Part shown: positions 1-64,000 of the stretch, one piece after another
Layout: the number at the start of each line of letters is the position of its first letter
Position numbering within the stretch: position 1 is the first letter of the stretch
NCBI GenBank assembly: GCA_001766655.1
Contig: MJCC01000011.1
Span: 540,167 to 604,166 of the forward strand
Source: Phytomonas francai
Lineage: Eukaryota; Euglenozoa; Kinetoplastea; Trypanosomatida; Trypanosomatidae
Reading direction: 5' to 3'
Length of the DNA stretch: 64,000 nucleotides
Notes under the pieces: generated by a model
Told to the model about the DNA's origin: nothing
The model's input: the letters and a program-made list of their open reading frames with translations, nothing else
Databases searched by the model: none
Program-made: the position numbers and the translations under genes

Positions 1-200
1 GTGGGATGGAGGGGGGGACGGGCCCCGCCGGGCCCCGCCGCCGGCAGGCCGTGGAGCTGCACGAGGAGGCGGTGCAGCGCGACGAGTTGGCCGCCGGCGC
101 CCCGCGGGAGGGCGCGCGGGGGGTCCGCGTCGGCGCGATCGCCGCCGGGGAACTCCCCTGGTAGCCCGATCGGCAGGGCGTCGATGGTGAAGCACTCCAT
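1..200 (-). CDS. Partial unknown protein, 5' end only, runs off left edge
   Basis: Reading the minus strand from the ATG at 200 gives 66 uninterrupted codons to the window edge, starting MECFTIDALPIGLPG and rich in Gly, Pro, Ala and Leu. Almost every codon ends in C or G, the same bias seen in the GC-rich coding parts of neighbouring genes, and the base composition falls sharply just upstream of the ATG. This ATG is the first one in the roughly 200 bases between this gene and the end of the phospholipase-B-like gene. It is the next gene downstream in the minus-strand cluster. The product is not recognised; too little is visible for a domain call. Confidence 0.6.
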   Translation of the reverse strand, partial: MECFTIDALPIGLPGEFPGGDRADADPPRALPRGAGGQLVALHRLLVQLHGLPAAGPGGARPPLHP

Positions 201-400
201 CGGCAGCCGCGTTCGCGGATGAGGATTCGTGAAGGTGGGGCTCGCGCTGTGCTTCGTTCCTTCGGGACACGTGATTCCTCGCTAGGGTATACCAAGTTTC
301 TGCTGGATTCCCAATGGTGTCGCTTTTTCTGCGGCTATATCGTTTTTTTTTCTTTTTTGCCTTAAGAATTATGGAACTACTCGCTCGTGTAACGTGTCGC
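201..400. other. Spacer between two minus-strand genes
   Basis: About 200 bases of mixed composition with an A-rich run on the minus strand (complement of the T-rich run at 341-358). It presumably holds the 3' UTR of the phospholipase-B-like gene and the leader of the next gene. No coding signal seen. Confidence 0.5.
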
Positions 401-2642
401 TCACCACGTCGTCAACAAGGGAAGCCACAAGTGAAAGTGGAAAGGAAAACGATGTGCGTCTTTTTGATGCGAGGGACACTTTTTTATGAGAGTCGAACAT
501 GAAAAGGGCCCTGTTCCAGAGTCCATGAGACTCTGCACACCCAGAATATAGAATTTGAAGCAGGATACCCATAATAATAATAAAAATATCAATAATAATA
601 AGAAATCACATTGCAAAAGACACATGGAATGGAGAAAAGTAAAACCCCCCAAAGGAAGCACACGTAACGAGCGCTTTATATCAGCATCTAACCCCATCCA
701 TGAAGCGGGGAATCCTATCGGCGGCGTTGAGTTCGCCCTATCTTTCTGTTTCGTTATTAGCCTGCGCACGTGAAGAAGAACCACATTTATCAGGAAAAAC
801 GCGCCCGCCGCCAACACCACTCCGCGCGTCGCGGCAGTGCCGTGATCGTCCCTGTTAAAGTCGTCGCTGGGAACGGGGCCGTTTATGATAAAGCGCACGG
901 AGGTGAACCCGGAGACCTCGGGCAGCGCACGCGTGGAAAAGCCGAACGCCGCTGCGGCTGCCGAGAGGTTAAACGGTGGGGGCGGATTACCGTCAACGCC
1001 TGCGGAGGGGCCGTTAACGGCGTAGGTGATGAAGACGGCTTTCCGCCGCGGGAGAGGACGGTCAGGCGACTCCCGCCGGTGCGCGTGCAGCCCCCGCTAG
1101 GAGCCAACGTTGGCGTCCATCGCGGCTTGATTTCGTTGGCCGAGGGCGCGGTGGCAGGGGCCGTAGGCTTCGCGTCCGCCAGGGGGGTTGAGGTCGCCGC
1201 GCCCCGCGATCGTGAGGAGGGCGCTCGCGGGCGGGGGGGGGGGCAGGTCATGCCGTCGGGGCCGGCGCCTGCGCAGTTGTGGATGCGCGAGAGCGGGTCC
1301 GTCGGGAACGCCGCGTAGCGCAGCAGGCGCTGGGGGCCCGCGATGTCCCGCACGGCACGCTGCTCCCGCGATGAAATACGAAACCGCGCACTGGCGTCGA
1401 AGGCGTAGAGGTCGGGCCCGAGATCCCGGCAGCGCGCCGCCGCCCGGGAGCGCGCGTAAACGCGGCGGAGGCGGGGAACCCTGGAGCTGCAGTAATAGCT
1501 GCTCGAGCCAAGCTCCGCGGTCAAATCGGCGGCCGCGATGCCGTCGTCTTCGTTGTCGCTGTTCACTGGCGTCGTCGTCGTGTTCGCTTCGCCCTCGTTC
1601 GGCGGCGGCGGCGGCGGCGGCTTGACCAGCCAGAGCATTCCCTTCGGCAGCGGTGGCGCGAGCCCGGCGGCGGATTCCACCGCGCTCACGTTCAGCACCA
1701 GCCACTGCGCGTTTCCGGTCCCACTGTTATATTTTTTAAACCGCCACCACGATCGACTACAGCCCTCCACCGTCGTGTTTTCACTTCCCGCGAGCGCGTT
1801 CGCGAGCATGGTCCGAAAAAAGGCAGGAACACCGCGCGGGGGCAGGGTGGCGTAGAGCGATTCGTTGTAGACGCCGATGTCGGTTTTCATCACTGCCAGC
1901 CGCTCGTGCGTGAGGTACCACCCCTTCCGAGGTGTGCATAAGGCCCGGGGCGCTGCTCATCGTGATGAACTCCTGCTTTCCGCTCGTGGTGGAAACCTCA
2001 AGGCGGTAGGATTTGTAGTGCCGGAGGAGGGACTGGAAGCCGGACCAGGCGGCGTGGCCGAAGAGGAAATCCTCGCCGGCGAGGAGCTTCACGACGGCCT
2101 CGCCCGGCCGCATTGTAGCCCTCGACGAGGCCGCCGAGGAGGGCCAGGAGACCGCGGAGCTGCGCGGCGTAGGCCACAGCCTCGGCGCCCTTTTCAGCCG
2201 TCGGGCCGGCAGCCAACTCGCTCAGGAAGTCGACCCGCCGCCGCACCCACTCGCCGGCCTCGGGGAGGACGCGAAGGAGCTCGCCGAGCCCGGCGGCCCA
2301 CGCACTCCGCAGCTGCTCGCGCAGGCATGCGTGCGTGGCGTAGCCCTCGGCGTATCCCGCGGCGCGGTAGGCAATCGCGAGAACCGCGGGGTCGTACGCG
2401 GGGCTGCCGTCGGGCGGCTTGATGAAGGAGGGGTCGAACGCGACCTCGACCGTGTCCCACCCGTTTTCGTACAAAGACGCCCGGACCACCACCGAGGCGG
2501 CCGCGGCGCCAAAGAAAACATCGTCGGTGGCCCACAACGCATCCGTCATGGCGTTATATCGCACAACAACGGTCATGTGAACCTCTGCCACGGTCGATGA
2601 GAAGAGAAAGGAGCCACAAAGTGAATCACGACAAGAAACCAT
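401..2642 (-). pseudogene. Phospholipase B-like (PLBD/lamina-ancestor family) gene with broken reading frame
   Basis: The family consists of secreted or lysosomal Ntn-hydrolase-fold proteins. Family landmarks appear in the right order but in different minus frames. At 2642-2110: an N-terminal region with YENGWDTVEVAF, YRAAGYAEGYATH and LVEGYNA. At about 2110-1930: KLLAGEDFLFGHAAWSGFQ and the SSAPG loop. At about 1925-1250: VYNESLYATLP, FFRTMLANALAGS and FKKYNSGTGNAQWLVLN. At about 1250-1097: GRGDLNPPGG and AAMDANVGS, then TAG. At about 1050-860: the domain end, PPFNLS through SGFTSVRFIING. One break lies at a G run near 1922 and another at a C run near 1240, so single-base indels, real or from assembly, are likely. 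A hydrophobic segment (VVLAAGAFFLINVVLL, about 815-770) follows the domain and the frame stays open to 401; the last part reads like noncoding sequence. The expected nucleophile Cys after the N-terminal region is not visible, but a frame break falls exactly there. Confidence 0.7.
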
Positions 2643-3095
2643 GACCACACAGGAGAAACGCGACCTGCAGGCATGGCAGAACTATCATCCGCGGTTGGTA
2701 AGATAGGAAATAAAAAGAATAAACAAAACTTTTTTTATCAGAATGTGTCACAAAGTAGAGTGTATAAATGTACCTACAAAAGATTCGGCGAATAACACCG
2801 TACGTTCCTCAAAAATTCGTACCTGTTAAAGAAGGAGGGGATAGATGTGCAATTGTTTCTACCATTCTTTTTGATAATAATAATAATAGTTTTTTTTTCC
2901 TAGCACGAAGGCTGGACGTGCGTATTACATAGATCCACCTAGAAACTTCCTCGAGAACAACTTTATACAGTCGACGCAGTGCATATTACCGGTCTACCAC
3001 AGGTATATTATATATATGTATATATATATATATATATATATAATTCCGACTCACCTGTGACTTTTATTTTTCTGTTCTTCATCAGGCACATGCAA
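2643..3095. other. Spacer, AT-rich
   Basis: About 450 bases between the small membrane protein and the phospholipase-B-like gene. It holds an (AAT)-type run near 2875, a T run near 2890 and the TA microsatellite listed separately. No coding signal or RNA gene seen. Confidence 0.6.
3004..3042. repeat. (TA)n microsatellite
   Basis: Nearly pure alternating TA of about 39 bases, just downstream (minus-strand sense) of the small membrane protein gene. One of several TA runs in spacers of this window. Confidence 0.95.
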
Positions 3096-3440
3096 TCAGT
3101 CTAAAGCGACCTTGTACTGCATTTCTATATCCTTTGTCAAAGATAATTCGATATCTTTGTGACGCCACACCGCTGCGAGTCTATTCTGACCTACTCTCCA
3201 CGCTACTAGCAGCTCCCGCATAAGGAAGAGTATAAAGATGTGAAACCCGGCGATAGGGATAATCTGCTCCTGGAAGCGTCTCTTCCCGATAAAACCGAGC
3301 ATAAACACCATGGTCGCTAGGAAGCCGAAAAAAATGCCAGGGATGTGGCGGAAAACCTTGAGGAGGGTGGGGAGGTGCTTGAGGAGCTGAGCCATGTCAG
3401 GGGCTCCACTCTCCCCGAACGGAGATTTTCCAGGACGCAT
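3096..3440 (-). CDS. Small protein with two hydrophobic segments, unknown function
   Basis: A 114-residue protein if the ATG at 3440 is used; a second ATG at 3395 would give 99 residues starting MAQLLKHLPTLLK. Two hydrophobic stretches are visible, HIPGIFFGFLATMVFMLGFI and, after a short basic loop (GKRRFQEQ), IIPIAGFHIFILFLMRELLV. The charged C-terminal tail ends in QYKVALD. The layout suggests a small integral membrane protein, possibly an accessory subunit of a mitochondrial complex, but that is a guess. Codons are mixed rather than GC3-saturated. It lies between the PPR-like gene and the phospholipase-B-like gene in the same cluster. Confidence 0.65.
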   Translation of the reverse strand: MRPGKSPFGESGAPDMAQLLKHLPTLLKVFRHIPGIFFGFLATMVFMLGFIGKRRFQEQIIPIAGFHIFILFLMRELLVAWRVGQNRLAAVWRHKDIELSLTKDIEMQYKVALD

Positions 3441-3730
3441 ACCACGGAGAGAAAAGTGTGTGTATATAGGACTACTATATGACAAGAATTAGGAAAGATA
3501 AGAAATACAATAACGCGGGGAAAATCGGCATACAGGCTTCAGACCCCCTCCCCAACGATAGTAAAAAAGACCCGAGTTTTTCTCAAAGTAACTTGCATCT
3601 TTTTCTTCCAAACCGCCCTACATTCTATCTTCTTTGCCTTCATAGCAAGCTTCAAGTACCTTTATTCACGGAGGTAAGTCATCCTCCTTACTACCACACC
3701 GTTATGATAGCCACCCCTTCGCTAACCATC

Positions 3731-5752
3731 TCACACTTCCTGAAGCCACAATATTCTAAAACGCCCGTTAAAGCGGTTTTTGCTTTCCTCCACCAGCCTC
3801 CCGCGAAAGGCGGCGGCATCATCAAAGAGCCTTTCTACAACCCCGTCAGTTGTTGCATTGGGCACTGTTTTGCGTTGTTGGATCTGCAGCGCACAGAAAT
3901 CCATCACACTGCGTAGCGTGATAATCATAGCCTCCCAGCACTCAAACTCCGGCTCTAGTCCGAGTTTCTCATGTTCCGCCATGAACCTCTCCATGTCCTC
4001 ATAAAGTTCGCGCACGCAGCGCAGAATACTCCCCCACACTTCGTACGAGAGGCTGTCGGGGAAAAAGATCTCGTCGTCATCCGTATTATTACTATGACCG
4101 GCAGGCTCACCCGAGGAATGCGATGGGGTAAAGGTGGAAGGGGAGGGTGCGGTGTCCTCGCCGACGGCGTGGATGGCATACGCCGCCTCGAGGCTTCCGT
4201 AGCGCTGCCCCATTGCCGCGGTCCGCAAAAGCACAGCGAGGCCGGTAAACACCTCCATCCGATCCTGAAAAGGGCGTGCGCTCTTGTCTATTCTTCTACG
4301 GTTCTCGACCTCTTCCTTATCAATGCGCAGGACTTCTGTTTTCTCGATAAGCCGCTTTGCGTCCTCCCAGCGGAGCTGGAGCGCGTCAGCGGTTCGCTGA
4401 GGCTCGAGCGGCGCTGGGCGGGGCCGCGGGTCGTCGCCCTCGTGGAGAGCGTCGGCCCCGGTATCCTTCGCCGGGGCCTCCCCCGAGCCTCCCAGGAGTG
4501 CCTGGAAGGGGGGAAAGTTGTTGTGGTCGTCAGGGCAGAGCCGCCGCCGGCCCCAGAGGTTGCGGCTCGCGAGGTACCGCCCGACGACCCTGCCATCGAC
4601 CGCCGCGCGGAGCTGCTGCCAGAGCCGGCGGTAGGCGACTTCCCCGGCGGCGGCGGAGCCCCGCAGGGCGTACCGCAGGAGCCGGATGGCGTCCTCCTCG
4701 CGCCGCCCCCGCGGCCCCCGCGCGAACTTCACAATGTCCATCAGCTGCGCGAGGAGGTCGGCCGTGTAGAGGACACCGGACGCCGTGAGCATCGTGAGGA
4801 GGGCGAGGTAGACGCGGCGCTCGGAGACGGGCCGGGGGTCGTGCAGGGGGGCCCCAACCAGCCGCCCGACCGCCGCCAGGACGACCCCGCAGACCGCGGC
4901 GTCCTCGAAGTCGTCGACGTTGACGTCGACATCGCTGGCCCCTTTGGGTCCCGCGGCCCGCGCGGGCGGCCGCCGCATCACCCCCCCGACGAATGGGACG
5001 CGGAGGCCGAGCGCGGGGACGTCCAGCGCCGGCGCCTCCGCCGGGACGAACTCCCAGAGGAAGTCGTGCACCCCCTTCAGGAGGGCCTCCGCGGAGTCCA
5101 CGACGGCGAGGTAGCGTGCGCAGACGGCCGGCCCCAGCCCCGCGTCCAGCCGCCTGAGGTTCCCCCGCACCCGCGCGAGCTGCGCGGCGAGGAGGGGGTC
5201 GACGGCCCGCCCGCCCAGCCGCGCGATCTCGTCGTCGGCGATGCCGCGGTAGAGCGCGACGAGGCGGCGCCGCTGGGCCTCGCGCCACTCCGCAGGCTTC
5301 CCGGCGCCGTGCTCGAGGACGGTCTGGAGCGTCTCCACCGCGCCCACGTCCGCCCGCGCGCCGAGGCCGACGAGCTCGTCGAAGAGCCGGAAGACGTCCT
5401 CGACGTCGACCTGGCCGTCCCGCGCGGCGCGGGCGAGGAGGAGGCTGAGCGTGTCCCCGTCCACGCCGACCCCGCGCGCGCGCATCTCCGTGTAGAGCGC
5501 GAGCGCGCCCGCGAGGCTGTCCGCGGCGCGGAGGGCGCCGTTGTACGCGTAGGCGAGGTTGCGCCGCGAGTACTGCAGCCACTCGCGCGGCGTGCGTGGC
5601 TCGAGGCCGACGGCCCACCGCTTCGCCGGCCACTGCCGCCGCGCGGCGACGTCGACGGCGAAGCTGTCCGGGGCGTTCGCGTTGTGCCGGGCGGGGTCCC
5701 ACGCGCCGCGTGGGATGCTCCCCGCCAGCACCACCCCCCCGCGTCGCAGCAT
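3731..5752 (-). CDS. PPR-like helical-repeat protein, probably mitochondrial
   Basis: A 673-residue protein from the ATG at 5752. The frame stays open upstream to about 6091 but without an ATG and through a minisatellite, so that part is taken as leader. The N-terminus MLRRGGVVLAGSIPRGAW has no acidic residue and several Arg, like a mitochondrial targeting sequence. A helical-repeat segment near residues 65-150 (AYNGALRAADSLAGALALYTEM, then a GVGVDGDTLSLLLARAARDG turn) resembles a pentatricopeptide unit. The C-terminal third is acidic and less GC-rich. PPR proteins of kinetoplastids usually bind RNA in mitochondrial ribosomes or processing complexes; that role is inferred from the fold only. 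The centre (about 4400-5740) is extremely GC-rich and produces a long false antisense reading frame. Confidence 0.7.
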   Translation of the reverse strand: MLRRGGVVLAGSIPRGAWDPARHNANAPDSFAVDVAARRQWPAKRWAVGLEPRTPREWLQYSRRNLAYAYNGALRAADSLAGALALYTEMRARGVGVDGDTLSLLLARAARDGQVDVEDVFRLFDELVGLGARADVGAVETLQTVLEHGAGKPAEWREAQRRRLVALYRGIADDEIARLGGRAVDPLLAAQLARVRGNLRRLDAGLGPAVCARYLAVVDSAEALLKGVHDFLWEFVPAEAPALDVPALGLRVPFVGGVMRRPPARAAGPKGASDVDVNVDDFEDAAVCGVVLAAVGRLVGAPLHDPRPVSERRVYLALLTMLTASGVLYTADLLAQLMDIVKFARGPRGRREEDAIRLLRYALRGSAAAGEVAYRRLWQQLRAAVDGRVVGRYLASRNLWGRRRLCPDDHNNFPPFQALLGGSGEAPAKDTGADALHEGDDPRPRPAPLEPQRTADALQLRWEDAKRLIEKTEVLRIDKEEVENRRRIDKSARPFQDRMEVFTGLAVLLRTAAMGQRYGSLEAAYAIHAVGEDTAPSPSTFTPSHSSGEPAGHSNNTDDDEIFFPDSLSYEVWGSILRCVRELYEDMERFMAEHEKLGLEPEFECWEAMIITLRSVMDFCALQIQQRKTVPNATTDGVVERLFDDAAAFRGRLVEESKNRFNGRFRILWLQEV

Positions 5753-6471
5753 GACACAGAAACGGGCGCGGGGAGGGGAAAGGACACGGAAAAGAGAAAC
5801 GAAAGTGACGGAGAAGACAAGGAGGAGACAAGGAAGAGTGACGGAGGAGACAAGGAGGAGACAAGGAAGAGTGACGGAGGAGAAAAGGAGGAGGGAGGCG
5901 AGGGACGAGGGACGACCACGCCGCGCGCGAATCCAACGACAAGTCTGACGCGGCGAGGAGGGAGCGGGGGGGCGCGTAGGGGGGCCTCCTTTGGGAATTT
6001 CACTCGGTATGTGGGACGCAGCTAACGGTGTGGTCGGCAAACGAAAGAGGGGAGAAGAAAAGAGGGAGAGGAGAAGCACGGTGAGAGTCACCCACAGACA
6101 CGTGTCGGCTCGTTTTCGGCGTCTGCGAGGTGGACGCCGAAGGCGAATAAGGACAACCGCATGCAGGGGGTATGGAGGGAGGTGGAATCATTTTCGTAAC
6201 TCGAATACTTATTACCAGGGGTCGAATTCCTTTATAATATACAATATGTTTCGCTCTGATTCTAACCGTCGCCGCTCATAAAAAATATCTAAATAAATAA
6301 ATGGGAGTTCATGAATGTAAAGGGATCGATTGGGCGGGAGACAATAATAGCCACTCCGTAGTTATAATCCCTACCTACCCCTCATCAAATACGCAGATTA
6401 TATTCTGCAAAAAAATAATAGTAAAGCAAAGATATATCTACATATTTGTTGCTACACAAGGGGGTAAATGC
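5753..6471. other. Spacer and 5' leader of the PPR-like gene
   Basis: About 720 bases. The part next to the ATG is purine-rich on the plus strand (pyrimidine-rich in transcript sense) and contains a 33-bp minisatellite; the rest is AT-rich. No ATG-initiated coding region with protein-like composition is seen. Confidence 0.6.
5804..5895. repeat. 33-bp minisatellite, about 2.8 copies
   Basis: Copies begin at 5804, 5837 and 5870 with a period of exactly 33 bases; each holds two GAGACAAGGA-type sub-units and one AGTGACGGAG. The first copy differs by one base and the third is degenerate and partial. In transcript sense this is a pyrimidine-rich repeat inside the leader of the PPR-like gene, 50-140 bases upstream of its ATG. 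Confidence 0.9.
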
Positions 6472-7322
6472 CTAGAGGATGTGGCGTCCGCGGCTTAGGT
6501 CCTTCTGATAGTTCCCAGGTATGGAGAAGCGCAGAATGTGGTAGGTTTCCTTCAATTTCTTTACAATTTTGCGTGAGAAACTTTCCGACCCCTCGTTCGG
6601 CGCGGTACTTTCTTGATTCTTGTCATCTAAGGATTCAATGGTAGTAAGATTCATCGTAGCCTGCCGCGGCGGCGTGGCTTTCCTTCCAGAAGACGATTTG
6701 GAGCGAGAAAGCTCTTCGGCCTGGCATCGATAGCGCAATGCAAGGGCGGTTTGCAGAACGCGCGCGGCCGGCGTGCTCCCCGCGTATAATTGGTTAACCG
6801 CATCAAAAGCCAATATCCCCTCACCAAGTAATTCGCAGGAGCGCTTAAACGACGGTTTCGGCAACCGAATAATTTCTACCGCGTCACCAACAGCATCCAC
6901 AACCACCATTAATCTCGCTCGGGCGTTCAAAGTAATGGATTTCACCGGCCGTGAATTATAGCTGCAGAAGCTCGCGATCAGACTACCAGAGGGCAGCTCC
7001 AGTGCGAAGAGCAGACCATCTTTACAGCTCACGGCAAGGAGGTTATTATGCAAATAAAGGTTTTTTATGGCCGTTGGAGACGAGAAAATACACCGCCCTA
7101 CTGGCATTCTCTCCGTGGTTTTATGAACCCCGCCCAATTCACCTTTCCCAGGGGAGAAAGGTGTAATAAGAAAGAGCTCCACGCCTCGCGCAGCCACGCA
7201 AAGTTCGCCATCTACAGCAATGGCCGCAATTTGTTGTTGAGAAGAGCTCGGTAGAGCGTAAAAGCGTAACGGAGAGGCGCTTTCTGAAGCCTCCGTGATG
7301 CTGAGAAACCGCGCTTGCAAGC

Positions 7323-7354
<32 letters not shown>

Positions 7355-8394
7355 GCATTATTGTCTCTATTATTACTACTGCTGGCGTATATAAAGAACA
7401 GCTGTGGGATATCGACGTCGGGTGTGTGCAGCATTGCGTATGACGGCAAGAACAACCAATCGATAAAGCGAGGCTGACAGAGGGCAAAAGCAACCTGACG
7501 AGAAAGCATTGTGGTAGTCGTATTAGTAGTTCCTTCAGAGAGCAGCCTCCGCCGTCGCTTTTCACTTCTATTTCCTTCACCTTTGCAGTACCACCACGCG
7601 TAGACCACGCCATCCGCGCCTAAGGTAACAAAGCCAAGGTTCTCTAGCCCCCCCTCCCCTCCTCCTTCTTTTTCTGGGGAGGCGTAGATTGCATGCACGC
7701 TAACAACTGGGCAATCGTGCGCGATAAAGCTTAGAAGATAGGCATTCTCAGAGAAGACGCTGACACGGCCGTCCTCACCGCCGACAATGCCACGCGGATA
7801 TGAATATTCGCGGTATTTCAACAATAAAGGGCCTCCACCACCTTCTCCTTTTCCGCCTTCGCTTTCTCTTCTTCCTTTTCCGCAAGGAATACGACAGGCG
7901 TAGCTGACCTCAAGCGAAATCAATGCTGCGCAGCTCGCCATACCGAGCGCAGCAGTACTAAATGAATAGGACGAGGGCAATGCGCTATTATGACTACTCC
8001 AACTATTTCCATTGCTATTGATACATTGAAGGAAGGAAGGTGATCGTCGTTTACTGCGTAAATCGAAAAAAACAACGTCGCTCGTTCGGAGGACGACAAC
8101 GGCAACTTCCACCCGCGCGCTGAGCAGCTCAAAAAGCGATTCGGAACGTTGTGATCTGGAGGGGCCTTCTGTTGTCGTTCGACAAGGCGGTGCTTTCACT
8201 GCAGAATAAACGGATTCAGCATTACCTTTTCGCTCCGTCTGAGGTCCGTTTACGATGTCACGGGTTCGCCGGTAGGGCGCCCAGTCAAAGAGCGAGGTGA
8301 GTGCGCAAAAGATGGCGTTTTGCTCAGGCAACAAGGGCAGGAAAAGCGAATCAAGACTTGCCGTTGGGGAGCCCGCCATCGAGGCAAGGCCCAT
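6472..8394 (-). CDS. Large beta-propeller-like (WD40-related) protein, unknown function
   Basis: A 640-residue protein from the ATG at 8394 (another ATG at 8379 would remove five residues). Several segments look like degenerate WD/beta-propeller blades: GIVGGEDGRVSVFS followed by AHDCPVVSVHAIY, then GFVTLGADGVVYAWW, and near residue 480 NNLLAVSCKDGLLFALEL with a following VVDAVGDAVEIIRLP. A run of Asn encoded by an (ATT/AAT) microsatellite interrupts the propeller near residue 350. Low-complexity Gly/Glu inserts occur around residues 165-180 and 240. The C-terminal 90 residues are basic and probably flexible. Propeller proteins of this type scaffold complexes such as trafficking or ciliary machinery; the specific role is not recognisable. 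Confidence 0.65.
7323..7353. repeat. (ATT)n trinucleotide run inside a coding region
   Basis: About ten ATT units that read as a poly-Asn tract in the beta-propeller-like protein on the minus strand. Trinucleotide period keeps the frame open, so length changes would be tolerated. Confidence 0.95.
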
Positions 8395-8712
8395 CTCCCT
8401 GAAGCCTCTCACGTCTACCTTGCCCGGCTTCTCTCCTTGAGTATGTTAAGGAAGCTACGTAATATTAGATATCTATGTTAGTATTTGCAAGAGTCAGAGG
8501 ATGAGATGGGTGAAAAGAGTTTCTTAACCCCATTGAAAGGAAGCAGTAACTTCATCATTCTTCGGATAACCTTCGAAAGAGGTTTGCAGCGCTCATTTTT
8601 TTTCCTACATTTTGGCATTTAAAAAAATCAGAAAATAATTAGGTCGTGCATTTTCCTATTCGTAAAGGGGCGTGCTGGGTGCCCTCCTTCCCGCTGCGCG
8701 TGCGCTCGGGTT
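8395..8712. other. Spacer
   Basis: About 320 bases between P1 and the propeller-like gene, AT-rich in the middle with T and A runs around 8600-8640. In minus-strand sense this holds the P1 3' UTR and the leader of the next gene. Nothing else seen. Confidence 0.6.
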
Positions 8713-9036
8713 TTAGTCGAAGAGGTTGAATCCCATTTCGTCGTCGTCCTCCTCGACGGGCTTCTCTTCCTTCGCCTTTTCCTTCTCCGCGGCGGGGGCG
8801 GCAGCCTCAGCGGAGCTCGCCGCGGCCCGCGCTGGGGCCGCGCCGCCGGCGAAGTTGACGTTTCCGAGCAGCGCCGCGACGTCGGCGCCGGCGAGGGCCT
8901 GCGCGAAGGCGGCGGCCATGCAGGGGCTGACGGTCACGCCGGCCGCAGCGGCGACCGCGCGCAGGCTCTCGGCGTCGGCCTGGCCGCGCTCCTGCAGAAT
9001 AAGCGCCGCGTAGGCGCAGGCGAGCTGTTGGGTCAT
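8713..9036 (-). CDS. RPLP1: 60S acidic ribosomal protein P1
   Basis: A 107-residue protein starting MTQQLACAYAALILQERG at the ATG at 9036. It has the P1/P2 stalk architecture: an N-terminal helical dimerisation domain of about 60 residues, an Ala/Gly-rich hinge, an acidic-basic linker (EKEKAKEEKPVEEDDD) and the conserved tail DDEMGFNLFD, the family's elongation-factor-binding end. The LACAYAALIL start and the AAGVTVSP segment fit P1 rather than P2. Length is normal for P1. Codon use is strongly C/G-ending, as expected for a highly expressed gene here. It acts in the cytosolic ribosomal stalk. The open frame upstream to 9177 is leader, not coding. Confidence 0.93.
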   Translation of the reverse strand: MTQQLACAYAALILQERGQADAESLRAVAAAAGVTVSPCMAAAFAQALAGADVAALLGNVNFAGGAAPARAAASSAEAAAPAAEKEKAKEEKPVEEDDDEMGFNLFD

Positions 9037-9373
9037 GGCTGCGGGTGAGGGTGAAGAAGACAAGCGGGAATAGGCAAAGCTAAGACGAACAACACACGGA
9101 GCCCCAATAAGGGCACGCGCGGAAAAAGGAAAATGGGGGAGGGAAAGAGAGAATAGATCGGGGGGGGGACATTGCATGAGAGAGTATCAGAAAGCACGCA
9201 CACACACACAGATCTATCTATTAATGAAGTGGTTTAGGACCTTTAGTACACCCGCTAATAAACAGAATGGCCGCGGGATAAGATTCTCCCGACAACTTAA
9301 CACTTTTGACCCTTAGTATGAAATAAACTAAAAGAAGGAGGGTCCGGAAGAGCTTCTTTTTTTAAAGGGGGAC
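9037..9373. other. Spacer
   Basis: About 340 bases between the pseudouridine synthase stop and the P1 ATG. It includes a G run at 9160-9168 and a short (CA) run near 9200, which give pyrimidine- and GT-rich stretches in transcript sense. No gene seen. Confidence 0.55.
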
Positions 9374-11758
9374 CTATTCTACCACCGCCCACAAAGGAGG
9401 GGGTGATTCAAGCACGGTTTCCTTGTTCTCGTGGGTATTGTGTCGTAAAATATATCGCCAGGCATGAAGGCAAATGCGCCTTGGGCAAATGCACAACCTT
9501 CCCCCAACATCCCCCTTCTCCTCATCTATTTCTACTCCTTCCAGGCTACATAAACCTGTTTCCTCTGTCCAATCGTTGATCAAGTAGCGGTAATAAAGAT
9601 CAACATCCTCCTCCTCTTTGCCTTTATTTTTTTCTTCTTTTTCTTCTGATGGTGAGGTGTTCGCGTCGGGTAGGCTGCGCAGCCTTCGCTGTAGCCTCGC
9701 ATACTGCTCATCATCTACAATGGGGTGTCCTAGCGAGGCTAAATGAACGCGAACCTGATGCGTACGACCGGTAAATAAAGCGCACTCCACGAGCGTCTGA
9801 TCTCTTATAGGATTATAGTGAGCAGCACGAAAGCAAGTGATTGCCTCGCGCAGGGTCTGCTCATAGTTCTCGAGTTTCGTCACATCTTTGTGTGGATGAC
9901 TTTGGCCGCTAAATTCGCCGGCATCCTCCTCCCCTTCCTGCGCTTCGGCTTTCAAAAAATGACCTTTGCCGGTGGTCAGAAGCCGCATCCGCTCATGTTT
10001 TGCATTAAGAGCAGCCATGGTAGCCTTTCTCCGCCCCTGCTGTTGGTCTTGTCCGGTCGTGGTAGTGGTGGCTTTAATTATTTCATTGAAACGATGCTTT
10101 TGCAGGCGCCATCGTGCGGTGCGTTTTTCGCCTGCGCACCAGTAAAGGCTCTGATGCGGATCAAGACAACCAATCGCGCGCTCCACACGCAACCAACGTG
10201 ATCCCGTACCGGATTCCCCCCTACCACCGCTTTCTTTTCTCGCACACTTTTCAACTCTACACATGCTGTCGTCATCAATCACTTCAGAGGCTGCCGTTGT
10301 AGAGGAAGAGAGGGGTTTCCAGGGGTCCTCCAGGAGGGAGCAGTGATACGCGCCACCCTGAACAAGAGCTTCCGCATCAAACTTACCCTCCACAAGGGCG
10401 AGGTAAAGCTTCACGCAGGATTTATTATTATTATTATTATTATGCGTACTATTTTTATTACCCTTTTTGTCTGCGTCTGAATTATCTGTGGGCTCTTTTT
10501 GCGCGATTAACGTCGCCACGGCCCGCGCCGAGGCGGCGTCGAGGGCGAAGATCAGCACACCACTGGTGGCCGCGTCGAGGCGGTGAACGACGAAGGCCCT
10601 CCAGGGCGGCTCCCGCCCCCGCCCGCCGTCCAACCCCCGCTTCAACAGCTCCCAGTCTTCCCAACATACTCCCATCGCGGGGGGAGGCGCAAAAGGAGGG
10701 CGATCCTCCTTTGTCGTTTCGCGGTCCTCTTCTTGATGTTTCGGCGAGGCAATCCAGACCCGGATCAGCTCGAACCCCTCCGTTCGGTGGCAAATTGAAA
10801 CGTACCTCGGGACCTCGTCGCCTGGACGCTGGTAATGCTCCGAATACGCGTAATTCACAGCATCGCTGCCGCCGAAGAGGACGTCGTTAAGCATTGAGGT
10901 GACGGAGTTTTTGTGGTAGGCGCCGGAGGGGTGAACGGGAGGGCCCGGCGGTTTACTCACGACCACCAACGCCTCTCCCCCCTCGTTTTCCTCTTTCTTC
11001 GCTCCCCTCCTTCTTCGCTTGCCCATTTCGCCCCGCGCCTCCGCATCGGCGAGGCGGCTCACATCGCAGCGTAGGATTTGCAGGGGCTCGTCGGCGAAGA
11101 GGCGCCCCTCGCGGCGCCAAATGCGATGCCGCAGGACATCGCGCTGGCCCAGCAGGAGCAGTGCCGGGAGCTCGCGCGCGAGGAGGGCCTCGACGGCGGC
11201 CTTCGTGGCACCCGTGCGGAGCCAATCCACCGCGGCCTCCCAGCCCCTCCTTTCCTCCTCCCCGTCACACTTCTCCGCCTCCCCGTCACACTTTTCCTCC
11301 TCCCTGTCACACTTCTCCGCCTCCCCGTCACACTTCTCCGCCTCCCCGTCCTCCCTTTCCTTCTTTTCCACCTCGGCCTTTTCCCCCCCGTGTCTCCTCT
11401 CCCCCTTCCGAGGGCCTGCCGCTCGCGCGCGGTCGAGGCGGATGAGCGCGGCGCGGAGGGCGGCCCCGGCGGCCCGGCACTCGCCCTCGCGGCCCTCCAG
11501 CCAAAGCGCCCCCCCGCGGAGCTCCTCGACGAGCGCCGGCAGCGCGCGCCGGGCCTCGCCGGCGAACTCGCGCGCGCAGACGTCGAGCAGCGGCCGGCCC
11601 AGCCACCGCCCCTTCGCGTGCGCGCGCAGGACGAGGGCGTAGGGCCGCACCGCGAGGAGGGCCCGCCGCGCGCGCACGCACGCGGGGCCGCACGGCGAGG
11701 ACGTCCGATGGCGGTCGACCGGCCCATCGCCCCCGCTCCCCTCCTCTGGCGCGCGCAT
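9374..11758 (-). CDS. RluA-family RNA pseudouridine synthase with long N-terminal extension
   Basis: A 794-residue protein. The catalytic signature HRLDAATSG is present with the catalytic Asp at about residue 395, preceded by a beta-strand core (LVVVSKPPGPPVHPSGAYH). The second family motif GRTHQVRVHLASLGHPIVDD lies near residue 665. Family members isomerise specific uridines in rRNA, tRNA or mRNA. The protein is about twice the size of a minimal RluA enzyme. The first 250 residues are GC3-rich and include a heptad repeat (EKCDGEA-like, four copies) in a highly charged segment, and Asn-rich and Lys/Glu-rich inserts interrupt the catalytic domain, a common trypanosomatid habit. No clear targeting peptide. 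The substrate cannot be told from sequence. Confidence 0.85.
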   Translation of the reverse strand: MRAPEEGSGGDGPVDRHRTSSPCGPACVRARRALLAVRPYALVLRAHAKGRWLGRPLLDVCAREFAGEARRALPALVEELRGGALWLEGREGECRAAGAALRAALIRLDRARAAGPRKGERRHGGEKAEVEKKEREDGEAEKCDGEAEKCDREEEKCDGEAEKCDGEEERRGWEAAVDWLRTGATKAAVEALLARELPALLLLGQRDVLRHRIWRREGRLFADEPLQILRCDVSRLADAEARGEMGKRRRRGAKKEENEGGEALVVVSKPPGPPVHPSGAYHKNSVTSMLNDVLFGGSDAVNYAYSEHYQRPGDEVPRYVSICHRTEGFELIRVWIASPKHQEEDRETTKEDRPPFAPPPAMGVCWEDWELLKRGLDGGRGREPPWRAFVVHRLDAATSGVLIFALDAASARAVATLIAQKEPTDNSDADKKGNKNSTHNNNNNNKSCVKLYLALVEGKFDAEALVQGGAYHCSLLEDPWKPLSSSTTAASEVIDDDSMCRVEKCARKESGGRGESGTGSRWLRVERAIGCLDPHQSLYWCAGEKRTARWRLQKHRFNEIIKATTTTTGQDQQQGRRKATMAALNAKHERMRLLTTGKGHFLKAEAQEGEEDAGEFSGQSHPHKDVTKLENYEQTLREAITCFRAAHYNPIRDQTLVECALFTGRTHQVRVHLASLGHPIVDDEQYARLQRRLRSLPDANTSPSEEKEEKNKGKEEEDVDLYYRYLINDWTEETGLCSLEGVEIDEEKGDVGGRLCICPRRICLHAWRYILRHNTHENKETVLESPPPLWAVVE
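10421..10443. repeat. (ATT)n run inside the pseudouridine synthase gene
   Basis: About seven ATT units encoding an Asn run in a loop insert between the two conserved motifs of the pseudouridine synthase. Confidence 0.95.
11262..11352. repeat. 21-bp coding minisatellite, four copies
   Basis: Four tandem copies of a 21-bp unit (CACACTTCTCCGCCTCCCCGT-like, plus strand), encoding four seven-residue repeats of EKCDGEA type in the N-terminal extension of the pseudouridine synthase. Copies differ at one or two bases, including GGA for GAG-type changes. Confidence 0.9.
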
Positions 11759-11780
11759 TCGAAGCGTGCGAGGATGCAGT

Positions 11781-11783
<3 letters not shown>

Positions 11784-11818
<35 letters not shown>
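11784..11818. repeat. Uninterrupted G tract of 35 bases (C tract in transcript sense)
   Basis: Thirty-five consecutive G on the plus strand, 26 bases upstream of the pseudouridine synthase ATG in transcript sense. It is by far the longest G/C homopolymer in the window. The exact length is probably not reliable in the assembly. Confidence 0.9.
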
Positions 11819-11819
<1 letters not shown>

Positions 11820-11855
11820 GGATATCACTGCCGACGCCCTTTTAAAAAAAAATTC

Positions 11856-11870
11856 CTAAAAGAGAAAAAA
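11856..11870 (-). promoter_or_regulatory. Probable trans-splice acceptor for the pseudouridine synthase
   Basis: On the minus strand a TTTTTTCTCTTTTAG tract ends at 11856. It is the last strong pyrimidine-tract/AG combination upstream of the poly-C tract and would give a leader of about 97 bases containing that tract. Confidence 0.45.
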
Positions 11871-12193
11871 TGATGGGAATTTTAAAGAAAGTGGTCTTTA
11901 ATGCTTTCATCCGCTATCATTAGTAGTATTCCGTTTTTTTTTAAGCTAGTGAATTTAATTCTCGCTATACACCCATAAGAGCCTTTACATTTGCATTAGC
12001 AGCGTCTTTAAATCGTTTTGAGGCTCGACAAGCCTCTTTCTAAATCTCTTTTTCTTTTTGAATTGTCCCTGACTTCACCACATGCCATACACCGATAAAT
12101 ACCCTATACACAGATTCCTGGACAAGATCCTATCCTCGGATCAAAGACAAGCCATAGACTATTATGTGTAAAGCACATGCACCCTTCCCCCCC

Positions 12194-14074
12194 CTAGGAG
12201 CTCACAGTGTTTGTTTTGCCTTGAACTTGTGCAATGAGATGCATATGCCGATCCCTTGCCCTATTTGAGAGTTTACGCATATAAAGTAGCACTGATTCTG
12301 AGAGAATCATGAGCACCCCTATTACCGAAAGTACCACCAGCACATTTGGATTCAATGATGAAGTAAGCGTCTCGGCGTGGAAGTCGTATATAAAGGAGCC
12401 CTTGTGGTATAAATTCGCGCACAGGTTGAGGGACTTGTAATAGGAAAATTCCATTTCGCAGGTCTTCGCCGGTGCGCAGACACGAGACACCTGAAGAGCC
12501 TGCTTGTCGTCCTTGTCAATCTCTTGCATGTCTTTATGCGCGGCAAGGTAGAGCATAGGAAGGCCTAACCAAGCGTTCAAAACCTTTTTTTCCTTCCCCT
12601 CCGTCGTGATAGTGCGGGTAAGTCCATATGTGGCCCCTGGCAGAGCGTCCATCCAAAGCATAATTGGCGGCGGGTGATACTTCAAGGCGCCGCTCTCCTT
12701 GATCGCGTCGCTGAGGGAGCCGGAGGAGTAAATCCGCAGGGCGACCTCCGGCCGATAGAGCGGGTACTCCCCCTTTACCACGTCTTTGTAGAGTAGCTGA
12801 TTCAGATCGACGGTAAAAGCGCAGTCCGCGGGGAGGTCGTCCTCAGCAATCGCGCGCAGGACGTAGTCCTGGCGTATCGTCAACTCCAGCGGCGGTAATT
12901 TACCGATGAGATTCGAGGGCAGGCGGCATTCCATGTAAAGCCCCATGCCGTCGTAGCCCTCCGCGTCGGGATTGCGGCACCACTGGCAGGGCCCCTTCTC
13001 CCCCGCGTTTAAATCGTCCAGGAGGCTCCGATCGCGATCCTTCGGGGTGCGAATCCATCCCAGGATGGCGAGGATGAGCTCCTTGGGGAGCATCACCTTG
13101 ACGTTTTCCTTCCCGAAGGGGTTCGGCGCCGTCATCAGGCGGAGGGTGTGGCCGACGGTGAGGAGCTCCGCGGTCTCCGTCGAGACCACGTCCGAGGCGT
13201 CGTGGCCGCAGACCCCCACGCGCGCGGGGAGGTCGAGCCCGCCGAGGGCCCCCACGGAGAGGCCCATCGGCCCCGCGCGCGCGCTCGCGAGCCGCAAAAG
13301 GCAGCGGCGCGAGGCCCGGCAGCGCGCGTCCGGCGCCCCCGCGCAGTGCGCGTCCTCGAGAAGGCCCTGCGAGGCCGCCTCGAGCGCGCGGAGATTCAAC
13401 GCGTCGGCCTGCACAACCGCGGCCGGCGAGGACGAGGGGAAGAGGAGAAAGCTGCCATTGCCGGCGGGGCCGCACGGCGAGGCGGGGTTGAGGCCGCCGT
13501 GCAGCACCGCGTCCCCTTTCCGCGCCTTTTTCTCCGCATCGGTCGCGTCGGCGCAGAGAAAGGACGCACAGCGCAGCATCAGGTGAAGGGCGACCTCCTC
13601 GGCCTCCAGCCGGCCCAGCCCCTCCTTCCACGCGCCCGCCGCGAGGAGCCCGGGCGGGAGCACCGTATTCCACACCACCCGGCGATAAAAAAGAGCGCCC
13701 TCCGCGAGCGCCGCCCCGCAGAGCGCGGAGGCCAGCGAAAGAAACCCATCCTCGGCCGAACTCACCGCGCCCTCGCCGTCCCCCTTTTCATCGCGTAGAC
13801 GCGCGTTCGGCGATGGCGGAGCGGGGGGGGTCCCCGCGGGGCAAAGGGCATACCGGGCGCTCGTGAATCCCTCGCCTTCCTCCCTAACGTCGAGGTCGAA
13901 CACCGCCTTGACGTGGACGTACTGCGAGAGGTCCCCGACAATCGCCGCGATTTCAGCCCCCGCCCCGCCTAACGCCAGAAATGCGAATACCATAAGCAAA
14001 CAAACAAGATGGGCGGCGCTACCGCGTGAGGCCCCTTCCTGCCAAATGTATGAACGACCCGTACGACTCACCAT
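12194..14074 (-). CDS. Type I membrane protein, Cys-containing ectodomain, unknown function
   Basis: A 626-residue protein from the ATG at 14074 (an upstream in-frame ATG at 14149 would add 25 residues). A hydrophobic signal segment, AHLVCLLMVFAFLALGGAGA, lies near residues 22-41. A long ectodomain with scattered Cys follows, including CGPAGNGSFLLF with a possible N-glycosylation site, CRASRRCLLRL and CQWCRNPDAEGYDGMG. The only other hydrophobic span is near the C-terminus, VLVVLSVIGVLMILSESVLLYM, followed by a short basic cytoplasmic tail. This is a single-pass type I layout. I do not recognise the family; I considered the gamete fusogen HAP2 and found no supporting motif. The N-terminal half (13100-13800) is much more GC-rich than the C-terminal half. 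Confidence 0.7.
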   Translation of the reverse strand: MVSRTGRSYIWQEGASRGSAAHLVCLLMVFAFLALGGAGAEIAAIVGDLSQYVHVKAVFDLDVREEGEGFTSARYALCPAGTPPAPPSPNARLRDEKGDGEGAVSSAEDGFLSLASALCGAALAEGALFYRRVVWNTVLPPGLLAAGAWKEGLGRLEAEEVALHLMLRCASFLCADATDAEKKARKGDAVLHGGLNPASPCGPAGNGSFLLFPSSSPAAVVQADALNLRALEAASQGLLEDAHCAGAPDARCRASRRCLLRLASARAGPMGLSVGALGGLDLPARVGVCGHDASDVVSTETAELLTVGHTLRLMTAPNPFGKENVKVMLPKELILAILGWIRTPKDRDRSLLDDLNAGEKGPCQWCRNPDAEGYDGMGLYMECRLPSNLIGKLPPLELTIRQDYVLRAIAEDDLPADCAFTVDLNQLLYKDVVKGEYPLYRPEVALRIYSSGSLSDAIKESGALKYHPPPIMLWMDALPGATYGLTRTITTEGKEKKVLNAWLGLPMLYLAAHKDMQEIDKDDKQALQVSRVCAPAKTCEMEFSYYKSLNLCANLYHKGSFIYDFHAETLTSSLNPNVLVVLSVIGVLMILSESVLLYMRKLSNRARDRHMHLIAQVQGKTNTVSS

Positions 14075-15015
14075 CCCTTCATTTAGCTTCAGAAGGCTCC
14101 TATTTCGTCCGCAATGTGGGGTTGGTCTTAAGGTTCCTTGTGAATTCACTTATGCGAGCAAAAGGGGAAAAGACGTGAGGGTAAACCACCGAGTGGCTAC
14201 TGCGCTTCACTTTGCATAGCATGAGATCACACCCATCCCGTAAAGGACTGAAGAACAAAGAGGTATACCAAGCACTCCCGCAAGAAGTAGCTTTTATCCA
14301 TTGGTTTGTAGATTTCATATTATTAGCGGTTGAACCATTTGATACCAGGCGATAAAGTACAATATCAGCAAATAGACATCCATCCTGAACTCCTTTTCCT
14401 TTTACACCATACAATTTTGGAAAAAAAAAGAAAAGTAATTGCTTCAATGTGAAACCTTTTTTCTTCTTTTTTTTTTTTGGAGGGGGGGGGAGGGGGGAGT
14501 TATTTTTGCTTCCAAGAGAACAGGGGAAATGGTTTCCTCGTTAGTCGCGCAATGAATAGGTAAACCAATAGTCGTGTTTCTTATGCCGGACCGACTGATA
14601 CATATCGTTGATAATTATTCAAGTTGAGAAAGCAGATTCTACGAACCTTTTCAACTACCGATGATCCACCCAAAGAGAGGCAAGTGCAAGGTCAATGAAC
14701 TTAATCGCGAATACCTCCTCGACACTGCGTCTGGGTCCAATGAAGTAATCTCTTCCCCGGGATAAAAATAGGTAAACAATGAACAAAATGTGATGTGCAA
14801 CAGGGGAAAGTATACCCATTACGGACTTTTCCTGTCCCTCCGTCAAAGCTTCCCTCTCCAAAAAGACGGATAGTCATACCCAACGCGACAATTTTACCCT
14901 TTCCACCTTGCTTGCAGGACTGCATCCACACGTCGCTGAACCGAAAAGAGCCTGAAAAAGGAGCAGGAAGGTTACCTGCTGCTACCACCCTCCTTTTCGT
15001 TTTTTCCTTTGTTTT
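14075..15015. other. Spacer of about 940 bases
   Basis: AT-rich with a T run followed by a G-rich stretch (14456-14500). Short open frames (for example 14701-14988 minus) lack protein-like composition. It presumably carries the 3' UTR of the first methylesterase-like gene and the leader of the membrane-protein gene. No RNA gene seen. Confidence 0.55.
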
Positions 15016-16932
15016 CTAGAATGGACAGATAACAGAAGACAAACGCATCAAAAATGGGCGATTCTCCGCGGGCACGACGAGCGGCAATACGGCGTCTGGA
15101 TAGGCCCCGAACAGCTGCGAGGGCGCCGTTGCCCTCTTTTCCTGAGCCTCGGGCCGCCGGGGGGTTCTTTCCCCTGCATCATTCACGGCGGCGGCGCCCC
15201 CTCTTTCGCCTTCGCCCTCTCCTGGGGGCCATTCCCCCCCCCTCTCCCCGCTGAACGCCATAAAGGCGTGCTCGTAATCGCAGAGGAAGTCCGCGCAGCA
15301 GCTCCGCTGTGCCAAAATGCACTCGTCGAGGATCAAATCGACGTGCCGCGCCCCGGGGACGACGAGGAAGCGAAGCTCCACGGGAGGGGGNNNNNNNNNN
15401 NNNNNNNNNNNNNNNNNNNNNNNNNNNNNNNNNNNNNNNNNNNNNNNNNNNNNNNNNNNNNNNNNNNNNNNNNNNNNNNNNNNNNNNNNNNNNNNNNNNN
15501 NNNNNNNNNNNNNNNNNNNNNNNNNNNNNNNNNNNNNNNNNNNNNNNNNNNNNNNNNNNNNNNNNNNNNNNNNNNNNNNNNNNNNCGCCCGCCACCCCCG
15601 CCAGGCCGCGGCGAAGCGGCGCTGGGCCTCGCGCAGGACGGCGACGAGCGCCCCGCTCTCCCGCGGCGGCGCGCTCCGGTCGGCGTCGCCGTGCAGGAAA
15701 AAGAGCCTCGGCGGGAGGAAGCTGAAGAAGGCGCTCGGCAGGACCTCGCCGGTCTCGCCGGCGCGGCGGGGGTCGAAGTAGGCCGGGATCGAGTACCGCG
15801 CGAGGCCGTCGGCGCCGCCGACGATGCGCGCGAGGACGTGGCGGTTGAGCCCGTTTTCGCAGAGCCGCGGCCGCATCGCCTCGAGATTGTAGAGCCCGCT
15901 CAGCCCGACAAAACGGTGAATCGCGCGGCGCGGGTTGTACCGCGGGACGTTGTAGGCCACGTCCGACGGCGGCGGCAGCCCCTCCCGCTGCTCGCTCGCC
16001 GCGTACGCGCAGAGGTGGGCCTGCGAGAGCAGCGACATCATCGCGAGGTGCGCGCCCGCGGAGTGGCCGATGAGGGTGACGTTGTCGAGGTCCCCGTTGT
16101 AGCGCCCCGCGTTGTTCAGCACCCACGCGATCGCGTCCGAGACATCGAGCGTCATGCCGGCCACCGTCGTCTGCGGGAAGTTGCGGTAGTCGGGGCAGAA
16201 GACGACGTAGCCGCGCGCGGCGAGGACGCGCGCGAGCATGGCCCCCCACATCTGGCTCCCGATGATCCACGCCCCGCCGGTGAGCACGATCGCGACCGGG
16301 AACTTCCGCCGGCGAACCCCGCCCAGCTCCAGCGAGTGCATCAGCGCGTCAAGCGGGATCGGCAGGACGATGTCGAGGGTCGCGCGGTTGTGCAGGTTCC
16401 GCAGGTCCTCGGCGTCCGCCTCGGTCGCCGGGGGAAGGGCCTTGCCGAGGTCCAAGTGGGGCGCGTCGGCGGCCGCCTTTCGCGCGCGCTGGGGGCCGCG
16501 CCCGCAGGTCGGGAGAGGCAGGCTGCGCAGCGCGGAGCCGTCCGCCGGGTTCACGTTAAACCGCGAGCTGCGCAGCAGGCGCCGGAGGACGAGGCCGACG
16601 GCCCGGCGACTCCTCCGTTCGCCGTTCAGGGAGGACCGCCGGGGCTCCGTTCGCCGGAGGAGCTCCCCCAGGTTCACCCCCTCTGCCTCGAGGACGCGGC
16701 CGAGGTTGCGGTACTTCGTCGTCAGCGAGCTGCGGTAGGCCACGCGGCGGATGATGTTCGACGAGGAAAGGTACCACCAACAGTGGGGGAGGTAAAACCG
16801 AAGCATAAGGCCGCCGTAGACGAGGAGCCGAATCGCCTGCAGGACCCAGGTGACGCCGGTGCTCAGGGCTACCAGTAGCTGCACGACGCATTTCAGCATC
16901 CAGACAAACTGCTGGAAGGCATAGGCATACAT
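15016..16932 (-). CDS. Isoprenylcysteine methylesterase-like alpha/beta hydrolase, copy A (contains assembly gap)
   Basis: About 638 residues, including 65 unknown ones inside the gap at 15391-15585. The N-terminus (residues 1-65) has hydrophobic membrane segments (FVWMLKCVVQLLVALSTGVTW, LLVYGGLMLRFYL). The catalytic domain shows the oxyanion-loop region GGAWIIGSQMWG, the nucleophile elbow GHSAGAH with Ser291, HGDADRSAP with Asp418, and GARHVDLIL with the putative catalytic His. The closest family I recognise is isoprenylcysteine alpha-carbonyl methylesterase (ICME), which demethylates prenylated protein C-termini at ER/Golgi membranes; substrate is inferred. It is GC3-rich throughout. A second copy lies just upstream in transcription order at 17885-19837, and the two share a 361-bp near-identical block. 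Confidence 0.8.
   Translation of the reverse strand: MYAYAFQQFVWMLKCVVQLLVALSTGVTWVLQAIRLLVYGGLMLRFYLPHCWWYLSSSNIIRRVAYRSSLTTKYRNLGRVLEAEGVNLGELLRRTEPRRSSLNGERRSRRAVGLVLRRLLRSSRFNVNPADGSALRSLPLPTCGRGPQRARKAAADAPHLDLGKALPPATEADAEDLRNLHNRATLDIVLPIPLDALMHSLELGGVRRRKFPVAIVLTGGAWIIGSQMWGAMLARVLAARGYVVFCPDYRNFPQTTVAGMTLDVSDAIAWVLNNAGRYNGDLDNVTLIGHSAGAHLAMMSLLSQAHLCAYAASEQREGLPPPSDVAYNVPRYNPRRAIHRFVGLSGLYNLEAMRPRLCENGLNRHVLARIVGGADGLARYSIPAYFDPRRAGETGEVLPSAFFSFLPPRLFFLHGDADRSAPPRESGALVAVLREAQRRFAAAWRGWRAXXXXXXXXXXXXXXXXXXXXXXXXXXXXXXXXXXXXXXXXXXXXXXXXXXXXXXXXXXXXXXXXXPPPVELRFLVVPGARHVDLILDECILAQRSCCADFLCDYEHAFMAFSGERGGEWPPGEGEGERGGAAAVNDAGERTPRRPEAQEKRATAPSQLFGAYPDAVLPLVVPAENRPFLMRLSSVICPF
15391..15585. 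other. Assembly gap, 195 N
   Basis: Run of N inside methylesterase-like copy A, between the catalytic Asp and His regions. The frame is the same on both sides, so the gap length is compatible with the true length but not proven. Confidence 0.99.
15918..16278. repeat. Near-identical 361-bp block shared with 18592-18952 (copy A)
   Basis: Matches 18592-18952 at a constant offset of 2674 bases with one mismatch by eye (G at 16075 against A at 18749). It encodes the core from the oxyanion loop through the GHSAG elbow. Both flanks diverge abruptly. Confidence 0.95.
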
Positions 16933-17884
16933 CGCTCAATTTTTTTAATCTGAAAGGCAAGCCAATCGAACGTCATCAATAAAGCATATATATTTATATC
17001 TATATCAATATCTATCTATCTATCTATCTATATATATATATATTTATCTATATATATATATATATATAGGTAAGGGGGAAAAAGGTTCGACGACGTGAAG
17101 TCTCTTTCTTGCTACCTTGTGATGGGAATAAAGAGAAAAAGGATTGATTTGTTTTATTTCACAGAGGGTTGAAGCTGCATGCTGAAAATAGGGAGGGATG
17201 TGGGGGTACTAATCCATTCTGGGAATCTTTGGGTACAAGTCATGTACATTATAGCCTCCTGTATAGTCATTAAAAATAGACACCTATACGCTAACGGAGT
17301 GCGAAACGAAAATAATGCATACACAAAGGATTGACAAAACTTTATACAATGCAATGGGTTTAATGGCAAATTAACACCCATTCTTCCAGAAGGTTATCAT
17401 TTCTTGATAACCTACATCCATTTTCTATTTTAGTCAGAAAAGAGGAGGGGATCAGACTTTTATGCAATGCTGTGCTAGATATGCAATACCAAAGTATTAA
17501 AAAACAGAGGAAGCAAACAAACGAGATATCCGAAAACAAAAAAAATACTACAACATTCACATTTCACAGCATTCCAAACCCTCCAAGTCGGGTTAAAAAA
17601 AAAAAAGCAGAGCAAGTAAGATTTAATAAATATTTTATTTGCATTGACTTCCTATCAGACTAGAATTTACATATTTCCACATATTTTCTTTTGTTTCTGA
17701 ACACATTTCACGGCCAGAACGCCGGTACACAGTTAGGATGTACACAAAGCCTTAATAGTATGCATCTTCTCCTAACTCCTAGTGGCTGCTTTGAAGACGG
17801 AGTCTGAAAAAAGTCAATGCAAGGGTTGAAAATAGCGTATTTTTGAGGTGATTGCGTTCGTCCCATCCCGTACACAACTCTTGA
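16933..17884. other. Spacer between the two methylesterase-like genes, about 950 bases
   Basis: AT-rich, starting with a TATC/TA microsatellite. No similarity to the shared coding block was noticed and no coding signal is seen. In minus-strand sense it holds the 3' UTR of copy B and the leader of copy A. Confidence 0.6.
16984..17068. repeat. Compound (TATC)n/(TA)n microsatellite
   Basis: About 85 bases of TATA, TATC and TA units, 50-135 bases upstream of the copy A start in transcript sense. Confidence 0.9.
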
Positions 17885-19837
17885 TTAGAAGGGAGAAACA
17901 AAACTGGCAAGGCGCATTAATATAGGGCGTTTTTTCATAGGCAATGGGGGGATCAGGATGGTGTCTGGTTGACCTGCTGGCCGTATGTTAGATAAGCTTT
18001 CCTCTTCTGCGTTCAATGGGATGTCGGCGCGGTTTAAATTGGCCTGACCTACAGTCGGTGAGTAGGCTTTAGGCGACACCGGTATATAGGCACCGCTGGT
18101 TTGCTTATTGACAGCGCTCATGTCGTAGTTTACAAGCAACTCCACAACATGGCTATAATGAGCGCAGAGAGGCTCCTCGATAACAAAGTCGGTATGTGTG
18201 GCGCCAGACACAAGGACGTACTCTATTAAAACTGGCTTGGGCCCGTTCAGGGCGCGAACGGGGTTCGATTGATAAAGCGCCATCAACATCTTCCGCTGCG
18301 CGTTCCGCATCTTGTAGACTAGCCTAGAGCTCTCTTTCACTGGAGAGCTTTTGTCGGCATCGCCGTGTGCAAAGAGCATTTCCTCAGGTAAATAGTCAAA
18401 GAAAATGAGCGGGAGCGTTTCACCGGTGCGAGCCAATAGGTAGTCATCAAAGTAGGCACAGGGGGAATAGCGCCACAGCTGCGTCCGTGAACCGAAAATT
18501 TGGAAGAGCACTCTGCGGGTGAGACCACGGCTATCAAAGTGTTTGACTAGTTGATAAACGGCGTAAAGCCCGCTGAAGCCGATGAAGCGGCGAATCGCGC
18601 GGCGCGGGTTGTACCGCGGGACGTTGTAGGCCACGTCCGACGGCGGCGGCAGCCCCTCCCGCTGCTCGCTCGCCGCGTACGCGCAGAGGTGGGCCTGCGA
18701 GAGCAGCGACATCATCGCGAGGTGCGCGCCCGCGGAGTGGCCGATGAGAGTGACGTTGTCGAGGTCCCCGTTGTAGCGCCCCGCGTTGTTCAGCACCCAC
18801 GCGATCGCGTCCGAGACATCGAGCGTCATGCCGGCCACCGTCGTCTGCGGGAAGTTGCGGTAGTCGGGGCAGAAGACGACGTAGCCGCGCGCGGCGAGGA
18901 CGCGCGCGAGCATGGCCCCCCACATCTGGCTCCCGATGATCCACGCCCCGCCCGAAACTAAAATGACAATAGGAAACTTCTTGGGCCCGGGAAGGTTGAA
19001 CTGAGTGTTACCCTCGTCGTTGCTTTCATCATCACAAGTTGTTTTCTGCTCCCTACTGGTGTCCATCTTTTTTGCGTTAATAGAAAGTTGAAGAAAGACA
19101 TTCAGAGGCACCGGTAGGTAAATGTCGAGAGTCGCACGATTGTGCAAGTTTTTCAGGTCTTCTTCGTCACCGTCAGAATCATCAGAAGTGCATAGGTCAT
19201 CGTCCAAGTCTAATTCTGAGTTTTTCGCCTTCTCTTTAATGCCCAATTGGTTTTCCTCGGTCAGGGTAATTTTCTTTAGGATAGTCTTAACTTCATTGAT
19301 CGAGGTACTGGGAAGTAGTATTTTTTCATCCTTGCTGATAGCAGCATCATTCGGATTCACAGGAAGCCCAATAATATAGGATCCGTCTGCAGGGTTCAGC
19401 ATTGGCGCAAGCTCATCGATGGTGTGGAGTGGAAGGTTGTTTCGGTAGAGAAGACACCGTTCCTCACTCCCGAAGCTCTGGCACCTGCTGCAGGAATCCC
19501 TGTTGCAGTCGGCGCCTTTCATCAAGTCGGCATCCGACGGGTTTGCGTGTGTCAGAGTCGCACCCTGCTGTTGCAAGTGGTGCATGAGCTGCTCCCTGCA
19601 GTTTCGCCGTTTTGTCCTGCGCGAGCTGCGGTAGGTCACACGGCGTATGATTTGGGGCGAGGTCAGGTACCACACCAAAGTGGAGATGAAGTAGACGGAG
19701 TTTAACACACCGTAGAGCAGACAGCGGGTAGACATCAAAACCCATGTGAGCCCGATTCCAAAGGCAGCAAGAAGCTGTGTAACCGAAATAAAGATCCAGA
19801 GGACCTGATTGTAGACATGATTTAGCACACTCAACAT
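17885..19837 (-). CDS. Isoprenylcysteine methylesterase-like alpha/beta hydrolase, copy B
   Basis: A complete 650-residue paralogue of copy A. The N-terminal membrane region (LWIFISVTQLLAAFGIGLTWV and following hydrophobic segments to about residue 65) is followed by a Cys- and acid-rich linker that is longer than in copy A (about residues 85-290). The catalytic domain has GGAWIIGSQMWG, GHSAGAH with Ser368, HGDADKSSP with Asp495 and SGATHTDFVIEE with His548, so the triad looks complete. The assigned role is removal of methyl esters from prenylated C-terminal cysteines at internal membranes; the family is inferred from fold and motifs. Codon use is AT-richer than in copy A except in the 361-bp shared block, which stands out as a GC-rich patch. 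Confidence 0.82.
   Translation of the reverse strand: MLSVLNHVYNQVLWIFISVTQLLAAFGIGLTWVLMSTRCLLYGVLNSVYFISTLVWYLTSPQIIRRVTYRSSRRTKRRNCREQLMHHLQQQGATLTHANPSDADLMKGADCNRDSCSRCQSFGSEERCLLYRNNLPLHTIDELAPMLNPADGSYIIGLPVNPNDAAISKDEKILLPSTSINEVKTILKKITLTEENQLGIKEKAKNSELDLDDDLCTSDDSDGDEEDLKNLHNRATLDIYLPVPLNVFLQLSINAKKMDTSREQKTTCDDESNDEGNTQFNLPGPKKFPIVILVSGGAWIIGSQMWGAMLARVLAARGYVVFCPDYRNFPQTTVAGMTLDVSDAIAWVLNNAGRYNGDLDNVTLIGHSAGAHLAMMSLLSQAHLCAYAASEQREGLPPPSDVAYNVPRYNPRRAIRRFIGFSGLYAVYQLVKHFDSRGLTRRVLFQIFGSRTQLWRYSPCAYFDDYLLARTGETLPLIFFDYLPEEMLFAHGDADKSSPVKESSRLVYKMRNAQRKMLMALYQSNPVRALNGPKPVLIEYVLVSGATHTDFVIEEPLCAHYSHVVELLVNYDMSAVNKQTSGAYIPVSPKAYSPTVGQANLNRADIPLNAEEESLSNIRPAGQPDTILIPPLPMKKRPILMRLASFVSPF
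18592..18952. repeat. Near-identical 361-bp block shared with 15918-16278 (copy B)
   Basis: GC-rich, C/G-ending codons inside an otherwise moderate-GC gene. Sequence on both sides immediately changes to divergent, AT-richer codons, for example after GCCCCGCC at 18952. Confidence 0.95.
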
Positions 19838-20032
19838 AGTCTAGACTTCCCTTTATATAGATTTTCGATAAAAAATATAATTAAATAACTCATAGAGTAT
19901 AAATGGCCTGGAAAGAATTGAATTATAGAGGGGTAAATATGCGGGAACTGAATAGTGTTAAAAAGAAAAAACTCAAATTCAGTTCATCTTTTCAGCTTTT
20001 CATTTTGTCCACATTTTTGGAATCTTCTTGTT

Positions 20033-20068
<36 letters not shown>

Positions 20069-20311
20069 ACTCACAGAAAAGTGAAGCCAAACAATAGCTA
20101 AAATGAAGCTAGTAAGATTTTGGCCATATGGTTCTCTCATACGCACGTGGGATTTAAACATCTTCCTCATCTCCCTTCTGTATTATTTCTCTCCTTGGCT
20201 TTGTTTGCTCTCTTAACTGTAATTTACAGGGGGGGGGGGGGGAATGAAACGTCATACGACAACGAAATCAGGAGAGAGAGATAGTGGCAACGCGATAGAG
20301 CGCCAAATTCT
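19838..20311. other. Spacer with TA microsatellite and G tract
   Basis: About 470 AT-rich bases. It holds a TA run (20035-20066) and a G tract (20230-20242). No coding signal. Confidence 0.6.
20035..20066. repeat. (TA)n microsatellite
   Basis: About 32 bases of alternating TA in the spacer upstream of copy B. Confidence 0.95.
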
Positions 20312-21844
20312 TCATGTTTGGATACGAGTAGCCTCATCCCATAAGTGCAAAAAGTACAACCCTTTAAGGGACTCTGACCATGTACCCGTCAAGTCAGTCC
20401 CGACGGACTCTGAGAGTGCCATCTCGTGTTTTTTCGATAGGCTTGCGGAGGTGGTTTCGTCGTCACCGTTCACTTCGCCGTCGCCACAACCACACTCCAC
20501 CCCACGCATCGGTGGCTTCGCTGGAGAGACTTTTCTCTTGGAGGATGGTAACCAACGCAGGAGGTTCTCTGGCATTTCGGTTGCCGTTGAGCAGTACGGG
20601 CAGGCGGTGGTGCTGGTGCTGGCGTCGCCCTCTTTCGTCACGGACCCGTGCGAAACGTCAAACTCAAAGCCACGATGGCAATGCTGGCAAAAGAGGATCG
20701 ACGTGAGCCTGGTTATCGTTGAGGAGGGCCTCGGGGCCCACTCTCGCCGGACAGCAGGGGGGTCCGCCTGCGCTGGGTGGGGGCCTGCCGTGTCCATGGC
20801 GTCGCACGAGGCCTCATTCGCCATGCACTGCCGCCGCTGTCTGGCCGCTGCGACCTCGCGCTGCACTTTTTTGGCGTAGGCCCCGCCCAGACTCACGGCC
20901 ACGGCGGTCCCCTCCCTCGCCATTGGCACCGACGCGGCCCACCCACGCGCCAGCGACGGCCCGCGATGCGTAAAGGCCCGGGACGATGGTGCCGCGCAAG
21001 ACACGCTCGAGGATAGCTGCCCCTTCAGCCTCGACGGTCCCGAAAGGTCGCTGAAACTGCCGTTCCCGCCATCCCCCTTTCCTGCTGATGCGGGGCCGTC
21101 TTCGTCATCAAGGTGGTCCCCCCCGGGGGGGGCGTGGGATGCCGCTCCCTCTCTGGACTCCGCCGTGACTTGCGCAGACGGCTCCAACCACGCGGCATCG
21201 CCAAATGCGCGGTCGTGGGCAGGCAGGACACCGGCGGATACGAAGGCCCATGAGGGCGGCGCATCAGGGCTGAAAGGGTGAGAACCCTGCCCACCCTCCT
21301 GATCATTGTCGTCTACCTCGCGGTAATCTTGGATTGCGTCGCATAGCTTGGTATACAGTTCGACGCCTTCCTGCACACAGGCATCGATGTGGGTGCCGGC
21401 ATCGTGAATTGCTTCGTCGGTTTGCCGTTTTTCTGCTTCCGGACTTTGATCCAATTCGTTTAAACCCCTATTCAGAACCTTTTGCACATTTCCGAAGTCC
21501 TCGACACCGGGTTGGAAGGCATCTCCCCCCTCAAGACCTGTAGCAGTTGTAATTTGGGCCTCCCCATTGCTGCCATTGCGCAGAGACGAAGAAACCTGTC
21601 CAGCCAACGCGCTGGCTGCAGGCGGTGATGTCGCCAAAGATGATTTCGGCAATACCTTCTTCTTGACTGTTTGGGTCGTACTGACAACTCCTCTATGCAG
21701 TTTATTCTGGGACCGCACTTGGGATGCGGACGCGAAGTAGGATTCAAGGATTCTATTACCAGGCGATCCACCGTGGACCTCCGCGTGGAGATTGCTCAAC
21801 GCCTGTTCTATTTCTTTTAAGCGGCTTTTCCCTTTGTTGTACAT
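20312..21844 (-). CDS. Unknown protein with C-terminal zinc-ribbon-like motif
   Basis: A 510-residue protein. The N-terminus MYNKGKSRLKEIEQALSNLH looks like a short helix. Residues 40-370 are low-complexity and rich in Ser, Ala, Gly and Asp, probably disordered. Near residue 385 two CxxC pairs about 30 residues apart, LFCQHCHRGFEF and ACPYCSTATEMPEN, form a plausible single zinc-binding ribbon. The tail beyond about residue 430 is polar. CxxC-CxxC ribbons occur in nucleic-acid-binding and in ubiquitin-related proteins, so no function is assigned. GC content is raised in the middle of the gene (20700-21200). Confidence 0.65.
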   Translation of the reverse strand: MYNKGKSRLKEIEQALSNLHAEVHGGSPGNRILESYFASASQVRSQNKLHRGVVSTTQTVKKKVLPKSSLATSPPAASALAGQVSSSLRNGSNGEAQITTATGLEGGDAFQPGVEDFGNVQKVLNRGLNELDQSPEAEKRQTDEAIHDAGTHIDACVQEGVELYTKLCDAIQDYREVDDNDQEGGQGSHPFSPDAPPSWAFVSAGVLPAHDRAFGDAAWLEPSAQVTAESREGAASHAPPGGDHLDDEDGPASAGKGDGGNGSFSDLSGPSRLKGQLSSSVSCAAPSSRAFTHRGPSLARGWAASVPMAREGTAVAVSLGGAYAKKVQREVAAARQRRQCMANEASCDAMDTAGPHPAQADPPAVRREWAPRPSSTITRLTSILFCQHCHRGFEFDVSHGSVTKEGDASTSTTACPYCSTATEMPENLLRWLPSSKRKVSPAKPPMRGVECGCGDGEVNGDDETTSASLSKKHEMALSESVGTDLTGTWSESLKGLYFLHLWDEATRIQT

Positions 21845-22198
21845 AATGTATGCAGCACTTTTATATATTTATTTATGTAAAGGTATGATTCGGGGGTGGG
21901 GAATACCGGCATCTCGAAATAGAATTCATACGATCGACCATAACCCATATTAAAATCCCAAAGGAAAAAAGGCGGAAACTATTTTTGCATTTTTCTTCTT
22001 TATGCTCCTACACCGTTAGTAAAGATCTACAAGGGTTCCGTCTCTCAAAGGATGCACTCAGCTCCTGTATTTTAGCCAAGTTTAATTTCTCCAACAATGA
22101 CGCTAACCAACTAGCCCACTAATTCGGTAACGAGTTAGTTTACGCTTCGGAGGCGTTACACTCGCTCCTTTATTCTTCCAGAAGCGGATGTGATTCCA
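21845..22198. other. Spacer
   Basis: About 350 bases of AT-rich sequence with no repeats of note and no coding signal. Confidence 0.6.
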
Positions 22199-24238
22199 TC
22201 AGGATCCACTGGTCCTCGTTCGGTTATCCCCTCCATTATGCGCGCCATCCCGGCCTTCGGAGTCAGGGACGCGGCTTCCACCGCTCGGGTTCGACTGCTC
22301 CGTTTGTTTGCGCCCGATCCGGTCGCTTCGGCGGCGGCGTTCACGAAGGCGCAGCTGACGCCTTAGCAAGGCCCTGGGCCGATCCGGGGCGCCCGACGCG
22401 GCAACGGCGCGTGCGCGTTTCTCGTAGGCGTCGAGCCGGCGTGCGGCGCGGTCGCCGAGGGGGATGAGCTCCGCAAGGGGCGGCCGCGCCTGGGCCCGCT
22501 GGGGCGCCTCGGCGCGGGCGGTGAGGTCCGGCCCCCGCGCGGGGTCGCAGGGCTCCGCGGGGGTCCTCCCGAGGGCCGGCGGCGGGCGGGCCGCGGTTTC
22601 CGCCCTCGACGCGCAGGCCGCCGCGAGCGGGTTCGGCGGGCTCTCGGCCGCCACCACGTGGTCGAGGAGGCCGCTCCTCAGGAAGTACATGTGCCCGTTG
22701 TAGGGCATGTTCGACTTTTGATTCCACCACTTCATCGGGCGCGCGCTCGGGGCGTCGTCGAAGACGTAGTGGTCCACGCCCTGGTGGAGGACGTACTCCA
22801 TGAAGGCGAGCGGGGCGCCCCGGACGAAGGGCGCGCCGACGGCCCCGCTGGTCGGGAGCGCGGCGCCCGGCCCCGGCCGCACCACCCCCGGCCGAGAGAG
22901 CTGCAGTTTGAAGGGGAGGTCGCCCTCGAGCGGGACGTACGGCGGCGGGGTGCGGGTCACCCAGCCTACCGGGAGAAGCCGCTCCATCGCGAGGAGCCCG
23001 CGCAGGCCGTCGCCGGCGGCCGGCCGAAGGAGGCCGTGGCGAAGCGCGCTGCGGTGCGCGAGCTGCTGGACGGCGTCGACGGCCGTGATCGCCGGGGCCT
23101 CGAACTGCCCAACGAAGAGCCGCGCGTTCTGCGCGACCTGCGAGGAGGCGACGAGGCCGACGGCCTGCGCGCCCCCGCCGAGGGCCCGCACGTGGGGCTC
23201 CAGCAGCGCGACCTCGCAGTCCCGCAGGCGGCCGACGGTGTGCGGGGGGCAGGTCTCGTAGTCGTACGCGCCCATCAGCCCCTGCAGCGCGCCGATGCGG
23301 CGGGTCCGCTGCCAGAGCATCGGCTTCCGCTGGAACCACGTGCCGTAGCCCTCGACCTGCGAGAGCGCGACCACCCCCCGCGCGACCGAGCGCTTTTCCA
23401 GGTTAAAGCGAACGCGGTGGGTGCGGGGGTCGACCTCGATCACGTCGCGCACGTCGAGCGGGCCGACGTGGGTGAGGTAGGTCCGCAGACGCTCCCCTCG
23501 GATCCCGTACGCGCAGGTGATGTAGGACGACTCCACAAGCCCCCGCATCGCAAGGATGGAGTGCTGCGCGTAGTTCACAAAGTACATGGCGTGCCCTTTT
23601 TGCACAAGGTGCCGAAGGGCGAAGTTGGCGTGCCGCGAAAGCAGCTCCAGGTTAACCAGCTTGTTGTAGTCGATGAAAACCTCGTAGGGGGCAGGCGGGA
23701 ACGCTGATTCACCGGAAGGCGGCCCTCGCTGATCCGGTGGTCCACTTTCGAGAAGCGACGGTTCCCGCAAGGCCGACACATCACCGCCTAGATCCACCGC
23801 TGCCTTCGTGTCGTTGCCAGAGTGCGGGGGGCGATCCTTGGGAAGCACATGCACTTCTGGAAACAAGAACGGTTTCCAATGCGGATCCTTGAATTTGTAC
23901 GTTGCGACGTAGGAGCTAATGCGATTAATATTATTGCTGCGACGGATTGAGGCCACACAAAGCTCGTCCGGATCACGGACCCATCGACGGGTGTAGCCCA
24001 GGGCGTTTGAGGATGAATTACCGCCTTCTTCGGGCTTTCCTAAATTGCTGAAGGTGGTATGTTGATGGTTAGTGCTGAGCGTATCCACAGCGCTCAGGGC
24101 GTTTTGCTTACCTTGAAGGAGCGGGACCGTAGACTCGGGCTGGGAAAGCGCCATGCGATACGTCAGGAGACGGATTCGCTCCTTGCCATAGGTTGAGGTC
24201 CTGTTAAGACGCACAACACGAAGCGGCTTTGGTGGCAT
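22199..24238 (-). CDS. Unknown 679-residue conserved-looking protein
   Basis: Start chosen at the ATG at 24238 (MPPKPLRVVRLNRTSTYGKE). Reading further upstream would translate a (CA) microsatellite into alternating Cys-Val, so the longer frame is rejected. The basic, acid-poor first 18 residues would fit a mitochondrial presequence. The central part (about residues 165-460) has ordinary folded-protein composition, for example APYEVFIDYNKLVNLELLSRH, MYFVNYAQHSILAMRGLVES and VFDDAPSARPMKWWNQKS. The C-terminal 150 residues are Pro/Ala/Arg-rich and probably disordered. I do not recognise a family. The middle (22330-23500) is extremely GC-rich and yields long antisense shadow frames. Confidence 0.65.
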   Translation of the reverse strand: MPPKPLRVVRLNRTSTYGKERIRLLTYRMALSQPESTVPLLQGKQNALSAVDTLSTNHQHTTFSNLGKPEEGGNSSSNALGYTRRWVRDPDELCVASIRRSNNINRISSYVATYKFKDPHWKPFLFPEVHVLPKDRPPHSGNDTKAAVDLGGDVSALREPSLLESGPPDQRGPPSGESAFPPAPYEVFIDYNKLVNLELLSRHANFALRHLVQKGHAMYFVNYAQHSILAMRGLVESSYITCAYGIRGERLRTYLTHVGPLDVRDVIEVDPRTHRVRFNLEKRSVARGVVALSQVEGYGTWFQRKPMLWQRTRRIGALQGLMGAYDYETCPPHTVGRLRDCEVALLEPHVRALGGGAQAVGLVASSQVAQNARLFVGQFEAPAITAVDAVQQLAHRSALRHGLLRPAAGDGLRGLLAMERLLPVGWVTRTPPPYVPLEGDLPFKLQLSRPGVVRPGPGAALPTSGAVGAPFVRGAPLAFMEYVLHQGVDHYVFDDAPSARPMKWWNQKSNMPYNGHMYFLRSGLLDHVVAAESPPNPLAAACASRAETAARPPPALGRTPAEPCDPARGPDLTARAEAPQRAQARPPLAELIPLGDRAARRLDAYEKRARAVAASGAPDRPRALLRRQLRLRERRRRSDRIGRKQTEQSNPSGGSRVPDSEGRDGAHNGGDNRTRTSGS

Positions 24239-25001
24239 AAGATACACACACACACACACGCACACGTAAAAGGGGGGAAGGGGGATGTGATGTATTTTCT
24301 TTGCCCTTTTGCAACTCCTACCAAAGCACACGGTAACGCTGTGGGGCGGTAACAATAATAAGAGAAAGAAGCACCCGAGAGATTAAAAGAAATTGAAATA
24401 ATAAACTCATTAATGTGTCCCTTTACCTCAATAAGCACATGTGCTTTTCCTCCAAGAAGGACAGTAATCCAGAGAAAGACCGAAAAGGTTCTTGTTTTTT
24501 CATTACGAAGATGCATTCGTACACATCATCTAATCCTATCACTATATACCACGTGAATCCTTCTCATCTTACCGATCCCCTCCCTCCACAATAACTTTGT
24601 TTCCGCAGAAAAGATAAAGAGGAGCGATGCAAAAAAAAAAAGCGAAATAGAGGTTTATGGGAGGAGGAGGGAGGGATAAAGAGTTAAGCTAAGGTGAGGA
24701 TTCCTCAAATATCCTAGAAGGTTGGCGTTTGTATATTGTTTCACTCAAAACGCTATTCGATAAACATTTTATCACTTTCTTCTACAAAAAATAAAATAAA
24801 ATGAGATAGTCATTGATCAATGAGAACCTTTTCATGTGCTATTTGATGGTTACTCAGATCTAAAAGAGACATTTCCCTTGTAACAGTCTTTATCTCGGTG
24901 TCCCTACCTTTTTAATTTAAAAAAAAAATCCCTCATCTCAATGCACAAAACGATAAGTAGAACCAGTGCAACTATCACAACAGCACACTCTTCACCTAAT
25001 T
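24239..25001. other. Spacer of about 760 bases
   Basis: AT-rich, with a (CA)n run at its left edge and purine-rich stretches near 24610-24680. Nothing resembling a coding region or structured RNA gene was seen. Confidence 0.6.
24244..24265. repeat. (CA)n microsatellite
   Basis: About ten CA units, just upstream (transcript sense) of the 679-residue gene. Confidence 0.95.
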
Positions 25002-25562
25002 TTACTGAATTTTTATGTCAAAAATGTTCAGTGTGTCCGACAGGTGTCTAGGATGCTCATTGCCCTCCGCTTTGGCCTTCTCGGCGTTCGCCTCATTTTG
25101 CTTTAGAAGCTCCTCAGGTACTTTCTTGAACTCAGCCTCTATGAGCTTACCGATGCAGTAGCCCAGACGGAACTCGCCACACTGCACACACTCCTTCAAC
25201 ACCCAGGTCCATGACTCCTCATTCGGCTTTACCTTATTACGGTGGCTCATTTCCTCGAGAAGATCAATCATCGCACAGAACTTGCTTTCATTCTCGATCG
25301 GTTCAGCCGCCTTGCTTGGGGCCTCGTAAATCTTTTGCAACGTCGCATTGTATGTCTCAAGATCGGGCGGGCAGTTGTTCACGTTCATCCGCACCAGTAC
25401 CTCTCCGGCCTCGTCGTAGTATTTACACTTTTTGATCTGCTCAATCCACGGTGCGGTGTTGGTGTCAACCTCATAGCCAAACAGATCGTACTTCTTAACC
25501 GCACTAGAGGCATAGCGATACGCCGGGGCGACGTACAGGAACTTGCCAGCAATACGACGCAT
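25002..25562 (-). CDS. Small mitochondrial helical protein, likely cytochrome c oxidase subunit V of trypanosomatid type
   Basis: A 186-residue protein. The N-terminus MRRIAGKFLYVAPAYRYASS is basic and Ser/Tyr/Ala-rich like a mitochondrial presequence. The body is helical: YYDEAGEVLVRMNVNNCPPD, ETYNATLQKIYEAP, KFCAMIDLLEEMSHRNKVKPN and ESWTWVLKECVQCGEFRLGY. The CPPDLETYNATL and VKPNEESWTWVLKECV segments have the spacing of PPR/TPR-type hairpins, as in COX5A-like subunits. The overall pattern matches what I recall of the trypanosomatid cytochrome oxidase subunit V, but this is memory-based and a different mitochondrial helical-repeat subunit is possible. If right, it sits in complex IV of the inner membrane. 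Codon use is mixed, with no GC patch. Confidence 0.55.
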   Translation of the reverse strand: MRRIAGKFLYVAPAYRYASSAVKKYDLFGYEVDTNTAPWIEQIKKCKYYDEAGEVLVRMNVNNCPPDLETYNATLQKIYEAPSKAAEPIENESKFCAMIDLLEEMSHRNKVKPNEESWTWVLKECVQCGEFRLGYCIGKLIEAEFKKVPEELLKQNEANAEKAKAEGNEHPRHLSDTLNIFDIKIQ

Positions 25563-26160
25563 TGGTAGGCAAGTAATATAGTATATGGAATTTTAGTATA
25601 CTTTGACGGCTGTCAACTTCGAGGTCTGAGAATGAGATGCTAACGTTGCGAAACTTGTAAAGTTTTACAGAAGAAGATACAAGTCAAAGGGAGACAGGCC
25701 GATAATGAACCTTTGTTACACATTTAATGCCAAAGCAAGTGACTAAACATTACTTCATAATATTTATCTTTTTATTCCGTGTGTTATTTGTATTTAATTA
25801 AAGGAGAAGATATCTCAAAGTGCGCCATCGATTGAGACGCAAATCACGCGAACGGGTGGATGCGACCGGTTGGACGCTCCCCACCCCACCCCCTCTTTTT
25901 CCCCAAGCATGTATATTTATGCTTTATCTACGCTCTATCATTGTCCTCTATGTGGAATCATGCATACCGTTCGTTTTGATCCAATGGGCTTCGATGATTC
26001 TGATGCTGTTGCCACAAAAGAATTAATCAACTTGCTCTGAATTCTTTTTAAATTTCCTACTCTTACGTGCCTATAGCACTATATATCCGCGCTTAAATAA
26101 AAAAGTCCCTCCTTCGGCTTTTCCTTCGAGGAACGACTGTCACGGGATTGGTTCGAGAAG
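25563..26160. other. Spacer of about 600 bases
   Basis: AT-rich; a short C-rich stretch near 25880-25910. A 68-codon frame at 25820-26026 (plus) has no protein-like composition and opposes the cluster direction. Nothing else seen. Confidence 0.6.
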
Positions 26161-26928
26161 CTAGATATTGAACCGATTGTCGTGTGTCTGGTAAATCTTC
26201 CCCTCTGAGGTCAAAATACGCAGCGCGTTCCGTACGTCGGCAGGACCAAAACTATACTGTTGAGCAGCTGCAATGAGTTCGTCCATTGAAAGGCCGATAT
26301 CCGGGTTGCTGGAGCGCTGGATCACGCTGACGAGGAGGTCGGTGAGGGTGATTTTCATATCCCCGCCGGGCAAAATGTTCTGCGCGCCAACCGCCGAGGC
26401 GGTGTTCATGACGACGCCCCCTGGCGCTGCGGCCTCGCGTTTTTCGCCCTTCACCAGCCGGAGGTGTGTTAGGATTGCATCAAGCAAGTGGAAGTTCATC
26501 TCGTTGCTGTCAGCGATCCCAACGACTGATCCCGTGACCACCGGAGCGTCCTGCCAAACCTTGACGGAGCCCGAGGCGCGGACGTGGGTGTGGAGGGGGA
26601 GCGGATCCTCGGCGCTCTCCGCATCAACCCACTGCCGAACCAAGATCTTCCCAGTGTTGTCTGTGATGTAGTAGCCATAGTGCTTCGCTGTGAGTGCCTT
26701 GACGGAGGTCGCGCTAGCGTTTTCGTAACCAATAATGCGCCCGATGATGATGGCTTGCGTCGCTTCTCGGCCATCTACAACAAGCACACCCTGCCCAACA
26801 CTTTGGGCATCCTGTAGCTGCTTAATAGTGAGGGGACGAATCGGGTTTACGCGCCGCTGCTGCGGCTGCGGCGCCGAGGCGTTAGAGGATGCAGTAAGGT
26901 TATTGCCTTGAGTTAATGTGCCAAACAT
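26161..26928 (-). CDS. RPA2: Replication protein A 32 kDa subunit (RPA2)
   Basis: A 255-residue protein of normal RPA32 length. The short polar N-terminus (residues 1-30, Gln/Ser/Asn-rich) corresponds to the phosphorylatable tail. An OB-fold domain follows at about residues 33-150: RPLTIKQLQDAQ, then AIIIGRIIGYENAS, YYITDNTGKILVRQWVDAE and HTHVRASGSVKVWQDAPVVTG. The C-terminus (about residues 190-255) has a winged-helix layout, DIGLSMDELIAAAQQY and DVRNALRILTSEGKIYQTHDNRF, as in RPA_C. RPA2 is the middle subunit of the heterotrimer that coats single-stranded DNA in replication and repair in the nucleus. The N-terminal tail has few Ser-Gln sites visible. Confidence 0.88.
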   Translation of the reverse strand: MFGTLTQGNNLTASSNASAPQPQQRRVNPIRPLTIKQLQDAQSVGQGVLVVDGREATQAIIIGRIIGYENASATSVKALTAKHYGYYITDNTGKILVRQWVDAESAEDPLPLHTHVRASGSVKVWQDAPVVTGSVVGIADSNEMNFHLLDAILTHLRLVKGEKREAAAPGGVVMNTASAVGAQNILPGGDMKITLTDLLVSVIQRSSNPDIGLSMDELIAAAQQYSFGPADVRNALRILTSEGKIYQTHDNRFNI

Positions 26929-27356
26929 TCTGCTTTTGCACTCGTTTTGAACCTTTGACTTTTTAAAGTGTATTTATGAGCCTATATGGTCCTTTATTTC
27001 GCTCTCTCCTTCACTCACGAAGTAAACGCAATTTCCTATTCTTCGAACCTCTTGTTCTTTTCGATAAATCTTGTATAATAATAAAGCGACTACTTTCTGA
27101 TTAAGGGGCAAATGCTCGTACAAAAAGTTACCAATGGATGAAAAGAGAGTACGATCAGCGAAAGTATATTCTAATATACGGTCACGCTCTCCCGCCGCTA
27201 GGGGACGTCATACAGGTAAACTCAAAAAAATTCTCATCATGAGCCATTTTTATGAATCCAAACAGATAAATATGGCATCTAACTTTACATCGCACGAAAG
27301 ATTAAAAAGATAAAAGAAATATCATGCTAGCGTAAATCTTGGCGAAGGCGCAGCCT

Positions 27357-27394
<38 letters not shown>

Positions 27395-27707
27395 TGGGTA
27401 GGTGGATTCGTGTGCGTGCGCAAGCTATCCAGGAAACTTGATACCTGAAAAAGCAAATAAAAGCACTATCTAATACACAACACACACACGAGGATTGTGT
27501 CCGAGTGTTCACGCATTATCGATAGTTCAACATCCTATATTTCCCCCCCCCCTCTCCCATCCGCCCCGCCACACAGACCCACACCCACACCACATGCGCC
27601 CCTCCTCGCCACCGCGCCCTCAGATGGCATATCCTTCATACATGTCCTGCGAGTGAGCGGGAGGCCGTCTATTTGAGAAGCCCAAGATCCCCCCCTCCCC
27701 CCTCCCT
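26929..27707. other. Spacer of about 780 bases
   Basis: AT-rich on the RPA2 side, with a (GT)n microsatellite in the middle and C-rich runs near 27540-27620 and 27690 next to the following gene. In minus sense it contains the 3' UTR of the gapped gene and the RPA2 leader. Confidence 0.55.
27357..27397. repeat. (GT)n microsatellite
   Basis: About 40 bases of TG with one TATG interruption. Confidence 0.95.
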
Positions 27708-29110
27708 TCAGATCGCCGGACAGCGATAGAGGTAGGGCAGCCCCTGGACGCGGTCCTTGGCGTGCTGGAGCTCGCGCAGGATGCGGGGCGGCGGGGCGTC
27801 GTCCGGGCCGACGTCGCCGGGGCGGAGCTGGACGACGGTGGGCTCGTCGGCGAGGGCGGGGCCGATGGCGGTCGCGGCCGCGAGCGCGCCGGGCGCCATC
27901 CCCGCGAGTTCGTTCGCGCTGCCGCCGCCGGGCCGCGNGGCCGCGAGCGCGCCGGGCGCCATCCCCGCGAGTTCGTTCGCGCTGCCGCCGCCGGGCCGCG
28001 CGTCGGCGGCGGTGCGGCGGAAGAGCAGCTCTTCCGCGGGCGCGAGGTCGCCGAGGAGGGCGCAGCGCTGGAGGACGCCGGCGAGGCTGCGCTTCGTGTG
28101 CACGCGCTGCATCGACGGCGACGCCGCGAGCAGGCGCTCGGCCAGCCGCAGAGCGTCGCCGCGGATCGCCCGCGCGAGCGCGCGGCCCCGCCCGGTGCTG
28201 CNNNNNNNNNNNNNNNNNNNNNNNNNGGCGCCCCGCCCTCCGACGGCGCCACCGTCGACGCCCCGCCCTCCGATGGCGCCGCCGTCGACGCCCCGTCGTC
28301 GTCGGCGTCCGCGGCGCGCAGGAGGTCGTCCTCCGACCAGTCGTTCGCCCGCGCGATCGCGCGCACGCGGTCGCGCATCACGCTGAGGGCCTCCGCCACC
28401 TCAAAGTCGCCGATGAACCGGTCGTAGTCGAGATTCCGCGCGAACTCGAGGAGATCGCTGGTTTCGTTGAGCTCGGCCTCAAACGCCTCGTCCTCGGTCA
28501 TGGCCCACTTCGGCTTCGCCTTCCCGGGCTTCGCCTTCGCGGTCGAGATAGGCTGCGAGGCACGCGGGAACGGCTCGAGCGCCTTGGCAGGGTTGTACGG
28601 CGCCGGCTGGGGCGGCTGACCGGCGCTTTCGCCGTCGGCATCCTCGGCGGGCGAGGCCTCCATTCTCTGGATCACCGCCCCTCGAAGATGAGCCGCTCGC
28701 CGCGCGGCTTCGACCTCACGATCGAGGTCCGCTTGCTTCATGTTCTTTAGCTGTTTCGCAAAGCTACGCAGCCAGCGACGGTGCCGAGAGAGCACCTGCT
28801 GCGATTTCGTCCGGTTCTTGCCCTGGTTCTGTGCGCGCATCGCCTGATTGCGCTCTCGCAAGGCGCGACACTCCGCAGATGGACCCAGGCCAAGTGGATT
28901 GCCAGTCTTATTTGCAGGGGAAAAGTCCCTGTCGTGACTGACTCCACCGGCGTCATTGCTCAGTCCAAAATCATTTCCGCCGCCTAGCGGCAGCGTTGGT
29001 CGGTCGCAAAGGAGGATGCCTTTGTAATTTTCTAAGTAGATATTTGCGTTGGCGGGCTTCGAATACATCGCCGGATGCTGGCTAAGCAATACATCTTTGA
29101 AGTTTTCCAT
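27708..29110 (-). CDS. Unknown helical protein; gene interrupted by an assembly gap
   Basis: The start at 29110 (MENFKDVLLSQHPAMYSK) reads cleanly to the gap at 28202-28226. After the gap the sensible frame is shifted by one and ends at the stop at 27708 with LQHAKDRVQGLPYLYRCPAI, so the 25 N do not represent the true length. The N-terminal part has ENYKGILLCDRPTL and a basic helix RSFAKQLKNMKQADLDREVEAARR. The middle has an acidic WAMTEDEAFEAELNETSDLL and LEFARNLDYDRFIGDFEVAEA, followed by MRDRVRAIARANDWSEDDLL. The part after the gap is helical. The composition recalls conserved cilium/flagellum-associated proteins, but no family is firmly recognised. Apparent doubling of 21 codons at 27876-28000 is an assembly artefact. 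Confidence 0.65.
27876..28000. repeat. Perfect 62-bp direct duplication separated by one N
   Basis: Bases 27876-27937 and 27939-28000 are identical and separated by a single N. This is the signature of two contig ends overlapping and joined without merging, rather than biology. True sequence probably has one copy. Confidence 0.85.
28202..28226. other. Assembly gap, 25 N
   Basis: Gap inside a repetitive GC-rich coding stretch: the sequence right of it encodes repeated DDGAST-AAPSEGG units. Frame changes across it. Confidence 0.99.
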
Positions 29111-29665
29111 TGTCTTTTCCTAACCAGCTCTTTGTTTATTTTATATTTGTATATTAGGTTTGATTACTACACACAATGGACAGGAAATGCAGATTTGCAC
29201 TACCGTACTTTGTGAGATAGTCACACTTTTTTTCTCCTCAAAGCTCACCGTATTATAAGGAAGGGGGGAAACAGAATGGCAAAACTGATCGCAACACTTC
29301 AAGCGAGGAGTGGAAGCGCAAAAAAAAAAAAAGCAAGAGATACCCGCATTGTAGTAAGCCCTATTTATATATACACACATATATACGCATTGCTGTACGG
29401 AGATTATGATGCGCACATGCTGACTGCATTATATTTACATCATCGTATTGTTCTGGGGGTTGTATTCTTGAAATACAACGATTTACATTCTTATAATCCT
29501 GAGGAGGGGTGGAGAGGGAGGTGGGGAAGTATGGAACGATAGGTTTAACGCTGAGATGACAAGGGGTTTATCTTTTTAGGGGGTTGACTGCGGAAGAGTA
29601 TTTCTTCAAAAAAAAAAAATACGTGATCACTCCCCTCTTTCTTCTCCTTTTGGGGGAGAATAATA
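29111..29665. other. Spacer of about 555 bases
   Basis: AT-rich with A runs (29320, 29610) and TA-rich stretches. No coding signal. Holds the 3' UTR of the large orphan gene and the leader of the gapped gene. Confidence 0.6.
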
Positions 29666-32600
29666 TCAACCCAAGGAATGGCTTCCCAAAACAAGCCGCC
29701 CCCAATGCGAGGACAGCAGGAGTGGCAGCGTGACGGCTTGTGCACCTTCCCGTTGAAGCATGAGGCGCACATCACACGCAAGCGACAAAGGCGCTTTGGT
29801 AACCTCAAAGCTATTCGAAAAGAATTCACAGAACGTTTCTACACTCAGCTCCAGATTGTCTACCGCCATTGCAGGGGGGGGCGCCACGTTTCCTTCTACC
29901 GTGTTCATGGCTACCCGCTCTGTATTCCGAAAACCGATCTGCTGACGGCTTTGCAAGGCAGCGATTGTGTGGAAGGTGCGCTCTATTGTCGCCATTTTCG
30001 AATAGCTGACTCGAGCCACAAACTTGAGGACTCGTCGCAGGGGTGGGTAGGCCGGGCAGAGATGCCCCGCCCCGCCCGCCCGAGGCCCCAGCGCGAAGTT
30101 GGACCTCAGGAGGTGGAGCAAGACCAAGGGGATGTCCTCGTTTTGGACGGCCCACACCCACTGCGGTGCCCTGCCGCCATTGGGCTGAGCTATCATAGAG
30201 GAATTCAGCCACCACCACCGCATCGATTGCCAGGCCGCCTCCGCGTTTGCGTTCGGCTTCTCGGAGTTCTCGCCGATCGAAACGGGCTCGGCGGCTTGGT
30301 AGGACAGCTGTGCGGGCAATGTCATGATCACCGCACGCAGCTCCCGTATCGTGGGCTCTGGGATGGCCGAGACCGCCGAACAGGGATACCCGCCTTCCTT
30401 TAGATCCGTACTGCTGCAGAAACACCAGCGACGTAGAGCGAGATTCGTGATAAAGTGCCGAGCGTTGGCAAGGATTGGAGGCACCATGTCACCCCCTTCG
30501 GCAGGGGGTAGAATAACAACTTCTTCCTCTGTTGGAACCTTCGAGGCTTCCCTGAAGAGATTCTGCATCTCCTTGAGCGACAGAAAGCTCAGGGGTGCTG
30601 TTTCCTTTGCTCGACAGGGGGCACTGAGGAGAAAAGAATCAAACCAGCAATGGCAACACAACGTCTCCATCAGAGCACTACTGTCTTCTTGCCTTTCATC
30701 TTTGCCATTGAAGTCGCCTAGCGTTCGGCTCGCGGCTGGTAATAAATGTTCCATTCGGGCCAGTTGCGTCAGAACATTCGCGTAGAGGAACTCCTCCTCC
30801 TTGAGCATCGAGCGCCCAAAAATGGAAAAGGAAGTGATAAAAAGCTTCATATTGAGACGAACCCATACGTTTAGCCCGGAGAAGGACTTCGCTTTCTCCT
30901 GTTTAACTCCACAGGCATTGGTAGGGGCTGGAGGGAGAAAGATATCTGGGACGGTATGAGGCCGCACCATAGGCAGAGAGGATCCATCGCTCGGCTTGTT
31001 AATAGCGACCTGGTACATCCCATGGAGCCAATCGAAGCAGCCGTTCATGCTCATCTTGAAGCAGAACAGTACCTCGCATACGAGCTCGCAACAGCGCGTA
31101 ATATAAGATGACACCTGAAATTCCCCGCCCCGATCGAGGTTCGTGGGGGGAGGGCTTTGTGCTGTAGTCCGGTCTTCTTGTGGAAGCGCAAAAAGCCGCG
31201 CAAGAAGTTTCCTTACCATGACCGGCACGAGATCCTCCAGCATTGCATCGCTTACGAGCTCAGCTTGGGGGTTGTTCGCGACGGGGGACTCCTCACCTAT
31301 CCGCATCTCAGCCTGAGACAGCACACTCCGCAGAACACACGCCACGGCGGCAGCTTCGACCTTCTTAAAGTACTCATTCAGGTCTGGCCAGAAGACGTCG
31401 GATGCGACCGATGGCGTAGCTGCCAGCATCACGTTACGGATCAATTCTTTCAGCTTGTCACCCTCCAGTACGGGAAGCATCACGAGCAAGGAAGACGCCG
31501 CAGAGGACTCCTCCTTTTCCGTCGTACTTGCCGCAGCGCGGCCTGGGGAGCGGCGTTTTAGATTCGAAATCATCATTTCCAAACCACCCGCCATGGTCTC
31601 CAGACCAATGGCAAGTTGCTGTTCCAGCCATATGCAACAGGCCTCGAGTAATTTTTCCCTGTGCTCGTTTGCTAGAGCTCTCACGGTGTTTTGGGATTCT
31701 TGAAAATTGCGATCCACGGTGGCGTAGTATACGGTCTTGCTATTGCCGAGGGTCCTTGTTCCTGTTAGCGTGTCCGTCTGCTTCAATTTATCGTCAACTT
31801 TATCATAACACAAGAGCTGTAAGAAGGCAGAATCTCTAAGGAGGTGCAGCAGCTGCGTCAGGAAACGCATCAAGCAGCCAAACACCTGAACCTCCGTTCG
31901 AAGGGTATGGATTCGAACCGCCTTATCGATTTTCGCGTGGTCGGGCTGCGATGGGGGCGCGGTGTGGGTGGAGGATTGGGCGCGATGCACCTGTACGAGC
32001 TCACCGCAGATTGATGAGGGCAGTCGATAATCGCTTAACCGCAAGGGCGCTGGCAGCTGATGCGGACAGACACTTTCATTTGTAAAGAGCTTTTTGGACA
32101 GGGATGAGTTGCGCACAGTCTCTGTTATTCGGGATATCAGATACTCGGACGATTTCACCCGCTCCTTAATATTTTCATGTGAATGGGGTTGAGCCGATTT
32201 CGTGCAGTCTCCTGAAAGCGTTTTGTCGAGCTCGCTGTTGGGGTCCTGTTTAGACGAAATGGTGTTGAAGCTGAAGTCTTCATTTCGAAAGAAGAAGAGT
32301 ACACGTGGGAAGTTTACGGTCGCGGCAGCAGCCTCCACACTGTTGACGCATTCGTTCGCGTCTGAGGGACCTTGTGGGGGCGAGCTCAACCGTTCACTTT
32401 CACTTTGCAGGGAGATGCTCGCACCGCTTGCATTGTACGGAGTTTGAGAAGCGCTATTCGCTTTCTTTTTGCTTGATAGCTTGCTGTGACCATGCGTGGG
32501 TGCTGGGTTCGCCCCCCGAAATGGTTGTGTGTTGGTCACCACCGTTGGTTCCGAGGAAACGACAGACGCGGTCGGTTCGAAAGCATTTTTCCAGTCCTCC

Positions 32601-35230
32601 CGCCACCGCCTCATGTTCGTGTCCTCCAGAATAAGCTCCTGGCGTAGGCAACTCGCACTCCAGTCCTGCGCACGCATCGCTCGCGGTCTTTTTGGGTTCG
32701 CACCGCTATTGCTGAGGGACGTGGAACCCGCTGGGTTGCCGCTGCCTGTCTTCGGATGCAGTCCCTGGGAGGGGCTCCCGCTAGAGAACGCCAGGGTGGT
32801 TCGTAAGGGTGAGGCCAGATTCGCTTCCTTGCCGGGTGGGGCACCCGTCAGTGGAAACCCAGGGCGAAACGAATTGTGGTAAATCTGTTGAAAGGAAACG
32901 CCCGTATTGCTCGAGGATGCGGTATCGATGGTGCCATCCGAGTTCCGTCCGCCAGGGGGCTCTGGGAGGTGAAAGTACGCTTCCTGCAGCCGTTGTTGCC
33001 GCGTGGGGAGGTTGTACTCGACAAAAAAACCCAGAACACAGAGAGGCGGGAGAATCACGAGAGGGCTGTCCGTGGAGGCAGTCTCATCCCTTGAATTACT
33101 ATCGACCATCATGCTGTTTGTGGTGTTTCGGATGCCCTTGCTGCGCGCACTCCCGCTTCGACCCCCTTTGCCCCGCTGTAATGTGGAGTGGCTCGCGGAG
33201 AAGGAGGTGGACCGGACCTTAGCACCGCCCCCATAGTTCCCCACACCACGTAAAAGGGAAGAGGTGAGTAAATTTGCGATGGGGCCGGAATCCATTACGT
33301 TATTCTGGTGCTGCCGCTGGAGAACACCCTGGAGAAAACGCTCCGCAGACTCAAGCGCGAGCTGCAATTTCTGCTGAAGAATGCGATAGAAAAGCGTGGA
33401 GTTCGGGAAGTTGAACAAAAACAGGTAGCGGAGGGGCGGTATGGGATCGTTTAACTCGCTAAGCTCGTTGAGAGGTGAAGCAGGCGTGGTACCTCCATGG
33501 GGCTGTTCCTTATACTGAGATGGGGGGCCAAGAGGCCACCGGATCGAGGGCACCAGACCCGAGGTGAGGACGTGCAGATTGTGTAAGTGTGTGTTAACGA
33601 GCTCATGGCAAAGCTGCTCCGCCATGGTGTCGAATTCGCGATGTTCATCCTCTTCAATAACGTGAGTTGAGGAGCGACGGAAGACGTTTTTCAGGTTCGA
33701 AATACTAGAGATCGCCAAGCGGTTACGCGACGTCAAGGGAGATCGTCCGAAGGCCTGGAAAACGCGAGGGGTCATAAACACTTTTTGGTACCCATCCTCA
33801 GGCTGAAATAGAAATGAGGTGCTCGCTGAAGGTGTAGTGGAGTTCTGGATGTTAAGAGACGAGCCCATGTCCTCAGTCGCACCCACCGCGTGACCAGGAA
33901 TTTTCGTAGGCAAAGAGTTCGCTGCAGACGATGCGTGGGCCCTGTCAATAGTATCGGCACATAGACATACCCCACTCAAATCGTCGCCAAATACAAAACA
34001 ACCGGCAGGCGGCATGCGGTGCATCCAGCCAGGAATAATCTCACTCCGTCGAGTCGGCGGACTACAGTTTGGTCCAATATTAGCGATGCTTGCGGTGACT
34101 GGTGAGGTACCCGCCTTACCCTCCAGCACCTCTCCATCGTCCGGTCGCTGATTTTCATCAAACCGTCGTCGAATATCCTCGAGGAAATTTCGTTGGAGTC
34201 GTTCCTTTTCCACTTGCAAGCCTTTCAAGCCCTCCTCAACCGCCCTTGCTTGCATATCGGAGAGGTGACTACCCATCTGTTCCGCGGCAAATTCTAAATG
34301 CTCTTGAGCGGTGTTGATACCGTCCTCACCACGTAGCTTTGAGCTTTGGGGGGACTGGAGCTCAAAGACGCTCGAGGACTTTGCATCCAGTGAGGCCATT
34401 TCGACGAGGCTGTGCTCACATCTCGGGCCTGAGTGGCCTTGCCATGCGTCCGTTTCGTCGTCGAGCCTCCAAAGATACTTTCGCACCCACGACCGCCACG
34501 TCGTGACCGGGAGGTCCTGTTGAAGGCGCCGCACGGGCCTTCCGTTGATGTCTGCCGCATCCAAAAAGCGATTGTTGGATACGCAGAATGCGAGCTCAAT
34601 TAGACCCCTGGCCAACGCACGACAGTGCTCCTCTGCGGGTTCGGCAAGGGAGCTTTGCCTCTTTCCCAGGTCGTCGCTCGAATCTTTTGAAACCTCGGCA
34701 ACCTCACAATCCACCGCGGGTGGGAGGACGCACGTCTTGGCAGCTTTTTCACTCTCTGCGGGGTGTTGTGAACGGGCCGCTTCGGAGTCGTGGCCAAGCG
34801 CGCGATACTTCTGAATCCGCTCACGCCGCAGCCGATGGTTGAGCTCCTCGTCAAGGCGAAGCTCCGCCACGCGATGGGCACTCGCGCGATCCGTTTTTAG
34901 CAGGGTCGTGGCGTGCTCCAGTAGACGATTGGTCTTTATTCGTTCGACGTCTTCATTGGGCTCCTGTCTATCGACATCACCGGTTTGGGACTCCGCTAGA
35001 AACTCGCGCAGAACACGCTCCGCTCGTAGCTTTTGTTGTTCTTCTTTTTTGGCGCGTATTTTTTCCATGTAGGTAGAGCATACGCCGGCGATCGAATCCC
35101 CCTTTACCGGATCCTCAGCACCATCGTAGCCAATACCGAGCTCTCGCATGTTCTCCTCCATGGCATCCAAGGCAGCAAAGGTTTCGGTGGCTAGCCTACC
35201 TAGTTTCTTTTTTTTTCTCAAGGATTCCAT
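29666..35230 (-). CDS. Very large unknown protein (1854 residues)
   Basis: Start placed at the ATG at 35230, MESLRKKKKLGRLATETFAALDAMEENM. An upstream TTG-initiated extension would be an AT-rich leader. The N-terminal 250 residues are highly charged helices, partly coiled coil (MEKIRAKKEEQQKLRAERVL). Residues 350-1050 are mostly low-complexity Ser/Pro/Asn/Gly sequence with ordered islands such as PPLRYLFLFNFPNSTLFYRIL and LCVLGFFVEYNLP. The C-terminal 800 residues are largely helical and look folded: VFGCLMRFLTQLLHLLRDSA, EKLLEACCIWLEQQLAIGLE, YITRCCELVCEVLFCFKMSM and FHTIAALQSRQQIGFRN. This layout resembles helical-rod tethering or scaffold proteins, but no specific family is recognised. It is the longest gene of the window and lies behind a 1.76 kb spacer. 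Confidence 0.7.
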   Translation of the reverse strand: MESLRKKKKLGRLATETFAALDAMEENMRELGIGYDGAEDPVKGDSIAGVCSTYMEKIRAKKEEQQKLRAERVLREFLAESQTGDVDRQEPNEDVERIKTNRLLEHATTLLKTDRASAHRVAELRLDEELNHRLRRERIQKYRALGHDSEAARSQHPAESEKAAKTCVLPPAVDCEVAEVSKDSSDDLGKRQSSLAEPAEEHCRALARGLIELAFCVSNNRFLDAADINGRPVRRLQQDLPVTTWRSWVRKYLWRLDDETDAWQGHSGPRCEHSLVEMASLDAKSSSVFELQSPQSSKLRGEDGINTAQEHLEFAAEQMGSHLSDMQARAVEEGLKGLQVEKERLQRNFLEDIRRRFDENQRPDDGEVLEGKAGTSPVTASIANIGPNCSPPTRRSEIIPGWMHRMPPAGCFVFGDDLSGVCLCADTIDRAHASSAANSLPTKIPGHAVGATEDMGSSLNIQNSTTPSASTSFLFQPEDGYQKVFMTPRVFQAFGRSPLTSRNRLAISSISNLKNVFRRSSTHVIEEDEHREFDTMAEQLCHELVNTHLHNLHVLTSGLVPSIRWPLGPPSQYKEQPHGGTTPASPLNELSELNDPIPPLRYLFLFNFPNSTLFYRILQQKLQLALESAERFLQGVLQRQHQNNVMDSGPIANLLTSSLLRGVGNYGGGAKVRSTSFSASHSTLQRGKGGRSGSARSKGIRNTTNSMMVDSNSRDETASTDSPLVILPPLCVLGFFVEYNLPTRQQRLQEAYFHLPEPPGGRNSDGTIDTASSSNTGVSFQQIYHNSFRPGFPLTGAPPGKEANLASPLRTTLAFSSGSPSQGLHPKTGSGNPAGSTSLSNSGANPKRPRAMRAQDWSASCLRQELILEDTNMRRWREDWKNAFEPTASVVSSEPTVVTNTQPFRGANPAPTHGHSKLSSKKKANSASQTPYNASGASISLQSESERLSSPPQGPSDANECVNSVEAAAATVNFPRVLFFFRNEDFSFNTISSKQDPNSELDKTLSGDCTKSAQPHSHENIKERVKSSEYLISRITETVRNSSLSKKLFTNESVCPHQLPAPLRLSDYRLPSSICGELVQVHRAQSSTHTAPPSQPDHAKIDKAVRIHTLRTEVQVFGCLMRFLTQLLHLLRDSAFLQLLCYDKVDDKLKQTDTLTGTRTLGNSKTVYYATVDRNFQESQNTVRALANEHREKLLEACCIWLEQQLAIGLETMAGGLEMMISNLKRRSPGRAAASTTEKEESSAASSLLVMLPVLEGDKLKELIRNVMLAATPSVASDVFWPDLNEYFKKVEAAAVACVLRSVLSQAEMRIGEESPVANNPQAELVSDAMLEDLVPVMVRKLLARLFALPQEDRTTAQSPPPTNLDRGGEFQVSSYITRCCELVCEVLFCFKMSMNGCFDWLHGMYQVAINKPSDGSSLPMVRPHTVPDIFLPPAPTNACGVKQEKAKSFSGLNVWVRLNMKLFITSFSIFGRSMLKEEEFLYANVLTQLARMEHLLPAASRTLGDFNGKDERQEDSSALMETLCCHCWFDSFLLSAPCRAKETAPLSFLSLKEMQNLFREASKVPTEEEVVILPPAEGGDMVPPILANARHFITNLALRRWCFCSSTDLKEGGYPCSAVSAIPEPTIRELRAVIMTLPAQLSYQAAEPVSIGENSEKPNANAEAAWQSMRWWWLNSSMIAQPNGGRAPQWVWAVQNEDIPLVLLHLLRSNFALGPRAGGAGHLCPAYPPLRRVLKFVARVSYSKMATIERTFHTIAALQSRQQIGFRNTERVAMNTVEGNVAPPPAMAVDNLELSVETFCEFFSNSFEVTKAPLSLACDVRLMLQREGAQAVTLPLLLSSHWGRLVLGSHSLG

Positions 35231-35443
35231 TTCTCGAAGACGAATACTTGTAATAATCGTTATACAGACAAGTAAAAGATTGCGCTTTGTATTGTGTGCG
35301 CCAAAGTAAAACAATTACTCCCCTACTCCAAATTAAGAAAGACAATGGAAGAGGAATTTTTGGAAATTTCATTTTTTTAAGTGAATACAAGCTGTTGCTA
35401 GCGTTGGGATTTTTAGGATCATAAAAATATTCATCTTCATGGC

Positions 35444-35480
<37 letters not shown>

Positions 35481-36992
35481 AAAGAGACCGATAATGGGAA
35501 TGGGATCTTCCCCTGGGAAAGATCAACCTCGATTGGAAAAATTGTACGAATGACTATGCGCCCTGTAGAAAAAAAGAAATGTCCATTTTCTTCAACAGAC
35601 GCTGCAAGGTACCTCCCAGTGCTGCAATGCGTGGTGGTCCTTAGATATGAATGCGTGCGGAAGTCTCTTTGGGTTGGTACTTCCCTATCTTAGTTTAGTT
35701 TCGTCTTTGCCAACAGATTCTCCAAATCAAGCTATTTTACTGGTGATAAAGCATTCAGGATCGTTATGGATCATTTCATCTGTTTTTGTGTTTCCGCTAA
35801 TTTTTCACGTGCTTTATATCGCGTGCTCATGACCCCCACAACAAGAATTTTTAAACATTCATTTATCAAAAGTAGGTTTGTAATACAATGTTGATTTGCA
35901 TCGGCATTTCTTACCGCTTCTGGTACAACCCCAATTAATTTACGAGCATCTTGCAAAGTTGCGCATTGATACGCAATACATTAACCGTGGCTCGGATCGT
36001 GTTGTGGTTAGCTTTGCGTGTAAAGTATGTTTAGTATATTGTTCCTTCTGAGATAAGAGCTGATTCTTTTTTTTTCCAATTTGTCTGGGAATATCACCAA
36101 TTTTCATGTTCACGCTTGCCTATACCACTTGCAGTTGCTGTTAAAACTTCTTTTCAACAACCTTGAGGAATGAAACAGTTCGGACTAAATTCACCGCTCA
36201 TTTCATGTAGTCTTATGTAGGTGTATCTGAAAATTTGCCAACACAAATCAGCTGACGGCGTCAATCCCAGTTTTGACTTGATGAACCGTCTTTACTCGCA
36301 ATTTATATTGGTCATGAACGCCACCGGAAATACTCCACCTTCAAGAACCTATTCACAGGAAGAGCTGCTGACAACATTCCCGTTGGGTATACTCCTGTTT
36401 AAAAGCATAGTACCTACTTTACGACGATAATGAAAAGTATTCGTCATTTCATCGGGAGGAAAAAAAGAAGCATGAAGCTCTATATTTTTATGTAATTAAT
36501 GGAAAAATAATTTTGAGTCGTTCCAGATTTTTCACCATTCGTATGTCTTAAAAAGTTCTCATAGTTTATTTAACTCTAATTTGGGCTCTACGTATTGTGT
36601 TCATATTCTGCTCAAAAAGTCTAGTATTTTATCCTTATTTTTGTTAATCATAGATAACACACAAGATAAGGGTGCAATTTTGAACAGTAAAATTATCCCA
36701 TAGTTTGGATTCATAATCTTAGCGTATTTTACTGCAGTCATTTCTGCTACCTGAAGGAAACCCACTCCATCTGGAATTTTACGCTGAGTAAAGTATACCC
36801 ATTGAGAGGTAATTTTAGGAAATTAATACTACGACAAAAAAAAAGGGAGGACCCACACAATACTACATTTCCATTTTACTAAAATTTTCCTGATTATCCT
36901 TATTAGAGGAACACTTTAATATTTATTTTTTTAACTCGCATGATTTCTCCGTACCCTTCCTAATAAGCGGATTAGACCTCAATGTCGTTATT
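35231..36992. other. Gene-free 1.76 kb AT-rich region within the minus cluster
   Basis: Between the stop of lysyl-tRNA synthetase and the start of the 1854-residue gene. It contains a TA microsatellite at 35449-35477 and many short AT-rich frames without protein-like composition on either strand. I looked for tRNA B-box patterns and saw none. It is much longer than other spacers in the minus cluster. Confidence 0.6.
35449..35477. repeat. (TA)n microsatellite
   Basis: About 29 bases of alternating TA in the leader or upstream region of the 1854-residue gene. Confidence 0.95.
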
Positions 36993-38753
36993 TTATTGAA
37001 TAAGGGGAACACCCTGACCATTCAGCATGGTTCCGGGCGGGTAGCTCGCGGCATCCTTTCCCTCCGACTTCATGGCAGGGAAGAGCAAAACTTCTTTTAT
37101 GTTGGACTGACTCGTCAACAACATTACGAGCCTATCCACGCCGAGGCCCCATCCGCCTGTTGGCGGCAGCCCGTACTCGAGCGTGGTAATGAAGTCTTCG
37201 TCTATTTGCATCGATTCGTCATCGCCTTTATCGCGATTTCGTAGCTGCTTCTGAAATTCCTCGCGTTGAACGATGGGGTTGTTTAGCTCGGTGTAGGAAT
37301 TTACAAGTTCCTTTTTGTTGATGAAAAGCTCAAAGCGCTCCCCTAAACGAGGATCGAGACGGTGCCATTTTGCGAGGGGCGACATAACACGTGGGTGATC
37401 GCAGACAAAACATGGGTCAACACATTCGGGCTCCAGAAACTCGGCAATTAATTCGTCCAAAAGACGGGGGACGGTATAGGGAGGAACAGGCTCAATGTTG
37501 TGCTTTTTGCACAAATTCAACAGAAAGGAAATGGTTTCATCAGCCTCAAAGTCCACCGCATCGAAAGAAATGTTGAGCCGTCGCTCCAATTCTGGAATAA
37601 TGTAAAGTCGCTTGAAGGGCTTATTAAAATTCAAAGTTATTTCTGGAAGTGGCTTGCCTTCTGAATCCTTCGGGGTGTACTTCACTAAGGGTGAACCGTG
37701 AATTTCCATAGCGAGTTTGTAGAGAAGGTCTTCGGTTGTGGACATCCAATCGTTGTAGTCGTGGTAGGCCCAGTATGCTTCAATGCTCGTGAATTCAGGG
37801 TTGTGGGTCAAATCGATTCCTTCGTTGCGAAATTGCTTTCCCAGTTCAAAGACGCGATCCATGCCACCGACGACGAGCTTTTTCAGGTAGAGCTCCGGTG
37901 CGATGCGGAGGTACATTTTTTCGTTCAGGTCGTTGTGATGCGTGACGAACGGCCGCGCGGCCGCACCGCCAGCTATTTGATTTAGTACAGGCGTTTCAAC
38001 TTCAATAAAATTACGCTCTTCGAAGAATTTTCGCAAATATTGAATAATTCGTGAGCGCGTAATAAAATTTTTAATGTTATCTCGGTTCACGATAAGATCC
38101 AGATAGCGTTGGCGAAATCGCTGTTCAATTGAGCTCAATCCAAAGTATTCGTCGGGAAGCATATGAAAGCAAGTGGACAAGAGCGTAATTTTTGTGGCAC
38201 TCAACGAAAACTCGTTTGTTTTTGAAAGCGAGGGGAAACCCTCAATCCCAATGATATCCCCACGCTTAATTCTGGAATGAATCAGGTTAAATTCTTCGGC
38301 GTTGGTATAATCGGCTGCTGCGGAGATAATTTGAACGATGCTCATATCGCCTTGAATATTAATAAAATGAAGCTTCGATCCTGAACTACGTTTGGTGATA
38401 ATACGGCCAGTAATAGAAACAATTTCATTCATTTTCTCACCGGGCACCTTTAACTGCGGTAAATACTTATCTTTGAATTCAGGGATCGTGTATTGTTGTT
38501 GGAACTTGTGCGGATAAGCACCCTTCATAAGACCCATTTGATTGACCATTTCCAGACGCGATTCGAAGTAGGTTGGCTCAACACACTTTTCCTTTGTTTT
38601 CTTTTCATCTTTGGGGAGTTTCGCTCTTAATTCACCCATTTCACGAATAAACACCTTGCATTTATCACTAGATGCGCCATTTAGTTTTTTTTCCTTTACA
38701 ATCTCGGATGCAAGAGCGTCGATCTGCCGGCGAAGGTTTTGTGTATCAGACAT
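36993..38753 (-). CDS. KARS: Lysyl-tRNA synthetase, class II
   Basis: A 586-residue enzyme starting MSDTQNLRRQIDALASEIVKE at the ATG at 38753. The Lys-rich N-terminal helix and an OB-fold anticodon-binding domain come first (KMNEIVSITGRIITKRSSGSK, SIVQIISAAADY, IKRGDIIGIEGFPS). The class II catalytic core follows: motif 1 region IRFNFIEVETPVL-like, here FFEERNFIEVETPVLNQI; motif 2 VFELGKQFRNEGID near residue 310; motif 3 GWGLGVDRLVMLLT near residue 535. The enzyme charges tRNA-Lys for translation. The lack of an obvious mitochondrial presequence suggests the cytosolic form; trypanosomatids are known to keep a separate mitochondrial enzyme. Length is normal for eukaryotic LysRS. Confidence 0.95.
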   Translation of the reverse strand: MSDTQNLRRQIDALASEIVKEKKLNGASSDKCKVFIREMGELRAKLPKDEKKTKEKCVEPTYFESRLEMVNQMGLMKGAYPHKFQQQYTIPEFKDKYLPQLKVPGEKMNEIVSITGRIITKRSSGSKLHFINIQGDMSIVQIISAAADYTNAEEFNLIHSRIKRGDIIGIEGFPSLSKTNEFSLSATKITLLSTCFHMLPDEYFGLSSIEQRFRQRYLDLIVNRDNIKNFITRSRIIQYLRKFFEERNFIEVETPVLNQIAGGAAARPFVTHHNDLNEKMYLRIAPELYLKKLVVGGMDRVFELGKQFRNEGIDLTHNPEFTSIEAYWAYHDYNDWMSTTEDLLYKLAMEIHGSPLVKYTPKDSEGKPLPEITLNFNKPFKRLYIIPELERRLNISFDAVDFEADETISFLLNLCKKHNIEPVPPYTVPRLLDELIAEFLEPECVDPCFVCDHPRVMSPLAKWHRLDPRLGERFELFINKKELVNSYTELNNPIVQREEFQKQLRNRDKGDDESMQIDEDFITTLEYGLPPTGGWGLGVDRLVMLLTSQSNIKEVLLFPAMKSEGKDAASYPPGTMLNGQGVPLIQ

Positions 38754-38955
38754 TATTCTTTGGGGCCGCGTGTTCGGGGAAAAGATATCAATTAATTTAG
38801 AATTTGATCTTGAAAGATAATAACAACAAAAAAAAGAAATCAAGGGAAATTACCTATACTTTCAGGGGAAAAAAAAAGTTACGTTCTCATTTCAAATTTA
38901 GATTAATTTATGATCAATAATATTTTTTTTTGAACATACTGCGACATGGGAATAT
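38754..38955. other. Short spacer
   Basis: About 200 AT-rich bases with A and T runs (38825-38935), holding the EIPR1-like 3' UTR and the LysRS leader. Confidence 0.6.
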
Positions 38956-39987
38956 TTATTTTTCCTCCTCGAGTAGAATACTCATTTTTTTTTCATTTGG
39001 AACTGTGTCAACCATAACTTTTCCGTTGTACGAAACACCACCAAAAACCCAAGGACCGTTGCTGCTCCAGAAAATATCCATAACAGTATCCCCGAAAAAA
39101 CCCAGCTGCCTGATGCAGCTGGGCTTCTCAACATCATCAAGGTCCCACAATTTTAAAGACTGATCAGAGCTCCCGGTTAAGATAAGATTGTCGTGAAGAG
39201 AATTAAAAAGTGCACATTGTACTGCGTGGTCATGGGCTCGGATGTACTTTTTATGATCAAGAACTGTGTCTTTTGAATTCATACGAAAGTCATGTATATG
39301 GACAAATCCATCATGCCCGCAGGTGAGTATTTTGTTAGGAGTAGAAGTGCTGAAATCAACATGTAAAGCACTCTGAAATCCATGTAATCTGGCTGTATTC
39401 TGAATTTCAATTACCTTCTTGGAGCGAAAGTCAATGAGCTGCAACCCTGAATCCTCACATGTTAACAGGCACAAAAAGGAGTGATGGGGATCAAGTGCAG
39501 CGTGCAAAATTCGATCGCAGTTAATATCGTAAGATGCTATTTCAGCTCCGATCTTATCAGATTCTAACGATAAAGTACAGATTTTTTGAGTTTGAACTAT
39601 TTTGAGATCATTTTGAAGTCCCTCCAAATCCCACAGAGCTTGTGTTATCTCTCTATTATGAGACAATATCTGTTGTGGCTCCATAAGCAGGTTTTCTGAT
39701 ATTTGAAGTATTTGAAAAGTTTTTGTTGAGGCGGTGGCTACCAGACTTTTCCCGGAAAGTGACGGTGAGCTCCATATACCATTGATTGGGGATGCATGAT
39801 TCCACACAACGCTGCACTCCAAAGTGTTGGTTTCATCCTGAAATTCTAAAAGATATATTTTGTTTTCAGCTGTGCAATTGGATGTCCCCACCAAAAATCG
39901 GTGGCATTCTTGCTCGGTATTTAGAAAATGATAAAGCGGGCAAATAGAGCGTAGTTGATGTTCAAGGCAGTAAGTTGCTGTTGTCAT
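38956..39987 (-). CDS. EARP/GARP-interacting WD40 protein, EIPR1/TSSC1-like
   Basis: A 343-residue WD40 protein starting MTTATYCLEHQLRSIC at the ATG at 39987. An early segment RFLVGTSNCTAENKIYLLEF matches the EIPR1/TSSC1 pattern FLVGTQ...NQIHIIDF. WD blades are visible at CGHDGFVHIHDFR, AHDHAVQCALFNSLHDNLI and TGSSDQSLKLWDL. The end, IFWSSNGPWVFGGVSYNGKV followed by VDTVPNEKK, corresponds to the conserved WSS-DPWLFASLSYDGR-type end of the family. In animals EIPR1 works with the EARP/GARP tethers in endosome-to-Golgi and recycling traffic; transfer of that role is inference. I considered PEX7 and rejected it on these end motifs. First gene of the minus cluster next to the switch region. Confidence 0.8.
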   Translation of the reverse strand: MTTATYCLEHQLRSICPLYHFLNTEQECHRFLVGTSNCTAENKIYLLEFQDETNTLECSVVWNHASPINGIWSSPSLSGKSLVATASTKTFQILQISENLLMEPQQILSHNREITQALWDLEGLQNDLKIVQTQKICTLSLESDKIGAEIASYDINCDRILHAALDPHHSFLCLLTCEDSGLQLIDFRSKKVIEIQNTARLHGFQSALHVDFSTSTPNKILTCGHDGFVHIHDFRMNSKDTVLDHKKYIRAHDHAVQCALFNSLHDNLILTGSSDQSLKLWDLDDVEKPSCIRQLGFFGDTVMDIFWSSNGPWVFGGVSYNGKVMVDTVPNEKKMSILLEEEK

Positions 39988-39989
39988 AG

Positions 39990-40003
39990 CTGGGGGAAAA
40001 AAA
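39990..40003 (-). promoter_or_regulatory. Possible trans-splice acceptor two bases from the EIPR1-like ATG
   Basis: In minus-strand sense CATTTTTTTCCCCCAG is followed by CT and the ATG. It is a strong pyrimidine tract plus CAG. If used, the encoded part of the leader would be only two bases. Confidence 0.5.
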
Positions 40004-40565
40004 TGAAGCTTGTTATTAAGCCTGAAAATAAGATAAAAGGGGAATAAAAATATTAATGAGTACATATCTACTTATTTATACATATATGTATACATGAATA
40101 AAGACTGAATTTTTTTAATAGCAAAAATAAGCACTATCGGCGAGGCAGCGGTTCAATTTTATGATAACCGGAAATTAGCGGAACATCGCTCTCCACTGCG
40201 CATGTGAAAATGAAGCTCTGGACCGTTAAATCGCTTGCGAAGTTATCGGTGTGAACCCCGATAAGATCAGGGGCATAATTTTCGGAAGTAAATTGCAGAA
40301 TAGGCGAGGTAGCGCCAACCGGAAATATTATTTGGCTGCATGGCGCGTCAAAATATCCAGGGTGTCCCGTCTTTACGCCGCACTCCCCCCCCCCAACCTT
40401 TTTTCCCCTCCCCCTCAGTTTGGCAACTTTAGATTATTTATTTATTTTTTTTTTTTTATGGGGGGGGATTTTTGGTAAATGCCAGTCTGAAGCTGTAGTT
40501 TCCCTTTCCGGCCTTATCTTTTAGAATCTTTATTTCTTTTTTTTTTTTTTTGTGTGTGTGTGCCT

Positions 40566-40575
40566 NNNNNNNNNN
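40566..40575. other. Assembly gap, 10 N
   Basis: Gap within the switch region between a GT-rich stretch and a G run, so the tract length here is unknown. Confidence 0.99.
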
Positions 40576-40947
40576 GGGGGGGGGGAGGTGTTCTTGTAAA
40601 AATTGGAAGACGCAGTGGAGCCTGTTTTGTGTGAAGACCTTTTTTTAATGAAGCCTTAGGGCTATAGATGCCTTTTTTCCAGCACTTGGGTGCCACGCCT
40701 CCAAATGCTGCCCACCTAGATGTCGGCAAAATTCGTTGATTCAAACTTGGTGTGGATTAGCATGATAAAAATTTGAGTTTAGACCTTCAGATCAATTTTT
40801 TTTATTAATAAGAATATTTATATATTTCCATGGGTATGTTGATACGGCTAAATTAATGATAAAATATCTATGCGCAGAGTTTTTATTATTTAATTAAATT
40901 TGAGATATTTTATAGTTATTTAAGTACCTATTTCATATCTAAGCAAA

Positions 40948-41607
40948 ATGCTGATCAAGGACTCGTTCCCATTCAAAAAGACCCTTCATTTGCCAACTAG
41001 AGATTCTCGCCGACTTTTAACTTCACCTTTCGAAATAAAAGCTTTTATTGAGGACACTGGTTGTGAATGTCCGAAAATCAGCTACATGCTCATGGAGGTT
41101 CCATCGTTATCGTCTGTAGTTGGCATTGAGCTTCGAAGAATCGAACTTGTGCTTTCTGATAACCTTAATGGCAACCTAACTGTTTACCTTCAGCATCTTG
41201 ACGGGAAAGGTAGACCTAGTGGCGAACCACTTGCCTTATTTAGCGCTGAGGATAATATAACATCGAACTATCAGCTGAAAATACCATTGCAGGGTGGTGA
41301 AAAGGTTCAGCTACTTTTTGCCTGTAATATTGCGATGCATAAAAATATAGTACGTACGATTCTCATCTCAGGTGTTTGCATGCTAGTGCCGGGTAGGGTT
41401 CAGCTCTCGAAAGCGGATGGAAAAAAAATAAACATATGGACTAGCAACAACTGGCTGTTTAAAGCGGGGGATGGCTCGCTTATTGTTGTCGATGAGTCTA
41501 AATCCGGTGATTTGGTACTAACATCGAGAAAAAGGGATCGGTCTCCCAGTGATGAAGCGCCACAACTCACACACAGTTTTGTCGTGGGAGGTGATGATGA
41601 AAGCTAA
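40948..41607 (+). CDS. Unknown 219-residue protein, first gene of the plus cluster
   Basis: Starts MLIKDSFPFKKTLHLPT at 40948. The sequence alternates beta-like strands with polar turns through about residue 160: GIELRRIELVLSDNLNGNL, TVYLQHLDGKGRPSGEPLAL, LKIPLQGGEKVQLLFACN and RTILISGVCMLVPGRVQLS. This suggests a beta-sandwich domain. The C-terminal tail (RKRDRSPSDEAPQ, then GGDDES) is polar with a short basic cluster that could serve as a nuclear signal. No family is recognised. Codons are AT-rich, unlike the GC-rich minus cluster. It is immediately downstream of the switch region. Confidence 0.7.
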   Translation: MLIKDSFPFKKTLHLPTRDSRRLLTSPFEIKAFIEDTGCECPKISYMLMEVPSLSSVVGIELRRIELVLSDNLNGNLTVYLQHLDGKGRPSGEPLALFSAEDNITSNYQLKIPLQGGEKVQLLFACNIAMHKNIVRTILISGVCMLVPGRVQLSKADGKKINIWTSNNWLFKAGDGSLIVVDESKSGDLVLTSRKRDRSPSDEAPQLTHSFVVGGDDES

Positions 41608-41711
41608 AAAAATTCACTGAATTTTCTCTATACATCTTTATGACTAAAATGGATGCTTAAGGGTTTAACCCCAAAAATTATAAAGTTGGATTGGCTTGTG
41701 AAATGGTTATC

Positions 41712-41787
41712 ATTTTTCTTCTTCTTTGTCTCCCACCCTGCCTAAGGTAATCTGATTTGCCAAGTTAGTATTCTCTTTCTTCCCAAG
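41712..41787 (+). promoter_or_regulatory. Pyrimidine tracts and AG acceptors upstream of the PP1-like gene
   Basis: A T/C tract 41712-41743 followed by AG at 41745-41746, and a second tract 41771-41784 followed by AG at 41786-41787, 27 bases before the ATG. Either could be the trans-splice acceptor. Confidence 0.5.
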
Positions 41788-41813
41788 TTCCTTTCTACTT
41801 CTATCGATCTAGT

Positions 41814-42941
41814 ATGGTTGGGGATTTAAGAAGGAATGGAAAACGGCCACGAGATTTTATAAATTTAGAGAACTGTATACTCAGTACATTGCCTGTTGAC
41901 ACTCTTAGTGTGAATAAAGAGTATGATGTTCTGTATCGTCTGCTTGAGTTACTCCCACAGTACTATACAAGTAAGAAAGTTTCTGAGCAGCGAGTTCCAG
42001 AGGGGCTGATTATTCAAATCATCTTAAAGGCGAGGTCTATTATTGCAAGTGAGCCAATTTTTATAGAAATGGAGTCCCCCATTAATATTTGTGGCGATCT
42101 TCACGGGCAGTACTATGACCTGATCAATATTTTTAAGCGGTGCCCACCATTAGGTGGTAGGGTGTTCGGTAAAAAACACACTGAAGCAGAAGATTATCCG
42201 AGTGAAAAGTCATATAAATTCCTGTTTCTTGGTGACTACGTAGACAGAGGACCACGCTCAATCGAGGTGATGATTACATTGCTTGCACTTAAGATTGTAT
42301 CACCATCTAGTATCACATTACTTCGAGGAAATCACGAGGATGAGCAAATCATGCTTTTATATGGGTTCTTCGATGAGTGTAAGCGCCGCTATAGCATTCG
42401 ACTTTTTAAAACATTTACAGACCTCTTTAGAGTTTTACCTGTCGCTGCCCTAGTCAATGGAACGGTCTTTTGTATGCATGGGGGACTTTCCTCTGAGTTA
42501 CCGCATTTGAGGGATATTCCAGATTTTCGTCCCTGTAATGTTCCACATTCTGGTATTATTTGTGACCTTCTTTGGGCTGATCCCGAGGCAGATTTACCAG
42601 AGGGGGTTGATTGGGTGCCTAGTTCACGCCGGATTTCATTTGTCTTTTCAGAACGCGTTCTTGAAGATTTTTTACGGAACAACGAAATTGATCTCGTTTG
42701 TCGCGCCCACCAAGTGGTTGAGGAAGGCTGTCAATTTTTTCCGAATAATCGTAAGAGACATCTTTTAACGATATTCTCTGCAACTAACTATTGCAATGAG
42801 TTCGGGAATCGTGGTGGGATTTTGTGCATAGATGAAGAAGGCGTTTGTAGTATTATTACATTTGAACCGCCTAATTTTGTCCAGCAAAGAGATATAATGC
42901 TTATTCGCGATCCTTTGCCGAACCCATCTAGATCGGAGTAA
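41814..42941 (+). CDS. PP1-like serine/threonine protein phosphatase
   Basis: A 375-residue metallophosphatase of the PPP family. All core motifs are present: GDLHG (residues 94-98), GDYVDRG (140-146), GNHED (172-176), the HGG loop in CMHGGLSSELPHL, and RAHQVVEEGCQFF with SATNYCNEFGNRGG near the C-terminus. These cover the metal-binding Asp, His and Asn residues and the catalytic His. Compared with PP1 it has a longer N-terminus (about 40 extra residues) and a 10-20 residue insert before GDYVDRG (GRVFGKKHTEAEDYPSEK). GNHED is slightly unusual because most PP1 enzymes read GNHE followed by Cys or another residue. The LLWADPEAD segment fits the PP1 branch. Substrates need a regulatory partner and cannot be inferred. 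Confidence 0.88.
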   Translation: MVGDLRRNGKRPRDFINLENCILSTLPVDTLSVNKEYDVLYRLLELLPQYYTSKKVSEQRVPEGLIIQIILKARSIIASEPIFIEMESPINICGDLHGQYYDLINIFKRCPPLGGRVFGKKHTEAEDYPSEKSYKFLFLGDYVDRGPRSIEVMITLLALKIVSPSSITLLRGNHEDEQIMLLYGFFDECKRRYSIRLFKTFTDLFRVLPVAALVNGTVFCMHGGLSSELPHLRDIPDFRPCNVPHSGIICDLLWADPEADLPEGVDWVPSSRRISFVFSERVLEDFLRNNEIDLVCRAHQVVEEGCQFFPNNRKRHLLTIFSATNYCNEFGNRGGILCIDEEGVCSIITFEPPNFVQQRDIMLIRDPLPNPSRSE

Positions 42942-43205
42942 CATTACATTGATATACATTGCATACGATTGATTTATTTTAAATGAGATCACATAATCAA
43001 TGCATATGCATACCTGGAGGTAAATAAATAAACATTTTTGAGATATTTACCTCAATTTCTATGTATATTGCATCTCAATCCAATGGCATTTCTCCTTATT
43101 CGGTTGAGTTTTTTTTTAAACAAAAAATATAATTTGGTATACAGTACTTTTTTTATCTATGCCAGGATTCCATAGGTATAGGACGTAGAATCTTCTTTCG
43201 ATTCA
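42942..43205. other. Short AT-rich spacer
   Basis: About 260 bases; a T-rich tract at 43110-43119 and 43147-43156 upstream of the next ATG may serve trans-splicing. Confidence 0.5.
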
Positions 43206-44834
43206 ATGGAGGGCTTGATGAAATTTCAGAACTCTTTATTTGAACCAATTCTTGTACCTGGTTCAACTTTTCTTAACACGGCTAAGGTTGCAAACCCCAA
43301 AGGGTGCTTCATCGAGAATGAAGACAAAAAGCATCCAGTTCTTGTAATGCAGGGTAAAGTTGACGAGACAAAGGTTCAGATTCCACGTGAAGAGCGGTTT
43401 TTATCTTCACTAGGTATTAGAAATCATTTGCTTATTTTACAACTGTGTCTTCCATCACAGGATCACTTTTCTTTGGAACTTATTATAACCCATGTCGGAA
43501 ATTCCCGTATGAAACTTATAATTGGAACTTATTTAAAGGAGGCGCGGTGCGAAAAAATGATTGGAAGGGTGCCGGTTGCGACGCTGCCTTTGGTTATTCC
43601 TCGGAATGAATGGGTTCACGTAGTGTTTCATATTAAGGGAACTGTAGAAAAAATATTTAATCTGCCGCGATTCAACTTCATTGATTCCGTTTCTTTCTGT
43701 GGTAACGCAAAGATAGGAATGATGATGTCCACCAGCAACGAGCAGCTTTGCCTTGAGCGCAGACAAACAAAAATGGCGATGGTACTGGTGCCGGCATATT
43801 CACCCTCGGTCTGGTCCAACGCTGGGTCGGCACCGGATGATAATGCTCCACGAGGAGAGCCTTGTCTATCTGACTTAAAGTATGAAAAATCTAATAGGAA
43901 AGATATGCTAAACGAAATTATACCCAACACCAACCACCGGGGATCTACAGACTCCAAAAAAAGCACTTCTCGCACTCTGTCACCACTCCGAGACTCATCT
44001 AGACTTCGCTTAGCATCGCCGGTCAATCCAAACACTGCTTTAACACCATCCGATAGTCACTCTTCATCGGAATCGAGACGTTTGCCGGCCATTAAGGCAA
44101 CGAATACTTGCCCTAAAACTTCTAAATACTTTAGACTGGTAGATACAGCTGACCGAGCCTCTTGTTTACAAAATAAGCAAAACTACCCAACACTTCTGCG
44201 GCGTGCTCCACATGCCGTTCCGCCAAAGGATGCCCCGGATCTTTGTGCGGGAAAGGCAGCCCTGCCGGGAGGCAAGCAGTCGGGCGAAACGGGCATCGAA
44301 AACCCGGTCACGAGTTGGATGGGCGATATCCCGCTATACGATAGGGACACCACAACCAGATTGCTGCGAGCCTCCGGGAAAAAGGATTTGTACATGCCCA
44401 AACTACACGTAGTGAAGGAAAGGGGCGCATGTAATTTAGGTAACCCTCTTCAAACAAATACTAGTCTAGTACGAAAAAGAAGACCGCTTCAGGGGAATGA
44501 TCGTGGGGGTGATGTAGAGCCTTCATTCCTTAATACAAAGAAAAAGCAGCGTGCGAAATCTCAAATGAGATTCGTCTCCCAGAATAGGGTTAAAGCGCCG
44601 AAAGGTCCACCCAAACAAAAACTAGCTTCGGAGATTTCGATCTGCAGCATCTCTAGCTCCGCGGAGTTTCCACAGGTTGATGATGCAACTTCTTCGTTCT
44701 TCGGTGAGCCCAAGGTCGGGTATGGTGTTGGCTACTTGGGGGTTTTAAATGAGGAAGGCGAGTACATTGATCATGATGCAAACATACACCTAAAGCGGGC
44801 TTTAGCATTTAAGTATTCTACTGTCGATGAGTAG
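43206..44834 (+). CDS. CFAP20-domain protein with long disordered tail
   Basis: A 542-residue protein. The first 180 residues look like a CFA20 domain as in CFAP20 and CFAP20DC: MKFQNSLFEPILVPGS near the start, HPVLVMQGKVDETKVQIP, RNHLLILQLCLPSQDHFSLEL, the VPVATLPLVIPRNEWVHVVF segment and LPRFNFIDSVSFCGNAKIG. CFAP20 is an inner-junction protein of axonemal doublet microtubules; the longer tailed form here is closer in layout to CFAP20DC. Residues 190-500 are polar, Ser/Lys/Pro-rich and probably disordered. The end GYGVGYLGVLNEEGEYIDHD is more ordered and may be a docking segment. It probably acts in the flagellum, by inference. GC-rich patches occur near 43780-43870 and 44190-44390 inside an AT-rich gene. 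Confidence 0.75.
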   Translation: MEGLMKFQNSLFEPILVPGSTFLNTAKVANPKGCFIENEDKKHPVLVMQGKVDETKVQIPREERFLSSLGIRNHLLILQLCLPSQDHFSLELIITHVGNSRMKLIIGTYLKEARCEKMIGRVPVATLPLVIPRNEWVHVVFHIKGTVEKIFNLPRFNFIDSVSFCGNAKIGMMMSTSNEQLCLERRQTKMAMVLVPAYSPSVWSNAGSAPDDNAPRGEPCLSDLKYEKSNRKDMLNEIIPNTNHRGSTDSKKSTSRTLSPLRDSSRLRLASPVNPNTALTPSDSHSSSESRRLPAIKATNTCPKTSKYFRLVDTADRASCLQNKQNYPTLLRRAPHAVPPKDAPDLCAGKAALPGGKQSGETGIENPVTSWMGDIPLYDRDTTTRLLRASGKKDLYMPKLHVVKERGACNLGNPLQTNTSLVRKRRPLQGNDRGGDVEPSFLNTKKKQRAKSQMRFVSQNRVKAPKGPPKQKLASEISICSISSSAEFPQVDDATSSFFGEPKVGYGVGYLGVLNEEGEYIDHDANIHLKRALAFKYSTVDE

Positions 44835-45129
44835 ACTTCAGTTTTTTTTAGTCCGTAAAAATGCTTCTTATTATATATTTATATATATAATATTTGATAT
44901 TCAAAAACACAATGTACATTTCTTGCAATTTCATTTGTTCTCGACGAGGTTTATGATTTCTTTCTTTTTGGGTACTAAATATGGCGCTTTGAAAAATTCG
45001 AGAGCATCACCGCTCGATTACTTTTCTTGCTGCACGGATTAAAATACACGTTGCGATACTATTTTTGGAACCTTTATCCTTTTTTTTTTTTTTTGAAAGA
45101 GCCACGCGTTTATCTAGTGTGAGTGGAAA
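44835..45129. other. Spacer upstream of RPL13A
   Basis: AT-rich, about 295 bases, ending in the strong pyrimidine tract described separately. Confidence 0.55.
45071..45099 (+). promoter_or_regulatory. Trans-splice acceptor upstream of RPL13A
   Basis: CCTTTATCC followed by 15 T and then GAAAG; the first AG is at 45098-45099, giving a 30-base leader before the ATG. A textbook trypanosomatid pyrimidine tract. Confidence 0.7.
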
Positions 45130-45798
45130 ATGGCCGTGCCTTCGCGCAAGAATGTGCACCGCGCTCAGCGGAAGCAGATCAAGAAGCACCGCCCTGATAT
45201 CCTCGTGATCGATCTTAAGGACCATGTCCTGGGGCGTGCTGCGGCCGTCGTCGCCAAGCAGCTTCTTCTGGGCAAGAAAATCACGGTGGTGCGCTGCGAG
45301 CAGCTGAACCTCGCCGGGACGGAGATTCGGAACAAAATCAAGTACCTGCAGTTCCTCCGCAAGCGGAAGCTGACGAACCCGACGCTGGGCCCCTTCCACC
45401 ACCGCTCCCCCTCCGACGTCTTCGTGCGGGCCGTCCGCTCGATGCTCCCGCGGTATACCAAACGCGGGATGGCCGCCCTGCACGCCCTCGTCGCCTACGA
45501 GGGGGTCCCGCCGAATGTCGTGCGGGCCGGCGGCCGCGCCGTCATCCCGCGCGCGCAGCGCCACCGCTGCTTTCGCGCGGAGCGGCCCTACACGATTCTC
45601 GGAAACATGTGCAAACACGTCGGCTGGAAGTACGCCGAGGTCGTCGAGAAGCTCGAGAAGGCCCGCGTGGAGAAGTCCAAACGGCACCACGGGAAACAGG
45701 AAAAGCTCCGGCAGGCCTGGCGCGACGCCCGCAAGTCGGCGCTCGCGAGGATGCCCAAACACAATGTTGAGGTCCTGCGGAAGTTCGGGTACGCCTAG
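45130..45798 (+). CDS. RPL13A: 60S ribosomal protein L13a (uL13)
   Basis: A 222-residue protein with the uL13 domain. HRPDILVIDLKDHVLGRAAA near residue 20 is the conserved start of the fold; GPFHHRSPSDVFVRAVRSML and LPRYTKRGMAALHALVAYEG match the conserved centre; RPYTILGNMCKHVGWKYAEV begins the eukaryote-specific helical extension, which is basic (KSKRHHGKQEKLRQAW). It is part of the large cytosolic ribosomal subunit. Codons are almost all C- or G-ending in sharp contrast to the AT-rich flanking genes, as expected for strong expression. The length is slightly above the usual 200-205 residues because of about 18 extra N-terminal residues. Confidence 0.95.
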   Translation: MAVPSRKNVHRAQRKQIKKHRPDILVIDLKDHVLGRAAAVVAKQLLLGKKITVVRCEQLNLAGTEIRNKIKYLQFLRKRKLTNPTLGPFHHRSPSDVFVRAVRSMLPRYTKRGMAALHALVAYEGVPPNVVRAGGRAVIPRAQRHRCFRAERPYTILGNMCKHVGWKYAEVVEKLEKARVEKSKRHHGKQEKLRQAWRDARKSALARMPKHNVEVLRKFGYA

Positions 45799-46149
45799 GA
45801 GGCGGGACGCGTACGGCTTTAGTCTTATTTGATCGCTTTGTCATTTTTAACCACTCGAGGGATGCGTTTCTGTCCCCGTATCTCGGGATGCCTTCTTCCC
45901 CCCCCCCCCAAACCACCACCACCACAAAAAAGAAGTGCTATTATCATCTCCTGTTTTCACCCTTTATTATTATTTTTAGTAGTCGTAGTAGTGTTATTTT
46001 CGAAAAGGGCTTCATCACACGCTTAGGGTAAGCGATTTCAATCCATCCATACCCAATTTGGTGCGACCGCGGTGGGGGAGGGGGCGCCTATTTCGTTTTC
46101 ACCTCACCGGAAAGAGGGCATCCGCGCAGCGAACATTCCGACGAACCCC
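45799..46149. other. Spacer
   Basis: About 350 bases with a C run at 45899-45908 and T/A-rich tracts (45960-45995). Presumably the RPL13A 3' UTR and the next leader. No gene seen. Confidence 0.6.
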
Positions 46150-46872
46150 ATGGCTGACAGGACCGCCGATAACGATGCGCACCCCCCGGCAACCCCTACC
46201 GGTGATGGGAATCGCGCGAACGAGGAAAAGGCCATGTCGTTTGAGGAGTTTCAAACCATGTACGAGTCGTACAGAAGGGAGATTGACATGCGATATCGGC
46301 ATGCCAACACGAAGGGCGCGGGCTCTGGCGGCGGCCCTGCGGCCGCCTCATCCACCGCCGCCGCATCGCTGACCACCGCCTCCTCGGCCGGGCCTCCGCG
46401 GCCTCTTCGCGGCCGCGCGGCCAACCCTCCGAACGCGAGCCGAAGCGCGGTTATGGGGCTTCTTTGCCAGGCCGCGGTGAATGCGTGGATTTGGTTGACG
46501 CATGACTGGAGTATTTATCTTCGCATCGGCGTCGCGACCCTTATTTTGAATGGAAGCCTCACGCTGGTGGGGTATCTGTCCGTTCTAGCCTTCTACATAG
46601 TCTTTTCCCTCCTGAAGTTTATCTTTCAATCGTTCCGAATTCGGAACGACCAGGAGAATGGTGACCTCGAGGCCGCCTCACCGACCGTATTGGGGATGGT
46701 TTTCCTGGGGAATCCGCCCGCGCCTCGCGTCTTGCCATTTCACCTTCGCCTTGCTTACATGGCGGCGAAGAGCATCGAGGCTTTCATCGTCAGCATTTCA
46801 CCAAGTTACTCCTTGGAGAGCCTGCAGAAGGGACTGCAGCGCGATGGTATTGTATATAATGCACGGCGATAA
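46150..46872 (+). CDS. Membrane protein of unknown function, 240 residues
   Basis: Start placed at the ATG at 46150 (MADRTADNDAHPPATPT). The frame is open upstream only from a GTG. Residues 1-95 are polar and low-complexity (Ala/Ser/Thr/Gly-rich). From about residue 120 a hydrophobic region, YLRIGVATLILNGSLTLVGY then LSVLAFYIVFSLLKFIFQ, could form a hairpin or two membrane helices. After a charged stretch (RIRNDQENGDLEAA) come conserved-looking helices: LPFHLRLAYMAAKSIEAFIV and SPSYSLESLQKGLQRDGIV. It may be an ER or organelle membrane protein. No family recognised. Confidence 0.65.
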   Translation: MADRTADNDAHPPATPTGDGNRANEEKAMSFEEFQTMYESYRREIDMRYRHANTKGAGSGGGPAAASSTAAASLTTASSAGPPRPLRGRAANPPNASRSAVMGLLCQAAVNAWIWLTHDWSIYLRIGVATLILNGSLTLVGYLSVLAFYIVFSLLKFIFQSFRIRNDQENGDLEAASPTVLGMVFLGNPPAPRVLPFHLRLAYMAAKSIEAFIVSISPSYSLESLQKGLQRDGIVYNARR

Positions 46873-47395
46873 AATGTGTGGGAGGCAAGGTAAACGTTCG
46901 TCGTGCACGTCGAAGAAAGTTTTTATTGCTTGGTATCCTTTTCAAAAAAAAATAAATTTATTGTGATTATTATTGACATCATTTTTTTACTTTTTTTTTT
47001 TGTGCAGCACTCCATCCATCTTGGTGGACATGGGACTTGAATGCGTTTGACAGGTGAAGCTTTATAGGCATGGATTAAATGTCGTGTCGTACTATCTTTC
47101 CATGTTGGGTTTCTTGCTCTGAGTGCGAATGGAATGTTATGAGAGAAAGGGCTTTCTACAGGCCATTGTTGAAATAAATGCGCAGTTAATGCTAAGTGAA
47201 AATTGGATTTGCGTTCTTCGCTGCTTTCAGTGTCCTGAGCCTTCCTCATTCTCGTTCCATACGTTGTTCCTACTTTTGTTCTATATGCGACCACACTCGT
47301 ACAAACACGGCGCCGATTACTCATATTGCCTAAATTTCCAAGAAAGAAACCCTTGCTCACATCAACACCTTTATTGTTATTCTGTTTAGATCACC
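46873..47395. other. Spacer of about 520 bases
   Basis: AT-rich with A/T runs at 46945-47002. No coding signal in the cluster direction other than short random frames. Confidence 0.6.
47361..47389 (+). promoter_or_regulatory. Probable trans-splice acceptor upstream of the MAPR-like gene
   Basis: A T/C-rich stretch ending in TTTAG with the AG at 47388-47389, six bases before the ATG. Confidence 0.5.
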
Positions 47396-47854
47396 ATGAC
47401 GACACTGAATTTATACATTACCAGCGTTTTATGTATCGTTGTTTTCCTCTTAATACGCTTATTCCGTCGTTCTCGGGAGCATCTTGTGGAAAAGCCCGAG
47501 AAGATTCGGTTCATACCGCGCGCCTATACCATTGAAGAGCTCGCCGAGTATGATGGAATCCGAAAGCCGTATGCCTTTGTGGGCGTCAAGGGTATTATCT
47601 ACAATGTGGCATTGGAGTGGTACGGCCCAGGTGCGCCGTACAACGATTTTGCAGGTCGCGACAGCTCTCGGGCTCTTGGGAAGTTCAAAGTGGAACGAAC
47701 CGAGGCAAACGCCGACTGGACGCGACTTTTGCCATCGCATATGAAATCTCTGAACGAGTGGGAGGAGAGACTCCGCTCCAAGTACCCAATCGTGGGGTGG
47801 ATCTATGACCCTAACGGAGACTTTGAGAAGCGATCCAAGAATTTCGACCCATAA
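47396..47854 (+). CDS. Membrane-anchored cytochrome-b5-fold heme protein, MAPR/PGRMC-like
   Basis: A 152-residue protein of typical family length. An N-terminal membrane anchor, LYITSVLCIVVFLLIRLF (about residues 5-22), is followed by a short basic linker and the cytochrome-b5-like domain: YTIEELAEYDGIRKPYAFVG, VKGIIYNVALEWYGPGAPY, NDFAGRDSSRALGKF and LNEWEERLRSKYPIVGWI. The pattern FAGRDSSRALG is the family hallmark. In the MAPR family heme is bound through Tyr rather than the His pair of classical b5; Tyr residues are present at the expected places. Members act at the ER with P450 or sterol enzymes; the role here is inferred. Confidence 0.9.
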   Translation: MTTLNLYITSVLCIVVFLLIRLFRRSREHLVEKPEKIRFIPRAYTIEELAEYDGIRKPYAFVGVKGIIYNVALEWYGPGAPYNDFAGRDSSRALGKFKVERTEANADWTRLLPSHMKSLNEWEERLRSKYPIVGWIYDPNGDFEKRSKNFDP

Positions 47855-48229
47855 ACAACTTTTTAAAGAATCTCGACCTTCTTCATTGGCGCTTCATATA
47901 TAGTTGCTAGAGTAGTCTAAAGCGGAGACGAAGCGAATCTAAAAATGCATACAAAGCAGGAAATTCTATAAAATCTACTATTCAACTTTACTAACAACAA
48001 AGTTCTTTTTTTTTTTTTCCAGCACGTGCATAGATAGCCTGGGATAACGGAAAACAAATGCCTTTTCTTCTTATTTTCTGAACAAAGTGGGAGTTATTTG
48101 GTTGTGACTAGTCCAGGACCATTCATTGGTACCAAGGTAACGTGCCCACTCTATACGGACAACTCAAACCCTTCCGGGATATACGTAACGTTTACTAGGG
48201 AAAAAAACAACAAAAATTAGAGGTTCCCA
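47855..48229. other. Spacer of about 375 bases
   Basis: AT-rich with a T run at 48007-48019 followed by CCAG, a good acceptor candidate for the next gene. No gene seen. Confidence 0.55.
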
Positions 48230-49768
48230 ATGCATGATTTGACCTTTTCAGGGCCCAGAGACGTGTTAGTTGATCCACCAGACCAGGTACACTCTATCGA
48301 GGGCAATTCCGATCCTCTCGACTTAACTTTGGTTCTGCTTCAGCAGCAGACTCGAATTAGCAGGCTGAGGAAAGCCCTGCTGGATGTCACTCAGATGTGC
48401 ATCGCTTTGCTTGACAAGGCCGAGTCTAGACCCGATCTCGATCCTCAGGATGCCCATCGACCCTTGCATGAGGCCCCAGGGCCTAGCTGTGAGGGCTCTG
48501 GAGGGGTCGAATGCGAAGACGGCGCGCTACCGCAATGGCTCAAAGGAGATCAGTTGGAGTATGAACTCCCGCAGTGGCTGAGAGAACCGAAACGGCGGGC
48601 GTCGATCGCGGCTTTCGTGCAAAGATGCCTTAGTGAGGCTACCCAATCGAATTCATCGGCAATCTTGGAGCTTCCCCCGAAGTCGTCTCCCGATGTGGAG
48701 CCCCCCGCTTCCTGTAGTAGGGTCGCCAATGTAAAGCCGATAATTATCCTCGACGTGACCTCCATGTTTTCATGCACCAAAGACAGTCCCGATGACGTTT
48801 CTTCGTCGAGGCGCTGCATGATCGATGCGTCGAGTCAAGTCGAGTTTAACAGTACGGCGGATCGACCGCGATTATCTCCCTTGTTCCCCTCAAAAGTGGC
48901 GAAGACGGGGCACTTTTCCTCGACATCCGAGCGGGAACAGCTCAAGTGCCTTCAGACATCATTGAATACGGCCCAGGGTGAATTATTAGTGGAGAAGGAC
49001 AAGGTGAAACGGCTGGAGATCGAACAGTCTCGCGCGTTCGATGAGTGCAAGGAGCTTCGTGGAAAGTTAGATCAGTCGTTGCGTGCATTGTCGGAGCAAA
49101 AAGACCGACAGGAGCGCGAGACGTCTCAGGATATGGAGGAGCTCCGGCGTCTTCGGGTTTTGATGCGCTTCTCAGAGCTGAAAAAGGATAGTGACCATCT
49201 GACGGAGGCCCTTGCTAATCTACAAGAAACCACACAGCAGCGGGCCAATCTCGAGCGGCAGAACGCAAGACTTCATGCGAGGCAGCAGAATTTGCAGAGG
49301 TGTATCGAGATGATTCATGCATGGACCGTTAAGGCGGTGTCAGCGGCGGAGACTAGTGGTCGCGTTCATCCGCACGCGACATACTGGTCTCGATTTGGGT
49401 CTGATATCGTGTCTCGTATTCAGAAGCTTTGTGTAGACGTACTCGGGAAAAGCGGGTCCCATGCGGAGGGGGATGATAGCAGCCTGCATGCTGCACCGCT
49501 TCCCGGTGCTGGCCATGCGCAGAGGGTGTCTTACTCTGTCTTCCTTTCCCGGAGAGCTTCCATGCCCTTGACACCACCCACGATCGCCGCTACTGAACTG
49601 ATAAGTGAAACTGGCGACGATGTTATCCCCTCCAAAAGGTCGTCTGCTATTTCTGTCCTACAAGAGGAAAGAAAGCGGCCGGAGTTGGCGCGTCCACGAC
49701 CTCACAGTAGGGCGGCGTCAAAACCAAGAGGCCATACAAGATGCCAGAGCGCTTTCATAAGATGGTAG
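48230..49768 (+). CDS. Coiled-coil protein of unknown function
   Basis: A 512-residue protein starting MHDLTFSGPRDVLVD. The first 220 residues are mostly polar with one helical stretch (LVLLQQQTRISRLRKALLDV). Residues about 230-375 form a long predicted coiled coil: EREQLKCLQTSLNTAQGELL, VEKDKVKRLEIEQSRAFDEC, LDQSLRALSEQKDRQERET, then LANLQETTQQRANLERQNAR. The C-terminal 130 residues are Ser/Arg-rich and basic (HSRAASKPRGHTRCQSAF). This suggests a cytoskeletal or basal-body-associated scaffold but nothing specific is recognised. GC content is moderate and even. Confidence 0.65.
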   Translation: MHDLTFSGPRDVLVDPPDQVHSIEGNSDPLDLTLVLLQQQTRISRLRKALLDVTQMCIALLDKAESRPDLDPQDAHRPLHEAPGPSCEGSGGVECEDGALPQWLKGDQLEYELPQWLREPKRRASIAAFVQRCLSEATQSNSSAILELPPKSSPDVEPPASCSRVANVKPIIILDVTSMFSCTKDSPDDVSSSRRCMIDASSQVEFNSTADRPRLSPLFPSKVAKTGHFSSTSEREQLKCLQTSLNTAQGELLVEKDKVKRLEIEQSRAFDECKELRGKLDQSLRALSEQKDRQERETSQDMEELRRLRVLMRFSELKKDSDHLTEALANLQETTQQRANLERQNARLHARQQNLQRCIEMIHAWTVKAVSAAETSGRVHPHATYWSRFGSDIVSRIQKLCVDVLGKSGSHAEGDDSSLHAAPLPGAGHAQRVSYSVFLSRRASMPLTPPTIAATELISETGDDVIPSKRSSAISVLQEERKRPELARPRPHSRAASKPRGHTRCQSAFIRW

Positions 49769-50385
49769 GCCAATATTATCCGAGGCTCATTTACATTGGA
49801 CGTTTTTCTTCAATCTAGACTATTACTATAAAATGAATAAATGAAAACCTGAACTTTATCGTGGTAAGATTCCACTTTCACATTACCATTTTCTGATGCC
49901 GCGTGAATTTTTTTTTTTCATTGGATGTTTATTATTCTGTAGAGACGACATTATTACTTGCATTTGTTTTCATTTCCATCGTATGTATTCATATATATAT
50001 ATATATAACTATTTTGTTTGCTTCAACATTATGCTGTGAGGTGTGGTGTGCCTGTTTTATTCAACGGGTTTCCCCCCTCAATTTTTAATTTTCCGATAAA
50101 TGTTTTATTTGATAACGATCCACTTCCATACCCAAGTGTTGCATCATCGATTTTCCTTACTTTTACGCGTGTGTGTCTGTTAGTATATTTATCGTACACA
50201 CATTTATATTCACTTTGGCAGGTTAAAACCTGTAAAGTACACACCATACCATACTTAAAAAAATATCTATAGGCGTACATACACGTGTATAAAAGAATAA
50301 TTGTTTATATATATGCACATTATTTCAAAGAGTACTGAATCTATAGTTGTGTAAGGTTATAGAATTTCAAGCTTTTTGGTATACA
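49769..50385. other. Spacer of about 620 bases
   Basis: AT-rich; contains a T run at 49909-49918 and a TA run at 49990-50008. The frame upstream of the kinase ATG begins only at a TTG (50347) and is not taken as coding. Confidence 0.6.
49990..50008. repeat. (TA)n microsatellite
   Basis: About 19 bases of alternating TA in the spacer before the DYRK-like kinase gene. Confidence 0.9.
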
Positions 50386-52320
50386 ATGACTTCGTTAGCC
50401 AATAAAATTACTAGTTCAGAGCACTCTTGTAATAGCACTTGCATGCCTGCATCACCCACGACGAGTGACGGCCAATGTGCATGCGTGGCTTCGGTGGTGC
50501 CAAACAAATGGCCTAAAGAGGCTACCTGCGACACTCTCTCGACCTCCAAAGAGCCGAATCAAACTCTTCAGAATATCAAAGACACCAGCAACAACGGATC
50601 CGCCACAAAGGAGGACGAGGATCAGTCAAACCTCAAAGTTGCTTCTGGTGCTAGCCATAGAACCGACACTAAAAACTCTGAAAAACTACCCAGCGCGGCT
50701 AAATCCGTTCATGAACAGCACTCGCGTACTCAAGCCCATTCTATTGCTACTACAAATCATCAACCCCATACAGTTGACGGCTTCAAGGGTGGTGCCTTGT
50801 CTTCTTCGCAGCCGCAGTCATCGGGGCCGCGAGTCACCGATGCAAATCATTCAGGACTAGCCTCGAGATACACGCCAGTCCGCGGTGACCTGGCTAATAG
50901 GAATTCGGTACCCTTCGCTGTGGAGCCCCACGGTGTTCCCCCCCCCGGCCATACTCTCATCGCCGGGACGGCTTCCAATGCGGGACAGCCGGCCTTAGCT
51001 CCCTTCCCGAAGACGCACTCCCACGCCACGCGATCGAACGTCGCCACGGCGGTGCCCTCGGAGCTTACGTCAACACGGGGGCTGCGCTCAAAGCCATTGC
51101 AGCGACAACACCCAACATGGGCTTCAGTCCACCCGGAGGAGGTATTTCAGCAACCTATCCGTGCCCTCACCGTCGAGTTGGTGGCTTTATACAAATACAT
51201 CAACGCCTGCTATTGGCATCGGCGCCGGATGGAGGCACCGGGGCCGAAGTATAACAATGGCTATGATGACAAAGACGGCCACTACATCGTCCTGCCCGGG
51301 GAAGAGATACTTAACCGCTTCACCGTACAGGAAGTTTTAGGTAAGGGTAGTTTTGGGACGGTGATTCGTTGCTACGATGAGAAGCGCCACGAGGTCGTGG
51401 CTCTCAAAATTATTCGACATGGGTTTAATTTCCGCGAGCAAGCGAAACTAGAGTTAGATATTCTTCACAAGTTGGGTGAGAATGCGAATCTGAACCATCT
51501 TGTAGTAAAGCTGTTGAAAGTCTTTGACTGGCAGTGGCATCTCGTGCTGGTGTTTGAACTCTTGAGCTTCAATCTCTATCAACTTATCAAGTGTACACGC
51601 TACAAGGGTGTTTGTCTAGATCTGGTCTGCAAATTCGCCTATCAACTTTTGTGCACTTTGCATCAACTGGAACAGCAGAAGCCGCAGCCCATCATCCACT
51701 GTGATATAAAACCAGAGAATATTCTTCTAAAGAACCCCAATCGAAGCGGTATTCGGCTTATCGATTTCGGCTCCTCGTGTTACGCGGATAGGCGTATTCA
51801 CCGCTACATTCAAAGCCGCTTCTACCGCAGTCCGGAGGTGATTCTTTATTTAGATTACAGCACTGCTATCGATCGCTGGTCGCTGGGGTGCGTCCTCGTG
51901 GAGCTATATACCGGGGTCCCCCTTTTTAATGGCCGCTCCGAAGCTGAGCAGCTCGCCCGTTTCGAGGCCATACTGGGCCCCCCTCCAAGGGACATGATAG
52001 CGAGTTCCAGAAAAGTCTCTAAATATTACAACCTCACGCGGGATGGGGGCTATGAGTTGAAGGAGCCCGCGCCACCGCAGCCCAGCCTGGAGGATATCCT
52101 CGGCATGCGCACGGACGGCGAGGGCGGGGACTGCGCCGAGCCCGACGCGGCGGCCTGTCACGCCTTCCGCGACCTCGCCCGCGGCCTGCTGCAGTACCGC
52201 CCGCAGGAGCGCATCGGCTGCGCGGCGGCCCTGCGCCACCCCTTTTTTGCCCCCCTGCTGGACGCCAAGCGGGCCCCGCCCACCCCGGACGGGGGGGGAG
52301 GGCCTTCGGTGACCGCCTGA
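50386..52320 (+). CDS. DYRK1-type dual-specificity protein kinase
   Basis: A 644-residue kinase from the ATG at 50386. Residues 1-260 are low-complexity (Ser/Thr/Asn/Pro-rich). The kinase domain follows: GKGSFGTVIRCY near residue 319, catalytic-lysine segment VALKIIRHGFN, HRD-equivalent HCDIKPENILL near 438, IDFGSSC near 459, the activation segment RRIHRYIQSRFYRSPEVIL, and DRWSLGCVLVELYTG. HCDIKPEN, the YIQSRFYRSPE activation loop and the insert before the GPPP segment place it with DYRK1/minibrain kinases, which autophosphorylate the second Tyr of the activation loop during folding. Here the first Tyr of the usual YxY is His (HRY). The extreme C-terminus after LRHPFFAPLLD is short. The last 270 bases are much more GC-rich than the rest. 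Confidence 0.9.
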   Translation: MTSLANKITSSEHSCNSTCMPASPTTSDGQCACVASVVPNKWPKEATCDTLSTSKEPNQTLQNIKDTSNNGSATKEDEDQSNLKVASGASHRTDTKNSEKLPSAAKSVHEQHSRTQAHSIATTNHQPHTVDGFKGGALSSSQPQSSGPRVTDANHSGLASRYTPVRGDLANRNSVPFAVEPHGVPPPGHTLIAGTASNAGQPALAPFPKTHSHATRSNVATAVPSELTSTRGLRSKPLQRQHPTWASVHPEEVFQQPIRALTVELVALYKYINACYWHRRRMEAPGPKYNNGYDDKDGHYIVLPGEEILNRFTVQEVLGKGSFGTVIRCYDEKRHEVVALKIIRHGFNFREQAKLELDILHKLGENANLNHLVVKLLKVFDWQWHLVLVFELLSFNLYQLIKCTRYKGVCLDLVCKFAYQLLCTLHQLEQQKPQPIIHCDIKPENILLKNPNRSGIRLIDFGSSCYADRRIHRYIQSRFYRSPEVILYLDYSTAIDRWSLGCVLVELYTGVPLFNGRSEAEQLARFEAILGPPPRDMIASSRKVSKYYNLTRDGGYELKEPAPPQPSLEDILGMRTDGEGGDCAEPDAAACHAFRDLARGLLQYRPQERIGCAAALRHPFFAPLLDAKRAPPTPDGGGGPSVTA

Positions 52321-52770
52321 GAGTCCTCCCAGGCTGGACGGGGGGGGGGGATATCGTCGAAGGGGCATGTAAACGGAGAAAGGTTCTCATGCTCGTTTGC
52401 TTCTTCTTCTTCTTCAGATATCTATATCTAACAAAATATCAACAAAATATCAAAATGAAGGGAACGGAAAGTATTAGTTGCGAAACTGATCCACACGGGG
52501 GTTGTTTTGCATGGAGCCATTTATGTGCTCCAGTTGAATGTAGAATTAGTATACAGAGGGGTTTTTAGTTTCTACTGCTTTGAATGTTTCTCGCATTTTC
52601 TTTGACCTGTATTAATAGGACTGCAGTCTAAGAAAAGAAAGGAACTGTAACATTATTACTACTATTTTATTATAGATCAACTGGGAACTTTATAATGTTT
52701 AGTAATATAAATAATTCGGAGCGATAGTGCTAATGACTTTGTGGGGTGTTTTTCATCAGAAAACAGAAAC

Positions 52771-52797
52771 CATATATATATATATATATATATATAC
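52771..52797. repeat. (TA)n microsatellite
   Basis: About 27 bases of alternating TA. Confidence 0.95.
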
Positions 52798-54111
52798 GCT
52801 TATTTATGTTACTTGAATAACTCTCACGATTTGGCAAATTTTAACATACCCTGCATAGGCCTTTTTTATTTAAAAGGGAGGAGGTGGAGGAGTCTTCGGA
52901 ACTGGTGTAGTAATGCGAGTGAATTGTCTGAAAAATTGTTCGGTTAGCTTTGTATGCCCTTTTTCAAACGAATTTGATGTCTGCATGTCTTTAATTCCTA
53001 TATTATAACATTTTAAAAATTTGTTTCATCAGTTCTGTTGGCTCTAAAATTGAGGCATTGCTTGGTTTTACCTGTGTGTGTGTGTGCTCTTGGGTAGCAG
53101 AAGGTGTTGTGCAAAAGTTTACAAACGTGATGAACGTGTGAGATAAAGAGACTTGCATATATATATATCGAGAGAAAGGAGAATACAAAGAAACTATACT
53201 TTTCTTCACATATTTTCATGCTTGTACTTCTCTTCTTCGTTTTCTTTCCTCAAGCTAACCAGTCGTTGCTTCTCACAGAACAGTTTAGCACGGTCCAGTT
53301 TCTTTAGCTATGTCTTTTCTGCCTCTTTGCATGAATGCGTTATGTTTATCGATATCATTTTACTTTATTAACCATGACGTTGCTTAGTTTAGAAGATTTT
53401 TTTCCGACAAGTCCGTTCAGTTCCAAAATCGCCTTTGGTATACCTTCCAGTTCGTTCTACATATTTCGCTGAGAAGGTACCCTATAATGGTGCCATAAAT
53501 GATAGTGTATTTTCCGAAAAATAAACAAGAGGTTACACTAGAATTTCCTTGTGTTTGTTATCCATAGCAAGTGACACAAGTTTTCTTACAAAATTCAGGG
53601 CGTGCTGAATTTCTTGTTACATGAATAGCGTATTCCAATTAAGTTCCCAGCCATTACAAAATGTTTTGCTCACAAAGGAAAGATTCCTACTGCAAAGTGA
53701 GCATGCGCTATTGGAAGTAAAAAGTGTTCGCACAGACATAAAGGCTGACAGGGTAGCTGTGGTTGCGGATGTGATTGGGAGTTGCGAAGAAATTACGCTC
53801 GGCAGGGATACAATGCATACTCTGAAGCCTTTATTGAATTTTATCTGATCGAGGATTCATGTTAAGTTGGAGGCTTTTGTGCGTATGGAGGGAATGAATG
53901 AGACAGCAAGAGCATGTTTAAGTTTTACTGGATGATACTTTTTAAAATCTATCCGTATGATTTCATGATTTTGTAACGTTGATCAAGGGGCATTCAAGTA
54001 AATCAGCTGATGGGGTGTATCCTATTGCTGATTTTGATGTGTGAACCATATGAAGAGATAGCACTGGGGAGATTTATACTTTTTTAAATAAAAAAAGTAA
54101 TTCCCCACGTC

Positions 54112-54113
<2 letters not shown>

Positions 54114-54146
<33 letters not shown>
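54114..54146. repeat. (TA)n microsatellite
   Basis: About 33 bases of alternating TA. Confidence 0.95.
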
Positions 54147-54149
<3 letters not shown>

Positions 54150-54953
54150 TTGATGGTTTGATTGATACACTGTTGCACAAAAGTTTGCGGCGCATCTCTT
54201 TGAGTAACATTGGAAAGTGGTGAAGGGGTTGAACAGATGCAAGCAAGGTTCAGTTAGGACCTGTGTGCACGTGTAGGATTGTTTTATACCCAGTGATGCC
54301 TAGGGGGGGGGGGAAATTGCTATACCTCATTTCAACTCGAACGGGCAGCGCCATATCTTATTCTCTGCGGTTTATGATGTGCACTTGTCGGGGCTCATTT
54401 TTCATCAACGCTTTTTGTCAACATTACGTTTGGCTACTGATCTTATATTTCTATAGTATTCTAATCGATACAGTACTTTGTTTTGGTATCCATGTTACGG
54501 TTTCATCGAACTTAGTTTTAGAGAAAGCATGAGAAAATATTCCGCACAGGTGATAACATCATATATTAGATATTCTTTATTCCTAACTAACTAGTTAACT
54601 AGCAAAAAGAATAATGTGAATAGATACACTGTAATTTTATAGATAAATAAATATGCTTAGTCTCCTTTTTAAATATAACGACACAATCACTGATATTGCC
54701 TCCTTCAAAGATGTTTTAATGTAAATAACAGCCTTTCCGTTTCGGTAAAGGGTGTGGTAGAAGTCGATAGCCAAAGCTAAACAAGTGGGTAATGTCCAAG
54801 AACACTTCCTTTGTAATTAACCGCCCTTTTCATCGCTTCTTTTTTTAGTGAGGGGTGTGAGTTTATTTGTTGTGAGGTACAAAGTTTTTTTTCCACCGCT
54901 TCAGAGCCCTTTAAACATTTCGCCGTCGTTTCCTTTTTATAAATTTCTTTAAA

Positions 54954-54992
54954 TCTCTCTCTCTCTCTCTCTGTATATAATGGATATGAAAG
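54954..54992 (+). promoter_or_regulatory. (CT)n tract and AG: trans-splice acceptor for the PP2C gene
   Basis: A pure CT repeat of about 19 bases ending at 54972, then the first AG at 54991-54992, 22 bases before the ATG at 55015. The microsatellite doubles as the pyrimidine tract, so its length could affect splicing. Confidence 0.65.
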
Positions 54993-55014
54993 CAAAAGCA
55001 AATATAGCGCCGCA

Positions 55015-56196
55015 ATGGCACCCAAAATAAATATCAAAAATAATCATTCGGACCCTGGTGTTACCCATGCTCACAATGCAAAAACTAAAAAACAGACCGA
55101 AGAGGATGAGTTCGAGAAGTTTCTATCGGAGCTCAAAAAGGTCACAAAAAAGGCAAACTTGCAGAAGTCTAAGCAGATTCATCAGGGTGGAGAGTTGCAC
55201 AAGCCGAGGGTAGCGCGCCCGACCGCGGAAGGGAAAAACATACAGAAAGACATCGAGATGGCGCTTTTACAGCAACGGCAAAATAAGTTCAATCAACTCT
55301 TCCAGGAGCTCATGATGCGGTCTACGTTCCTCGAAAAGCCAGATACCACCTTTCACAGCAAGATCGTCAATGATAATTCGAACTTTGAGGTTGCGGTAGG
55401 TTACATGCAGGGTTGGCGTATCAACATGGAGGATGCACACCTCATTAAAGTAGACTTCCCCTCTGATCATATTTTTGGTGATCAGGCTTTGTTTGGTGTG
55501 TTTGATGGCCACATGGGCAGGACGTGTGCCGATCAGTGCAGTAGCCAATTGCCTGAACTTGCGAAGAAGTATTTTGACGCTGAGAGCTGCCGTATTGACT
55601 TCGACGCCGTTTTTATGGATCTGGATCAGTACCTAGCCGACCAGAAAAAGGATGAGTCCGGCTGTACTGCCGTAGTGGTGCACGTGACTGCGAGTCGGAT
55701 CACCTGCGCGTGGGTGGGAGACTCCAGGGCGGTTCTCTGCCGTAATGGTGTCGCCTTCCATCTCTCGTACGATCATAAGCCAGATCTGGAGCCAGAGCAG
55801 CAGAGGATTATTGCGGCGGAAGGGTTCGTACAGAACAACCGTGTTAATGGCCAGTTAGCCATGAGTCGTGCAATGGGGGATTTTTCCTATAAATCAAAGA
55901 AGGATCTTGATGCCAGAAAACAGCAGGTGATTGCAGTCCCTGATATCATCACGGTAGAACGAGACTGTGAGACTGATACCTTCATTGTCATAGCCTGTGA
56001 TGGTATTTTCGATGTCTTGACGAATGAGCAACTTATTACGTTTATCATGCTGAAGAAAGATGAAGGGTTGAGCAATAAGGAAATATGTGAGGCCGTCTGT
56101 TCATATTGCTTGGCACCGCAGAGTAAGGTTACGGGAAGGCCGGAGCGGCCTGACGGAACGGATAATATGTCTATCATTATCGTGGACCTAAAGTAG
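55015..56196 (+). CDS. PP2C-family (PPM) serine/threonine protein phosphatase
   Basis: A 393-residue enzyme. After a polar, Lys-rich N-terminus of about 120 residues the PPM domain runs from residue 125 to the end: GWRINMEDAH (133), FDGHMG (163-168), SGCTAVVVHV, VGDSRAVL (around 234), DHKPDLEPE, VNGQLAMSRAMGDFSYK, ACDGIFDVL (327 on, with metal-binding Asp329) and GTDNMSIIIV (Asp383, Asn384). These give the residues that bind the two catalytic metals. The canonical FDGHGG reads FDGHMG. The layout with the extra N-terminal segment is seen in several trypanosomatid PP2Cs. No membrane anchor or myristoylation signal (residue 2 is Ala). Confidence 0.92.
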   Translation: MAPKINIKNNHSDPGVTHAHNAKTKKQTEEDEFEKFLSELKKVTKKANLQKSKQIHQGGELHKPRVARPTAEGKNIQKDIEMALLQQRQNKFNQLFQELMMRSTFLEKPDTTFHSKIVNDNSNFEVAVGYMQGWRINMEDAHLIKVDFPSDHIFGDQALFGVFDGHMGRTCADQCSSQLPELAKKYFDAESCRIDFDAVFMDLDQYLADQKKDESGCTAVVVHVTASRITCAWVGDSRAVLCRNGVAFHLSYDHKPDLEPEQQRIIAAEGFVQNNRVNGQLAMSRAMGDFSYKSKKDLDARKQQVIAVPDIITVERDCETDTFIVIACDGIFDVLTNEQLITFIMLKKDEGLSNKEICEAVCSYCLAPQSKVTGRPERPDGTDNMSIIIVDLK

Positions 56197-57542
56197 GGAA
56201 AAGCACGAATAGGGAGGATATTGGGAACAATAGTGGGGCACCGCAAGTAAAACGTGAATTATTGTTGTTTAATCCTTGCTTCATCGATCTGACAAACTTT
56301 ACATTACAATGCTGCTCAGCTATGGGGGTTTAATTATTATTAATATTAATAATATTATTTTAAATGATCGGTGCTTTTAACATGGAATGCACTAAATATC
56401 TGGGGAGTACTTCATTTTCATATTTGCATTTGCGTTTGAGTTTATTTCTTGCTCTCGATATTAATCTCAGCTTGGACCGCTCCCTGTACGGCGAATATCA
56501 ATGCAGTAGAAAGCTGAGATTGTAGGGGCTACTATAATGCTTACGCTTGTATTGCGTTTTTTCCCCTGACCTTGAAAAGCAACCTTGTTGGCATATTATC
56601 GTCATTTAAGTGTGTATTGTGGGACTAAAATGTAGCACTCACAAGTGAAAAACGAGGGGTAAATACATAGTGTAGGACTAAGTAATGATAATTAAATTAA
56701 AGTTATTATTATGCCACTGTGGTTTTATTGTTTTTTTTTTTTTGCTTAGCAAAAGTGTGCCACGGCTTATTCCCAGTGTTAGCCTGAATTTTGAACCAGT
56801 ACAACCTTTCCTTTCTGTTTTTCTTCAAGTTCTTCTTGCTCATAATTGAACTTCATTTTTCTGAGGTTTCCCTTCCAAGCGTAAAAGGTCTTGAGCTTCC
56901 CCTAAAGAACCACTTTTTTTCGTTTTCTTTTCTATCTCCTTTTCTTTCCCTTATTACTTATTGCGTGTTGTTCGGTTGAGGAACGCACACGGTATTTATC
57001 ACGACACTACGATAGTAAAAAAAAATCTGTCGTAGTTCTTAAATTTTTGTTTCAGTAACTGCACAAAGTGAAAGGAGAGTTCCAGGGGGGACAAAGATAG
57101 ACTTCGATCCTTCTTTCTTTTTCTCAAGAGAAGGCCCTACCCTGTATCCCCCCAAAGGCGATCTGAATAGTCAGCACACCTGCGTTTTTGAGTTTCTGCC
57201 AAGCAGGTGCATGCTCAAAGACTAAATACTTTCTTGCTCTGTGGAGATTAATTTTTTTCCCCCTGGCACGCCGTGCTTGCGCTAGACAGTCGCCATTGAT
57301 CCAGCCTATTCTGAGCCTTCCATAAGGATTTCTGAATACAGCTTGACCTTCCTCTCAGTATCATTTTCTCCTGTGTGGGAACATTTATTGTTTTTTTCTA
57401 TCCTCATAGTGCAAGGTAGAAGAGGCCGGGACCCACACCCTATTGATTGAGTCTTTTTTTTCCTATAGGAGGACAACCATATTAACGTCCTTAATAAACA
57501 TTTAAGCTATTGTTGTTATTACTAAAAGGGAAAATATAGGTA
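56197..57542. other. Spacer of about 1.35 kb before the first CCCH gene
   Basis: AT-rich with an interrupted TTAATA palindromic-looking stretch (56330-56360), a T run at 56731-56743 and several pyrimidine-rich segments. Probably long UTRs. No coding region seen. Confidence 0.55.
57452..57468 (+). promoter_or_regulatory. Trans-splice acceptor upstream of the first CCCH gene
   Basis: A run of TC and eight T then TCCTATAG, AG at 57467-57468, giving a leader of about 74 bases. Confidence 0.6.
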
Positions 57543-59642
57543 ATGGTGAAAAACAAGCGTCATGATATTGTAAAGCTATCAAAGTTTAAGACGTCGATTT
57601 GTACATTCTACGATACCCCATCAGGATGCCCATTTGGTGAGCGTTGTGCCTTTGCCCACGGTAAAGACGAGTTGCGAGAGGAGTCAGCAAATGATAGTCT
57701 ACTCAACGATTGTTCCTCACAACATGAGGAGACTGACAGTGGTGCAGGGAGTATTGTTGCTAATAAGAAAATGAAGGGGCCCACAACAAGCACACCCCTC
57801 ACTCAGCTACTCACTCCGGATAGCAACGGTAAGGTGGACTCCAAGACAGTCAGTGAGAGCACTTTATTGACACCCCAAAGTAGCTTAATTCCAATCGGTG
57901 CTCAACCTGATAAATTGAACGATACTAAATATGCCGACGGTCGCGGTGGAGGGAAGAGGGCTTCCTCCACCGCACCCGGCGGTGCTCCCTCACGTCGTCA
58001 CCGTGAGGGGGGACGAAAGAAACCTCCTTTGGCGCACCTGGACTCCAGTACGGTGGCCGCAGGGGCGCCATTGCATAACCAGGGACTGCCGCCTATAAAT
58101 CCGGGCATGGTTTCCTGCATGATGCCATACTATGGCGCAGGCAATGCCCCAGTGGCGATGTACATACCTTATAGCTCGATACAGCATCCGTACTTTAATA
58201 TCAACAGCCATAGCTATGTCAATGTTGCTATGGATGCTTCCTCGGCGATGGAGCCGCCGAATTATGCTGTTCCGATGATACCTGCTCACCTTTATCCGAC
58301 ACAGTCCGTTCATGATTATCACCAAGAGGGACACCATTTGACGAGCAGTGCATCCATGCCCAATGCTAGACCGTGGCACCCAACCGCTGATCCGGCCCAA
58401 CTCACGACCTCCGCCCCCTCGGAAGATGGCTACTTGGACTCCATTCCAAACAACGTCGTGGCGAGGCCGAATGGGGCTCCCCCTGCCCCGATGTTTTCGG
58501 AGATTGACATGATGGCCAATACGAAAGACTCTTTTTCGCTTAAAACAGTGCCCCAAGAAGCCGCCCACCCAACCGCACATGTCAAAGCCCCTGGAGGCGG
58601 GGTGATACCGTCTGCACCAACTCTTCAGTCCCTAATGTCATCCACAACCCCACCAACCATCGTGCATATTCCTTTTAATAGCGCCGTGATGTTGGAACAG
58701 TGTAGGACAGGGGATATTCCCATTGCCAGCGCGCCTTCCTCGGACCCGCAGAGGATCGACTTAGTCCCGCCGGTGGGGGCGACGGACGTGAACGCTGACG
58801 GGACTGCGTGGGCGCCGGTCTTCTCCACGCCACTGCCGTCGAGTGGCGGCCGAGGGTGGGGCGGGTTCACGGTACTGCCAGGGTCCGACGGGTTGGATGC
58901 CAAAGCCCTCCAGACATTTGCAGCACCGCAAACATCGTCTGAGGCGACATCACCGGTGGCCAACTTCCAAGACTTTCTCCGAACCGTTTCCCAAGACGAG
59001 GATGACTGTGTCGACTTGAACCGCTTTTTGGCCCAGTGGGGGCAGTTTGTAACGACGTCGGACGAGAATGGTCAGGAGGGAGGTCTACCTGACAGCAGAC
59101 CCCAGACGGATGAACCTGGCTTAGGGAAGGATTGCACCATAATACCTCCCGCTATTGGACCAAATCATGTCCCCGACGTCGCGGTACCTGCCCCGCCCCC
59201 CCCAGACATTGCGGATAGCCTCAAGGAGCCCCTCCAGGTGACCGCTTCGCGTCCAATGATTTCGGCCTTACAGCCGCTTGTCCCGTTGAAGGAACACGAT
59301 GATGTCTCGTTCCACACCAGCACTGATGTAGCTCAAGCACCAGTGGGATCTAAAAAGGCCACCGTGCCACCGCCAAAGCGTGCAGGCTTAGTGTGTTCAA
59401 TGTTTCGTGAAAAAGCAATCCCTTCAAAGGAAAGTGCTAAGCCTGAAAAAGGCACGCGTGCGGTTCGCCGCCCAGTTATGACGAACTGCTTTGCAAGTTC
59501 GTGCTCCACAAAGGGTATCGCGTCGGAGCGTACGAATTCCATTTTTTTGTATAATGTTGAGAAGAACACAGTGTACTACATCACCGCCCCATGCTGTCTA
59601 GATAGAATTCCCTCCAAAAATGACATTTCTACTGTCTCCTAG
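57543..59642 (+). CDS. CCCH zinc-finger protein, 699 residues, probable RNA-binding regulator
   Basis: A single CCCH finger lies at the N-terminus with C20, C29, C35 and H39, i.e. C-x8-C-x5-C-x3-H, preceded by SKFKTSIC, which matches the KYKT-type lead of TTP-like fingers, and followed by GKDELRE. The rest is long, Pro/Ser/Ala-rich and probably disordered, with an acidic ordered-looking stretch near residue 480 (FQDFLRTVSQDEDDCVDLNRF). The C-terminus (FLYNVEKNTVYYITAPCC) looks ordered. CCCH proteins of trypanosomatids bind mRNA 3' UTRs and set stability or translation, which replaces transcriptional control. I see no HNPY motif in this one. The finger is at exactly the same residue numbers as in the downstream paralogue at 62852. 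Confidence 0.85.
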   Translation: MVKNKRHDIVKLSKFKTSICTFYDTPSGCPFGERCAFAHGKDELREESANDSLLNDCSSQHEETDSGAGSIVANKKMKGPTTSTPLTQLLTPDSNGKVDSKTVSESTLLTPQSSLIPIGAQPDKLNDTKYADGRGGGKRASSTAPGGAPSRRHREGGRKKPPLAHLDSSTVAAGAPLHNQGLPPINPGMVSCMMPYYGAGNAPVAMYIPYSSIQHPYFNINSHSYVNVAMDASSAMEPPNYAVPMIPAHLYPTQSVHDYHQEGHHLTSSASMPNARPWHPTADPAQLTTSAPSEDGYLDSIPNNVVARPNGAPPAPMFSEIDMMANTKDSFSLKTVPQEAAHPTAHVKAPGGGVIPSAPTLQSLMSSTTPPTIVHIPFNSAVMLEQCRTGDIPIASAPSSDPQRIDLVPPVGATDVNADGTAWAPVFSTPLPSSGGRGWGGFTVLPGSDGLDAKALQTFAAPQTSSEATSPVANFQDFLRTVSQDEDDCVDLNRFLAQWGQFVTTSDENGQEGGLPDSRPQTDEPGLGKDCTIIPPAIGPNHVPDVAVPAPPPPDIADSLKEPLQVTASRPMISALQPLVPLKEHDDVSFHTSTDVAQAPVGSKKATVPPPKRAGLVCSMFREKAIPSKESAKPEKGTRAVRRPVMTNCFASSCSTKGIASERTNSIFLYNVEKNTVYYITAPCCLDRIPSKNDISTVS

Positions 59643-60824
59643 AGACCATGGCTCTTGCGACCTACCGTGTACTACGCCGAAATAAGAGCAGCAAGGAAAT
59701 ATAAAAATGAAGGAAATGTCCACTGTTTAGCGATCATTTTGTAAGATCTGGTGAGTATTAAGGATGGTCATATGTTTTCTTTTGCTTGCAAAAAAAAAAA
59801 AGAAAAGCATTTTCGTAACTATACATTTTTTCACGTCTTATCTATAATATTTTGCCTTTGCGCGTAAGCGTTTTTTCAATCTCTTGATTGTTATATGATG
59901 CCAATTTACTGGCTATGCAATTTTACCTTCAGAGGGTTAGGATTGGCTTCTATTGTTTTGATTCCATTTTTGTGTGAAGGGTTTATGCATTGCGCCTCTA
60001 TTTTTTTTCTCGTAGTTATTTCTCTTGCATCATGTGCTTTTATGTTTACCTCCAATTTTTTTTGCATGCTGATTTTCTTCCTATTCTTGGTATTGAGTGG
60101 CAGTGATAAGTCTATGTGCAAAAATGCATACTCCCTACCTTTCTAGAGGAGGTCATACATGACGCTCAGAGAGGTGTAAGTTTGTCAAAATGTTGAAAGA
60201 AAAGGAAAAGTAGATGGATGTTGGAATGAAGGGGGCCACCAATTTTAGTTATCAGTCCTCTTGGTGTCATAGGAGCCTGATTTAAGCCATACCAGGCGTA
60301 TGTGGGAGTGCCAATAATCTACCAATACCCGAAATTAACCCAGTTTGGCTAAACAAGTAATTGAAGAACCGCGATGCATTCATTTTCGATGCTATCTAGT
60401 CGTTTTTTCTACTCGGAATTTTGACTTAATCATCTAGCGAATATAATAAATATGTGCTAACGGTGTGTAAGATGGTTACCACACGCCTATAAATGTACGG
60501 AGCCGCGTTTAATGAATTTTAGTATTGTTTTCCCTATGAACTGGTGCACGTAAGTGTATTTATTTTCAACCCTGTTCTTTACAGAATGATTTTTGTATTT
60601 TCCATTTTTTTTATAGCACTGTGTCTCTTCCCTCCCCCCCTCATGACTTCTACATAGAGCATAGGTATAATAGTGAGTGGCGTATGCAACCACACCTGTA
60701 TACCAAACACTAGTTTTTTGTTGTTGTTTTGTTATCCCTTATAAAAGGTATCAAACAATTTTCGTTAATCGCTTCTATTCAGTGCAAAAAGTAGATAGGG
60801 AAAATACCACTTTCACATTGTTCC
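59643..60824. other. Spacer of about 1.2 kb between CCCH gene and small orphan
   Basis: AT-rich; A run at 59790-59800. An ATG-started 83-codon frame at 59895-60146 encodes a very hydrophobic peptide because of T-rich sequence and is not accepted. The CCCH 3' UTR probably extends through much of this. Confidence 0.5.
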
Positions 60825-61250
60825 ATGTCTCATAAAACAAATGCAGTTTCCACAGTTCCAGAGGAGGAGCCTTGTAGTGAGGCGCTCAAGGTGAAATCGC
60901 TTAGCTCCTTCTTGGAACTGGATCACTGTAGTGAATTGGTGTCTGATGTGACCTGGGGAAACTCCATGGGTGATTCGATATGTTGTAACCCCACACAAGA
61001 GTCATTGAAGGTGTTTGACGCGGAGTGCATTAACATTGCCATTCCACCACCTGTATTAGACTTTGGGTCTAGCTTGCCGATTTCGACGATAAAAGAGCCA
61101 AGCCCCATCACTTCCACTAATAGCACAACGAAGCTTATTACTTTTGCTTGCCGTTCTATAAAACTGCAACCCCTGCAATTATCTGAAAGTGATCATGGTC
61201 TTTTCGTGTCAGCGCCTAAAAACTCAAAGGGAACTCTGCCGAATGACTAA
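60825..61250 (+). CDS. Small orphan protein between two CCCH genes
   Basis: A 141-residue protein, starting MSHKTNAVSTVPEEEPC, with codon use and composition like a real gene (acidic N-terminus, then hydrophobic/polar mix). Segments include LKVKSLSSFLELDHCSELV, CINIAIPPPVLDFGSSLPIS and TKLITFACRSIKLQPLQLS. Five or six Cys are scattered, not in a CCCH pattern. No domain recognised. Its position between two paralogous CCCH genes suggests either a degenerate relative that lost the finger or an unrelated co-regulated factor; nothing visible decides between these. Confidence 0.55.
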   Translation: MSHKTNAVSTVPEEEPCSEALKVKSLSSFLELDHCSELVSDVTWGNSMGDSICCNPTQESLKVFDAECINIAIPPPVLDFGSSLPISTIKEPSPITSTNSTTKLITFACRSIKLQPLQLSESDHGLFVSAPKNSKGTLPND

Positions 61251-61624
61251 CATCACTACCCATTCCTATTTTTCACTTGAAGCGGTAAATTGGATAATTT
61301 CGAGAAATACGTTCATCCATGCGTTTCACTCTTTTTCAATGCTGTACATATAATATGCTGGCATAAAATACTGTCCCATACTTGTTATTTAGACAGGGCG
61401 GAGTGGGGTGGGGTGGGGTGGGTGCGGGACGTTTGGCTTTTTCGTGAGCGTTTACTTTATTCTTGTACTTCGTTGTGATGTTTAAGTGGTTATATTCCCC
61501 TATGCTTCTGTTACTTTATACGTGTAACGGTTGGAATCGTGTATTTCTTGAAATGACGCATCACTGTAACATGGCTTGTGGGTAGAGGTGGGTTAGTGGT
61601 GATGAAGAGAGAGATGGAGTGACA

Positions 61625-61691
61625 CACCCCTTGTTATAGTGATTATGACCAGCACAGGTCCATCAGCGACACAGCAAAGTAACAAGGGGTG
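61625..61691. repeat. 12-bp perfect inverted repeat with 43-base loop
   Basis: CACCCCTTGTTA at 61625-61636 pairs perfectly with TAACAAGGGGTG at 61680-61691. Within the loop, GACC and GGTC (six bases apart) can form a small apical helix. It would fold in RNA of either strand; here it lies in the presumed 3' UTR of the small orphan or the intergenic RNA. Confidence 0.8.
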
Positions 61692-62758
61692 ATCACAGGG
61701 GGGGGGTAACAAGGATCTCAGGACTTTAGTCCGTGTTAGCTTTGCATGACCATCAGCTGCAGCCCAACATGCGATGGAAATGGTCCGAATTCATTTAGTT
61801 CACCTCTTCAGACCCTCGAGTGTTAAACCCTAGTGTGACGACAAGATATCCAGTTTCATCAATGCATGCATAGATTATTGCTATTAATATCTCTTATATA
61901 AGGTGGTAAAAATGAGAATCACAATTGCAGATAAAATATCTAGCGGTGTGAACCTCCATCAGACTGCAAGAGCAATGAAAATGATAATTTATGATGAAAG
62001 ACTTTCAGCATTATTTTTAAAGGTGTTTCAAAGGAAAATCGGATGCAGATTCGTTAGAAATATCGATAAGCAGACGGAAGGTATAAACTATTAGAATAAT
62101 TATATCAGGAACAGAACGACTTTTTTTTTTTTTGCTAAGTCTGGTTAAAATATCACAGGGATGCTTAAAAGGTCCTTGCTGCATTGTTTGTTTTTGATAA
62201 TGATTAAAAAACATTCCTAGAAGTAACAATTTTTATTACGCCTCATACACGCCTATATATCTATACGAATCAATACGGGACGCATTTCATGCAATCTCTA
62301 GTGGACAATTTTATGATAATAATATTTTTTTAGTGTGATTGAATCTTTTCTATTTCCTCGTGGAGTATTATTATTTATTGTGAATTCTATTTGCCCTATG
62401 TTGATTAAAAAGTTTGACTTATCCATTTGTATTTTCATCAAAGGCCAACAGGCCAATGGAAAGGTCTATTCGTAATCGCAGTATACATAGATGAATAAAT
62501 ACACAAATTTGTATAGCAGATGTAAGGTACAATACATATATATGAAAATGATTGTTCTAAATGCTTTACTTGCAATCATTTTTTTAACTCTGATCTAGTG
62601 CTTTGCTTTTTTTCAGCTATTACTTTGATATTAAATTTGAGCGAGCGGAAACCTCTCAAATACTTTCACCCTGAGGCATGGAATTAAAAAAATACCGAGA
62701 TAGCATGTACAGCCCTATTTAAGCGTTTCTTAGTTGTGTATCTTACTGCCCTACTTGT

Positions 62759-62778
62759 GACTTTTTCTTTATTTTTAG
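62759..62778 (+). promoter_or_regulatory. Trans-splice acceptor upstream of the second CCCH gene
   Basis: GACTTTTTCTTTATTTTTAG, with AG at 62777-62778 and a leader of about 73 bases. The leader length is nearly the same as that of the first CCCH gene. Confidence 0.65.
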
Positions 62779-62851
62779 GTGAAGGAATCAAGCTAGCACC
62801 CCTCAAATTGCTCTAATACTATATTACTATTTCGTTGGATCTTTTAAAACC

Positions 62852-63397
62852 ATGCCCAAAACGAATAAACAGGCTAAGGTGAAGCTGTTTAAATACAAAA
62901 CTGCTCTTTGCCAATACTACATCAACAATAAGGAGTGCCCATTTACAGATCGTTGTGCATTTGCTCACGGAGAACACGAGCTACATAATGAGGAGAATAA
63001 CATTCATAAACTCAACACAATTGGAAAGAAGCGATTGAATAATTTTGTCGACATTTTAGGCGCGTTTACTTCTCCTGTTTCAACATCCTCATCGTCTTTG
63101 GGATTCTCCAAACCCTCTGCAACCAGCCTTCCTTCCGCAGACAACACCGCATCTGCGGCCCTGCCCGACAGGTTCTGTTCTCATCCAGACGGCGAGTTGC
63201 TTTCGAACCTCCGCGCGGGGCCTGACCTCCACGCCTCACGCGACAACGGCTCTAACCCTTCGCGAGGGGGCACCCCACCGGTGGCTTCTGTGGCAGCCGC
63301 GCGCTGCCAGCAGCACTTCTCCTCGCCCTGTCACCGGGAGCAGCTGGTAGTGTACCGCCACAACCCCTACCGCGCATGTGTACAGATGATTTGCTGA
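62852..63397 (+). CDS. CCCH zinc-finger protein with C-terminal HNPY motif (MKT1-docking type)
   Basis: A 181-residue protein. The CCCH finger has C20, C29, C35 and H39 (C-x8-C-x5-C-x3-H), preceded by KLFKYKTALC and followed by GEHELH. Residues 45-160 are Ser/Ala/Pro-rich and likely disordered. The C-terminus carries YRHNPYR at residues 168-174, matching the (Y/W/T)(R/T)H(N/D)PY motif that in trypanosomes recruits MKT1 and its partner PBP1 to activate bound mRNAs. Known role of such proteins is post-transcriptional up-regulation; target mRNAs are unknown here. The C-terminal third (63160-63390) is GC-rich unlike the finger-coding part. Paralogue of the gene at 57543. Confidence 0.88.
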   Translation: MPKTNKQAKVKLFKYKTALCQYYINNKECPFTDRCAFAHGEHELHNEENNIHKLNTIGKKRLNNFVDILGAFTSPVSTSSSSLGFSKPSATSLPSADNTASAALPDRFCSHPDGELLSNLRAGPDLHASRDNGSNPSRGGTPPVASVAAARCQQHFSSPCHREQLVVYRHNPYRACVQMIC

Positions 63398-64000
63398 GGA
63401 TGCTCCGTCGTGTGGCGGGTTTTCACGACATGTGTGGCAGGGTTAGCGCAGCTTGAAAGGAACGGGACCTCACGAGGCTGCTCTGCTTTACGCTTTAGTG
63501 GAGACACATATCTCACTATTTGGGCTTAACCGGAGGGACTTGAAGATGGACATGGAGATAAACTATTATCTCCATGAACGAATACCTGAATATTCTCTTT
63601 TTTCATCCGTGTGTTTTGTTAACTACCTTCTGATTTTATGGCGGGTAACTTTTTCGATTGATTATTATTATTATTGTTCTAGGGTAGCGTCGTTCGAGAA
63701 AGCGAAAGGAAATCAAATTAAATTTCAAGAAACAATGTTGCAAGCATTTACCAAGCCGAGCGCGTTTCCTATTCCAGGAAATCTGACGAACTGAAAAGAG
63801 AAAGGGTTGTCGTCATAGGAGAAGGGGCAATGCACAATAAATTTATTCGAAAAGTTACTATTGCGTTTATTTGGACATCATGAGCTCTTTTTTTTTGTTA
63901 TATGAGGGGTAATCATTAACTTTAGTTGAGAGCCCCCCCCCCTCCCCCCCTAGGATTGCTAATATAATTCCTTTGAGGTTAAGTTTAATAAATCAAAGTG
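63398..64000. other. Region after the last CCCH gene to the window edge
   Basis: AT-rich; includes an (ATT) run near 63662-63676, a T run at 63889-63896 and C runs at 63933-63950. An open frame at 63453-63794 starts only from TTG and has no features. Probably 3' UTR and spacer. Confidence 0.55.

What the first reader, a model, noticed from the sequence alone, without database searches (positions are those of the whole stretch)
15918..18952. 361-bp gene-conversion tract covering the catalytic core of two methylesterase-like paralogues
Bases 15918-16278 and 18592-18952 match with one mismatch at a constant offset of 2674. Outside the block the two genes differ in sequence, linker length and codon composition: copy B is AT-richer except for exactly this block. 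The shared segment spans the oxyanion loop and the GHSAG nucleophile elbow. The simplest reading is a recent, sharply bounded conversion from the GC-rich copy A into copy B. Mis-assembly joining the two copies is the alternative.
Basis: seen in the sequence. Interest (0 to 1): 0.75.

Follow-up and report, generated by a model that had tools for sequence, protein, structure and literature searches.

The report
Repeatedly copied core between hydrolase genes
Two neighbouring, otherwise very different enzyme genes in a Phytomonas-like plant parasite share a nearly identical stretch around their active site because one gene was recently copied over the other there, and related parasites show that this copying has happened more than once at the same place.

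Summary
Bases 15918-16278 and 18592-18952 match at 360 of 361 positions in register inside two tandem alpha/beta-hydrolase genes, A (15016-16932, -) and B (17885-19837, -), that are about 49% identical elsewhere. dS is 0.011 inside and 1.7 or not computable outside. B's third-position GC is 0.98 in the block and 0.58 on both sides; A is GC-rich throughout. So A was recently converted into B.

The event is not a one-off. In Phytomonas EM1 the same two paralogues share 117 consecutive identical residues, with different residues and edges. In flank trees A pairs with A and B with B between the species; in core trees A pairs with B within each species, and AU tests reject the alternatives both ways. 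Six Leishmaniinae pairs show overlapping homogenisation, more weakly and reaching further downstream.

Best reading: a conversion island over the nucleophile elbow, rewritten repeatedly while anchors, linkers and the C-terminal part diverged. Mis-assembly is unlikely. The process is known (partial gene conversion, domain-limited concerted evolution); two literature searches listed no report for this pair. No DNA from other species could be read.

The parts
15016..16932 (-). gene A, 638-aa alpha/beta hydrolase (donor), GC3 0.89
   Evidence: ORF; Pfam BD-FAE 1.3e-22; GC3; ortholog Phytomonas EM1 P0020
17885..19837 (-). gene B, 650-aa alpha/beta hydrolase (recipient), GC3 0.65
   Evidence: ORF; Pfam BD-FAE 1.8e-23; GC3; ortholog Phytomonas EM1 P0001
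15918..16278 (-). shared block in gene A (donor tract)
   Evidence: 360/361 identical to 18592-18952; dS 0.011
18592..18952 (-). shared block in gene B (converted tract)
   Evidence: GC3 0.975 against 0.58 in both flanks; no other 120-codon stretch of B clear of the block exceeds 0.74
16075..16075 (-). only mismatch, copy A: third base of Thr286 codon (ACC; ACT in B at 18749), synonymous
18749..18749 (-). only mismatch, copy B: third base of Thr363 codon (ACT)
16267..16278 (-). oxyanion-loop motif GGAW of A (residues 219-222), at the edge of the block
16054..16068 (-). nucleophile elbow GHSAG of A (residues 289-293), inside the block
   Evidence: the matching Ser of B (S368) is invariant in the 46-sequence alignment A2
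18728..18742 (-). nucleophile elbow GHSAG of B (residues 366-370), inside the block
15679..15693 (-). HGDAD motif of A (residues 414-418) with the presumed triad Asp, outside the block
18353..18367 (-). HGDAD motif of B (residues 491-495) with the presumed triad Asp, outside the block
   Evidence: D495 invariant in A2
18194..18196 (-). presumed triad His548 of B, outside the block
   Evidence: H548 invariant in A2
15391..15585 (.). 195-N assembly gap inside gene A, downstream of the block
16933..17884 (.). 952-bp spacer between the tandem genes; only chance-level short matches to the spacers on either side

Best explanation
A and B are old tandem paralogues of a kinetoplastid alpha/beta hydrolase with a hydrophobic N-terminal stretch. 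In the lineage of this window a short stretch of A, 361 bp or a little less, was recently copied into B by interlocus gene conversion (shown by silent-site identity, composition step and trees). The same region has been rewritten more than once: separately in the Phytomonas EM1 lineage and again in at least part of the Leishmaniinae (shown on protein sequence only). Likely mechanism (inferred): a break in or near one copy is repaired from the other 2.67 kb away. Recombination can use only the core, where protein constraint plus earlier conversions keep DNA similarity high, and it stops where flank similarity falls to about 50%. Each round restores the identity that allows the next, so the core is a self-maintaining conversion island. 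Linkers, the N-terminal stretch and the C-terminal part with the presumed Asp and His of the triad diverge more freely.
For: Window DNA: 360/361 identity; dN 0, dS 0.011 in the block, against dN 0.63 / dS 1.74 upstream and dN 0.75 / dS not computable downstream; 111 of 112 same-residue codons identical in the block against 33/85 and 29/80 outside. GC3 steps up in B at the block only. Trees of 37 proteins: in flanks A pairs with A (100/99) and B with B (100/100) between window and EM1, and window A+B is rejected (p 9e-86), EM1 A+B rejected (p 2e-10); in the core window A+B (100/94) and EM1 A+B (98/91) pair, and A+A (p 7e-7) and B+B (p 7e-6) are rejected. Runs of A-B identity: window 120 residues (B 296-415), EM1 117 residues (B 309-425), so the edges differ. 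Eight A-B pairs: core identity 0.81-0.99, flank identity 0.43-0.58. Leishmaniinae: 0 columns without a shared A/B state against 26 variable columns in core 310-416, 74 against 85 in flanks, Fisher p 5e-7; A monophyly rejected in core 317-423 (p 0.0023) and Porcisia A+B grouped 97/94. A/B-diagnostic columns: 3 of 107 in 310-416, against 28 of 76 at the N-terminus and 31 of 60 in 501-560.
Against: No DNA of EM1 or of any Leishmaniinae could be read, so recurrence rests on protein sequence. The core is the most constrained part of the protein, which lowers the number of informative sites. In Leishmaniinae the low-difference region is not the same as the window block: residues 284-309, which overlap the start of the block, keep A/B differences (11 of 26 diagnostic columns), while 417-500, beyond the block, has few (3 of 24 and 6 of 60) and none without a shared state (0 against 40 variable, Fisher p 6e-10). 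Yet a tree of 441-500 does not reject separate A and B. For L. mexicana and L. pyrrhocoris the core does not group A+B in the best tree, nor reject it (p 0.82 and 0.18). The trees used the simpler model without mixture. The within-species pairing signal also appears in flanks (4 of 720 permutations reach it, against 1 of 720 for the core, the observed pairing counted). The donor of the older Phytomonas event is not settled: a B donor is not rejected (p 0.097). The repair mechanism itself is inferred.
Confidence: 0.84

Rival explanations
1. Assembly artefact: the assembler or gap filler put A's core into B, and real B has its own core.
For: The assembly has gaps, one of 195 N inside gene A. Reads could not be examined.
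Against: EM1, a separate isolate assembled from 454, Illumina and some Sanger reads (PMC3916237, passages), shows the same phenomenon with other residues and other edges. Leishmaniinae cores are homogenised too. The two copies differ at one silent base, so they were not simply collapsed.
Confidence: 0.04
2. One conversion in an ancestor of Phytomonas, then strong purifying selection, with no later event in either species.
For: The four window and EM1 cores group together and with the A-type P0033 core (98/97), so an ancestral event is likely as well.
Against: Each species' A and B share residues that the other species lacks; A+A and B+B core pairings are rejected. Silent identity in the window (dS 0.011) needs a recent event.
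Confidence: 0.06
3. The recent transfer ran from B to A.
For: Direction cannot be read from the single mismatch alone.
Against: The block fits the composition of A around it (GC3 0.90 and 0.84) and stands out in B (0.58 and 0.58).
Confidence: 0.04
4. No conversion: constraint or parallel adaptation keeps the two active-site regions alike.
For: The core is more conserved than the flanks in every one of the 27 comparisons between species printed.
Against: 111 of 112 same-residue codons are identical, silent positions included; in Leishmaniinae the core varies between species yet has no column without a shared A/B state.
Confidence: 0.02

Closest known systems
mtrA-1/mtrA-2 of methanogens (PMC4632066; outline with abstract and section 19 read)
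   Same: Old paralogues whose shared domain is homogenised again and again by conversion while the attached domain differs.
   Different: Archaeal operon genes; a whole domain rather than part of a catalytic domain; dated by its authors at over 2,000 million years.
TbrPDEB1 to TbrPDEB2 GAF-A domain conversion in Trypanosoma brucei Lister427 (PMC2689650; outline with abstract and section 13 read)
   Same: Trypanosomatid genes separated by 2379 bp; one domain copied from one gene into the other.
   Different: The two PDE genes are described as very similar; one event, one allele, found only in Lister427-derived strains; a GAF domain, not the nucleophile region.
Partial gene conversion in T. brucei tandem arrays (PMC1855330; section 12 and passages read): 21 of 47 arrays with chimaeric copies
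   Same: Same process in a related organism.
   Different: Arrays of T. brucei; here flanks are 43-58% identical at protein level and the tract recurs at one place across genera.
Plant isoprenylcysteine alpha-carbonyl methylesterase (ICME) type proteins
   Same: Nearest named relatives outside kinetoplastids; same hydrolase domain families.
   Different: 31-40% identity over 33-45% of the query only; substrate of the kinetoplastid proteins untested.

Membership tests
Interlocus gene conversion tract | In-register block of near identity between paralogues, with silent sites identical, flanked by divergent sequence | tested here: met
Interlocus gene conversion tract | Non-reciprocal transfer | tested here: met
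   Both genes now hold the same sequence, which an exchange would not leave; composition fits A on both sides and steps in B. No unconverted close relative was available to confirm.
Interlocus gene conversion tract | Block present in reads, not created by assembly | not testable with these tools
   No reads; recurrence in other assemblies is indirect support
Concerted evolution | Paralogues closer within species than orthologues between species, in the affected segment only | tested here: met
   Window and EM1: core against flank trees and AU tests
Concerted evolution | Same pattern in further species (Leishmaniinae) | tested here: inconclusive
   A monophyly rejected in core (p 0.0023) and Porcisia pair 97/94; L. 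mexicana and L. pyrrhocoris pairs unresolved
Alpha/beta hydrolase, BD-FAE / Abhydrolase_3 (PF20434, PF07859) | Score above Pfam gathering cut-off | tested here: met
   BD-FAE: A 80.8 and B 83.6 bits against 26.8; Abhydrolase_3: 47.6 and 47.8 against 25
Alpha/beta hydrolase, BD-FAE / Abhydrolase_3 (PF20434, PF07859) | Fold, and conserved Ser, Asp and His fit for a triad | tested here: met
   S368, D495, H548 invariant in 46 aligned sequences; model of B, pLDDT 81.8, matches esterases, best E 1.1e-11. Activity not tested.
Isoprenylcysteine methylesterase (ICME) | Cleaves isoprenylcysteine methyl esters | not testable with these tools
   Only sequence resemblance
Ecotin / ISP3 (label on several homologues) | Ecotin domain PF03974 | tested here: not met
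   Not among the Pfam matches of A or B nor of seven homologues so labelled; no match in the genome

The most novel reading that the evidence does not exclude
The two hydrolases share one evolving active-site cassette: since before Phytomonas and Leishmaniinae split, conversion has kept rewriting the part of the catalytic domain around the nucleophile in both genes, and selection favours this because both enzymes must keep the same active-site chemistry while their anchors, linkers and the rest of the domain specialise.
Probability: 0.3. Interest if true: 0.62.

Novelty: new member of a known kind. Interest (0 to 1): 0.47.

Why it matters
It is a clean natural test of how small a homology island can sustain recurrent conversion between genes that are otherwise too different to recombine readily, and of whether constraint and conversion reinforce each other. 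It also warns that trees from the catalytic core of this family can group genes by species instead of by orthology, so orthology should be called from the flanks.

Tried and rejected
Constraint without conversion, reverse direction, one ancestral event only, and mis-assembly were weighed and set aside (see rivals). A reading in which the block edges follow structural modules was considered: in the model the window tract runs from the end of strand 288-295 to the start of strand 417-421, but EM1's tract edges at B 309 and 425 fall elsewhere, so it is not general. The donor of the older Phytomonas event could not be fixed (p 0.097). The 417-500 stretch in Leishmaniinae gives mixed results: few A/B-diagnostic columns (3 of 24 in 417-440, 6 of 60 in 441-500) and none without a shared state, but in a tree of 441-500 the A rows stay together (support 46/75), and holding the L. 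mexicana or the L. pyrrhocoris pair together is rejected. Spacers next to the genes show only chance-level short matches. NCBIfam gave only matches far below its cut-offs for A and B. A wider genome control was cut short: 190.7 kb of contig C2 including the window was scanned, giving six repeat pairs of 80 bp or more at E 1e-10; the coding context of the five other pairs was not examined.

Rows left out: the quick trees used the two window proteins and 40 of the 130 proteins found by then (P0035 and the more distant hits left out); the careful trees used 37 of these 42 rows (P0036, P0037, P0040 left out for long branches, P0007 and P0008 as near copies). Flank columns were chosen a little differently (278; 242). 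The Leishmaniinae set has 11 A and 9 B rows. Proteins are representatives of 90% clusters; the species of the 'L. infantum-type' A row (P0023) was cut off in the listing, so that pair may not come from one genome.

Full report
Observation. They lie inside two ORFs on the - strand, A (15016-16932, 638 aa) and B (17885-19837, 650 aa), 952 bp apart. A search of the 17.4-Mb genome with the block found two places, these. The block is in frame and in the homologous position: A residues 219-338 and B residues 296-415 plus one base. Outside it the aligned codons are 48.5% identical with a longest identical run of 15 nt; the longest run overall is 203 nt, in the block, and 5,000 shuffles of codon columns reached at most 40.

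What the genes are. Both proteins score above the Pfam cut-off for BD-FAE and Abhydrolase_3. An AlphaFold2 model of B (mean pLDDT 81.8, pTM 0.84) matches bacterial esterases best among solved structures. Ser368, Asp495 and His548 of B are invariant in 46 aligned sequences; that they form the triad follows from general knowledge of the fold and is not tested. Each protein has one hydrophobic N-terminal stretch by a hydropathy scan (A 9-38, B 11-35), so membrane anchoring is likely. The substrate is unknown; the nearest named relatives outside kinetoplastids are plant isoprenylcysteine methylesterase-like proteins, 31-40% identical over 33-45% of the query. The block holds the oxyanion GGAW and the nucleophile elbow GHSAG but not the presumed triad Asp or His. 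Several homologues carry the label 'ecotin', but A and B and seven homologues so labelled match no ecotin domain, and the genome has no match to it.

The organism. The closest relatives of both genes are the two paralogues of Phytomonas sp. EM1 (P0020 for A, P0001 for B), both listed with a longest contig of 100,444 bp. Genome size, 17.4 Mb, is like that of EM1 and HART1 (17.8 and 18.1 Mb; PMC3916237, passages read) and P. francai (17.7 Mb; PMC5256229, whole text read). The species was not identified; 'Phytomonas-like' is an inference.

Recent conversion in this window. In the block dN is 0 and dS 0.011; upstream dN is 0.63 and dS 1.74; downstream dN is 0.75 and dS cannot be computed (NG86; the YN00 method failed on all stretches). 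Of codons for the same residue (Met and Trp set aside) 111 of 112 are identical in the block, 33 of 85 upstream and 29 of 80 downstream. GC3 in B is 0.58 before, 0.975 in and 0.58 after the block; in A it is 0.90, 0.98 and 0.84. No 120-codon stretch of B clear of the block exceeds 0.74. This points to A as donor. GC3 varies widely among the 21 ORFs compared in the window (0.36-0.89), so the argument rests on the step at the block edges, not on the level.

A separate event in Phytomonas EM1. EM1's A and B share 117 consecutive identical residues (B coordinates 309-425), while window A and B share 120 (296-415); edges and residues differ. Trees were built from 37 kinetoplastid proteins on 124 core and 278 flank columns. 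In flanks window A groups with EM1 A (bootstrap/aLRT 100/99), window B with EM1 B (100/100), and all 13 A-type proteins of the set form a clade (100/100). Holding window A+B or EM1 A+B together in the flanks is rejected (AU p 9e-86 and 2e-10). In the core window A+B (100/94) and EM1 A+B (98/91) group; holding A+A or B+B together is rejected (p 7e-7 and 7e-6). The four window and EM1 cores group with P0033, A-type by its flanks, at 98/97; a B donor for that older event is not rejected (p 0.097).

Leishmaniinae. Both genes exist there, with neighbouring locus numbers in Porcisia hertigi (06075, 06076) and Leptomonas seymouri (6083, 6084). A-B identity in core and flank is: window 0.992 and 0.428, EM1 0.983 and 0.426, Porcisia 0.919 and 0.523, L. 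pyrrhocoris 0.839 and 0.564, L. seymouri 0.806 and 0.577, L. mexicana 0.879 and 0.544, L. braziliensis 0.871 and 0.548, L. infantum-type 0.911 and 0.564. Among 11 A and 9 B proteins, core columns 310-416 include 26 variable columns and none without a state shared by A and B; flanks have 85 and 74 (Fisher p 5e-7). Columns diagnostic for A against B number 3 of 107 in 310-416; elsewhere 28 of 76 (1-76), 7 of 31 (220-250), 11 of 26 (284-309), 3 of 24 (417-440), 6 of 60 (441-500), 31 of 60 (501-560) and 13 of 51 (600-650). So the low-difference region in Leishmaniinae starts later than the window block and runs on beyond it: 417-500 also has no column without a shared state, against 40 variable (Fisher p 6e-10). 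In a tree of core 317-423 monophyly of A is rejected (p 0.0023) and Porcisia A and B group (97/94); the L. mexicana and L. pyrrhocoris pairs are unresolved (p 0.82 and 0.18), and the Leptomonas and Lotmaria B cores still group together (94/89). In a tree of 441-500 the A rows stay together, though weakly supported (46/75) (simpler model without mixture). Pairing A with B of the same species gives the highest core identity of all 720 permutations of six species; the same test on flanks is reached by 4 of 720, so part of the signal is not confined to the core. Single mosaic patches were seen in L. infantum-type A, L. tarentolae B and L. seymouri A. These results support homogenisation in the Leishmaniinae after the duplication, in part after speciation, but only on protein sequence.

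Control. In 190.7 kb of contig C2 including the window, six repeat pairs of 80 bp or more were found; the longest is a 5.2-kb tandem duplication at C2:474161-484535 (98.4%), and the block comes next. The coding context of the other pairs was not examined, so how often such tracts occur in this genome remains open.

Mechanism. Inference: conversion between neighbouring copies is used in repair, and its rate falls with lower identity and with shorter identical stretches; a review gives about 80% identity and about 200 bp as rough working limits in yeast and rodents (PMC3924818, section 5 read). The flanks (48.5% identical) lie far below this. The core, kept alike by protein constraint and by earlier conversions, would lie above it. 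This makes a self-maintaining island with abrupt edges. Whether selection also favours shared active sites is open.

Known background. Partial conversion is common in trypanosome tandem arrays (21 of 47 in T. brucei; PMC1855330, section 12). A single-domain conversion is described for TbrPDEB1/2 (PMC2689650, outline with abstract and section 13). Long-lasting domain-limited conversion is described for mtrA of methanogens (PMC4632066, outline with abstract and section 19), and long-lasting recurrent concerted evolution for 26 prokaryotic genes (PMC6053082, outline with abstract). No paper held both 'isoprenylcysteine alpha-carbonyl methylesterase' and 'gene conversion'; a search with Phytomonas, gene conversion and paralog found 11 papers and listed 10, none with these genes in its title. 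The Phytomonas genome paper mentions gene conversion once, in a reference title. These searches cover an open-licence library only.

Verdict. The added finding is recurrence at the same place across genera. It is a good new example of a known process.

Noticed in passing
G000 contig C2:474161-484535 (loci L011-L012), outside the window: A 5.2-kb direct tandem duplication, 98.4% identical, followed by a further 265-bp partial copy ending at C2:484801.
   Followed up: no
15391-15585: A 195-base run of N inside gene A; the frame is open on both sides of it. Other N runs at 27938, 28202-28226 and 40566-40575.
   Followed up: no
proteins P0005, P0009, P0010, P0013, P0015, P0016, P0031: Hydrolases named 'ecotin' (one also 'ISP3') by sources, in which Pfam finds no ecotin domain at E up to 1; this genome has no PF03974 match. 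L. major ISP3 (LmjF15.0520) is described as a 41.8-kDa protein with an N-terminal ecotin-like domain (PMC2659362, section 5 and passages read), so the label looks like an annotation error.
   Followed up: partly
GHSAG at 16054-16068 and 18728-18742: The residue before the nucleophile serine is His in both copies of the window and of EM1 and Gln in nearly all other rows aligned; L. braziliensis A also has His.
   Followed up: partly
L. infantum-type A (P0023), L. tarentolae B (P0003), L. seymouri A (P0131), at B positions of about 451-510: Short runs of residues typical of the other paralogue, which look like further small conversions in both directions outside the core.
   Followed up: partly
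16980-17076 and 20035-20073: AT-rich simple repeats just upstream of each gene.
   Followed up: no
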